From assembly GCA_031292555.1 (NCBI GenBank), contig JARLGV010000115.1:1-40410 (forward strand): a stretch of 40,410 nt of DNA. The letters run 5' to 3'. Within the stretch, counting starts at the first letter, position 1. The number at the start of each line of letters is the position of its first letter. Source of the stretch: Fimbriimonas sp. (GTDB lineage: Bacteria; Armatimonadota; Fimbriimonadia; Fimbriimonadales; Fimbriimonadaceae). Below are positions 1-40,410 of this stretch, in pieces. Position numbers and translations under genes: made by a program. Below the pieces are notes generated by a model. That model saw only the letters and a list, made by a program, of their open reading frames with translations. It had not been told where the DNA came from and searched no databases.

Positions 1-512
1 ATGCCGAATAGTGCAAAGGGGAACAGCGGGAAAATGACCTGTCCCAGAAGGTGCTGAGCGGCCTCGGTGGCGGCGGGGGCAGGCAGCCGGAACTGCGCCT
101 GCAAGTAAGCGGCGACGCGCTCTTGCGGAATCGTGAAGACGACGTCGAAGTACTGAGCAGAACCCTCAGGAAACCTCTCGGCTTCCGCAATGCTTAGGCG
201 GCACATCCTCACCGTCCAGACGAACAGCAGGCTCGATAGGTACTTCCCGCAGAAGAGAACCAACGCCTCGGCGGGCTCAGCGGAATATTCGGCCGGGGAT
301 TTCAACCGGCTGAGATACATCTCGCGAACCACGTCGATGATCGCGAGATACAGTCTCTCCTTACTTTCGAAGTGGGCGTAGAGCGTCCGCTTCGACGTTT
401 GCGCGCGCGCCGCGATCATATCCATCGAAGCCCGCTCAAAGCCGACTTCCAGGAAGACGCTCTTTGCAGTAATTAGAATATGCTCGCGAAGTTCGCTGCC
501 CCGCCTCGACAT
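1..512 (-). CDS. TetR/AcrR-family transcriptional regulator (3' end outside window)
   Basis: The minus strand reads a TetR-type N-terminus: SRRGSELREHILITAKSVF, then FERASMDMIAARAQTSKRTL and YAHFESKERLY. This is the helix-turn-helix with its usual T-KRTLYAHFESKE recognition region at about residues 25-50. The remaining ~110 visible residues are the start of the helical ligand-binding domain. The frame runs off the left edge, so the C-terminus is missing. I chose the ATG at 512; an in-frame ATG at 530 adds six residues (MFHTAC). The 512 start has a CATACT box six bases upstream, close to the leaderless pattern used elsewhere in this window. The gene is divergent from the SDR gene at 608, the classical layout for a TetR repressor controlling its neighbour and itself. 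The ligand is unknown. Confidence 0.9.
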   Translation of the reverse strand, partial: MSRRGSELREHILITAKSVFLEVGFERASMDMIAARAQTSKRTLYAHFESKERLYLAIIDVVREMYLSRLKSPAEYSAEPAEALVLFCGKYLSSLLFVWTVRMCRLSIAEAERFPEGSAQYFDVVFTIPQERVAAYLQAQFRLPAPAATEAAQHLLGQVIFPLFPFALFG

Positions 513-533
513 GCATGCAGTATGAAACATAAC

Positions 534-563
534 TTGACGGCGAAGTAAACGGTACGGTATAGT
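534..563 (+). promoter_or_regulatory. sigma70-type promoter of the SDR gene, possible TetR operator
   Basis: TTGACG (534-539), an 18-bp spacer and TATAGT (558-563) form a good housekeeping promoter, 45 bp before the ATG at 608. The -10 sits in an imperfect inverted repeat (GTAC at 552-555 and again after the -10), a plausible site for the divergent TetR protein. The operator assignment is inference. Confidence 0.55.
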
Positions 564-607
564 GTACTTTGTCCCTTCATTCAAGGCGACAACAAAGGAG
601 ATCAACC

Positions 608-1492
608 ATGCGAGTCTTCGTTACCGGCGCAACCGGATTCATCGGCGCTTTCGTCGTTCAAGAACTACTCGGCGCGGGCCACCAAGTCGTCGGACTCGCG
701 CGCTCGGAGGCAGGCGCCGAAGCGCTCGTGGCTGCAGGAGCAGAAGCTCATCGAGGCGATCTCGAGGATTTGGACAGTCTGCGTCAGGGAGCCAGCGATG
801 CGGACGGAGTGATTCATCTGGGCTTCGTTCACGATTTCTCCCGGTTCGTTGAAGTTTGCGAGATCGACCGGCGCGCCATCGAGGCACTCGGCGCCGAGCT
901 TTCGGGCTCGAATCGTCCTCTGATCGTCACCTCCGGCACGGGTATGGGCACCGCAATTCCAGGTCGTCCGGCAACCGAGGATCACTTTGATCCGAGCCAT
1001 CCACACCCCCGGGCCATGACCGAGATCACAGGTAATCGAATGCTTGAATTGGGAGTCAACGTGATGGCAATGCGTCTCCCACAGGTCCACAACACCCTGA
1101 AGCAGGGCCTCGTGTCGTATGCCATCCGAGTCGCGCGCCAGACTGGTTCCGTCGCCTACGTCGGCGAAGGTCTCAATCGATGGCCGGCCGTCCACGTGCA
1201 AGACTGCGCCCTTCTCTACCGATTGGCCCTGGAAAATGGTTCGGCCGGAGAGCGGTACCATGCCGTCGGCGAAGAGGGCATTACTGTCAAAGCGATCGCA
1301 GAGTCGCTTAGCCGGGGACTCGGGCTTCCATTGAGGTCCGTCTCGGCCGAGGAAGCCGCCGCCCAATTCGGCCCGCTTGGAGGGTTCATCGCGACGGACA
1401 TGCCCGCCTCCAGCGCGTGGACACAAGACCGCATGGAATGGCATCCAACCGGAACCGATCTGATTTCGGATCTCGATCAAGCTCAGTACTGA
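608..1492 (+). CDS. NAD(P)-dependent epimerase/dehydratase-like (extended or atypical SDR) protein
   Basis: The 294-residue product begins MRVFVTGATGFIGAFVVQEL, an intact Rossmann nucleotide-binding motif (GATGFIG) as in extended or atypical SDRs. Residues 55-75 carry the usual D-GDLEDLDSL and GVIHLGF segments. The canonical catalytic YxxxK is not obvious around residues 130-160, so it may be an atypical SDR rather than a classical sugar epimerase. The start is fixed by AAAGGAG at 594-600, seven bases before ATG 608; upstream in-frame codons lack a ribosome site. It is divergent from a TetR regulator, which probably represses it. Such TetR-SDR pairs are often linked to detoxification or small-molecule modification, but the substrate cannot be read from the sequence. 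Confidence 0.9.
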   Translation: MRVFVTGATGFIGAFVVQELLGAGHQVVGLARSEAGAEALVAAGAEAHRGDLEDLDSLRQGASDADGVIHLGFVHDFSRFVEVCEIDRRAIEALGAELSGSNRPLIVTSGTGMGTAIPGRPATEDHFDPSHPHPRAMTEITGNRMLELGVNVMAMRLPQVHNTLKQGLVSYAIRVARQTGSVAYVGEGLNRWPAVHVQDCALLYRLALENGSAGERYHAVGEEGITVKAIAESLSRGLGLPLRSVSAEEAAAQFGPLGGFIATDMPASSAWTQDRMEWHPTGTDLISDLDQAQY

Positions 1493-1557
1493 GCGAGTAA
1501 GCGGTCGTGCTGGGCAGGCACAAAGGAATCTGAAGAACGAGGATCCCTGGCTTGCCC

Positions 1558-1563
1558 TATAAT
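1558..1563 (+). promoter_or_regulatory. leaderless-type -10 box (TATAAT, 6 nt before ATG 1570)
   Basis: TATAAT, then GGAGAT, then ATG at 1570. With a -10 this close, transcription would start at or next to the A of the start codon. No good -35 is visible. The spacer itself contains GGAG, too close to the ATG to act as a normal ribosome site. Confidence 0.5.
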
Positions 1564-1569
1564 GGAGAT

Positions 1570-1782
1570 ATGCCGAAATATGAACGGATGATGGGGGGAA
1601 AAGGCCGGGTGACGGACGGCGACCGCTCATTTGATCGAGCATTTTGGGCGGCGGCGACTCCGGAGGAACGAGTCCGGGCGATCTTCGAACTACGCGAACT
1701 CTATCATGAGGTGATGCATCCTGGCGTCGGGTCTCAACGACTGGACCGATCTGTTGGCGGCTCTAGACGCCTCCGGCATTAG
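1570..1782 (+). CDS. small partner protein of the downstream nucleotidyltransferase (antitoxin-like)
   Basis: The 70-residue product contains SFDRAFWAAATPEERVRAIFELRELY and ends LDRSVGGSRRLRH, here quoted in parts: D-R-A-F-W, TPEERVRAI and ELRELYHEV. This layout (an aromatic residue after D, then a 'TPEER' helix, then a short basic tail with R-L-x-R) is that of the small proteins commonly encoded just before AbiEii/MNT-type nucleotidyltransferases. Its last codons overlap the nucleotidyltransferase frame by 29 bases or more, which implies translational coupling. ATG 1570 is preferred over the earlier in-frame start at 1552, because TATAAT lies exactly six bases before it. The antitoxin role is inference from gene order; no DNA-binding domain is visible. 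Confidence 0.65.
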   Translation: MPKYERMMGGKGRVTDGDRSFDRAFWAAATPEERVRAIFELRELYHEVMHPGVGSQRLDRSVGGSRRLRH

Positions 1783-2191
1783 GTATCTCATTGTCGGAGG
1801 TATCGCCGTCGGCTTTCACGGTGAACCACGGTACACAAAGGACTTGGACGTACTGATCCATGTCTCCGCACCCAATCATTTCAAACTCTTCGACTGTCTC
1901 CGAAGCTTCGGGGCGCCTACTCACCTCATTACGCCCAGCGAATTACTGCTCGACGACTTTGTGTTTCATTTCGGCAGTCCTCCTTGGCGCGTCGATATCC
2001 TGACGTCGATTCCGGGAGTCGAGTTTGACACTGCGTATCTGAACCGAGTAAAGCTGCCTCTAGGCAGCTATGCGGCAGATTGCATCTCAAAGGAATGGCT
2101 GGTTAAAGCAAAGCGTGCGAGCGGCCGTCCGCAAGATCTAATCGATCTAGACAGTCTCACAGACGATCAGCCCGATGCCCCAAGCAACTAG
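1754..2191 (+). CDS. AbiEii/MNT-type minimal nucleotidyltransferase
   Basis: Residues 8-40 hold the minimal nucleotidyltransferase core: IRYLIVGGIAV (GG motif), then FHGEPRYTKDLDVLI with the two-aspartate metal motif D-L-D. A third acidic strand, WRVDIL, follows at about residue 77. The C-terminus has the family's closing helix, KAKRASGRPQDLIDLDSL. All catalytic features are therefore present in 145 residues, the usual size for single-domain members. No ATG fits; TTG 1754 is the first usable start, and coding similarity continues upstream (LASGLNDWTDLL) as far as CTG 1721, so the true start may be there. It overlaps the small gene before it. Relatives act as toxins that modify nucleic acid or a partner by nucleotide transfer; the target here is unknown. 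Confidence 0.85.
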   Translation: MAALDASGIRYLIVGGIAVGFHGEPRYTKDLDVLIHVSAPNHFKLFDCLRSFGAPTHLITPSELLLDDFVFHFGSPPWRVDILTSIPGVEFDTAYLNRVKLPLGSYAADCISKEWLVKAKRASGRPQDLIDLDSLTDDQPDAPSN

Positions 2192-2229
2192 AGACACCCT
2201 GTCAATCTGCAACGGAGCGTTGGCGCCCC

Positions 2230-2235
2230 TATAAT
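2230..2235 (+). promoter_or_regulatory. leaderless-type -10 box (TATAAT, 5 nt before ATG 2241)
   Basis: TATAAT followed by GTGCG and ATG 2241. The spacing is one base shorter than at the other leaderless candidates in this window. It supports the small ORF at 2241 being a real transcribed gene. Confidence 0.45.
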
Positions 2236-2240
2236 GTGCG

Positions 2241-2444
2241 ATGGATTCTGGCGACGAAACGAACGCCGGGCCGCGTTTCGTCGTGCTTGAGCAAGAGCAC
2301 GATGGAAGGTGGAAAGTGATTCGCGAATTCGAGCGGGTTCCCGGCCTTGCTGCCCGGGCGGCCCGGGCAAGGGCGGTTTGGGCGGCCACCAATGGCAACC
2401 CAGAACCTTCCGGCGTCTACGCGGCGGTTCTCAGATCCGAGTGA
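2241..2444 (+). CDS. small hypothetical protein
   Basis: The product is 67 residues with a protein-like composition: FVVLEQEHDGRWKVIREFER followed by an Ala/Arg-rich helix (AARAARARAVWAA). I do not recognise a family. Support comes from the TATAAT box just upstream and a plausible alternation of strand and helix. Just after its TGA stop the same frame reads RVALDT and a TAA stop, so the TGA may be a recent nonsense change (TGG to TGA) that clips seven residues. It is not clearly linked to either neighbour. Confidence 0.5.
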   Translation: MDSGDETNAGPRFVVLEQEHDGRWKVIREFERVPGLAARAARARAVWAATNGNPEPSGVYAAVLRSE

Positions 2445-2559
2445 CGCGTGGCTTTGGACACCTAAGCTATTTTGAGCGGTTAGAGGGGTCCCATCAACAG
2501 GCGGTTGGATGGTTTGAGGTTGGTCCGGGGGTACTCGGCGATTGGCATTTGGTCGCACC

Positions 2560-2577
2560 GGGACGATCATTCGTCCC
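2560..2577 (-). terminator. hairpin downstream of the large glycosidase-like gene
   Basis: GGGACGA (2560-2566), loop TCAT, TCGTCCC (2571-2577): a perfect 7-bp stem 53 bases past the stop of the minus-strand gene ending at 2630. There is no T-run, so intrinsic termination is uncertain. Confidence 0.4.
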
Positions 2578-2629
2578 CTACAGGCGGTTGGGGATGGCGT
2601 GACTGACCGAGAGAGGTACTTGCCCCAGG

Positions 2630-5308
2630 CTAATCCGTAAGGCGGATGTCGCCCACGTTAATGTGTCCCCAGGGGCCTTGTTCTTTGTCGACGATCCGGA
2701 TCCTGAGGGGTATGCCGGTCAATTTCGAGATATCCCAGACACGCTCGTCCATGAACTCGGAGTTCTTTCCCCGCTCGACGAACAGCCGCTTGCCGGCATC
2801 GTCGACAAGCTCGACGTATACGCCGTCGCCCGAACCACCGCCGACGAGCATTCGGATCTTCAAATGAGAGGTCGCGAACCTGGGCGATACCACTAAGCCC
2901 GTATAACGGTCGTCGTAGCCGTTCCTGCCATCTTCCGAAGTGCCGATGAATGGCAAGTTCTTGTTACCGAAGTTCAGGCGCTTCGAAAGATGGGGCCAGT
3001 TCAGAAAATCGCCGTTGAAACTCCAGCCAGGTGCGCTCTCCGCCGAGAAGTCGAACGATGGATCGGTGGCCGGAGCGGGCAACGGTGGCGGTACAAGACG
3101 ACTTCCCTTCTCCACTCCGTCGATGAGCACGCTCCAGCCGGCGGCCGAATGGTATATCGTGCCGTAGCTGTCGAGCAATCCGGCCATCGAAGTTAACCCA
3201 GAACCCTCCGCCCAATCGAATCCGGAGCGTCCATTCTGTTCGTCAGTACCTCCATGGCCGCAGTTCTCGGGCTCTAGGCCAGGAGGATAGTTGGGGTTGG
3301 GATAAATGCCGAGTTCCTGATGCAGCGGATGGTTGATCAACGCAAGCGTCGCGCGAGTTGCCGCCACACCCCTTTCGAACAGATCCTGACGGCCCAGTTC
3401 GACGCCAAAGCTGCACAGGGTCTCCCCAAACTGCGCTTGGCGGGCATCGTTGAACTCGCCATCCGAGTTCTGCACTCCAAAGCCGCCATAGACATAGGCG
3501 GTCTTGATGAACGAGATCGGCCAAACCTCCTGGTACAGGCACATCATATCGAGCGCCTTCAGAGCTTGCGTCATGTAGCGGGCATTCGCAGGCGCAAGTG
3601 CGTGGGCCGCTCGGAGAGCCTCCGCAGACCACTGCATGCTGAGCGTGTTCTGCGGGCGCTGCATCGTGAACGGATCCATCATGGCGGCATCGTCCAGCCT
3701 GTAGTCGCGCTGAAGACAGGTCTTCGGCGAACACGAGAAGAAGGTCTCGAAATCGTAGTAACGCTGCTGATCGACCACGCTCTCCGCCAGGAAGTCTGCC
3801 CCCCGCAGGGCTGCCCGTAGCTTGGCCGGCCTGGACGGTTGCGAGGACGAGACCTTGCACCATTCCGCCAGAAACCAGTCAGGTAGGGCGGACTGGGCCG
3901 ATCGATCGAGAATCGGTACCGGCTTAAGGTCTCTGTCCAGCCAGGAAGGCCACGAGCCATCTTTGTTCTGCTTGGCGACGAGCATGTCCGACATCGCGTC
4001 TACTTGCCGCTGGATCTCTTCCCTACGCGGGCAATCTGGCAGGCGTAACCACCTTAGGAGTTGAATCCCCTTCCAGGCGATGTTGGTCAAGTCGTAATAG
4101 CAATCCTTCGATGGCGCAACCAAGGTTCCGCGCCATTGACCGGTTTTCGATTCGAACGTGGTCGGACAGGCGCCGTCTTTCATGGGCGCGGCAAGGGCAA
4201 GATTGAGCATTTTCTCGCCCTTCTCGACCCAATCCGTCTTGCCCAGCCTCTTGCCCCACCATCGCAGGCCCCATGCGGATCGAATCTGACAGAACCATGC
4301 CTGCCAACTGACCCAGCCTTCTCCCAGCCCCCAGCCAGACGGGAGGCCGCCGCAAACGTTGCCGTCGATCGTCTGTTCGAACCATCCGCCCGTATCCTTC
4401 TCCTCGAATGCCGCCGGATAGCAGAACTTGGCATAGTCTTCAAACGGCACTGCCTGGGGAAGGATCTTGTCGAGATACCCGTGGCCGTACTTGTCCCACA
4501 TCAGTTCGGAGACAGGCTGATAGCCCGCAAACGGCTTCGCTTCTGCATCCAACCTCAATTGAAAACCGAGCAGCAGGTCAGGCGGAACCGGACGCGCCAT
4601 GGAGGCATCGTGAGAGAACGCGACATGGGCCGATACTCGGTAGTCGCAGAACCCATATCCCAGCAGGGGTTGCGAGCAGAAGCCCGAACTGCAGTTGAGA
4701 TCGACGATGGTCGGCATCGGACGGTTGCCGGCGAGCACATCTAGGTCCGGCATCAGCGCTGCCGCGATGGCGCCCCTTTGGGCGAGTACGGCGGGAGATC
4801 GAAAGAAGTGATCGCCAATAACCTGTTCGGGCCGGCTGCGAAGACCGGGCGTCCATGTCGTATCCGGTTTGCCCGGCGCGAAGACGAACGTAGCCATCAG
4901 GTGATCGAGAATAGGATTCGCCGACTTGAAATGGGTCGCGAGTTTCACGTCGATCAGGTTGCCGGTTTCCGGGATCGTAATCGTTTCGACCACGTCCGCA
5001 TTAACGCCCCCGCCCTTGAGCCGGATGGTTCTAGCTGCTTCGTCGACGTCCGCCTCCGTGAACAGAAACGTTGGCGGCTCGGCATAGAGCCCGACAGTTG
5101 GCACTCCGACGGCGCTGGCTCGCTTGGCCCCTTTCTGGCGCTTCACTTCGGGGTGGGTCGGCGACAGAAGGACCTTCTGGAACTGACCGTGAGAGTCCCT
5201 GGCCAGAAACTCCTGCACGACTTCGCCATTCGATCGGATCAACCTGACACCGACATCGTGACCGAGAAGGGACAAGGGAAAGGCGGCAAGCACGGCTAAC
5301 TGAACCAT
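2630..5308 (-). CDS. large secreted (alpha/alpha)-barrel glycosidase-like protein with C-terminal jelly-roll domain
   Basis: This 892-residue protein starts with a short hydrophobic export signal (MVQLAVLAAFPLSLLGHD). After a beta-rich N-terminal part come ~350 residues of helix-hairpin sequence rich in Trp (WGLGEGWVSWQAWFC; LRWWGKRLG; DGSWPSWLDRDL; LPDWFLAEWC). This resembles the six-hairpin glycosidase fold, but I cannot name a GH family. The last ~130 residues resemble the C-terminal beta-sandwich found on GH32-like and related enzymes: KIRMLVGGGSGDGVYVEL, then RVWDISKLTG, then GPWGHINVGDIRLTD, with the typical GHINVD-like ending. A purine-rich AGGA about 10 bases before ATG 5308 supports the start. 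No partner gene is adjacent. It probably acts outside the cytoplasm on a polysaccharide; catalytic residues are not assigned. Confidence 0.75.
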   Translation of the reverse strand: MVQLAVLAAFPLSLLGHDVGVRLIRSNGEVVQEFLARDSHGQFQKVLLSPTHPEVKRQKGAKRASAVGVPTVGLYAEPPTFLFTEADVDEAARTIRLKGGGVNADVVETITIPETGNLIDVKLATHFKSANPILDHLMATFVFAPGKPDTTWTPGLRSRPEQVIGDHFFRSPAVLAQRGAIAAALMPDLDVLAGNRPMPTIVDLNCSSGFCSQPLLGYGFCDYRVSAHVAFSHDASMARPVPPDLLLGFQLRLDAEAKPFAGYQPVSELMWDKYGHGYLDKILPQAVPFEDYAKFCYPAAFEEKDTGGWFEQTIDGNVCGGLPSGWGLGEGWVSWQAWFCQIRSAWGLRWWGKRLGKTDWVEKGEKMLNLALAAPMKDGACPTTFESKTGQWRGTLVAPSKDCYYDLTNIAWKGIQLLRWLRLPDCPRREEIQRQVDAMSDMLVAKQNKDGSWPSWLDRDLKPVPILDRSAQSALPDWFLAEWCKVSSSQPSRPAKLRAALRGADFLAESVVDQQRYYDFETFFSCSPKTCLQRDYRLDDAAMMDPFTMQRPQNTLSMQWSAEALRAAHALAPANARYMTQALKALDMMCLYQEVWPISFIKTAYVYGGFGVQNSDGEFNDARQAQFGETLCSFGVELGRQDLFERGVAATRATLALINHPLHQELGIYPNPNYPPGLEPENCGHGGTDEQNGRSGFDWAEGSGLTSMAGLLDSYGTIYHSAAGWSVLIDGVEKGSRLVPPPLPAPATDPSFDFSAESAPGWSFNGDFLNWPHLSKRLNFGNKNLPFIGTSEDGRNGYDDRYTGLVVSPRFATSHLKIRMLVGGGSGDGVYVELVDDAGKRLFVERGKNSEFMDERVWDISKLTGIPLRIRIVDKEQGPWGHINVGDIRLTD

Positions 5309-5471
5309 CGCTGAAATCCTGCGAGAGATATTACCGGCACCCGGAGCTCAATGAACGAGACTTCCATACTTGGCGTGGGGCCGGGCCGTAGCTCAGGCCA
5401 ATCAGGAGGTCACAAACGAATCCGACTCAGCGAGTAGGTCGTAACTACCGGCAACAACGGCACTCTCCTCA

Positions 5472-5936
5472 ATGCCAGGTTCAACGAAAGTACATCTGCT
5501 CTCCGATTCTTTCTGGCATTTCATCAAGATAGGCTACATCCCTCCCTACCTTCCCGAGGCCCATGACCAGAACAGGGTTCTCATGGAAGCTCTCGCCAGC
5601 GTAGCAGACATCTACTCGCGAGGTGGCTACTTTGTTATCATCGATGGAATCGTGGGACCGTGGTTTCCGGATGTCTTCATGGCAATTCGGTCGCCAATTC
5701 ACTACATCGTTCTCCTACCTCCCGTGGAGATTGCCATCAAAGGGTGTCAGGAGCGTGGCGGGTCTGAGCTTTCCGACGCTGAACCTATCTCCGATTTGCA
5801 CCGTCAATTCTCGGCAACCGGTTCACTGGAGCGGCACGTTATCCAGATTAAGTCGAACACTCCCGACGAAGTCATCCTTGAAATTGTTCGAGCAATTCAG
5901 TCAAACGCGTACTTGCTTGAGCCCGCAAACGCATGA
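5472..5936 (+). CDS. P-loop kinase-like (AAA/zeta-type) protein lacking its P-loop, probably degenerate
   Basis: The 154 residues match the body of small P-loop kinases of the chloramphenicol-phosphotransferase/zeta type: KVHLLSDSFWHFI, GYIPPYLPEAHDQNR, GGYFVIIDGIVGPWF, then a strand and helix with RGGSEL and a C-terminal helix. In this family a Walker A loop (GxxGxGKS/T) precedes the 'KVHLxSDxFW' segment by about 20 residues. Here the frame is closed by TAA at 5442-5444, and the only residues before M are LPATTALSS, where the sequence looks like the end of a P-loop that has lost its Gly-Lys. The remaining protein should not bind ATP normally. It is either a pseudogene or a protein with a changed role. 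The nominal start at 5472 has no ribosome site. Confidence 0.6.
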   Translation: MPGSTKVHLLSDSFWHFIKIGYIPPYLPEAHDQNRVLMEALASVADIYSRGGYFVIIDGIVGPWFPDVFMAIRSPIHYIVLLPPVEIAIKGCQERGGSELSDAEPISDLHRQFSATGSLERHVIQIKSNTPDEVILEIVRAIQSNAYLLEPANA

Positions 5937-6033
5937 GCAAGGCAAAACCTCAGATTGCACGTCGATCTGCATATCGCTCGAATTCGCGTCCCGGCTCCCA
6001 AGTCGCTTAGCTGGCGATACCCCTTTTGCGCGA

Positions 6034-7545
6034 TCAAAGTGGCGGAACGGCCTTCACTCCTTCCGCCACTCTCCACGGATGCGGCGCGCCATCGTTGCGA
6101 GGAACTAACGTATAGGCCACTCCCGGAGCGAGTTTGGATCCGGCGTCATCGAAGTTCATCGCAAAGCCACGGACCGTGGAGTTATTGCAGTTCAGGCCGT
6201 TGTAGTGAATCCCGACGTCGGAATGGCCAGGCGACCGAAGGATGAAATGCGGATCGGCCCCGGCAATGAACTCGCGCAACTGCATGTAGTTTCGGTTGGC
6301 GATCCATTCCTTGATCTCGAGAAAGAGATCGGTCTTGGGAAGTTGACTGTCATCGGGAATCAGTTCGCGGTAGTCCGCAGTTCCGGGCCAAAGCACGCCA
6401 ATGACGGTCGCGGATGTGAGTTCGCTTGGAGCCCGGTCTTCTCGTACCGCGTACTTACCCCAATGGTCCTTTGCCGCGATGAGTTGATAGGGGTTGATCG
6501 AGCTTAGCCTGACCTGGACCTTTGGCCATCGTTCCGTACGCAGGCCCCAAGTCTCTGCAAGGTGCGTCTCGGATATGTCGGCGCAGGTGTCGATGTGGGT
6601 CATAAGCCCGAGGTAGTTGCCGTCGACGATTTCTTGATCGAGGTCGCTGTAGTTGAGCCGGCGCCACCGTCCATCGATCCAGACCTCGTCGAACATGTGA
6701 TTGGCGAATCCAGTCGCTCCCTGCACTCCGTCGATGATCGTCTGGCGAGTAGCCCGCCGAGAGATGCTAGAAGCCAGGATTTTTACCTGCGTAGGATCGT
6801 TGGCATCGCATGGAGGGATGAAGTACAGGATCCGCGTCGGGATGCCAAGGGCGCGAAGAATGGTGGCGATGTAGATCGAACTCGACGTACAGGCTCCGTG
6901 GCACCGCCTCTCGAACATTTGGCGACCAAAGAGCTGATGGTTGAATACATCCCTGTCCTTCCACTTGGCATCCGATTTCGATTGCTCGAAGGCGTTTCGC
7001 GTCGGCGCAAACACATGCGGCCCGGTGCCGTCGAACGCCACGTACCAATCGGAGGGCATGGCACTGGAATTGCCCGCGAACGAACTCGTTTGAAAAGCCC
7101 ATCTCGCCACCGCCTTCACGAGATCGGCCGGCTTGAGTTCACCCGGCCGGATACCGGCCTTGCTCAAGTCGCCGATCAGCTTGTTCCGCATTTGCGGATT
7201 CCAGTTGCAGGTGACTGACGGTCGAAGATAGCGGTCGAGATCCCCTGGCTTAGTGGCATAGGCCCGATTACGCATCGCTCGCACCCGATCGTTCAGTGGG
7301 AAATAGGTGATGCTGAGCGTTAGGCACCCATGATCGTCGGACAGAACCTTCACATCCTGGTATGGATCCGTCATCGCGGCGGGCTCACACGGACGAAGGA
7401 TCTTTACGACCGTTGTGATCGTGTATGTGTTCTCAACCCCGAGCCCATGGGCCGAGAGCGACGGGTCCGCTACCGACCTTGATCCGGGTCTCTGCGGAAC
7501 GATTGTAAGGGCGGTTACCATCAGGAGAACTTGTGCGCCGATCAT
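6034..7545 (-). CDS. exported transglutaminase-like (papain-fold) protein
   Basis: The 503-residue product has an N-terminal hydrophobic segment (MIGAQVLLMVTALTIV) consistent with export. A transglutaminase-like core spans about residues 205-305: CHGACTSSSIYIATILRALG places the nucleophile at Cys219, then IPTRILYF. ANHMFDEVWIDGRW supplies His283, and the Asp is near residue 301 (NYSDLD). This is the complete Cys-His-Asp triad in the usual order. The first ~190 residues are a beta-rich domain as in other bacterial transglutaminase-like proteins. Its ATG overlaps the stop of the upstream ArsR-like gene by four bases (ATGA, 7542-7545), so the two are translated together. It could be a peptidase, amidase or cross-linker; the substrate is unknown. 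Confidence 0.85.
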   Translation of the reverse strand: MIGAQVLLMVTALTIVPQRPGSRSVADPSLSAHGLGVENTYTITTVVKILRPCEPAAMTDPYQDVKVLSDDHGCLTLSITYFPLNDRVRAMRNRAYATKPGDLDRYLRPSVTCNWNPQMRNKLIGDLSKAGIRPGELKPADLVKAVARWAFQTSSFAGNSSAMPSDWYVAFDGTGPHVFAPTRNAFEQSKSDAKWKDRDVFNHQLFGRQMFERRCHGACTSSSIYIATILRALGIPTRILYFIPPCDANDPTQVKILASSISRRATRQTIIDGVQGATGFANHMFDEVWIDGRWRRLNYSDLDQEIVDGNYLGLMTHIDTCADISETHLAETWGLRTERWPKVQVRLSSINPYQLIAAKDHWGKYAVREDRAPSELTSATVIGVLWPGTADYRELIPDDSQLPKTDLFLEIKEWIANRNYMQLREFIAGADPHFILRSPGHSDVGIHYNGLNCNNSTVRGFAMNFDDAGSKLAPGVAYTLVPRNDGAPHPWRVAEGVKAVPPL

Positions 7546-8000
7546 CTCTCGTCACCTCTGGTTAGCGACGTGTGGGCGTTCCAAGCGAGGCCGAGAGCGG
7601 CGACATAGATTCTCCCGAACTTCATATCGATAGAATATTTGTCCCCCTTCTTGTCCGCTACATATCCTGCCCTCTGAAGCTCTTTCAAGTGATGGTATGC
7701 CTGCCCCGTCGTCCGCATTCCGAGGATTTCGGTCAGTTGAACGACCGACTTGGGACTGACAATCAGCTCGCGCAAGATTGCGAGCCGGACCTCATTTCCG
7801 AGCACTCCAAGGAGACTGGCTACCTGGTGGCATGGAATCGCGAAGAGGTCGCTTACTTCGTCGCCCCCCAAGATGCTCCAACTACAACTTGGCCGTCCAT
7901 CGACCTCGAGAATCTCGAAGTGCCCGACGAGCCGTTCCCCGTCCGATGTGGCGTTCTTAAGGATCTCGACGATGCCGTCTGCGCTTTCTTGCTGCGTCAT
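7542..8000 (-). CDS. ArsR-like winged-helix transcriptional regulator
   Basis: The C-terminal half of this 152-residue protein is a winged helix: LLGVLGNEVRLAILRELIVS, then SVVQLTEILGM, the recognition helix TTGQAYHHLKELQRAGYV, and a wing with KKGDKYSID. The N-terminal ~65 residues (about 1-65) are an extra domain not needed for DNA binding and may sense a signal; no metal-binding Cys cluster stands out. It is the first gene of a two-gene operon with the transglutaminase-like gene (four-base overlap). ATG 8000 lies six bases after TATCAT, and that -10 box is inside one arm of a 38-bp palindrome, which strongly suggests autoregulation by steric block. Confidence 0.88.
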   Translation of the reverse strand: MTQQESADGIVEILKNATSDGERLVGHFEILEVDGRPSCSWSILGGDEVSDLFAIPCHQVASLLGVLGNEVRLAILRELIVSPKSVVQLTEILGMRTTGQAYHHLKELQRAGYVADKKGDKYSIDMKFGRIYVAALGLAWNAHTSLTRGDER

Positions 8001-8006
8001 GGCTAC

Positions 8007-8012
8007 ATGATA
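8007..8012 (-). promoter_or_regulatory. leaderless-type -10 box of the ArsR-like gene (TATCAT)
   Basis: On the minus strand TATCAT is followed by GTAGCC and ATG 8000. The box overlaps the near arm of the palindrome at 8010-8047, so a bound regulator would cover it. Confidence 0.55.
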
Positions 8013-8047
8013 TCACGGTTTTACGTCATTACGTAATTCCGTGATAT
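8010..8047. promoter_or_regulatory. 38-bp nested palindrome, probable operator of the ArsR-like regulator
   Basis: Outer arms ATATCACGG (8010-8018) and CCGTGATAT (8039-8047) are perfect inverse complements. Inner arms TTACGT (8021-8026) and ACGTAA (8031-8036) are also perfect, around CATT. Only the TT pairs between the arms do not match. It lies nine bases from ATG 8000 on one side and nine bases from an ATG at 8057 on the other, and covers the regulator's -10. Dimeric or double-dimer binding by the ArsR-like protein is the simplest reading. Confidence 0.7.
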
Positions 8048-8056
8048 TGACTGAGC

Positions 8057-8233
8057 ATGCGTCGTTACGACCTCGCCGATCCCGACGGTCCTGTCGGACC
8101 TAACCATGAAATGACTTGCTTCAAGCAAGGGCGCCATGGACTACTAAAGCCAGAACAGAGGGATCAAATCTTCCGTTCATCGGGGGTAAGAGACAGGCTA
8201 ATGTATCTGGTCTTGCTCGACCGAAGTGATTGA
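8057..8233 (+). CDS. possible small protein (58 aa) divergent from the ArsR-like gene
   Basis: An ATG lies nine bases beyond the palindrome and opens a 58-codon frame: MRRYDLADPDGPVGPNHE, then KQGRHGLLKPEQRDQIF, ending MYLVLLDRSD and TGA. The placement mirrors the regulator's own start, as expected if the operator controls both directions. I recognise no family. The opening MRRYDL recalls some IS5-type transposase starts, but the similarity stops there. A -10 is weak (TATTGA six bases before the ATG). It could equally be chance. Confidence 0.3.
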   Translation: MRRYDLADPDGPVGPNHEMTCFKQGRHGLLKPEQRDQIFRSSGVRDRLMYLVLLDRSD

Positions 8234-8412
8234 GAATTCCCCGCGAGAATCGCCAATCGTCATCTATTTGACCCGGGCCCTCATTTAGACTTGGCACTTT
8301 CCATGCATTAGGTATGGTGGCGCTACCCATATGATCTCGCATGGTTGATCCGGTGATTTTGCATGTATGTAGGTCCGCCAACTGAGTGATCGTACGGGGG
8401 GAGGAGGCTTTG

Positions 8413-9075
8413 ATGAAACTTAGGAGAGTTCTGACCGCCGGCTGTGCGGCCACTCTGGCATTGGTATCTGCTATTTCGCTTGCCGACACGAGTACGGCCG
8501 TCGGTTCGAAGGTTAAGGGGCCTGTCAACACTGACGGCACTAAGGTCGTTGTTGTCAGCGCAGCGGAGTTCAACAGTATCAAGACAGTGATGTCGGGGTC
8601 AAGTCCCTACGGCGGTTCTTGGCTGGAGACCTTTGGTGGAGTCGTGGCCGAACCGCACGCCATCAAGCCATGCGCTCTATTCGGCGCACTGTTACAGCGC
8701 GACCGTGTGACGGTCTCGACCGCGAGCGATAGGAACGATACGGAAGACAACACAATCGTCGGCGTTCCGATCGACATGGGCTTCCTTCGGGAACACTGGG
8801 CAGTCGCTCACGAAGTCATCAGTCTGTTCGGCGCCGGAAGGCTTGGCTGGACTTTTGGGGTCACGATCGGCACATTGGGCAGCCTGCAGTCGAAAAACAA
8901 CGACACTTCCACGGCGACCGATTACTTCCTCGGACTCACTTACTTCATCAACCCGTCGATGACCCTTGCGGCCGGAGCCGTCACTAACGGCAACGACGGT
9001 ATGGCAAAGTCCCATCTCGGCCTCTCGATCTCGATTGATCTGACCGCTATTGGCAAGTTCTTCGGCGGCAAATAG
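8413..9075 (+). CDS. exported beta-rich hypothetical protein
   Basis: The 220-residue product has a clear signal peptide (MKLRRVLTAGCAATLALVSA, then ISLADTS). The mature part is rich in Gly, Thr and alternating hydrophobics, such as GWTFGVTIGTLGSLQSK, DYFLGLTYFIN and HLGLSISIDLTAIGKFFGGK. This pattern suggests an outer-membrane-type or secreted beta structure. I do not recognise the family. The start is fixed by a strong GGGGGAGGAGG ribosome site just before ATG 8413. It stands alone between a 5' region of ~180 bp with no clear gene and a strong hairpin at 9086-9112. Confidence 0.8.
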   Translation: MKLRRVLTAGCAATLALVSAISLADTSTAVGSKVKGPVNTDGTKVVVVSAAEFNSIKTVMSGSSPYGGSWLETFGGVVAEPHAIKPCALFGALLQRDRVTVSTASDRNDTEDNTIVGVPIDMGFLREHWAVAHEVISLFGAGRLGWTFGVTIGTLGSLQSKNNDTSTATDYFLGLTYFINPSMTLAAGAVTNGNDGMAKSHLGLSISIDLTAIGKFFGGK

Positions 9076-9085
9076 CTGATGATTC

Positions 9086-9112
9086 GGCAACGGGACGCGA
9101 GGTCCCGTTGCC
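9086..9112. terminator. strong hairpin between convergent genes (bidirectional terminator candidate)
   Basis: GGCAACGGGAC (9086-9096), loop GCGAG, GTCCCGTTGCC (9102-9112): a perfect 11-bp stem. It lies 10 bases after the stop of the exported-protein gene and 14 bases beyond the stop of the convergent methyltransferase gene. No U-tract follows on either strand. Confidence 0.7.
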
Positions 9113-9126
9113 AAAACTGGAGTGCC

Positions 9127-9957
9127 CTATTTCCCCGGCTTACGGGCCACGATGGTCACGAACTTGTCTCCGGGTCCCAGTGCCGGACCGATAGCTTGGA
9201 GGATCCATCCGGATTGAGACAGGCTTTCAATCCAGCGTTCGATAGAAAGTGCGGCGACGGCCTCCCGGGCAACCATCACTTCTCTCGAAGTCACGATCAC
9301 GGTGCGAAAGGCGGCGGCAGATTCCTCGTCCCACCAGTCGGATTCACTTAGCATCAGGTGCGGATCAGGCGAGAACAGGCCGCTCGATCGCGACGACCAT
9401 GTCGACGGCCTTGCGCATGCTTCTCGAAGCGGTTCTGGGCGATGTACTTCTAGCACGAAGAGTCCATCCTCTACCGTCGCCTGGGCCGCCCGCGCCAGAA
9501 TCGACCGACGCTCCTCCGGGCAAAATGGTCCAATCTCGCCGAATAAAAGCATGACCAAGTCGTAACCGCTTCCATATTCGATCGAGCGCATGTCACCGAG
9601 CCGGAAATCGGCGTCTGGGACACGTTCGCGAGCATAGCGAATCGCGGCAGGAGCAAAGTCAATGCCGGTTACTTTGTGGCCGAGTGCCGCAAGGCGTTCC
9701 GCGTATAGTCCTGGCCCACAGCCGAGGTCGAGGATGCGTCCACCACGGCCATGCATGACGTCCTCGTGAATCCACTTGCACGCCGATTCGATCCACGTTA
9801 GGCTACGGCTCGCCAGATCATGCCCTTGGTCCAGATGTTCCGCGAGCATTCTTTCCGAGAATGCTTCGTCGTCCCATGGGATCTTCTCCCAAGTTCGCCA
9901 CTCCGATGGCCCCATCGACACGACCGAAACAAGTTCAGAGAGCGCGTACCTCTCCAT
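9127..9957 (-). CDS. class I SAM-dependent methyltransferase
   Basis: The 276-residue protein has the SAM-binding motif I at residues 75-83 (ILDLGCGPG), the acidic residue ending strand 2 (VTGIDFAPAAI), motif II-like FRLGDMRSI and the post-core strand LVMLLFGEIG. This is a complete Rossmann methyltransferase core of the methyltransferase-11/25 type, most often acting on small molecules. A C-terminal beta region (FVTIVARKPGK) completes it. The substrate is not identifiable. ATG 9957 is supported by TAGAAT exactly six bases upstream. It converges on the exported-protein gene, sharing the hairpin at 9086-9112. Confidence 0.88.
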   Translation of the reverse strand: MERYALSELVSVVSMGPSEWRTWEKIPWDDEAFSERMLAEHLDQGHDLASRSLTWIESACKWIHEDVMHGRGGRILDLGCGPGLYAERLAALGHKVTGIDFAPAAIRYARERVPDADFRLGDMRSIEYGSGYDLVMLLFGEIGPFCPEERRSILARAAQATVEDGLFVLEVHRPEPLREACARPSTWSSRSSGLFSPDPHLMLSESDWWDEESAAAFRTVIVTSREVMVAREAVAALSIERWIESLSQSGWILQAIGPALGPGDKFVTIVARKPGK

Positions 9958-9963
9958 GGCCGC

Positions 9964-9969
9964 ATTCTA
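9964..9969 (-). promoter_or_regulatory. leaderless-type -10 box (TAGAAT) of the methyltransferase gene
   Basis: On the minus strand TAGAAT, then GCGGCC, then ATG 9957. No -35 consensus is visible at the expected distance. Confidence 0.5.
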
Positions 9970-10064
9970 CCGAGGGCGGGATGAAGGGTTTCGCACCTTC
10001 GGTACGGATTCACGTCCGAATCCTCCACACTCCATAATGAGGTCCCTGTGTTGCAGTGTCCATA

Positions 10065-10451
10065 ATGCCGAACTCGCGCCTCGACAGAACGATTGCCGTT
10101 GGCGCCATGAGCTGGTCGGTAGTCGCCGGCGCCGCCGGCTTGGTAGCCATCCGTATGCTGCAGGTCATCGCTGGGTCAGGTCACGTCGAGCCATTTCCCG
10201 GCGAGATCGTTGCCTACTATGTTGGCGGTGAAACCGTGCTGCTTGTGGTCCTTCTGGGCATCCTCCGCCGGCAGTATTGGGCCGCCCCCGCCCTTTCCGT
10301 TATGCTGGCAACCGTAGTTCTTTCGACGGTCCTGTTCCTTCGGACAGGCGCTTGGGCACTCGACTTCCTGCAGATAGCGTTGTGCATAGAGGCGGTGTGG
10401 CTCGGTCCATGGCTGATCGTCGGGTGGCGGCTATGGCGGACTCCCGATTAA
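10065..10451 (+). CDS. small multi-pass membrane protein of unknown function
   Basis: The 128-residue product has about four hydrophobic segments: SWSVVAGAAGLVAIRML, then VAYYVGGETVLLVVLLGIL, then APALSVMLATVVLSTVLFL and IALCIEAVWLGPWLIVGW. Between the first and second is a short polar loop. It ends in a basic WRLWRTPD tail. I recognise no family. ATG 10065 is chosen, but GTG 10056 in the same frame is equally possible since neither has a clear ribosome site. It converges on the FGGY kinase gene. Confidence 0.65.
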   Translation: MPNSRLDRTIAVGAMSWSVVAGAAGLVAIRMLQVIAGSGHVEPFPGEIVAYYVGGETVLLVVLLGILRRQYWAAPALSVMLATVVLSTVLFLRTGAWALDFLQIALCIEAVWLGPWLIVGWRLWRTPD

Positions 10452-10489
10452 CTTCCGGGATCTGAGCGATCTGGGCAGTTGACGCTGGT

Positions 10490-11971
10490 CTAGGACAAAA
10501 TGCCCCTGATCGCAGGATAGACGGCCGCTAGTCGCCGGCTCTTGTCCACATAGAATTCGTGGTTGGAGACGTTTGGCTCAAAGACTCGTTCGGTCTTCAC
10601 CATTCTATCTGCAGCCTCGACTGCGGATTGGAAGACTCCGGTAGCCATGCCAGCAAGCATGGCCGCTCCGACAAGCCCGGCTTCCGAGTTACGGGGCCTG
10701 ATCACCGGCAGGCCGAAAATGTCGGCGTTGATTTGAACCCAGGCATCCGATTTGGCTCCCCCACCCACCGCCACGAGCGATTTGAGAGGCTGACCAAGCT
10801 CCCTTAGGGCGTCGACTCCAGGTAGGAGGTAAAGCGATGCGCACTCCATGATGCCTTTCAGGATCTCGCCTCTCGTTGTTTTCGTTTTCAGGCCAAGGAT
10901 GGCTCCTGAAGAATCGGCCACGTATGTCGGCCATTGGGGCGGATCGAAATGAGGCAGTACCAGCAGATTGGTCGGACTGGGCGGGATCTCTAGGTTCAGC
11001 CGGTCATAGATATCGGCTAGATCCCTATGGTCGGTAGCAAACGTGTTTCGAAACCACTTGACCAGCGATCCAGCCTGATTGTAGATGAATGCAATATAGA
11101 GGCCCGAAAGGACGTGGTTCTCGATGTTGAGGCCGCTTCGCAGCATCGCGAGCGGATCGTCTGGCATCTCGAAGATAGGGGAGATGCACTGAAAGGTTCC
11201 GAGGCCACAGGCGGCCATACCCGAGTGGACGCATCCACAGCCGAGAGCGGTAGGGCATTGATCATGCCCTCCCGCTACGATCGGAATTCCAGCCGTGAGC
11301 CCCAACTCGGAGGCTGGAGTGGTCGCAAGTTGCCCTATACACGTTCCTCCCGGCACTACTGGAGCGAATTTAGACCGATCAAGACCGCTCCAGTCGAACA
11401 GGGCATCAGACCAGTCGCCTCCATACACGTCGTAAAGTAGGGTCCGGCAGGCCTGGGATTCGCTATAGACAGGGCCCGCCCCAAGCAAAAACGCGATGCA
11501 CTCCGAAACTGATAGGAAGTAGTCCGCATGATCGTAGAGTTCGGCTTTGTTATCCCGTATCCACATCAACTTCGGCAGCGAGAAGTTCGGACCGACGATG
11601 TTGCCGTTGATGAGGTAAGCAGCTTCGATGCCAATTCCACTCTCAAGTGCTTGGGCGTGCGTCATTCCCCTAACGTCGACGGACATAATACTGTCGGCGA
11701 GGATCTCTCGCCGACGGGTTACGGGAACGACTGCCTCGCCCATCGAACTCACACAGATGGCACTTATGGGATCCCCCCCAGTCGATGCCGCGACGGATGA
11801 CACGATCTCCTTGACCTTGTCCCATACCGCTCGAATGGGTAGTTCGGCTTGACCTGGCCCAGGGCAAACCAGGTCGTACTCACGCATGTGCAGAGCAAGG
11901 CACTCTCCGACTTCCGAGAATGCCGCTGCCTTGCATACGCTAGAGCCAACATCAATACCAAGGAGGCTCAA
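10490..11971 (-). CDS. FGGY-family carbohydrate kinase
   Basis: The 493-residue protein has both actin-like domains of the FGGY family. The N-terminal phosphate loop is LLGIDVGSSVCKAAAF, followed by VSSMGEAVVPV. The second domain has IPIVAGGHDQCPTALGCG (the family's catalytic Asp region, GGHD) and the C-terminal signature VAVGGGAKSDAWVQINAD. FGGY kinases phosphorylate ketoses or polyols such as xylulose, ribulose, fuculose or rhamnulose. The neighbour is a fucose/arabinose-isomerase-like protein, which would provide a ketose. It is the last gene of a three-gene operon, and its ATG overlaps the isomerase stop by four bases (11968-11971). Exact sugar specificity cannot be read. Confidence 0.9.
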   Translation of the reverse strand: MSLLGIDVGSSVCKAAAFSEVGECLALHMREYDLVCPGPGQAELPIRAVWDKVKEIVSSVAASTGGDPISAICVSSMGEAVVPVTRRREILADSIMSVDVRGMTHAQALESGIGIEAAYLINGNIVGPNFSLPKLMWIRDNKAELYDHADYFLSVSECIAFLLGAGPVYSESQACRTLLYDVYGGDWSDALFDWSGLDRSKFAPVVPGGTCIGQLATTPASELGLTAGIPIVAGGHDQCPTALGCGCVHSGMAACGLGTFQCISPIFEMPDDPLAMLRSGLNIENHVLSGLYIAFIYNQAGSLVKWFRNTFATDHRDLADIYDRLNLEIPPSPTNLLVLPHFDPPQWPTYVADSSGAILGLKTKTTRGEILKGIMECASLYLLPGVDALRELGQPLKSLVAVGGGAKSDAWVQINADIFGLPVIRPRNSEAGLVGAAMLAGMATGVFQSAVEAADRMVKTERVFEPNVSNHEFYVDKSRRLAAVYPAIRGILS

Positions 11972-13365
11972 ATGTCTTCGACCTCATATCCCAGGTATCG
12001 AGTGAACGCTTCACGAACGGCGAGCGCATGCCATCCGGGCGTCAGGCTGACATGGTGCCGATACCCACCATATCCGATTCGCTGCAGCTTGTCCTGCAGT
12101 CCAGTAATCTCCGCGACGCCGGCACATCCGAAGAAACCTTCCTGGATGGAGTCATCAGTGATGCGCCCTTCACCCAAATAGAACGTGAGTCGCCCGTCTT
12201 CGGTCTTGCAGCTGGAGTAAGTCATCGGCATCGGCTTTATGCGACCGACGTTTGGTCCCCAACCGTGGCCCGGGCCGAGCGCCTTGGCGAACATCGGATG
12301 GTCCACCACCTTGCCTTTCGCGGTCATCAGCGATTGGGGGACCGGTCCGCAATGGAAAAGGATGCATTTATCCTCTTCGTCTCCGTAGTTGTTGTTCCAA
12401 TCGAGGCACGTCGCGGCCTCTTGTGACGCCAAATGGAGGGCGTGCATCGTGACCGCGTTACATACATCCACTTCGCAGGCACATGGAATGCCGTCGTCGT
12501 TCAACAGACCAGCGAGAAGACACGGAGCGACATTCAGCTCTTGCTCGAGCTCAAGCCAGCAGCGAACCGCCATGCAGTCTAGGCCGTACTCTTTCGCAAT
12601 CGCGTCCAAAACGAGCGAGAGCTTCGCAAGGGTCGTCATCGAATCGCCGGGTACGCCGGAGCAATCGCTGTATCCGGTCAGACGTTCGTAGCGTGCTCGG
12701 AGCGCCTCGTTGTCGGACCACTTCCGAACACGCCGTATGACTTCTGACAGGTCCAGCGCTTCGCACGTGATCCCGTGCTTTTGGAGGGTGATCTCGTCGA
12801 AGCGCACGGTCTTGAACGCGGTAGTTCGCGCGCCAATCGCACCCACGGTCAGCCGCCGCATGCCAAGAACAACCCGACAGATTCGGGCGAAGTTGTGGAC
12901 ATTCTCCTCAAACTTGGCCGAGGCCGGATGCACGGTATGAGGCTTCAGAGCGGTAAACGGGAGGCCGTATTGATGGAATACGTCCATCACTGAGAACTTG
13001 CCGCAGAAGGCATCCCGTCGCTCGGAGAAGCCCATCTTGTCGAGTTCATCGGGATAGGCATGTACGAGGATGGGCACTCCCGCGTCGCGAACCGCCGCCA
13101 CGGCCCCGGTCTCGTCGCCGAAGTTGGGAAGGCAGAGGATGACGCCGTGAAACTTTCCTCGGTGCTCGTCCAGGAACCTGGCGTAACGCAGACCCTCCTC
13201 CGTGGATTCGACGGCGCCATAGCGAGTCGCCCCCGCGTCGAGCAGGAGCGTTCCATAGCCTAACGACTCCAACCGTGCCTGCATCTCCTCGCGCGCGGCG
13301 GCAATAAGGCTCTCGGGGAAGAACCCCCGATTGCCAAAGAAGAGTGCGAACGTGATCTTGCTCAT
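11968..13365 (-). CDS. L-fucose/L-arabinose isomerase-family protein
   Basis: The 465 residues follow the layout of the fucose/arabinose isomerase superfamily: an N-terminal Rossmann-like region (ITFALFFGNRGFFPESLI; GVILCLPNFGDETGAV), and a central region with LNDDGIPCACEVDVCNA, whose Glu and Asp fit the Mn-binding site. EAATCLDWNNNYGDEEDK supplies another Asp, and the C-terminal HHVSLTPGWHALAV a His. It is shorter than E. coli FucI (~590 residues) and nearer the bacterial arabinose/fucose-isomerase-like group. It should interconvert an aldose and ketose for the adjacent kinase. Four-base ATGA overlaps with both neighbours (11968-11971 and 13362-13365) make this a translationally coupled operon. 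Confidence 0.85.
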   Translation of the reverse strand: MSKITFALFFGNRGFFPESLIAAAREEMQARLESLGYGTLLLDAGATRYGAVESTEEGLRYARFLDEHRGKFHGVILCLPNFGDETGAVAAVRDAGVPILVHAYPDELDKMGFSERRDAFCGKFSVMDVFHQYGLPFTALKPHTVHPASAKFEENVHNFARICRVVLGMRRLTVGAIGARTTAFKTVRFDEITLQKHGITCEALDLSEVIRRVRKWSDNEALRARYERLTGYSDCSGVPGDSMTTLAKLSLVLDAIAKEYGLDCMAVRCWLELEQELNVAPCLLAGLLNDDGIPCACEVDVCNAVTMHALHLASQEAATCLDWNNNYGDEEDKCILFHCGPVPQSLMTAKGKVVDHPMFAKALGPGHGWGPNVGRIKPMPMTYSSCKTEDGRLTFYLGEGRITDDSIQEGFFGCAGVAEITGLQDKLQRIGYGGYRHHVSLTPGWHALAVREAFTRYLGYEVEDI

Positions 13366-14273
13366 ACCATTTCTCCCGTGTGGATCGGTGCCTTTCCCGC
13401 GACGCGCAACTCGTTGCGCAACAGGTCGACCATCGTCTCATACACCACCTGCTGCCGCTCCGAAACCGGAAGGTCTATCGCCTTCTCGTACGGCTGCCGA
13501 ATCGCGGTGGCGACGTTGATCTTGGCGATTCCTCGGTTGAAGGATGCCAGCAGATCGTTCCGACGAATTCCCGTACCGCCATGGAGAACTAGCGGGACTT
13601 TGGCGGCCTCCGAAAGCCTGGTTAGATGATCCAGCGCAAGGCGTGCTTCGATCTTCTTCTGACCTCGCGTCGCGTCGGCGATGGCGCCATGCACGTTTCC
13701 AATCGCGACCGATAGCCAGTCGACGCCAGTTTCGGTGGCGAACCGGATCGCTTCGTCGGTGCGGGTGAACCCCTTTCCCGAAGCGAAGATCTCCTCGTAG
13801 GGCGGCAATGGGCCCGATTCGTGACCGAGCACCGCACCCAACTCACCTTCCACGGCAACACCAGAATTGGCAGCGAGTTCGACTATCTTCCGAGTGCATG
13901 CGATGTTCTCGTCGAGCGCCAAGCGCGATCCATCGACCATCACCGATTCATATCCAAGGTCGATTGCTTCCCCGATTTCCCTTTCGAAGTCAACGCGCAA
14001 GCTGTCCTCATCGATGACGGGCACATGGTCCAAGTGCAGGCGCGTGTACCGCTCATCCTTGACCTGTTCGTATTCGTCACGGATCGCCTTCATGCTCCCG
14101 GATTCAAACTTAACCCACTCCAAGCGAGCTACCATCACGAGACCAAAGCTCTCCGTATCCCGGAGCGCGCGCACGATCGGCTCCATCATCGGCAGGTACG
14201 GCACGTTGAACGACGGCACGACCGTCTTTGCTTTCCAGGCGTTTCGAACAATCTCCTTCGTAGTCAGTTTCAC
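13362..14273 (-). CDS. class II (metal-dependent) fructose/tagatose-bisphosphate-type aldolase
   Basis: The 303-residue protein contains the class II aldolase zinc site: HLDHVPV at residues 80-86 (H80, D82, H83), plus YESVMVDGSRL, AVEGELGAV, a further zinc-ligand region near VDWLSVAIGNVHG and the phosphate-binding VLHGGTGIR. This is the Fba/KbaY/GatY family, cleaving a ketose phosphate to dihydroxyacetone phosphate and an aldehyde. As first gene of the operon with an isomerase and a kinase, it gives a complete isomerise-phosphorylate-cleave route. The start is GTG 14273, set by GGAG nine bases upstream; a longer ATG start at 14318 would add 15 unmatched residues. A LacI-type palindrome lies about 120 bp upstream. 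Confidence 0.9.
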   Translation of the reverse strand: MKLTTKEIVRNAWKAKTVVPSFNVPYLPMMEPIVRALRDTESFGLVMVARLEWVKFESGSMKAIRDEYEQVKDERYTRLHLDHVPVIDEDSLRVDFEREIGEAIDLGYESVMVDGSRLALDENIACTRKIVELAANSGVAVEGELGAVLGHESGPLPPYEEIFASGKGFTRTDEAIRFATETGVDWLSVAIGNVHGAIADATRGQKKIEARLALDHLTRLSEAAKVPLVLHGGTGIRRNDLLASFNRGIAKINVATAIRQPYEKAIDLPVSERQQVVYETMVDLLRNELRVAGKAPIHTGEMV

Positions 14274-14391
14274 AGATTGAGACTCCTGTGATCGCGCCAA
14301 TGCCTCCAGCCAACCCATCCTTTCGGATTGGTGCGATCACTCGAATTTAGCACGTCCGAAACGACTGGATTGTCGATTTGCACGCCAATAT

Positions 14392-14407
14392 GATAAAGCG
14401 CTTAATC
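14392..14407. promoter_or_regulatory. LacI-type operator candidate upstream of the sugar operon
   Basis: GATAAAGCGCTTAATC is a 16-bp palindrome with one mismatched pair around the central CG, matching the general LacI-family form AAGCGCTT. It lies about 120 bp before the aldolase start. The remaining sequence from 14408 to 14659 shows no gene, RNA or repeat I can support. Confidence 0.5.
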
Positions 14408-14659
14408 TTTGTCATACCGGGCTCCATACCCACGTCCTATGACCGCTTGCTGAGGCGATTGGCACCCGTTGATCTCACGCCATATGACCGGCACAGTCCG
14501 GTTCAAGTATGAACAGGCTCGCCTGCAACTTACTCGCTTGGTGGGCCCCCATGGGTTCGATGTTGCGGCGCCTGTATAACGAGACGGGGTCTAGCCTCTG
14601 ATCTCGCCCTCTCGATCCTGCCTCCGTTCAGGCTAGTCCAATCGGGCCAGCCCAGAAGC

Positions 14660-14709
14660 GACGAAGGCGAGTCATCGAGCCTCCAACCCCTGCGCGGACT
14701 CGCCTCGTC
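14660..14709 (-). terminator. long stem-loop just downstream of the 252-aa membrane protein gene
   Basis: GACGAAGGCGAGTC (14660-14673) pairs with GACTCGCCTCGTC (14697-14709), 13 pairs with one bulged A, around a 23-base loop. It starts ten bases after the minus-strand stop at 14719. There is no U-tract, so it may stabilise mRNA 3' ends rather than terminate transcription. Confidence 0.5.
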
Positions 14710-14718
14710 AACTTGCTC

Positions 14719-15477
14719 TCAAGTCGTCTCAGGCCCAGATTCGTCGACGCGCCGTTTGCGTCCGGTGAGCGGCGCCATCATCCCGCTCAAGAGCCATGCC
14801 ACCGGAAGTGCATACGAGAAGCTCTTTTGACGAGTTTGAATCTCCGCATAATCCGGTTGGGACGGGCGCGGAGTTTGCACCATGAGGCGTTCCCGCTTGC
14901 GTAATTTCGCCTCGATTTCCGGTGGAACCATGGGCTGAGCCTTCTGCCCGTGCTCGATCATCCAGGTTTCTTGCTGGCTTCTCGTATCGATCATGGCCAC
15001 TGGCATGTCATGGAACTGGCGAGGGATCTCAGAATCGACCTTCGCCAACTGGCCTCGGCGCACGAGTTCTGCATGCTTCCAATCGGTCCACAGACGATTC
15101 TGAGTCGGGCCGACTATAATGGCCGAGTAAAGACCGATCGCGACGACAATTGTAATTCCTTCGAGCAAGAAAGTTGGAAGAACATAGGTGGGCTTCACGG
15201 CGAGGGCGCGTGTTTGGGAAATAGAGTAGAGCGCGCAAACGAGTCCAAGCGCCACAAACCCGATCGCCAAGAGCGCAAAGCCCGTGACGCCGGCCATATA
15301 GCTGTCCCCACCTGAGGAAACCGCTCGAAGAAGAACAGGAACAAAGAACAACACGAACAAACCCAAGACGGCAAGAACAGCCAATGATAGTGCTCTCAAG
15401 ATCCTCAATGCGTAGACTCGAAGCAAGAAGAAACTTAGCCCCCCGCAGATCCCCACTAGAATCCCAGCCGCCAGCAT
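14719..15477 (-). CDS. multi-pass membrane protein of unknown function
   Basis: The 252-residue protein begins with a Gly-rich hydrophobic helix (GILVGICGGLSFFLLR), followed by three more membrane segments: LSLAVLAVLGLFVLFFVPVL, then VTGFALLAIGFVALGLVCAL and a third near ITIVVAIGLYSAIIV. A polar region of about 90 residues (KAQPMVPPEIEAKLRKRERL and flanks) follows, then a last hydrophobic stretch (FSYALPVAWLLSGMMAPL) and a basic tail. I recognise no family. Its first ~45 residues clearly resemble the 55-aa protein at 20361-20528. ATG 15477 has TAGAAT exactly six bases upstream. Confidence 0.75.
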   Translation of the reverse strand: MLAAGILVGICGGLSFFLLRVYALRILRALSLAVLAVLGLFVLFFVPVLLRAVSSGGDSYMAGVTGFALLAIGFVALGLVCALYSISQTRALAVKPTYVLPTFLLEGITIVVAIGLYSAIIVGPTQNRLWTDWKHAELVRRGQLAKVDSEIPRQFHDMPVAMIDTRSQQETWMIEHGQKAQPMVPPEIEAKLRKRERLMVQTPRPSQPDYAEIQTRQKSFSYALPVAWLLSGMMAPLTGRKRRVDESGPETT

Positions 15478-15483
15478 AGTTGC

Positions 15484-15489
15484 ATTCTA
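15484..15489 (-). promoter_or_regulatory. leaderless-type -10 box (TAGAAT)
   Basis: On the minus strand TAGAAT, then GCAACT, then ATG 15477. Confidence 0.5.
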
Positions 15490-15764
15490 TGCCAAGAAGC
15501 TCCATGATCGCGCCGCACGAATCGCATTGGACGGTTCGACGCCGATCAACAAGTCGACGACGTTTGACTTGGAGAAGCGAGCTTCACAAGACCTGGTATG
15601 CCGTCCGCGTCGGTCACCTCTTGACCTAACCCGGCCGCCTCCCACTCCGGTCGTAGGAGTTCAACCAGGCACGTGACTCGCACCTGCTCCCACGACGTCC
15701 TACAGGTTCCAACTCTGGGCGTCCTGGCGTTCCGGACTAGCTGATCTTCAGAGAATAGGCCAGT

Positions 15765-16319
15765 TCATTGTCTTGTGCCGACTTGGAGTCCACGTGAACG
15801 CAGGTACGTTTCAACCTCTCCAACTCGCGAAGCTTGATCGACTGCAACCGATATTAGGGCAAGATCGCGCTCAAAGAAAGTGATGACTTGATGTTCAGGT
15901 TTTCCCGTCGCATCAGTCCAGATCTCCGCGCTCGATATCCGATTCCAGGGAACGAAGCGCGTGTGGACGCCCGCACCAATCGTATTTTGGTTGACTCCCA
16001 ACTCAGAAAGAATCACGTTCGTGATCGCGATGAGTCCTACGAGTCGAGGGATGCCGGACGTGACGAAAACGGCGACCGCCGCTGCGGCCGGCAAGTAGAG
16101 GCGCCATTCTGGAGGGTGGGTATCGGGTGCAGACTGTAGGCCAACCACGACGCGAAGACCAACCAGCGTGAAGAATACGAGAAGGGTCGCTCGCAGTAGC
16201 GCCATCGGCCGTGCTCGCTCCGCTTGAGCAAATCTCGCCTTTCCGTAGCTCCGTGGCTCTGTCCACGCTATATTCGCTGATTGCATACCGACTGTCCCGC
16301 AACAGCTATTTTGCGTCAT
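15765..16319 (-). CDS. two-pass membrane protein with a PH-like cytoplasmic tail (hypothetical)
   Basis: The 184-residue frame has a polar N-terminus of ~38 residues, a membrane helix (ALLRATLLVFFTLVGLRVV), and a second one (LYLPAAAAVAVFVTSGIPRL plus VGLIAITNVIL). The C-terminal ~85 residues are beta-rich (ILSELGVNQN, TRFVPWNRISSAEIW, HQVITFFERDLALISV) and end in a helix (VGEVETYLRSRGL). That order, two helices then a strand-rich domain with a conserved 'PWNRISSAE' turn, resembles bacterial PH-domain membrane proteins; this is inference. The start is uncertain: ATG 16319, 16286 and 16205 region are all in frame, and none has a good ribosome site. Confidence 0.6.
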   Translation of the reverse strand: MTQNSCCGTVGMQSANIAWTEPRSYGKARFAQAERARPMALLRATLLVFFTLVGLRVVVGLQSAPDTHPPEWRLYLPAAAAVAVFVTSGIPRLVGLIAITNVILSELGVNQNTIGAGVHTRFVPWNRISSAEIWTDATGKPEHQVITFFERDLALISVAVDQASRVGEVETYLRSRGLQVGTRQ

Positions 16320-16461
16320 AGAGACATAGTCTTGAGCAAGGCAGCAATCGCATTCGAGTTCAGTTTCCAGGCGATCCGTCCCCTACGACCACTAAACCGC
16401 AGCATCTCCGATTGGAAACCGCCCACGCTCAATCAACATCAGCCAAGATAGAGATAGCGTC

Positions 16462-17133
16462 ATGTCTTTCAGAGTATTGTTTGTAGGCGGTTGCCCCGCT
16501 CCTTTCCATCGTCTGGAACCGGCTGAACCGTTCGTAAGGGCAGCCGCCGAGGTTGCCGGGTTTCACTTGGACGTCTCGGGCGTCTTCCACCCGGACGGCA
16601 GCGAAGCGCACTCTGGAGACTATTCGTCCTTGAACGCGGAGACTCTGGCAGGGTACGACGGCGTCATTCTCTTTACGACAGGCAACGAACAAGGGGCCGA
16701 CATCGCAGCGTTGCTCGAATTCGTCCGGTCGGGCAAGGCTCTAATCGGCATACACTGTGCGACGGATTCGTTTACGTCGAACAAGGAGTTCATTGCGGCT
16801 ATCGGCGGCAAGTTCCGTACCCACCCGGCGCCGCTGGATGTTGCCGTTGAGTTTGTCGATGCGCTTCACCCGATCACCAAAGGTCTGGCTCCGTTCACAG
16901 TCCTAGACGAACTCTACCTGTTTAGCGATTACGATCCGGCCCGCGTCCACCTGCTTGCCGAAACCAACAGCTACTCCGGCGAGGCCCATGTGCCTGTTTG
17001 CTGGACGCGCGACGAAGGCGAAGGGCGCGTCTTCTACCTCTCGCTCGGACACATGCCGGAAGCGATGGCATCACCCGGCTGGCAGTCTCTGTTCCAAAGG
17101 GGCGTCCGATGGGCCTTGCGCGATCTCGAATAG
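16462..17133 (+). CDS. ThuA-like (trehalose-utilisation/class I glutamine-amidotransferase-like) protein
   Basis: The 223-residue protein is a single ThuA-type domain: FRVLFVGGCPAPFHRLEPAE, then LAGYDGVILFTTGNEQGA, ALLEFVRSGKALIGIHCATD (the GIHxA elbow typical of ThuA), FRTHPAPLDVAVEF, DELYLFSDYDP, VPVCWTRDEGEGRVFYLSLG and WQSLFQRGVRWAL. Known ThuA domains are linked to sugar oxidation and utilisation in soil bacteria and are abundant in organisms with many glycosidases. No partner gene is adjacent. A recognised ribosome site is absent; GATAGAGATAGCGTC precedes the ATG. Confidence 0.88.
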   Translation: MSFRVLFVGGCPAPFHRLEPAEPFVRAAAEVAGFHLDVSGVFHPDGSEAHSGDYSSLNAETLAGYDGVILFTTGNEQGADIAALLEFVRSGKALIGIHCATDSFTSNKEFIAAIGGKFRTHPAPLDVAVEFVDALHPITKGLAPFTVLDELYLFSDYDPARVHLLAETNSYSGEAHVPVCWTRDEGEGRVFYLSLGHMPEAMASPGWQSLFQRGVRWALRDLE

Positions 17134-17161
17134 CGCTCCCGTCCGGCAATAATCGCCCGGT

Positions 17162-17632
17162 TCAGTTATCGACTGTTTTGTGTCCGAGCAGATGCCGAAC
17201 CGAGTACATCTGACCGCAATGATAGGCGATATGGAACACCTGGTACTCGACCGTGAAACCCCAGGTCCAGCCCTCACGATTGGGATTGGCCTCGTCAGAA
17301 TCGTGAGGATGGGCCTCGAACTCGGTCTTGCACGCTTCGTGGATCCGCTTCATCTCGTTGTAAACCGCTTCGGCGCCCATTTCCAACTTGTACGGCGTAT
17401 CGACGTTCGATGAGTAGTAACGAGCTGCCATTGACGTAAGCGGACTTTCGAACGAGTCTCCAAAGAACGACTTCGACTGCCAGTAGGCGACATGAGCCGC
17501 CAGTTCTCCGACACTTAGAATCTTTGTATCGGGACGCTTCCAAACATCGCTGTCGTCTAGCCCCTTGAATGCCTCGCCAGTTTCCCAAATCGCCGTGTCC
17601 AACGCCTTGATGAGCAAGTCCAAATTTGCCAT
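17162..17632 (-). CDS. DinB-like four-helix-bundle protein
   Basis: The 156-residue protein fits the DinB/DUF664 superfamily: ELAAHVAYWQSKSFF near residue 45 and FHIAYHCGQMYSVRHLLG near residue 137 give the three-histidine metal site on a four-helix bundle. Members include metal-dependent thiol transferases and stress proteins; no specific role can be read. It converges on the ThuA gene with a 28-base gap. ATG 17632 lies six bases after TAGGAT. Confidence 0.85.
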   Translation of the reverse strand: MANLDLLIKALDTAIWETGEAFKGLDDSDVWKRPDTKILSVGELAAHVAYWQSKSFFGDSFESPLTSMAARYYSSNVDTPYKLEMGAEAVYNEMKRIHEACKTEFEAHPHDSDEANPNREGWTWGFTVEYQVFHIAYHCGQMYSVRHLLGHKTVDN

Positions 17633-17638
17633 GCGGAT

Positions 17639-17644
17639 ATCCTA
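17639..17644 (-). promoter_or_regulatory. leaderless-type -10 box (TAGGAT)
   Basis: On the minus strand TAGGAT, then ATCCGC, then ATG 17632. A second box, TATGAT, lies five bases further upstream, so the exact transcription start is less certain than for the other candidates. Confidence 0.35.
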
Positions 17645-17844
17645 TCATAGAGAGTAGACATCCGTCTAGTTTCCTGACTCAATACGCAAATGGCGGCCTC
17701 ACCCACAGCGACTTCGGGACAGAGCCAGGCATGGCTGTCTCGGAAACCGCGTTCAACAGGCTCCACAAGTCGTCTTGAGGCAGAGACGTTTTGGCTAAGG
17801 TCATAATTCGCAACGTCGTAACTTGGAGCGACGTCAAACTCTCT

Positions 17845-18564
17845 ATGGCGGGGCGGCTGTACAACGAAAAGGAAGTGAGCGAGATCCTGAGAAGGGCCTC
17901 GTCGAGTCGTCTTGGCGGCGATCCCTCCGATTCGGGCGGCATCAGCCTTGGTGAACTCAAGGAGATCGGGGCGGAACTCGGTCTCGATCCCGAACAAATC
18001 TCGCTGGCGGCCCAGGAGATGAAGTCGGACTCCGCGGCACGCTCGGGCCCGTTCGGCGCACGGATCGTCCTGGACCGCACCATGGACGGTGAGGTCAGCA
18101 CCGACGATTGGCTGGGCATGGTTGCCGTGATGCAACGCTTCCACAAGGACTCCGGCGCCGTAACCCAGCGGGGCATGAACTACGATTGGGCCGGCTCTGA
18201 GGAGGGCGCCAGTCTGGCACTGACTGTCAAGTCCAGCAAGGGGCGAAGCCGAATACGCCTGGAATCAAACCGTTGGATGGGCGTCGTAATGGCTTCGGTA
18301 TTCTGCTCCGTCTTCGCCCTTGTCTTCTCGGTTACTCTGGCCAAGCATGGCCACGCCATCGCCTCCCCTTTGGTTGTGCTCGCCTTCGGCGCCCTGTACT
18401 TTGGCTTCATCCGATTCTTCCGGAAGAGTCACGCCGAGTCTGTCTGCGACCTTATGGATCGTTTGGCGGACGAAGTTCAATCGGAGGTTGCGGTTCATCC
18501 CTTGGTCAACGCGGCGCAGGTTGCCGGAGAAACGGCAACCCGCGGTCAGACCCTTCAAGCATGA
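17845..18564 (+). CDS. membrane protein with N-terminal SHOCT-like helical segment (hypothetical)
   Basis: The 239-residue product opens with RLYNEKEVSEILRRASS, a Gly/Ser linker, then SLGELKEIGAELGLDPEQI. This is a pattern of short helices often seen at the N-terminus of cytoplasmic-tail membrane proteins in this kind of genome. Two hydrophobic helices follow: GVVMASVFCSVFALVFSVTL and SPLVVLAFGALYFGFIRFF. The C-terminus is polar. I chose ATG 17845 because the family-like 'YxExEVxEILRRA' begins right after it; a TTG 18 codons upstream is in frame. There is no clear ribosome site. It converges on the M48 protease gene. Confidence 0.65.
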   Translation: MAGRLYNEKEVSEILRRASSSRLGGDPSDSGGISLGELKEIGAELGLDPEQISLAAQEMKSDSAARSGPFGARIVLDRTMDGEVSTDDWLGMVAVMQRFHKDSGAVTQRGMNYDWAGSEEGASLALTVKSSKGRSRIRLESNRWMGVVMASVFCSVFALVFSVTLAKHGHAIASPLVVLAFGALYFGFIRFFRKSHAESVCDLMDRLADEVQSEVAVHPLVNAAQVAGETATRGQTLQA

Positions 18565-18608
18565 TCGGCCATAGACGAGCCTCCGACATTTGTTCGAACT
18601 TGACGATT

Positions 18609-20228
18609 CTACTTAAGAACTAGCCCGGCGAAGATCGTCGCGCTGATCGCGAACAAGACGACGAGCGAAACGACGCCGCGAATCCAGTAAGGCGACTTGA
18701 AGTGCTCGCCGGTAGATTCACAGTCGATCCGGTCAATCTCGACGGTCGGGTGGCTGTACCGTCGATACCAACCCGTGAGCACGATGTCTTGAGCCCCAAC
18801 GAATGCTTTCGACCGAATCCAGCCCCACAGTGTCATCCAGGCCGGCAGATACAACTTCCGCTGCGCCACGACGATGCCCGTGTCGTCTTGGAAGACAAGG
18901 TTGGCACTCCACCATAGACCGCCTTCCGCCCGGGTGACGAATTTCCCGCGCAAGACGCACGGGATCGGCGACACATGCGACGCTTCAGTGTCACCCAGGA
19001 GAGCGAGCACGGTCGTTTCACGGAAATCCTTCCTCGGATAGACCAAGAACATACGCACGATGAGAGCGGCGAACAGAGCGGCAAATCCGCCGGACAACAG
19101 CCAGGGGTTGACGACTTCGCCCGATAGCATCGCCAACCAGGCGGCGATCATCGCAACGGTCGGAAAAGCGTAGATCACCCATTCATAGAAGAAGCGTCGC
19201 CAATTCGGTCGCTCGAATCCGCCCACGTTGTAACGGCGCCGGCTCTCCGGCAGCGACATCAGCTTGGACACCCGACGCGCGATGAGCGGATGGGTCGACC
19301 AGATCTCGCTGTATCGCGCCCATGCGTTCTTAAGGTCCCAGGCCGAAACAACTGCGAATGCCTCATCGGTCGGACGACCATCCGTGCCTCCCCATCCGAC
19401 AACGGACTGGAACGAAGCGAGATTTGCTATCCCCAGCGCACCTAGCGCTGCTACTCCTGCCGTTTGGCGGTGTTGCGCCTTCTTCTTCTCCTTGACGGTT
19501 TCTTCGACGGCCGGCTTGTCTCCATACCGAACACTCGCCAGACCGTATCCGATCTTGACCAGGGCGGAAGCCAGCGCATCGGGAGCATGCACTGTTTCCG
19601 CAGAGACTCGATCGGCCATGAACTCGCGAATGCGGGAGAATGCAAGTGCTCCGAGTTGCGCAACCCAGTAGATCGCATACGATACGGCACCTGCTGCCTT
19701 CACATGCATGTTGCTGTTGTTCAGCATCATCCTGGCGACGGAGTAGATCAAAAGCACGACCGCCTGGACGATCGTCATCGCGAGGAAATCCCGGTTCCGA
19801 ATGTGACCGAACTCGTGGGCAACCACTGCCCTTAACTCCTCCTCGTCGAGCGCGTCGATTAGGCCACGCGTCACGACCACGCGAGCGTCCTTTACGAAGC
19901 GACCGAACGTGAATGCGTTCGGCATTCCGCTTTCGATGATTCCGAATGTGGGACATCCGATCCCCAATGCTGCACCGGACTGCCGGTACCATTCACCGAA
20001 CTCAGGCGAAACCTCAGAGGGGTCACCCCAGCCGATCTTTAACATCGCCCGGATGAGGTAAGGACTGAGAACGAACTGGATCAAGACGAAGCAAAGACAA
20101 ATCTCGACCGTCAATGCCATGAAGCCGGGCCGGAGGTGCAATGTCATCTCCGCAAGCGTCGCCATCGTGATCAACAGGGTGACCATTACGGCGAGGGTGG
20201 CAATCGACACGGCCCAGAGTCTTCGCAT
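18609..20228 (-). CDS. M48-family (HtpX-like) membrane zinc metalloprotease
   Basis: The 539-residue protein has the zinc motif HEFGH at residues 138-142 (VVAHEFGHIRNRDF), with a third ligand region near SRIREFMADRVSA. This is the M48/HtpX arrangement. Two N-terminal helices (SIATLAVMVTLLITMATLAE and FMALTVEICLCFVLIQFVL) precede it. A pair of helices follows (PTVAMIAAWLAMLSGEV, WLLSGGFAALFAALIV), and the ~150-residue C-terminal region is extra compared with HtpX (~290 residues) and ends in another helix. HtpX-type proteases degrade misfolded membrane proteins. It stands alone, and ATG 20228 has TATAAT exactly six bases upstream. Confidence 0.9.
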   Translation of the reverse strand: MRRLWAVSIATLAVMVTLLITMATLAEMTLHLRPGFMALTVEICLCFVLIQFVLSPYLIRAMLKIGWGDPSEVSPEFGEWYRQSGAALGIGCPTFGIIESGMPNAFTFGRFVKDARVVVTRGLIDALDEEELRAVVAHEFGHIRNRDFLAMTIVQAVVLLIYSVARMMLNNSNMHVKAAGAVSYAIYWVAQLGALAFSRIREFMADRVSAETVHAPDALASALVKIGYGLASVRYGDKPAVEETVKEKKKAQHRQTAGVAALGALGIANLASFQSVVGWGGTDGRPTDEAFAVVSAWDLKNAWARYSEIWSTHPLIARRVSKLMSLPESRRRYNVGGFERPNWRRFFYEWVIYAFPTVAMIAAWLAMLSGEVVNPWLLSGGFAALFAALIVRMFLVYPRKDFRETTVLALLGDTEASHVSPIPCVLRGKFVTRAEGGLWWSANLVFQDDTGIVVAQRKLYLPAWMTLWGWIRSKAFVGAQDIVLTGWYRRYSHPTVEIDRIDCESTGEHFKSPYWIRGVVSLVVLFAISATIFAGLVLK

Positions 20229-20234
20229 AGCTGT

Positions 20235-20240
20235 ATTATA
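20235..20240 (-). promoter_or_regulatory. leaderless-type -10 box (TATAAT) of the M48 protease gene
   Basis: On the minus strand TATAAT, then ACAGCT, then ATG 20228. TTGTCG lies 15 bases upstream and could serve as a weak -35. Confidence 0.55.
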
Positions 20241-20360
20241 TGACCGATTCTAGTGCGACAAACGGGCAATTTCCCGCACTTGGGTCAGGACTGAACCTCC
20301 AGGTATCGGCCCCACTACCACGAATGCGAAACCAGTTTCGCGAGCATGATAGCCATCTCA

Positions 20361-20528
20361 TCAGAGCGCAATGGCAGGCAAGAGAATTGAGGCGACAACG
20401 AGTATGACAACCCCAAGCCCTGCCAGTTTGGCCACCGACATCACCATCACGATCGGCAACGCGTTGATCCGAAGCAAAAAGAATCCAAGCCCATCACCGA
20501 TTCCCACGAGGAACCCATGCAAGAGCAT
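20361..20528 (-). CDS. 55-aa two-helix membrane protein, paralogue of the N-terminus of the 14719-15477 product
   Basis: A complete 55-codon frame reads MLLHGFLVGIGDGLGFFLLR, then INALPIVMVMSVAKLAGLG, then VVILVVASILLPAIAL and TGA. It aligns with the start of the 252-aa membrane protein: GFLVGIGDGLGFFLLR against GILVGICGGLSFFLLR, with A-L-x-I following in both. Two hydrophobic helices are predicted. It is too short for common gene-calling cut-offs. CAGAAT lies six bases before ATG 20528, one base from the leaderless pattern. It is either a short paralogue or the remnant of a longer copy. The rest of 20229-20647 shows no other gene. Confidence 0.6.
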   Translation of the reverse strand: MLLHGFLVGIGDGLGFFLLRINALPIVMVMSVAKLAGLGVVILVVASILLPAIAL

Positions 20529-20647
20529 GTTGCGATTCTGGGCCTATGACCACGCTCGCAAACCGGAAGGACGACCATTCGGGCAAGTTTCACCCTACGA
20601 CCAAGCGATTATTCCTGGTCCGCCGCTGGGGACCTGCGCCAATCGCA

Positions 20648-21166
20648 CTAAGGGTCGGCAAGCATGCCCTTAGCTTCCTTGACTTGATCGGGAGTCATCG
20701 TCTTGAAGAGGGCACGGAGAGTCGCGTTTCCGACCATCTTCCCGTTCAAAATATAGAGCCAGTCTGAGATCTTGTCGCCAGGAATCGGTACCCGCTGGCC
20801 CAGCTTCAGGCTGTGAACATACTCGGGCGTATCGTTGATGGTGCCGGTCATCTTCCCGGGCGGTCCCTGCAGTTCGCTCACCCATATGTGCTCCGTGTCT
20901 TCGCCTTCCGTGAACTTGACCTTCAAGCTAAAGTCGGTCTCTCCGGGGCCAGGATGCTTCAAGCGCGCGTAAAAGGCGGGCAGCGTCGATCGCGCCTTGG
21001 CAATTGCTGCAGACATCTCGGAATCGTTGGCCGACACCTCAGTTATCGGTTCCTCATCACGAAGATCGACTTTGGTAGGTTCGCTCTTTACCGCGTCGCC
21101 CTTTGGCGCACAGGAGACCGCAACGACGATCATAGCCGCCATGCAGGGAGAAAGGTAGTGGCGCAT
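20648..21166 (-). CDS. DUF2314-domain lipoprotein
   Basis: The 172-residue protein has a lipoprotein signal (MRHYLSPCMAAMIVVAVSCA, with a lipobox VAVSC giving Cys19). About residues 55-165 match DUF2314: AIAKARSTLPAFYARLKHPG, then FSLKVKFTEGEDTEHIWVSE, GTINDTPEYVHSLKLGQRV and KISDWLYILNGKMVG. The conserved EHIW and SDW(M/L)Y motifs are present. DUF2314 proteins are uncharacterised. It is single, transcribed toward the 55-aa membrane gene. Confidence 0.85.
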   Translation of the reverse strand: MRHYLSPCMAAMIVVAVSCAPKGDAVKSEPTKVDLRDEEPITEVSANDSEMSAAIAKARSTLPAFYARLKHPGPGETDFSLKVKFTEGEDTEHIWVSELQGPPGKMTGTINDTPEYVHSLKLGQRVPIPGDKISDWLYILNGKMVGNATLRALFKTMTPDQVKEAKGMLADP

Positions 21167-21276
21167 TTGGCCGATGAGATTACCAGGTCACCCGTTGTCT
21201 CCTAACAGATTCCGGGTCAAAGCAGCCCTGACACCCAACGCCACTCCAAGCGCTGGGGGCACCGGAACAAATCCAG

Positions 21277-21282
21277 TAACCT
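21277..21282 (+). promoter_or_regulatory. leaderless-type -10 box (TAACCT) of the broken hicA gene
   Basis: TAACCT, then CTTGGG, then GTG 21289: the same box and spacing as before the gene at 36411. It points to GTG 21289 as the original hicA start. Confidence 0.45.
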
Positions 21283-21288
21283 CTTGGG

Positions 21289-21477
21289 GTGACGCATTGA
21301 GAGGTAGTCACTCGCCTTGAGCGGAAAGGCTGGTTGCTTACCCGACAAAAGGTTAGCCACCGAGTCTATCGCCACGAGTCGAAGGTCGGAACAGCTGTGG
21401 TGGCACCACACTCGATGGGTGACAGGGTACCTCCTGGCCCCTTGGCGAAAAATGCTAAACAAGCAGGTTGGAATTAC
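21289..21477 (+). pseudogene. hicA: HicA-family mRNA interferase toxin, broken by a stop at codon 4
   Basis: The frame reads V-T-H-stop, then EVVTRLERKGW, LLTRQKVSHRVYRH, and VPPGPLAKNAKQAGW. This is HicA from end to end: the first helix (normally 'xREVVxxLxxxGW'), the catalytic-His region (normally RQKGSHxxYRH) and the last helix (PPGxLxxxxKQAG). Two lesions are seen. TGA 21298-21300 is where CGA (Arg) is expected, and the conserved Gly of GSH is Val. There is no stop between this segment and HicB, so the frames are joined. A downstream TTG at 21334 could still start a truncated fusion lacking the first helix. HicA cleaves mRNA; this copy is probably dead. Confidence 0.7.
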
Positions 21478-21699
21478 GTGACATACCAGTACATCGCAGT
21501 TGCCGAAGATGCACGTGACGGATCTTGGAGCGCCTACGTTCCGGACTTGCCTGGCTGCACCGCGGGCGGAGCTACGGCAGAACAGGCGCTTGACAATGTT
21601 CAGGTGAGCATTGAGCTATGGATCGAGGAGGCTAAGCTCCAGGGCATAGATATCCCACCCTCCAGAGCCTCAACGCGAAGCATAGCCTTTTCCGCTTAG
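21478..21699 (+). CDS. hicB: HicB-family antitoxin domain, in frame with the hicA remnant
   Basis: The 73-residue segment is a HicB domain: TYQYIAVAEDARDGSWSAYV, then PDLPGCTAGGATAEQALDNV, an amphipathic helix (SIELWIEEAKLQGI) and a Pro/Ser tail. YVPDLPGC is the family hallmark. There is no C-terminal DNA-binding domain, as in many short HicBs. The GTG at 21478 is the likely start if it is made alone, since no ATG or ribosome site is present. Upstream the frame continues unbroken into HicA. HicB normally neutralises HicA by binding it; with HicA broken, this one has no obvious target here. Confidence 0.75.
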   Translation: MTYQYIAVAEDARDGSWSAYVPDLPGCTAGGATAEQALDNVQVSIELWIEEAKLQGIDIPPSRASTRSIAFSA

Positions 21700-21722
21700 G
21701 CTGTTGACTGCTGGTATCGGCG

Positions 21723-21890
21723 GCTAGAATTCAAGCAGTATCGACTCTCCGGCCGGAAGTTCGGCCCTCAATTCCATCAACTCGCCTCGGCGTGTGCGAA
21801 TCGATTCGATCAGCGTGACGCGCCTGCGTGAATCGCACGATCATCGACGAAAAGGTACCTGTGGCCGAAGCTCCCGCTCCTCACCCAGCC
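21723..21890 (-). pseudogene. decayed coding tail downstream of the GH66-like gene
   Basis: Directly after the TAG at 21891 the same frame reads GWVRSGSFGHRYLFVDDRAI until a TGA at about 21813; another frame, 21839-21723, reads TLIESIRTRRG and ELRAELPAGESILLEF to a TAG. Both segments look like real protein, and the second resembles the final beta-strands of secreted glycosidases. They fit one protein split by a one-base shift. It may be the old C-terminus of another enzyme, or a former extension of the GH66 gene. The similarity is by eye only. Confidence 0.4.
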
Positions 21891-23570
21891 CTAATCCGAG
21901 TGAGCCCTCGTGAGCGGCTCCAACACGATCATGGTCCAGTACTCGAGCCTGGGTACGACAGCCGACCCTTTCACTATTGTTAGGGGAGTCGCTGTCCCGA
22001 TTCCGTCGTCGGGGCTCGCCGCCCATGCGATGCCCGAGAAACCGTTCGGAAGCCTCACCTTCATGTTCGTGACGATCTGAGGCGGCTGCCGCTGGCCGTT
22101 GGCGTCGCGCCACAGTGCGTCCTTGGCCGACAGGAGGTTGACGAGATGGACGATCGTCCGACGTCCGTCTGTGCGCGCAAAAGTCCAGATCTTCCCTGCT
22201 TCCGAATCCCTGCTATACGGCAGATCCTCGATCGACGATTCGGCGGTGCAAGGCTGAATCTCACGCGCGGTCAGCAACTCCTCATAGGCCACCGCAAAAT
22301 CGTAGTAAGTCTTGAGGCGAGACAAAAGGTCTTTACTCGGAACCAGGTTCCGGTTCGGGAAGTACTCGTGATCCAGCATGTACTGGCCGTCACCCAACTC
22401 GATGTGATTGCCTCCGCTGGCCAGGATTGCCGCGTCGGTGAGAAGAACCCCGCTCAAGTTGAAATCACCCGGTTGCGCCTTTCCTTCATTCTGCTTCGCC
22501 CGGTCGTAGTTCATATAGGCCGAGACAATGGACGGCTTCCCGCCAGATCGCGAACGGTCGATCACGTTCTGAATGTCGGAATAGGTTTTCTGCCCTTCCC
22601 ACTCCCACATCTCCGCGTACATGGCGTCGGTTGTACTGTCACGCGCCTCGGTCAAGCCGTACCCACCAACGTTGTTGAAGATCAACGCACCGGGAACGTG
22701 TCTCTTTGCGTCGTTAAGCAAAACCGAATACCGCTCGTCTACCCTGACCGCTTCCCCTCCTTTCGTGAACTTCTGACCGGGATTGCCGAGTTGGTCCATG
22801 TGCCAGCCGTCGAATCCCAACGCGGCCTGAGCCTCCGCTTGCCGCTTGAACAAGAACCGTCGCCAATCCGCGTTGCCCGGGTCGAATATGTTCAGGTTCT
22901 TCGTGCCCCAGCCGTCCGGCATGGTCAAGTGGTACGGATGCGTCGCGTTCGCATCGTCGAACAAAGCCCACTCTTGGCGAACGCCGTCCTCGAAACAGCC
23001 GTCGACCGCGCCGTACCCCAGGTTATAGGCCATACAGGCCATGTTCCTTCGATGGGCCTCTGAAATGAACGCCTGGATGGTTTCTCGCGAATTCACGCGG
23101 TTGGCAATGTCGTGCCACTGACTCTCGCCGGAGAGCGGATGGTGGTGTCTCCACTGCCAATCGTAAAACTGCAGGCCGTTGAGATGAAAGTCCTTGAGCG
23201 CCTCCACAATGGTTCCCGCGTGAGCGGCAAGTTCCGGCCCAAAGTGCGACAGGTAGCCGTAACGCGGATAGCGTAGCCAGTTTGAATTCACGTCGATTCC
23301 GCAGCTTCCCCGAAGGGCGACGGATCCGTCCTTCGCCCGAACTTCGGCGATCGCAAGATACCCTTTGCCATCTTCTTGGGGAGGGCGCCACGCGATCGTA
23401 GCTGATCCGCTCCATACACCCGGAGCCGACGTACTGCCCAGTTCCCTTCCGCAACTGAAACACGTGATGATCAGGCGTCCCCCAGCGACGGCAGGACCCT
23501 TGACGCTGATGCTAACGACTTGGTCGACGTTGTATCGAGCGCAGTCGGTCGTGACGTGGAGAAAGACCAT
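21891..23570 (-). CDS. GH66-family glycoside hydrolase (dextranase-like)
   Basis: The 559-residue protein begins with a beta-sandwich (VTTDCARYNVDQVVSISVKG) and then a (beta/alpha)8 barrel. Catalytic positions match GH66: the nucleophile Asp259 in FDGWHMDQLG and the acid Glu320 in AMYAEMWEWEG. Supporting barrel strands include LNGLQFYDWQWRHHH, NMACMAYNLGYG and ALIFNNVGGYGL. A C-terminal beta domain follows (IVHLVNLLSA). GH66 enzymes cleave alpha-1,6-glucans (dextran, or cyclo-isomaltooligosaccharides). No signal peptide is seen, unlike typical dextranases, so it may be cytoplasmic. A gap of 59 bases separates it from the lipoprotein gene, so it is likely in the prepilin-lipoprotein operon. 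Substrate is inferred from the family. Confidence 0.85.
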   Translation of the reverse strand: MVFLHVTTDCARYNVDQVVSISVKGPAVAGGRLIITCFSCGRELGSTSAPGVWSGSATIAWRPPQEDGKGYLAIAEVRAKDGSVALRGSCGIDVNSNWLRYPRYGYLSHFGPELAAHAGTIVEALKDFHLNGLQFYDWQWRHHHPLSGESQWHDIANRVNSRETIQAFISEAHRRNMACMAYNLGYGAVDGCFEDGVRQEWALFDDANATHPYHLTMPDGWGTKNLNIFDPGNADWRRFLFKRQAEAQAALGFDGWHMDQLGNPGQKFTKGGEAVRVDERYSVLLNDAKRHVPGALIFNNVGGYGLTEARDSTTDAMYAEMWEWEGQKTYSDIQNVIDRSRSGGKPSIVSAYMNYDRAKQNEGKAQPGDFNLSGVLLTDAAILASGGNHIELGDGQYMLDHEYFPNRNLVPSKDLLSRLKTYYDFAVAYEELLTAREIQPCTAESSIEDLPYSRDSEAGKIWTFARTDGRRTIVHLVNLLSAKDALWRDANGQRQPPQIVTNMKVRLPNGFSGIAWAASPDDGIGTATPLTIVKGSAVVPRLEYWTMIVLEPLTRAHSD

Positions 23571-23629
23571 GGTTCTAGTTCCGGATGGTGATCGGGGCCG
23601 AGGTCATTCAATCCTTGGCCCCATCTTCG

Positions 23630-23833
23630 CTATTGACTCGTGGCTCCCTGCCGTCCGACTTGATCCATCAGTCTCTGCTTCTCCGATGCAGGCAGCGGGA
23701 CCTTGCTCAGGAGTTTCAACTTGTCTTCCTTCGACTGGTTGGCGGCGGATGACCCCGAGGAGCATCCGATACATCCGCAAGCGATCAACGCCAAGATTGC
23801 GATCGTAATCAAGACACGAGAGCGGTGGTACAT
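23630..23833 (-). CDS. small lipoprotein
   Basis: The 67-residue product MYHRSRVLITIAILALIA has a lipoprotein signal with lipobox ending in GCIGC, then SSGSSAANQSKED and a charged helix (KLKLLSKVPLPASEKQRLMD). The start is only three bases after the prepilin-like gene's TAG (23836), so translation is coupled. No family is recognised. Small lipoproteins of this type commonly sit right after prepilin-like genes in this phylum (from memory). Confidence 0.7.
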   Translation of the reverse strand: MYHRSRVLITIAILALIACGCIGCSSGSSAANQSKEDKLKLLSKVPLPASEKQRLMDQVGRQGATSQ

Positions 23834-23835
23834 GG

Positions 23836-24774
23836 CTATTGAAGGTTCGCGATGCCCGTCTGGGTGGACGCGCAAGTCTTGAATGTGTCGCCGGTTGCCG
23901 CAGCGGCTCCGATGAAGTATTGACAGTCATCCCAAACGTCGTTGTTCAGTGCCGCCGACATCTGGAAGGCTTTGGCATGGCCATCCATGAACCCGAAGTT
24001 CGAGTTCTTGTTTCCGTTGGTCAATTCGCAGGAGTAGACGTTTCCACCAAAGAAGCTGCCCTCAGCCGAACAGCCGAACTGAGCTTCGTAGCCATAGAAG
24101 TCGGCGAACCAATAGCGTGCCTCGGCAAAGGCAGCAGTGCCGGCGGGATTGCTGAAAACGGTCATCGAGCCGCCAGCCCCTTGCAGATAGGTCTGGTTAC
24201 CGCTGACGTACGAGTTCTTCCACCAGCAGTCCGCCGTTTGAGAATTGTCCGACGAACTGGAATCCGTGTTCGTCCAGCCGTGCTCATTCAGGCCGGCGCC
24301 GCGGTTGACGACGTAGCTTCTGGGGTAACGACCCGTCTCGTCTCCTGCCATCGGCACTGTTCCGCCGAACCAACCGGCATTCGACCAGGGACTCGGATGC
24401 AACGGATTCATATAGACGGAAGCGGAACCGGCAGTCGTGTTGTAGCCGGTCGCCGAGTTGTTGACGTTGTTGCGACCGCCGTTCTTGATGTACGGAAGGA
24501 CGCTGTCCTTCCAGATCACGCCCTGGGCATCCGAACCGACGCCGCCGGTGCCGGCCACTTCTTGGCGAACTAGCGGACCGTAATCGTCATTGTCGCCGGT
24601 GTACATGATGAAGCCCAGCGTGATTTCCTTAATATTGCTGAGATCGGCGGTTCGCTTGGCGGCCGCCTTGGCTTGGGCAAAGACAGGGAATAGGATCGCC
24701 GCCAGAATAGCGATGATCGCAATGACAACAAGGAGCTCGATAAGGGTGAATGCTTTGCGAGAGCAGTTTTGCAT
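23836..24774 (-). CDS. type IV-pilin-like secreted protein with prepilin N-terminus
   Basis: The 312-residue protein begins [20 protein letters not shown], a prepilin signal with cleavage before Phe (here after Ala rather than the usual Gly), followed by [16 protein letters not shown]. The rest has the prepilin-like H-domain layout of DUF1559-related proteins: [20 protein letters not shown], then Gly/Asn/Ser-rich loops and [10 protein letters not shown] near residue 280. Such proteins are often abundant and surface-displayed, with unknown roles. A GGAGG ribosome site lies nine bases before ATG 24774. It heads an operon with a lipoprotein and a GH66-like hydrolase. The GntR/LacI regulator gene lies just upstream. 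Confidence 0.85.
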
Positions 24775-24795
24775 CTGACAAAACCTCCGTTGGTT

Positions 24796-25914
24796 TTATG
24801 GATTGCTGACAGGGCTTTCCACGCGATGAGTAGCGTAGTCGGCAATGAAGAAGTTCGCAGGAATGCGAATGTCACGGGACTCCGACGATAGGCCTGCAGC
24901 AAGATCGCGGAACCGCCGTCCGGCGGCTAGTCCAATGTCAAAGTGTCGAGAAGTGATTCGGTGGATCTTCGATGAACTGCGAAGCATCATCGCCGGCCAA
25001 TCGTTGAACGTAGCAACTTCCAGTTGGCCGGGGATGCCGATCTCGAGTTGTTCGCAGGCATCCAGAACGCCGGCGGCGATCATGTCTTGGGCACAGAGAA
25101 GGGCGGTGGCGGGAAGCGCCTGATTCGCCAGTGTGAAAACCGCATCGCGAACCGACTCCATGAAGAGCCGGTACTCGGCAAACTCAAGTTCCGGTGGGAA
25201 GTGCCTTTCGTAAAGCCCTTCGACCTGCATACCGGCAACTCGAAGACTCGAGCGATACGCTTCGAGTGACTCCATGGCAGCCGACACGTTCGGCTTATAG
25301 AAACCGAGGTAAGCGATATGTTTGTGCCCCTGTTGGATCAGCGTGTCCATCGCGAGGGCAGTCGCGCCGGCCCGATCGTTCTCCACAAGGCTGGCCTCGA
25401 TGCCCGAAGGTCGGCGATCTAGAAACACGAGTGGCTTACCAGAATCTAGGAACTCCTGGAAAGCCGACTTGCTTACCGGGTTACCGGCCATGGGAAAGCA
25501 GATGACTCCGTCCGACTCGTGCATCATCTTGCGGACAAAATCGGCTTCTCGGGCAACATCGAGATTGGAATCGCAAAGAAGAAGGTTCGTCTCGGGCCCA
25601 ACTCCTTCCTGAAGGCCATGCAGCAACTCGGGCTGGGGGAATCCAGCCGCTGGAGCCAGTTGGTCAAAAATCAGTCCGACGACGCCCTTGAAGGACGTCT
25701 GCCGGCTTGCCACAACCGTTCCCCACCGGCGTTGACGGGTGACATACCCCTGACGCTGCAGCTCATGAAGCGCACGGTGAGACGTGGCGCGGCTGACTCC
25801 CCATATCTTCGAGAGTTCCTCGTCCGACGGGAGTTTCTCGCCTTCTTTCAACACGCCGGCCTCGATCTCCTTACGAATCGAATCCGCCACCGCCTCCCAT
25901 CTAGCCTCAGCCAT
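24796..25914 (-). CDS. GntR-LacI hybrid (AraR-type) transcriptional regulator
   Basis: The 372-residue protein joins a GntR winged helix (residues 1-70: WEAVADSIRKEIEAGVLKEG, then EELSKIWGVSRATSHRALHE, then GYVTRQRRWGTVV) to a LacI/GalR periplasmic-binding-type sensor (FKGVVGLIFDQLAP; SDGVICFPMAG; KPLVFLDRRPSG; HIAYLGFYKP; ALLCAQDMIAAGVLDACEQL; TFNDWPAMMLRSSSKI). AraR of Bacillus has this architecture and responds to a sugar. ATG 25914 lies six bases after TATAAT, and a perfect 10-bp-arm palindrome sits just upstream. It probably controls its own gene and the neighbouring secreted-enzyme operon; the ligand is a sugar by family, not proven. Confidence 0.88.
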   Translation of the reverse strand: MAEARWEAVADSIRKEIEAGVLKEGEKLPSDEELSKIWGVSRATSHRALHELQRQGYVTRQRRWGTVVASRQTSFKGVVGLIFDQLAPAAGFPQPELLHGLQEGVGPETNLLLCDSNLDVAREADFVRKMMHESDGVICFPMAGNPVSKSAFQEFLDSGKPLVFLDRRPSGIEASLVENDRAGATALAMDTLIQQGHKHIAYLGFYKPNVSAAMESLEAYRSSLRVAGMQVEGLYERHFPPELEFAEYRLFMESVRDAVFTLANQALPATALLCAQDMIAAGVLDACEQLEIGIPGQLEVATFNDWPAMMLRSSSKIHRITSRHFDIGLAAGRRFRDLAAGLSSESRDIRIPANFFIADYATHRVESPVSNP

Positions 25915-25920
25915 AGACTA

Positions 25921-25926
25921 ATTATA
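25921..25926 (-). promoter_or_regulatory. leaderless-type -10 box (TATAAT) of the GntR-LacI gene
   Basis: On the minus strand TATAAT, then TAGTCT, then ATG 25914. The palindrome at 25938-25961 covers the region where the -35 would be. Confidence 0.6.
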
Positions 25927-25937
25927 CACGAGCTTTA

Positions 25938-25961
25938 CACATATAGCACGCGCTATATGTG
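25938..25961. promoter_or_regulatory. 24-bp operator candidate of the GntR-LacI regulator
   Basis: CACATATAGC (25938-25947), spacer ACGC, GCTATATGTG (25952-25961): perfect 10-bp arms, 12 bases upstream of the -10 box. A dimer bound here would block the promoter, consistent with autoregulation. The rest of 25962-26161 shows nothing I can support. Confidence 0.65.
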
Positions 25962-26161
25962 ATTTTGCCAACATGAACTCGCTTGGCTGCCTACGCCTCA
26001 TCGATTAGCTCACCCGAGAGTGCCGCAGAGGGCCGCCAAAACCCACGCCAGGTCGACTGTTGCACAGACCTATTCCGAGATCAAGCAGTTACGTCAACGG
26101 CTTTGTGCGCATCGAAATGGGACCGTCCCAAGCCAAGATCTGGTTTGAAACTCTCCGAGTT

Positions 26162-26521
26162 TCATTTCCTGACCATCCGCGCCGTTCGCTTCAGGTTTCG
26201 AAATGGCCAGCCGCCGAATAGCGGTTCTTTGTACTCGATTCGGTGTATTGCCTCGAGGTAGATCGCCTGGGCACCCTTGGCTAAGCGCCACAAAAGGCAT
26301 ACGCCGATCGATGCCAGGACCACTCGGTTCTTCATGATCTGCTTGTGCAAGGTCGCCACGACCAGGGAGAGATCGATGAACAACTGAAGTATGTTCCCGA
26401 AGGCTCGCTTCCCTGCCTTTGCCCCAGAACGCGTTAACGAGTACACGATTCCTGACAGGGCGACAATCCCCATGCCGAGGTAGAGCATCCAGTCGATGTA
26501 CAGCTGAAGCGTGTCCAGCAT
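26162..26521 (-). CDS. small membrane protein downstream of the rhamnosidase
   Basis: The 119-residue product has three hydrophobic segments: LQLYIDWMLYLGMGIVALSG, then ILQLFIDLSLVVATLHKQI, then VVLASIGVCLLWRLAKGAQ, and a basic C-terminal tail (FRNLKRTARMVRK). I recognise no family. It starts three bases after the rhamnosidase stop (26525-26527), so it is in the same operon and probably translated by coupling. No ribosome site is visible. Confidence 0.6.
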   Translation of the reverse strand: MLDTLQLYIDWMLYLGMGIVALSGIVYSLTRSGAKAGKRAFGNILQLFIDLSLVVATLHKQIMKNRVVLASIGVCLLWRLAKGAQAIYLEAIHRIEYKEPLFGGWPFRNLKRTARMVRK

Positions 26522-26524
26522 ACG

Positions 26525-29152
26525 TCACTTCATTGGCACATCGAAATCTCGCTTACCAGAACCGATTTCAACGCCAGCATAGTGGCTACCGGGCAAGATA
26601 ATTGTGGCTGTGCAGTTGGGAGGAATTGTGACCGAGAGCTTGAAGCGGTTGCCTTCCCTCCTCCAACTCGACTCGATGAGTCCGTCTGGCGAGGCATGGG
26701 TGGCTTTGGCCCAGGTGAGATCGCCGACCGGTTGGGGGTGGATGACGATATGCCTGAATCCGGGGGATTGAGGGTCGAGGCCGATGCCGGCTATCCACTG
26801 GATGAACCAGTTGCTGACGTCGCCGAACATGATGTGATTAAGCGACGACTCTCCTTTCCAATCCTCCCATAGCGTTGTGGCGCCCTGTTCCATCCAGTAA
26901 CCCCAGCCCGGAATCTCCTTCCGGGCAACGAGTTTGTAGGCGAGGTCGGTCCTTCCGCCTTCCGACAGGACGCGGAGGACGTTCTTGGCGCCGATGATCC
27001 CGGAGTCGATATGGCCTTGGCGTTCGACATCCGCGACGAGCGCCTGGAAGATGAGCGGCTTCCGATCTTCGGGCACGAGACCGAAGTAGAGAGCGGTGGA
27101 TAGGGCGGCCTGGCTGCCATTGGCGTAGACGCCCTTCGCCGGATCGAAATACACGTCGTTGAACACCTTCTGAGTCCGTTCGGCCAATCTCGTGTACCTC
27201 TCGATGTCCTCCGCTCTATCCTGGATTCGTGCGAACGAGGCGACGATCGAAGCATCCAGATACAGGAACGCAGTGGACGTCAACTGACTCGAGGTCTCCG
27301 TCGACCAAGGCACCCAATCGCCCAGGCTGTCGAACGGGATGACGCCGTCCTTGGTTTGGGCGGCGAGGCCGTCGACGTACCGTTTCAGACGATCGTAATG
27401 CTTCTCCACAATCGCCCGGTCATTCGAGTAGTGGTATAGGTCGTTGACGATTATTGGATAGGCACTATCCCAAGCGGGGTGAGAACCTCCCGCCCCCCAA
27501 CTCCACGTCGGCACGATGATGCTGTTTCTACCGTCGTTGAACTGCTCGTCGGCGAGGTCGTCCAGCCACTTCTCATAGAGGCTGATCGAGTCGAAGTTCA
27601 TAAGGCCCGCCTCGGCGGCGAGATGGGCGTCTCCCGTCCAGCCGTTCTTCTCGCGCTGAGGACAGTCAGTAAAGATGCTCTGGGCGTTGCTCAGGTACGA
27701 ATATCGCGTCGCATGCTGGATCTTGTTGAGCAAGTCGTTCGAACACGCGAATGAACCGGCCGCCTTCAGGTCGGTGTGGGCGAACCGTCCGCGAAAGTTG
27801 TCGAGGGTCGGCGTACCCGGGAAGCCGGTGACTTCCATGTAGCGGAAGCCACTATAGGAGAACCGCTGCTCCCAGGTTTCCGAACCTTGACCCCGGCAGA
27901 TGTAGGTGTCGGTCTGGAACGGTTGGGGCGGGGTGGTTTTGTCCATGAACGTCTCGATCTGAGAGCGCTCGATCATGCCGTCCTTCCCCACTCGCTCGCT
28001 ATAGCGCATCCGAATCGTGGTTCCGGCTGGCCCCGTAACCTTGATCTGGGAGTGGCCCGAAAAGTTCTGGCCGAAGTCCACGATGAAAGCGCCGGGTTTG
28101 GGCTCGACGATGGCGACTGGTTTGATCGTCTCCCCGATCACGATCGGAGGGCAAGAGCAGGCCACAAGTTTGCCTTTCGGTGAATCCATGACGGCAGCGG
28201 TCGTCCAGTGCGAATCGTCGTAGCCCTGCCTATCCCAGCCGGTCAACTCCTTACGGGCATCGTAGGTCTCGCCGGTGTAGATGCCGTCGGTCAGAATCGG
28301 ACCGGTCGACGTCTTCCAACTCGAATCGCTGACTACCTCCTCCAGGGAACCGTCTCGGTACTCGATCGAGAGGAGGATGCGTGCTCGCGGCCGGCCCCGC
28401 CACGAGGCTCTTTCGAAGTGCCAGGTTGCGACGTCGTGGACGTCGTACCAACCGGTGCCGAGGATCGCACCCAAGCAGTTCTTGCCTGGCTTGAGGTATC
28501 CGGCGACGTCGTAGCCAACATAGAGATCCCGCTTGTCGAAGTTGGTATAGCCCGGATCTCGCTCGACCGGCAACGAGCCGCTATGCGCAACCACCCGACC
28601 ATTGAGATGGAGTTCTTCGTATCCGAGGCCGGCAGCAAAGAGCCGAGCCCGCTTGACGGCACCACGCAACGTGAAGTCACGCCTCAGAAATGGAGCCGGC
28701 CCGGCTTGTCCGTTGCCGATCCATAGAGACGGGCCCCAGTCTTCGGGCGAGAGGAAGCCCATCTCCCACTTGCCGGCCCGACTCCACAACGAGAGATGCC
28801 CGGCTGAGTCCCATTCCTGAACCTTCCAGAAGCACGCCTCGTTCGAAGTGAGAGGTTTGCCGCCATAGGCAAGCTCGACCGATTCGGACGATTCGATCTT
28901 GCCGGAGTCCCAAAGATCGCCCACGTCCTTCTTCAGTTCGGCTTCGCTGCTGGAAACGATGATGCGGTAACCCGATTGTCGCCAGTCCGGGCTCGCCGCT
29001 TCCGTTCGCCAACTCAGCCGAGGCTTGACCACATCGATGCAGGCAGGATCGATGAGGTGTTCACAACGAAGGTCGACGACCTTGAATGAAGCATTCGACT
29101 CGGAGGGGTTTCCCACTGCCAGAAGAGTCAAGGCCGCGAGGGTGCAAAGCAT
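26525..29152 (-). CDS. GH78 alpha-L-rhamnosidase
   Basis: The 875-residue protein has a short hydrophobic start (MLCTLAALTLLAVGN), then the bacterial rhamnosidase N-terminal domains: LIDPACIDVVKPRLSWRTEA, then YRIIVSSSEAEL, and ARLFAAGLGYEELHLNG. The (alpha/alpha)6 barrel includes QSIFTDCPQREKNGWTGDAH, the GH78 signature with acidic catalytic positions, and NSIIVPTWSWGAGG. Near the end is IHPQPVGDLTWAKATHASP. GH78 removes terminal L-rhamnose from glycosides and polysaccharides. ATG 29152 lies six bases after TAATAT. It is followed by a small membrane gene. No sugar kinase or transporter is next to it; the operon at 10490-14273 may use a different sugar. Confidence 0.9.
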   Translation of the reverse strand: MLCTLAALTLLAVGNPSESNASFKVVDLRCEHLIDPACIDVVKPRLSWRTEAASPDWRQSGYRIIVSSSEAELKKDVGDLWDSGKIESSESVELAYGGKPLTSNEACFWKVQEWDSAGHLSLWSRAGKWEMGFLSPEDWGPSLWIGNGQAGPAPFLRRDFTLRGAVKRARLFAAGLGYEELHLNGRVVAHSGSLPVERDPGYTNFDKRDLYVGYDVAGYLKPGKNCLGAILGTGWYDVHDVATWHFERASWRGRPRARILLSIEYRDGSLEEVVSDSSWKTSTGPILTDGIYTGETYDARKELTGWDRQGYDDSHWTTAAVMDSPKGKLVACSCPPIVIGETIKPVAIVEPKPGAFIVDFGQNFSGHSQIKVTGPAGTTIRMRYSERVGKDGMIERSQIETFMDKTTPPQPFQTDTYICRGQGSETWEQRFSYSGFRYMEVTGFPGTPTLDNFRGRFAHTDLKAAGSFACSNDLLNKIQHATRYSYLSNAQSIFTDCPQREKNGWTGDAHLAAEAGLMNFDSISLYEKWLDDLADEQFNDGRNSIIVPTWSWGAGGSHPAWDSAYPIIVNDLYHYSNDRAIVEKHYDRLKRYVDGLAAQTKDGVIPFDSLGDWVPWSTETSSQLTSTAFLYLDASIVASFARIQDRAEDIERYTRLAERTQKVFNDVYFDPAKGVYANGSQAALSTALYFGLVPEDRKPLIFQALVADVERQGHIDSGIIGAKNVLRVLSEGGRTDLAYKLVARKEIPGWGYWMEQGATTLWEDWKGESSLNHIMFGDVSNWFIQWIAGIGLDPQSPGFRHIVIHPQPVGDLTWAKATHASPDGLIESSWRREGNRFKLSVTIPPNCTATIILPGSHYAGVEIGSGKRDFDVPMK

Positions 29153-29158
29153 CGGTTC

Positions 29159-29164
29159 ATATTA
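29159..29164 (-). promoter_or_regulatory. leaderless-type -10 box (TAATAT) of the rhamnosidase gene
   Basis: On the minus strand TAATAT, then GAACCG, then ATG 29152. No -35 is visible. Confidence 0.45.
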
Positions 29165-29215
29165 CCGAGGAGGCTCCGCAACTGCCAGAAGCAGGCCCAA
29201 CCTGAAATCGAAGAC

Positions 29216-29245
29216 AAGACGCCCCGGGAGGGTCCGGGGCGCCTT
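29216..29245 (-). terminator. terminator-like hairpin after katG
   Basis: CGCCCCGG (29220-29227), loop GAGGGT, CCGGGGCG (29234-29241), extended by AAG/CTT across single mismatched bases. It begins seven bases past the minus-strand stop at 29253. The downstream minus-strand sequence (GTCTTGTCTTCG) is moderately T-rich. Confidence 0.65.
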
Positions 29246-29252
29246 GAGGAGA

Positions 29253-31574
<2,322 letters not shown>

Positions 31575-31736
31575 TCATTTTGCCACAGCCGAGGGTCCCG
31601 GAGGCAGGTTGGAAGAAGGAGCAGTATCGTCCGTTGGCTCGGCAATTGTCGCGCGACAAATTCCTAGGTCCCGCGCCTTAATCGGAAACGGTCTCTCACC
31701 ACTACGCACGCTCGGTCGTCAACTTTGCCGATCAGA

Positions 31737-32405
31737 CTAGGTGCCTTTGCGACTCGCCAATTCGGCGATCCAGATCGGGGCGAAGGGGGAAGTGCAGCCT
31801 TTCGAGGTCGGATAGTCTCGGAATGCGCCGATCTTCTCGCCGATCGCAATGGCGCGGGCGCGGTGTTCGGGAAACTCGATCCCGATCTCGGCAAGGCAGA
31901 AGTTCATCGTCCACTGCGTAACTTCGGGCGCGCTTCCCATCTCCCGTTCGATTCGGTCGAGAATGCCCCCAATGTCCAGGCCATTCGGGTTCTTAAGGAC
32001 TCGCTCCGTCATGAGACTCCAGCCCATTCTGGCGGTGAAGGCATGCGGCGAGTTCATCCAAGTCTCACGCCTTGCCTCCTTCTCCGGGTGCAGCTTGACC
32101 ACTTGGGTGGCGAGCCAGTCCGCGACTTGCGGCGATGTGACTCCACCGACCATTCGATCGAGATCGGCCAAGGACAAAAGCGCCGGCTTCATCAACAGAG
32201 TCGCCAGGAGCATCGCGTCCTGGTTGCCGCTGTTCCAGAGCTGGGCGGCCAATTCCGGATTCGCCTTAATCTCCTTGCCCAATGTGCGAATCTCACCAAG
32301 CTTGACGCCGAACTGGTTCTCGCCGGCCCCGTTCCGGGCGTTCAGCTTGCGAACCTTGGGATCGCCAAGCGCCTCCAGTCGAGCCATCACATCATCGTAA
32401 GTCAT
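31737..32405 (-). CDS. DNA alkylation repair (AlkD-like) HEAT-fold protein
   Basis: The 222-residue product from ATG 32405 begins MTYDDVMARLEALGDPKVRK, then NGAGENQFGVKLGEIRTLGK (the GxxxxxFGVxxxxIRxLxK signature of AlkD-like HEAT proteins), followed by DAMLLATLLMKPALLSLADL, then WMNSPHAFTARMGWSLMTER and a helical tail. AlkD family members remove alkylated bases by a base-flipping-independent route. In-frame ATGs at 32429 and 32495 would add unmatched residues. A TTGACA lies 37 bases before 32405, with a poor -10 (TCCAAT) seven bases before it. Confidence 0.85.
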   Translation of the reverse strand: MTYDDVMARLEALGDPKVRKLNARNGAGENQFGVKLGEIRTLGKEIKANPELAAQLWNSGNQDAMLLATLLMKPALLSLADLDRMVGGVTSPQVADWLATQVVKLHPEKEARRETWMNSPHAFTARMGWSLMTERVLKNPNGLDIGGILDRIEREMGSAPEVTQWTMNFCLAEIGIEFPEHRARAIAIGEKIGAFRDYPTSKGCTSPFAPIWIAELASRKGT

Positions 32406-32629
32406 GGCAGAGATTGGATCAGAAGCCATGGCCCTGTCAACTGGGCTGGTTCTCGCCGAGGGACAATCCTCACTGCCATAACCCTCAAAGCGCAATCCCG
32501 CAGAGGGTTCCCCAGACTATAGATGTCCCCCAACCCGAAGAGACACTCTATCGCTAAGATGGAATCCGCGAGTGAATCTCCTTCTCTACCCATTCTCCGC
32601 ATCGCCGCCGCCATCAGCCGTCCTGCCGC

Positions 32630-32635
32630 TAGAAT
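32630..32635 (+). promoter_or_regulatory. leaderless-type -10 box (TAGAAT)
   Basis: TAGAAT, then GACCTA, then ATG 32642. Confidence 0.5.
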
Positions 32636-32641
32636 GACCTA

Positions 32642-32944
32642 ATGACCGTTGAATTCGAGGGTTCGCTGTGGTACTGGCGGGGACCGGCGCCCTTCTATTT
32701 CGTCACCGCTCCGGAGCGCGATTCGGCCGAGTTGAAGGCCATCCAGCGCTCTGCTACCTACGGTTGGGGGATGATCCCGGTCACCGCCCGGATCGGCGAC
32801 ATCGAATGGACGACCGCCCTCTTCCCCAAAGACGGCCGATTCGTCGTGCCGATCAAGACGGCCGTTCGCAAGCCGCTGAAACTCGATGAAGGTGACGACG
32901 TAACAATTCGCCTCGAGGTCACCTTTCCGAAAGCAAATCCGTAG
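32642..32944 (+). CDS. DUF1905-domain protein
   Basis: The 100-residue protein is a single DUF1905 domain: VEFEGSLWYWRGPAPFYFVT, then GWGMIPVTARIGDIEWTTAL, FPKDGRFVVPIKTAVRKPL and KLDEGDDVTIRLEVTF. The 'WxxxGPAxFYFV' and 'PVxxxIGxxxWxTSLFPKxGxYxLPIK' pattern is diagnostic. Its function is unknown; it forms a small beta-barrel. It is divergent from the AlkD-like gene. ATG 32642 follows the leaderless -10. Confidence 0.88.
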   Translation: MTVEFEGSLWYWRGPAPFYFVTAPERDSAELKAIQRSATYGWGMIPVTARIGDIEWTTALFPKDGRFVVPIKTAVRKPLKLDEGDDVTIRLEVTFPKANP

Positions 32945-33074
32945 CGCACATACGCTGGCATCAGGGTGCTCTTTTGGGCGGAAGCGCACCAACCCGGCTC
33001 TTCGACTGCTGGCCATATCGAATTTGAAGGCAGATACCACCTCCAAATCGACACATCACGGAAAAAGGGAGAGC

Positions 33075-33092
33075 ACCGGTTGCTGAACCGGT
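33075..33092. repeat. perfect 7-bp-arm inverted repeat
   Basis: ACCGGTT (33075-33081), loop GCTG, AACCGGT (33086-33092), 130 bases past the DUF1905 stop. It could end that transcript, though no T-run follows. Confidence 0.4.
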
Positions 33093-33243
33093 TCTGGGCC
33101 CAACTACCCAAAACTGAGAATCGCCAAATTCGCACTTGGACATCTCAAGCATGCTCGGGTTCGCCAACAGTCCTTACTATTTACTACTGCATTCGCCCTT
33201 GTCGCCGGATAAGTTTCCGCTATTGAGTACCCATTAAGGGATC

Positions 33244-33293
33244 ATGAATGCGCACGGCTCGCTCGAGGCGAGCCATCCGCAAAGCGCATTCAT
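33244..33293. repeat. nested double inverted repeat (50 bp)
   Basis: Outer arms ATGAATGCGC (33244-33253) and GCGCATTCAT (33284-33293) are a perfect 10-bp stem. An inner stem GGCTCGC (33256-33262) and GCGAGCC (33268-33274) has a TCGAG loop. The two stems are offset by a 9-base bulge on the 3' side (ATCCGCAAA). It is a compact RNA-like or cruciform structure in a region without genes. Confidence 0.6.
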
Positions 33294-33554
33294 CGAATGA
33301 CGCCCAAGAAGTGCTTCTCAAAGGCTGGACCTGGAGTCCGTACATCTGAGGAACGTGGAGCAAGCGGAAACAACTGATCTGGCCCCATAGAAGCCGGCAA
33401 AATCTGCTGGATTTACTAGCTCATCTTGAGACCAATGTGTTGCTCAAAGCGTCGAGACACACTTCGGCGAGTGGCTACATCGAGAGTACCGGCCTTCATC
33501 TATCGCACAATGCAACTTAAGTTCTTCCGCATAATAACGCATCTACAGATACGT

Positions 33555-33569
33555 GTGATATCACGGAAT
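33555..33569. promoter_or_regulatory. operator-like half-site upstream of the repeat-protein gene
   Basis: GTGATATCAC (33555-33564) is palindromic, and ATATCACGGAAT (33558-33569) equals the minus-strand arm of the 8010-8047 palindrome over 12 bases. It lies about 80 bp before GTG 33651 and 32 bp before the TATAGT at 33601. A shared regulator is inference. Confidence 0.3.
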
Positions 33570-33600
33570 GTTTAAATGTGGGTTCAACGATAAATCACCG

Positions 33601-33606
33601 TATAGT
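33601..33606 (+). promoter_or_regulatory. -10 box candidate (TATAGT) of the repeat-protein gene
   Basis: TATAGT 45 bases before GTG 33651, with a normal leader length. A -35 is weak (TGGGTT at 16-bp spacing). Confidence 0.35.
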
Positions 33607-33650
33607 TCCCAACGAACTTCAGATCGAAAGAGGTTCAAAGGAGCGATTCA

Positions 33651-36152
33651 GTGTTTAGCAAGCAGAGAGCCGATTCTCTCGCCGTGGTTAGTCAAAAGCA
33701 TTGCCGATTCCGTACCCGCCTCAAAAACACGGGAATGGTTGGCATGATGACAACCGTCTTCCTTTCATGTGTGATGCTGCTCGGCGCAACAACTCCAGCA
33801 GCCGCGAGCCAAGCTTATGGGAGCCAGAACAACTTCGACTGTGTGAACGATACGGGCGTTGAAACGCATGGCTTCGAAATCGAGTTGGACTACGGGCGAA
33901 CAACCGATATCACGTATACATACGACTACAACCACTATGGTGTACCAAAGATTACTGAGGATCTGACCGATCCACAGCATCCGAAGGTGTTCGTCCGCTA
34001 TGCAAGCGCAAAGAATGCGAATGGAGCGTGGACAGCCTACACGGCTGTGCCTTCGGGGCCAATCAGCCCAACCATGGGTCACCAATTCACCAACCCTGCC
34101 GTCAACTTCGGAGGCGAGCATTTTGGCGTCGGCTTCATCGGCGTGCCGGTAGCCGTCAAATACAACTGGCTCATCGATGACGGCGCTGGAAACCTAAAGC
34201 ACGGACCTCCTGTTTACATTTCGACTCCGTCGTACACCTACAATCCTCCAGCAGGGGGCGTAGCTGGCAACGTTCAGGCAGAAATCGTGCCCCCTCCCCC
34301 ACCGGTGCAGCCGGCGTTTCAGTTCGGCGCCGCGTCATGGGTCAAGGAGATCAAGACATCGACGCACAACGCCAACAAAGTTCCTCTGAACTCGCTCGTC
34401 GGCGACGATCCTGGCAAGCCCCAGCCTTGGGCAAACGGCGAGCCGTCGGAAGTCGAAGTCGAATGGCGCGTCATGCAAACCGAATTCGCTAACGCGAACG
34501 GGGGAAAGAACGGCAAGCTCCAGGGCGCTGCGGAAGACCTTCCCAATGGCAACGAAGTCATCACGCGCCGATATGAATTCTACAAATACGTGGGACCAAT
34601 CGATGCCGAAACGGGAGAGGCAATGGGCGACACCGTCGGCCCCGACGGCATCCACGGCGTCGGCACTGTCACCTACGCCGACCATTACGATCCAAACACA
34701 GGCGAGTGGGTTACCGTCACCGTCGACATGTCGACAGTCGTCGTTGTTGGAGACTTCTTCGGCACCCAAATGTCAGGATTTGACGTAGCCCCCAACCTCG
34801 GGTTGGTCGACCATGTTCAGGACGGCGACGTGAACGTCAAGTATCCCAACCGAACCGTCATCGTCGGAGGCACAACCGCCTTCATAGGGAGCATCAAGTC
34901 CGGCGCCGTTCCACCCGGTTTGACCCTGGATCCTGTTAGCGGAGTCCTCTCGGGGACCCCAACCGCAGGCGGATCCTTTACGTTTGTCGTTGAGGCAACC
35001 GACCTTAGCGGAGCGGACGTAACCAAGTCCTATACGGTGAACATCGCCGGTGGGGCGCCTGCCACCTATTCTGTCTCCGTCAGCGCAAGCCCGTCGGCCG
35101 ATGGAACCGTTACCGGTGGTGGAACATTTAACTCCGGTGCGAATATCACTGTCTCAGCTACGGCTTTGGCTGCTTACTATTTCATCGACTGGGCTGAAGG
35201 CACCACTGTTGTGAGCACAACTCCAAGCTATTCGTTCACTCTAGGTGGGAATCGCGCGTTAGTCGCCAACTTCGCCACATATTTGATCGTGGGAGCAACC
35301 GCTTCGCCCTCGACAGGAGGCACGGTCACGGGCGGTGGCACATCGTTCAAGAACGGGGATACCGTGACCTTGCAGGCAATGTCGAAACCCGGCTACGCGT
35401 TCATCAACTGGACGGAGGGCACGGCGATCGTCAGTACATTGCCAAGTTATGTGTTTACTGCAACCGCAAAACGAACTCTCGTCGCAAACTTCTCGACATC
35501 TTGCCAGATCAGCGCGACCGCCCAGCCGACCAACGGCGGAACGGTTAGTGGCGCGGGCACTTACAAGGTTGGAGCGAGCGCCACAGTGAAGGCGACAGCA
35601 AAATCGGGTTACTACTTCGCCAACTGGACGGAGGGCACTACTGTCGTCGGCACTACGGCAAGTTATAAGTTCACCGTCTCCTCGAACCGGAGCCTGACTG
35701 CTAATTTTGGGAAGTACTGCACGATCTCTACGAGTACCAGCTCTGCAGGTGGAGGCACTACCAAGGGTGGCGGAACGTTCAAGATCGGAGATAGCGTCAC
35801 CGCGAAGGCGACCGCGAACACCGGTTACTACTTCATCAACTGGGCTGAGAACGGCACATCGGTTAGCACGTCCGCGAGCTACACCTTCTCTGCAACGACA
35901 AGTCGGAAGCTCGTCGCTAACTTTGGAAAGTACGTCGTCATCTCGACGAGTGCCTCTCCCTCTGCAGGCGGAACAGTTACGGGTGGCGGAAACTACAAGG
36001 TCGGCGACAACGTCACTTTGCAGGCGACGCCCAAGGCCAAATACACGTTCATTAGCTGGAGCGACGGCAAGACCATCGTTAGTGCCGCGACCTCGTACTC
36101 ATTCTCGGCTTCAAAGAGCCGAAAGCTAGTGGCAAACTTCAAGAAGAGCTGA
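33651..36152 (+). CDS. large secreted protein with Ig-like domain and five InlB-type beta repeats
   Basis: The 833-residue protein has an N-terminal membrane/signal segment at about residues 28-52 (MVGMMTTVFLSCVMLLGATT). A ~320-residue unassigned region follows. A putative Ig domain of the He_PIG type comes next (SGAVPPGLTLDPVSGVLSGT, then FTFVVEATDLSG). From about residue 468 to the end are five ~73-residue tandem repeats, each with '(S)ASPxxGGTVTGGGTF', 'GxxVTxxATxxxGYYFxxWxEG' and 'SxxxxLVANF', like divergent InlB B-repeats. They look like a surface or matrix protein. The start is GTG 33651, set by AAAGGAG seven bases upstream. It is followed by a hairpin at 36194-36221. No sorting motif is seen at the C-terminus (VANFKKS). 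Confidence 0.85.
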   Translation: MFSKQRADSLAVVSQKHCRFRTRLKNTGMVGMMTTVFLSCVMLLGATTPAAASQAYGSQNNFDCVNDTGVETHGFEIELDYGRTTDITYTYDYNHYGVPKITEDLTDPQHPKVFVRYASAKNANGAWTAYTAVPSGPISPTMGHQFTNPAVNFGGEHFGVGFIGVPVAVKYNWLIDDGAGNLKHGPPVYISTPSYTYNPPAGGVAGNVQAEIVPPPPPVQPAFQFGAASWVKEIKTSTHNANKVPLNSLVGDDPGKPQPWANGEPSEVEVEWRVMQTEFANANGGKNGKLQGAAEDLPNGNEVITRRYEFYKYVGPIDAETGEAMGDTVGPDGIHGVGTVTYADHYDPNTGEWVTVTVDMSTVVVVGDFFGTQMSGFDVAPNLGLVDHVQDGDVNVKYPNRTVIVGGTTAFIGSIKSGAVPPGLTLDPVSGVLSGTPTAGGSFTFVVEATDLSGADVTKSYTVNIAGGAPATYSVSVSASPSADGTVTGGGTFNSGANITVSATALAAYYFIDWAEGTTVVSTTPSYSFTLGGNRALVANFATYLIVGATASPSTGGTVTGGGTSFKNGDTVTLQAMSKPGYAFINWTEGTAIVSTLPSYVFTATAKRTLVANFSTSCQISATAQPTNGGTVSGAGTYKVGASATVKATAKSGYYFANWTEGTTVVGTTASYKFTVSSNRSLTANFGKYCTISTSTSSAGGGTTKGGGTFKIGDSVTAKATANTGYYFINWAENGTSVSTSASYTFSATTSRKLVANFGKYVVISTSASPSAGGTVTGGGNYKVGDNVTLQATPKAKYTFISWSDGKTIVSAATSYSFSASKSRKLVANFKKS

Positions 36153-36193
36153 CGTAACAACGGATCAACGCAACGCACATGGTGGAAACCAGG

Positions 36194-36221
36194 AAGGACC
36201 CGAGCATATGCTTGGGTCCTT
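36194..36221 (+). terminator. terminator-like hairpin after the repeat-protein gene
   Basis: AAGGACCCGAGC (36194-36205), loop ATAT, GCTTGGGTCCTT (36210-36221): a 12-bp stem with one G-T pair, 42 bases past the stop. The bases after it (CAGTCCCTTGTG) are weakly T-rich. Confidence 0.7.
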
Positions 36222-36398
36222 CAGTCCCTTGTGTCGTTACTCAGGTTTTCGGATTCAGACGAGGCCCAACAAGGAAGCCTGAGTAGGTACAAGAGAGTCA
36301 TGATGATCTTGTGCCGGCGCACTCCTAATTGCATATTAGACATCGATCGCTTGCGATTACTTGCGTTTGACAAACACTACACACTGACGATGCGCAGG

Positions 36399-36404
36399 TA
36401 ACCT
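36399..36404 (+). promoter_or_regulatory. leaderless-type -10 box (TAACCT)
   Basis: TAACCT, then CTGCCG, then ATG 36411. A TTGACA at 36367-36372 is 26 bases upstream, too far for a normal -35. Confidence 0.4.
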
Positions 36405-36410
36405 CTGCCG

Positions 36411-37889
36411 ATGGAACCGCGAAGTGCGACCCAGTTCACGTCGGCCTCGAAATGGGCGATGCGAATTTGGTGGTCCCAATGGGACAAATGGCACTTCTCG
36501 AAGGTGACCTCACTCGACCTTGCCGAACTAGGCCGATTGACGACTGAATGCGACTTACTCCTAGATGTTATTCGTGTTAACGAGATCTCTCGGCGCATCA
36601 TACTTCCTGATTCGAAGGCAATCTCATTGCTCGCAAGGCACCCCACCTCGTTGGAACTTGCGATCCTCTTCTCCTATTCCGGGAGCGGTTATGTCCGTCA
36701 GGCCGCCGTTGAGAATCTAGCAAGGATCGGTGGTCAGAGCCTTCCCTATCTCCTCCTGAGGACTTGCGATTGGGTTCGACCGGTTTCCGAATATGCGTCG
36801 AAGACGGCCTTGCGTAGCCTCCCGTTAGTCGACGACTCGACACTCGCGGTATGCATCCGAGTTCTTCGTGTTCTCGCCAGGTATGACCGACTCGATTCGC
36901 CGGAAGGATGCCTTCTTCTTCAGTTGATCCAGGAACGTCCCGGCGTCCTGAAGAATGTCCGCTGGAGCTTGCCGATACCTACCATTTTGTTCCTGCTGGA
37001 CAGAAACATCTTGGGGCCCGACGAGAATTCGGTGGACGTCGTCCGGCGCGGACTCCTACATCGGGATCATCGTGTGGCCCAGCGCACTGTACAAGCGACG
37101 TCCCGTCTAGCCACGAGCGATCGCCATGATTTGCTAGGTGTGCTCCTCGGCAGTTCTGCAAAGGCAGCACGACTGGCCGCAGCGGAGATCTCTGCCGATC
37201 TAGGACTCGTCGAGAACTTGGCCGCAATGGCAAGCGATCGGATCTGGCGTGTCCGGACGGCGGCCAGAACGGGCTTGGAACGCATTGGACCCTATGATTT
37301 CGTTGCTTACTATCGCGACCGATTTCCAGATGAGACGGCCGTTACGGGCTTTGGCGAGGTCGCGCCTGACGCCCAACTCGAAGAACTCATCCCGTTCCTT
37401 TCGAGTCCCTCTGCAAAGGTGAGGTTAGCGACAATCCGAGCATTCGGAAGCCGGGACGCACGGCAATATAGTGCGGCGATCGCCAATTGCCTAAACGACG
37501 AAAGACCCCGCATCGTGGTGGCCGCAGTCAGGGTGTTGCACGGATTTGCTTACCGAGTGTCCCGCGATGCAATCGAAGGGATCATGGCAGGGGCCGTCCA
37601 TCCCAAGAAGCGAAAGGCTGTTTACCTGGCATTCGAGCTGTTGCCGCGTTGGGATTCACTGATCGCGACCCTGGAGTTCGCTGACAGATGCGAAGATCGC
37701 TTGGCGCCATCCGAACAGGTTCAACGGTGGCTCACCGGCACGAATCGCGATTACTCGGGTCCGCCCCGAGATCAGCTTCAGACCGCGAGAGCGGCATTCG
37801 AGCGCATCCGCACAGGACTATCCGAGCTCGCCGCCTATGGCCTCGCCGCCGAGTTCGCTTATTGGTCGTCGAAGCTGAAACTTGACTAG
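36411..37889 (+). CDS. HEAT-repeat protein
   Basis: The 492-residue protein is nearly all alpha-helical and built from tandem HEAT-like units: GYVRQAAVENLARIGGQSLP, then DHRVAQRTVQATSRLATSDR, then AKAARLAAAEISADLGLVEN, then RIWRVRTAARTGLERIGPYD, then SAKVRLATIRAFGSRDARQY and PRIVVAAVRVLHGFAYRVSR. These are scaffold repeats of the PBS-lyase/HEAT type, usually for protein-protein contact. There is no signal peptide or membrane helix, so it is probably cytoplasmic. The start ATG 36411 follows a leaderless box. The neighbour at 37936 is convergent. Confidence 0.8.
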   Translation: MEPRSATQFTSASKWAMRIWWSQWDKWHFSKVTSLDLAELGRLTTECDLLLDVIRVNEISRRIILPDSKAISLLARHPTSLELAILFSYSGSGYVRQAAVENLARIGGQSLPYLLLRTCDWVRPVSEYASKTALRSLPLVDDSTLAVCIRVLRVLARYDRLDSPEGCLLLQLIQERPGVLKNVRWSLPIPTILFLLDRNILGPDENSVDVVRRGLLHRDHRVAQRTVQATSRLATSDRHDLLGVLLGSSAKAARLAAAEISADLGLVENLAAMASDRIWRVRTAARTGLERIGPYDFVAYYRDRFPDETAVTGFGEVAPDAQLEELIPFLSSPSAKVRLATIRAFGSRDARQYSAAIANCLNDERPRIVVAAVRVLHGFAYRVSRDAIEGIMAGAVHPKKRKAVYLAFELLPRWDSLIATLEFADRCEDRLAPSEQVQRWLTGTNRDYSGPPRDQLQTARAAFERIRTGLSELAAYGLAAEFAYWSSKLKLD

Positions 37890-37935
37890 ATCGGAGCCTA
37901 CACGAGGAGCTCAACCTGGAGCCCTTGCCAAACAA

Positions 37936-38526
37936 CTACTCCTCAAGAGCACGAACCCGCACGATTTGCTCGTCCGATTCGGGCCACCAGGCCCCACAGT
38001 CATCAGCGACGATGGCGGCACGCGATTCCTCGGTGTCGAAGACCTCCATTGCGTGGATTGGCGGGAAGTAGAAGTGGAGGGTAACGAGTGGACCGGACGT
38101 CTCGTTGGCCATCGAGTGGATCAATCCTGGCTTCGCATAGAACACGGCGTCCCCAATCTCCTGAGTTTCGGTGACGACCGGCCGGGATCGGTCCTCCGAG
38201 AAGACGCGATGGGTCGAAACCCCACACAGCACCTTCACCCATCCTTCTGATTCGCCGTGATCGTGCGGAAGGCATACGCCACCGATGGCCCAGTTCATGA
38301 TTATGACCTCCATGTCAGGCGTCACATACAGTGGGCGTCGACCATACGGCCTACCGCCAGGCGGCGGCAAGATCTCGCGAAGGCGATTGATGCAGAGCAC
38401 CGGATTCGCCACGGCCTCTGCCACCATGGCACGGTCGGAACCGTAGGTCGCCGCGATGGCATCGAAGGTCTGTCGAAGGTCGTATAGCAGTTCGATCGGT
38501 CCCAGGGATTCGCCTCTTGATAGCAT
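37936..38526 (-). CDS. cysteine-dioxygenase-like cupin
   Basis: The 196-residue protein has a CDO-type cupin core: MEVIIMNWAIGGVCLPHDHG and ESEGWVKVLCGVSTHRVF, supplying H-x-H (HDH) with the neighbouring Glu, and then LIHSMANETSGPLVTLHFYF with the third His. Size and motif order match bacterial cysteine dioxygenases (~200 residues), which oxidise L-cysteine to cysteine sulfinate with non-heme iron. Related 3-mercaptopropionate dioxygenases cannot be excluded. A TTGACG and a TATACT box seven bases before ATG 38526 make a good promoter. Confidence 0.85.
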   Translation of the reverse strand: MLSRGESLGPIELLYDLRQTFDAIAATYGSDRAMVAEAVANPVLCINRLREILPPPGGRPYGRRPLYVTPDMEVIIMNWAIGGVCLPHDHGESEGWVKVLCGVSTHRVFSEDRSRPVVTETQEIGDAVFYAKPGLIHSMANETSGPLVTLHFYFPPIHAMEVFDTEESRAAIVADDCGAWWPESDEQIVRVRALEE

Positions 38527-38533
38527 TAGGTCT

Positions 38534-38539
38534 AGTATA
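38534..38539 (-). promoter_or_regulatory. -10 box (TATACT, 7 nt before ATG 38526)
   Basis: On the minus strand TTGACG, 19 bases, TATACT, then AGACCTA and ATG 38526. It is a leaderless-type promoter with a recognisable -35. Confidence 0.5.
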
Positions 38540-38598
38540 CGATTAGCCGTAATCTGACCGTCAAGTTACTGAGAACGATGGGCCATTCTGCCAGATGC

Positions 38599-39201
38599 CT
38601 ATTCAGATTCTGGAGGTCGGATCATCGAGTTTGTAAGCCTTCCACGCCGACGGATCTCGGTCAGTCGTGCCAAATGGAAGCGCATGAGCATGACGGGGTA
38701 GGCGTGAATCAATACGGCGAATACGACAAAGGAAAATCCCACCCCACGATGGCCGGCAACGCATCGCTCGATCCCGACCAAGAGCGTGATCGAACCACCC
38801 AAGAAATGCGCAGCCTGGGCGTAACGTACTTCGGCAAGAAGCTGATCCAAGCCTGAACGAACACTGCGGAGCCTGATGTTTGCGTTCAACCAACCGATCG
38901 GGCTGTGGACCAGAATCCACTTCAGAATCCCAACCCCCAGCCATACGTATATCCGTCCACCTCTTTCGAAACGAGCAAGACGAATGTCTCGACTATCTGG
39001 ACGGGTCCGAATCTGCTGGGTCGATGCGGAGGCGACAAGAGTGATGAACCAAGACACCCCGTAGGCAAACGCGACTGGATGCACATCGGCGTCTGATATC
39101 GACAAGGCCAATGATGCCAAGGCAATCGCGGTCAATACAACGAAGATGGATAGCCATCTACGATAGTCAGCATCCGAATACCAAAGGGTCCCTTCAGACA
39201 T
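38599..39201 (-). CDS. multi-pass membrane protein, weakly CrtO/acyltransferase-like
   Basis: The 200-residue protein has about four hydrophobic segments: WLSIFVVLTAIALASLALSI, then VAFAYGVSWFITLVASAS, then IYVWLGVGILKWILVHSPIGW, then FSFVVFAVLIHAYPVMLMRF. Its ending (YPVMLMRFHLARLTEIRRR) and the stretch RYAQAAHFLGG recall glycosyl-4,4'-diaponeurosporenoate acyltransferase-like (CrtO) proteins, where 'AEcnH' and 'YP-xxxQRYNRxR' are typical. This is a weak resemblance by eye. The start at 39201 has GAGGCGGCGAG before it. It may follow the sulfatase in transcription (84-base gap). Confidence 0.55.
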   Translation of the reverse strand: MSEGTLWYSDADYRRWLSIFVVLTAIALASLALSISDADVHPVAFAYGVSWFITLVASASTQQIRTRPDSRDIRLARFERGGRIYVWLGVGILKWILVHSPIGWLNANIRLRSVRSGLDQLLAEVRYAQAAHFLGGSITLLVGIERCVAGHRGVGFSFVVFAVLIHAYPVMLMRFHLARLTEIRRRGRLTNSMIRPPESE

Positions 39202-39285
39202 CTCGCCGCCTCAGCGGGTCTCTGAACGTTACCTAAGGGCTGGCCCGGTTTTCGTCCCATCAGCACATCTTGTAGCCTTTCTGAG

Positions 39286-40410
39286 CTAAGGGTATAGCGG
39301 GGCAGGAACGATGGTTGGCTCGGGTTCGCCGGCTGCCGCAATCATCTTCAGGAGATCCTCTCGCAACCCGGCCCCGATGTGGCGATACTCCTTCCTGCCA
39401 GCCAGGTTCACCAACTCATAGGGATCATTTCGCTGATCATAAAATTGATATTCCTGATAGTGGGGGCTGGTTGCCGATTCGGTGTGGCCGCCGGGCTCGG
39501 CAACGCAGTATGTCCAGTCCTTGGTCCGGATCGCCCTCGCCGTCATGGACTCGCTTATTTGGATCAGTTGGCGATTCGGCCATGCGGCACGGGCCTTCGC
39601 ACTCTTTGCCAGCGAGAAAATGCTGCTGCCCTTCCACGATGACGGAATCGTCACTCCGGCCGCCTCCAACAGAGTAGGCGCGATGTCGATGAGACCGACG
39701 ATCTCTTGCACCGGTCCGCCGCCATCGAATCCTGGCCCCTCGATGATCAGCGGCACGCGAAGCGAACTGTTGTGGGTGCTGCGCTTATATTCTGAGTTTC
39801 GAGTCATGAAGTGGCAGCCGTGGTCGCTCATGAATACGAAGATCGTGTTATCGGCGAGGCCCTGTTCTTCCAGAACCTTCCGCAAGCGACCGACCGACGC
39901 ATCGTTACTCTCGCATGCCCCGTAATAGTCCGGCAGCTGCCGGTGCCAGTCGCCGGGAAAAGTGCGGAGATCGGGCGGAACGAACGCGTCGATAAAGCGC
40001 TCTGCCGAGCCCTTCGGACCAATAATGCGTCCCATGTCGTTTTGCTGGTGAGGCTCAAGCTGCGAAACAAACAGGAAGAATGGCCGATCGTGCTTCTGCC
40101 GCAGGAACCGCTCAGCCCGGTCGGTTAGGAAGTCGACCCGATAGCGATCTTTGAACGAGATCTCCTTGCCGTCGCCGTCGTAGATCAAGCCTTCGTAAGG
40201 ATGGCTCGTGAATTCGAGGACATTTGAGCCCTCCCATAGGTCCAAAAAGCCACCGCGCCGGTCCGACTTCACCGGCCCGATGCTGCCCCCTTCGGCCACC
40301 GAATCCGGGGCAAGATGCCATTTGCCGATGTAGTTGGACGAGTAGCCCGCCTTTCGCAGTTCCCCGGCCAGCGTTGGGAGATTGCGGTCCAGCGAGCGGC
40401 CGTTGCACCA
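39286..40410 (-). CDS. sulfatase (5' end outside window)
   Basis: The 374 visible codons are the C-terminal two-thirds of a formylglycine-dependent sulfatase: NLPTLAGELRKAGYSSNYIG and KWHLAPDSVAEGG, then PFFLFVSQLEPHQQNDMG, then NTIFVFMSDHGCHFMTRNSE (metal-ligand DHG motif) and SLRVPLIIEGPGF, ending in the usual small C-terminal domain (QYQFYDQRNDPYELVNLAGR). The CxPSR/SxPSR active-site motif is off the edge. The frame is open to the edge, so GTG 40299 is internal, not the start. It would remove sulfate from glycans or small esters and fits the polysaccharide theme. One downstream gene follows. Confidence 0.9.
   Translation of the reverse strand, partial: WCNGRSLDRNLPTLAGELRKAGYSSNYIGKWHLAPDSVAEGGSIGPVKSDRRGGFLDLWEGSNVLEFTSHPYEGLIYDGDGKEISFKDRYRVDFLTDRAERFLRQKHDRPFFLFVSQLEPHQQNDMGRIIGPKGSAERFIDAFVPPDLRTFPGDWHRQLPDYYGACESNDASVGRLRKVLEEQGLADNTIFVFMSDHGCHFMTRNSEYKRSTHNSSLRVPLIIEGPGFDGGGPVQEIVGLIDIAPTLLEAAGVTIPSSWKGSSIFSLAKSAKARAAWPNRQLIQISESMTARAIRTKDWTYCVAEPGGHTESATSPHYQEYQFYDQRNDPYELVNLAGRKEYRHIGAGLREDLLKMIAAAGEPEPTIVPAPLYP

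Follow-up and report, generated by a model that had tools for sequence, protein, structure and literature searches.

A predicted private operator of an ArsR-type regulator coupled to an exported transglutaminase-like protein in Fimbriimonas sp.

A 38-bp palindrome in a Fimbriimonas sp. genome (positions 8010-8047) is predicted, with a probability of about 0.8, to be the private operator of an ArsR-type regulator that would act as the dedicated autorepressor of a two-gene operon, the second gene of which encodes an exported transglutaminase-like enzyme. The putative operator consists of ACG(T/G) half-sites arrayed at 8-bp spacing, a pattern that comparison of upstream regions shows to be conserved at regulator-operon promoters in several phyla. 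Positions refer to the window, the whole 40,410-nt stretch analysed here, which is an entire 40.4-kb contig of a 6.46-Mb genome. Its relevant features are:

6034-7545, minus strand: 503-aa transglutaminase-like protein with a hydrophobic N-terminus and an inferred Cys219/His283/Asp301 triad (Pfam, hydropathy, motif)
7542-7545, minus strand: ATGA stop/start overlap of the regulator and transglutaminase-like ORFs, translational coupling (direct reading)
7542-8000, minus strand: 152-aa winged-helix regulator of the ArsR type, extended by an N-terminal helix and beta-hairpin (Pfam, structure model, fold match)
8008-8013, minus strand: -10 element TATCAT, 6 bp before the ATG and overlapping the operator, a predicted leaderless promoter (family-wide -10 position)
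8010-8047, no strand: dyad-symmetric putative operator with four CG-centred half-sites at 8-bp spacing (direct reading, weight matrix, genome search)
8020-8037, no strand: second 18-bp dyad, overlapping the first and lying on the 38-bp axis, TTTACGTCATTACGTAAT (matrix score 22.3)
8028-8045, no strand: strongest 18-bp dyad in the operator, ATTACGTAATTCCGTGAT (matrix score 23.7, with the window and Armatimonadota left out of training)
8057-8233, plus strand: 58-aa divergent ORF, probably not a gene (no intact relative, codon score)

Direct reading of 8010-8047 gives ATATCACGGTTTTACGTCATTACGTAATTCCGTGATAT, with a symmetry centre at 8028.5 and 16 of 19 arm positions paired. The outer 9-mers (8010-8018 and 8039-8047) are perfect, the inner palindrome TTACGT/ACGTAA occupies 8021-8026 and 8031-8036, and nine bases separate the whole from the regulator ATG (8000, minus strand) and from an ATG at 8057 on the plus strand, as the initial annotation had described for both the nested arms and the distances. 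CG steps at 8016, 8024, 8032 and 8040 recur with a period of exactly 8 bp. This is the highest-scoring palindrome with 19-bp arms in the window, and an equal score arose in one of 20 simulated windows of the same length (first-order Markov), so palindromy by itself is weak evidence. The decisive evidence for the putative operator is its family-wide occurrence rather than its palindromy.

Supporting this, 86 family members from Actinomycetota, Bacillota, Deinococcota and Armatimonadota were compared. TACG/CGTA words stand exactly 8 bp apart in 52 of the 86 homologue upstream regions, against 0.36 expected and with no training involved, in loci that are not independent because the scan selected on a recognition-helix motif ([TS][TS]GQxYHHL[RK]) and many come from related actinomycetes. 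Among other short spacings of these words, enrichment is seen at 16 bp only. The promoter consensus of the regulator family operons, taken from a weight matrix built without the window and without its phylum, is ATTACGTAATTACGTAAT. In 64 loci the 130 bp upstream contain a matrix site, which in all 64 is the best of the roughly 8-kb locus; the distal background of such sites is 7e-4 per 150 bp. CG steps 8 bp apart also lie just upstream of both Armatimonadota homologues and of a homologue on a Kocuria plasmid. The combination of operator and regulator was seen in at least four bacterial phyla, and the search of other genomes that the initial annotation had proposed found the operator kept beside homologous regulators across phyla. 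Fifteen weak ArsR hits (L003 and L006-L019) were set aside as other ArsR-type proteins; 14 of them have no matrix site of 10 or above, and the sole locus to reach 10.0 (L010) has its site away from the promoter.

The location of the site follows the operon rather than the regulator gene. Rhodococcus and Actinomycetospora have a beta-lactamase-like gene first and the regulator second, and in 13 of 17 such loci the site lies at the start of the first gene, about 1.1 kb away, and not at the regulator, as expected for an operon operator. The Rhodococcus versions, TTATTCCGTAATTACGGAATAA, place the dyad centre at an AATT between two units. The independent matrix gives its top four scores in the window (21.4-23.7) all within the palindrome, with the next best at 11.1; likewise, all four matches in the window to TTACGTNATTACGTAA at up to three mismatches fall in the palindrome, where 0.2 would be expected. 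In the window array, two strong dyads overlap and a weaker unit is added on the outside, an arrangement that yields the overall symmetry. The array lies about 10 bp farther upstream than those of actinomycetes. A search of the 6.46-Mb genome found the window operator as the close match, with two further hits that equal the control number. When 12 genomes were searched at up to two mismatches, eight matched, with one site each and always at the genome's own regulator operon. By these searches, the predicted operator is practically unique in each genome examined, that is, private to the regulator operon.

The regulator matches HTH_20 (score 30.4, cut-off 27), HTH_5 (25.7, cut-off 22) and DUF7347 above the Pfam cut-offs. 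Its structure model (pLDDT 86.6) matches the CzrA/SmtB/CadC fold with Z of about 13 over 88-93 residues, mainly residues 47-152, and the HTH domain and fold together place it in the ArsR-type winged-helix superfamily. A classical metal sensor is unlikely, because the protein scores 34.5 bits against NCBIfam HTH_metalloreg, below the cut-off of 55, and no invariant or near-invariant cysteine is found across 56 aligned members; the invariant His103 and His104 sit in the recognition helix (98-110), and no metal ligands outside that helix are conserved. An NCBIfam AhpC match (E 0.001) was taken as chance. The alignment reveals a common architecture of an N-terminal helix or coiled coil, a short hairpin, the winged helix and a C-terminal helix, which, with the structure model, bears out the extra N-terminal element noted earlier. 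Invariant residues are W41 in the hairpin, R72, G99, Q100, Y102, H103 and H104, although the helix TTGQ.YHHL was in the search pattern and its invariance is partly by selection. The window protein has the G..(V/F)..G...W hairpin and the TTGQ.YHHL helix, and its locus carries the ACG(T/G) half-sites, spaced by 8 bp, at the promoter of the operon. Its family, made up of non-metal ArsR-type regulators extended at the N-terminus, is large. Some Paenibacillus members (L049:3866-4942, L071 and L072) are about 360 aa long and are regulator-ATPase fusions with a C-terminal HATPase_c domain (DNA gyrase B/HSP90-like ATPase), assigned by a domain match for L049 and by sequence similarity for the other two.

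The 503-aa protein carries Transglut_core at residues 208-297 (28.4 bits, cut-off 23), which places it in that superfamily. The candidate triad was placed by motif, the single-sequence model being unusable (pLDDT 31.5), and the signal peptide is weak, with no basic n-region. The four-base overlap with the regulator was confirmed as ATGA, and ATGA-type overlaps between regulator and partner recur in several relatives, including the Kocuria plasmid. Partner genes in the family encode M23 peptidases (39 loci), PF13354 beta-lactamase-like proteins (17) and PF00144 serine hydrolases (6). Most M23 partners carry N-terminal membrane segments, and the beta-lactamase-like first genes of Rhodococcus and Actinomycetospora have a lipoprotein signal sequence in the examples read. 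The 503-aa protein fits this exported-hydrolase theme. The initial annotation had named no described precedent for the pairing. A transglutaminase-like partner was seen only in the window locus, although exported-hydrolase partners are general in the family.

Solo regulators are found among the other loci and include both closest relatives (L025:3948-4471 and L026:3860-4408, both Armatimonadota), which keep the operator and have no exported hydrolase alongside; one of these two operators overlaps the end of a methyltransferase ORF lying upstream. On a Deinococcus taeanensis plasmid (L022:2986-6054), transposase genes lie between the regulator with its overlapping second gene and an M23 peptidase gene. 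In the window, a 154-aa ORF on the plus strand (5472-5936), convergent with the transglutaminase-like gene, has a coding-like codon score and no match in Pfam or NCBIfam.

Relatives of the window pair are scarce. No close relative of either protein was found in the other 112 genomes of the class. Across the phylum, clear regulator homologues occur in only two genomes (46-48% identity), and searches of 290 other Armatimonadota genomes, of plasmids and of viral contigs brought up no relative of the transglutaminase-like protein. Because of this scarcity in class and phylum, the pair looks acquired, or lost elsewhere. Beyond the phylum, the Kocuria plasmid homologue was found by plain tblastn, and 80 loci at 584 or above came from a profile scan that covered 84,980 species genomes. 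Single-sequence regulator scans of viral and genome contigs returned nothing, while an alignment query succeeded.

In 57 of 75 family loci, a gap of 6-7 bp separates a TANNNT hexamer from the start codon; in the window the gap is 6. A -10 element at this distance implies leaderless transcription, and the array overlaps the -10 itself in most relatives, so transcription from the predicted promoter would be both leaderless and self-occluding. The -10 had been placed inside a palindrome arm; the hexamer (8013-8008, minus strand) is backed by its family-wide position, but the arm takes in only four of the six bases, leaving two outside. Overlap of operator and -10 fits autorepression by occlusion, and we infer repression from the position of the sites. 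Regulator dimers would sit on the half-site array and cover the TATCAT, repressing the operon of regulator and exported enzyme. A signal that bypasses the metal sites of classical ArsR proteins would then release the repressor; the N-terminal beta-hairpin domain or the dimer interface might be what reads it. The enzyme's probable target is the cell envelope or an extracellular protein or peptide, judging from the M23 and beta-lactamase-like partners in relatives.

Other explanations of the locus are less probable. It is unlikely that regulator and operator are real and the transglutaminase-like gene is an incidental, functionally unlinked neighbour: the enzyme's absence from the rest of the phylum and the solo state of the regulator's closest relatives would agree with this, but the genes overlap by ATGA with no terminator found between them, their codon scores are equal, and relatives repeatedly pair the regulator with hydrolases, several through ATGA-type overlaps. 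The chances are somewhat lower still that the regulator activates its own operon or has a dual role instead of being a simple repressor. Counted from the start codon, the window sites have their centres at -28 and -36 and lie for the most part upstream of the -10, and ArsR-fold proteins can activate, for example HlyU, which is among the fold matches of the model; against this, the overlap of array and -10 in most relatives fits occlusion, and the outer arm overlaps the -10 in the window too. There is very little to recommend reading the palindrome as an RNA attenuator structure or as a product of chance. The perfect outer 9-bp arms and the frequency of palindromes this good, about one in 20 simulated windows, speak for such a reading; against it, the sequence itself is conserved ahead of regulator starts, its 8-bp spacing rigid, and the predicted leaderless transcription would place the palindrome outside the mRNA.

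The initial annotation had also suggested that both directions are controlled by the same protein. In such an arrangement, the regulator would control its own operon together with either the divergent 58-aa ORF or a longer transcript that reaches into 8386-9075, for which the equal 9-bp distance of the palindrome from both ATGs and a TGATAT in each arm could be cited. This is improbable. The ORF, proposed for a conservation check, has no intact relative in 113 genomes, its sole match being at chance level and interrupted by a stop, and its codon score (-0.012 bits per codon) lies below the 5th percentile of in-frame coding chunks (0.045); it is probably not a gene. The next gene on the plus strand (8386-9075, likely start 8413) encodes an exported-looking protein with no family match and has its own promoter-like site (8291-8318), a kind of site that itself occurs at chance frequency. 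In addition, the symmetric operators of relatives stand at the start of one operon. Two-way control is not needed for a symmetric operator, because the half-sites are palindromic and repeated.

Read as a one-operon autorepressor, the window system can be set beside several known ones. ArsR/SmtB repressors control autoregulated operons through a palindrome overlapping the promoter, and the metal sensors CzrA, SmtB and CadC share the winged-helix fold with a C-terminal dimer helix; the window regulator differs in its extra N-terminal helix and hairpin and in having no conserved cysteine or metal motif, and its operator differs in its ACGT units spaced 8 bp apart. In the SdpR/SdpI type, a small ArsR-type autorepressor is co-transcribed with an envelope protein. 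The window regulator scores 13.8 against the NCBIfam SdpR cut-off of 100, and its partner is hydrolase-like, whereas SdpI is a membrane immunity protein. BlaI/MecI are winged-helix repressors governing beta-lactamase or cell-wall enzyme genes, and some relatives of the window regulator likewise pair with beta-lactamase-like lipoproteins. However, Penicillinase_R is not among the window regulator's Pfam matches at E<=1, its operator is of the TTACGTAA type rather than the TACA/TGTA of BlaI/MecI, and no BlaR1-like receptor was noted. The actinomycete regulator-M23 operons (Kocuria plasmid; 39 loci) share the regulator family, operator and gene coupling, and differ in the M23 peptidase partner and an N-terminal coiled coil longer than that of the window protein. 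These pairs are annotated only as 'helix-turn-helix domain-containing protein' and M23 metallopeptidase.

Searches of open-access text for ACGTAATTACGT and for ArsR with M23 or transglutaminase returned no relevant paper, and a description elsewhere is possible; the main text of a paper on a Nocardia ArsR-type SdpR does not contain 'ACGTA' (PMC12185567). Within the open-access literature searched, the module appears undescribed. We tentatively propose, at somewhat less than even odds, an undescribed cross-phylum module in which a non-metal ArsR-type sensor with a hairpin domain, a rigid operator of 8-bp period and a leaderless promoter are combined with an exchangeable exported hydrolase (M23, beta-lactamase-like or transglutaminase-like). 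Such a module might respond to a product of the cell envelope and tune envelope processing.

A great many ArsR-type regulators have no assigned inducer. If the signal here is an envelope product, the family would constitute a wall-sensing switch, of which we found no description, in actinomycetes and other bacteria. An operator that can be read from sequence alone, in a family linked to envelope or exported hydrolases in different phyla, makes the family's targets predictable genome-wide, and the pairing of one site with one operon offers a simple handle for finding the signal.
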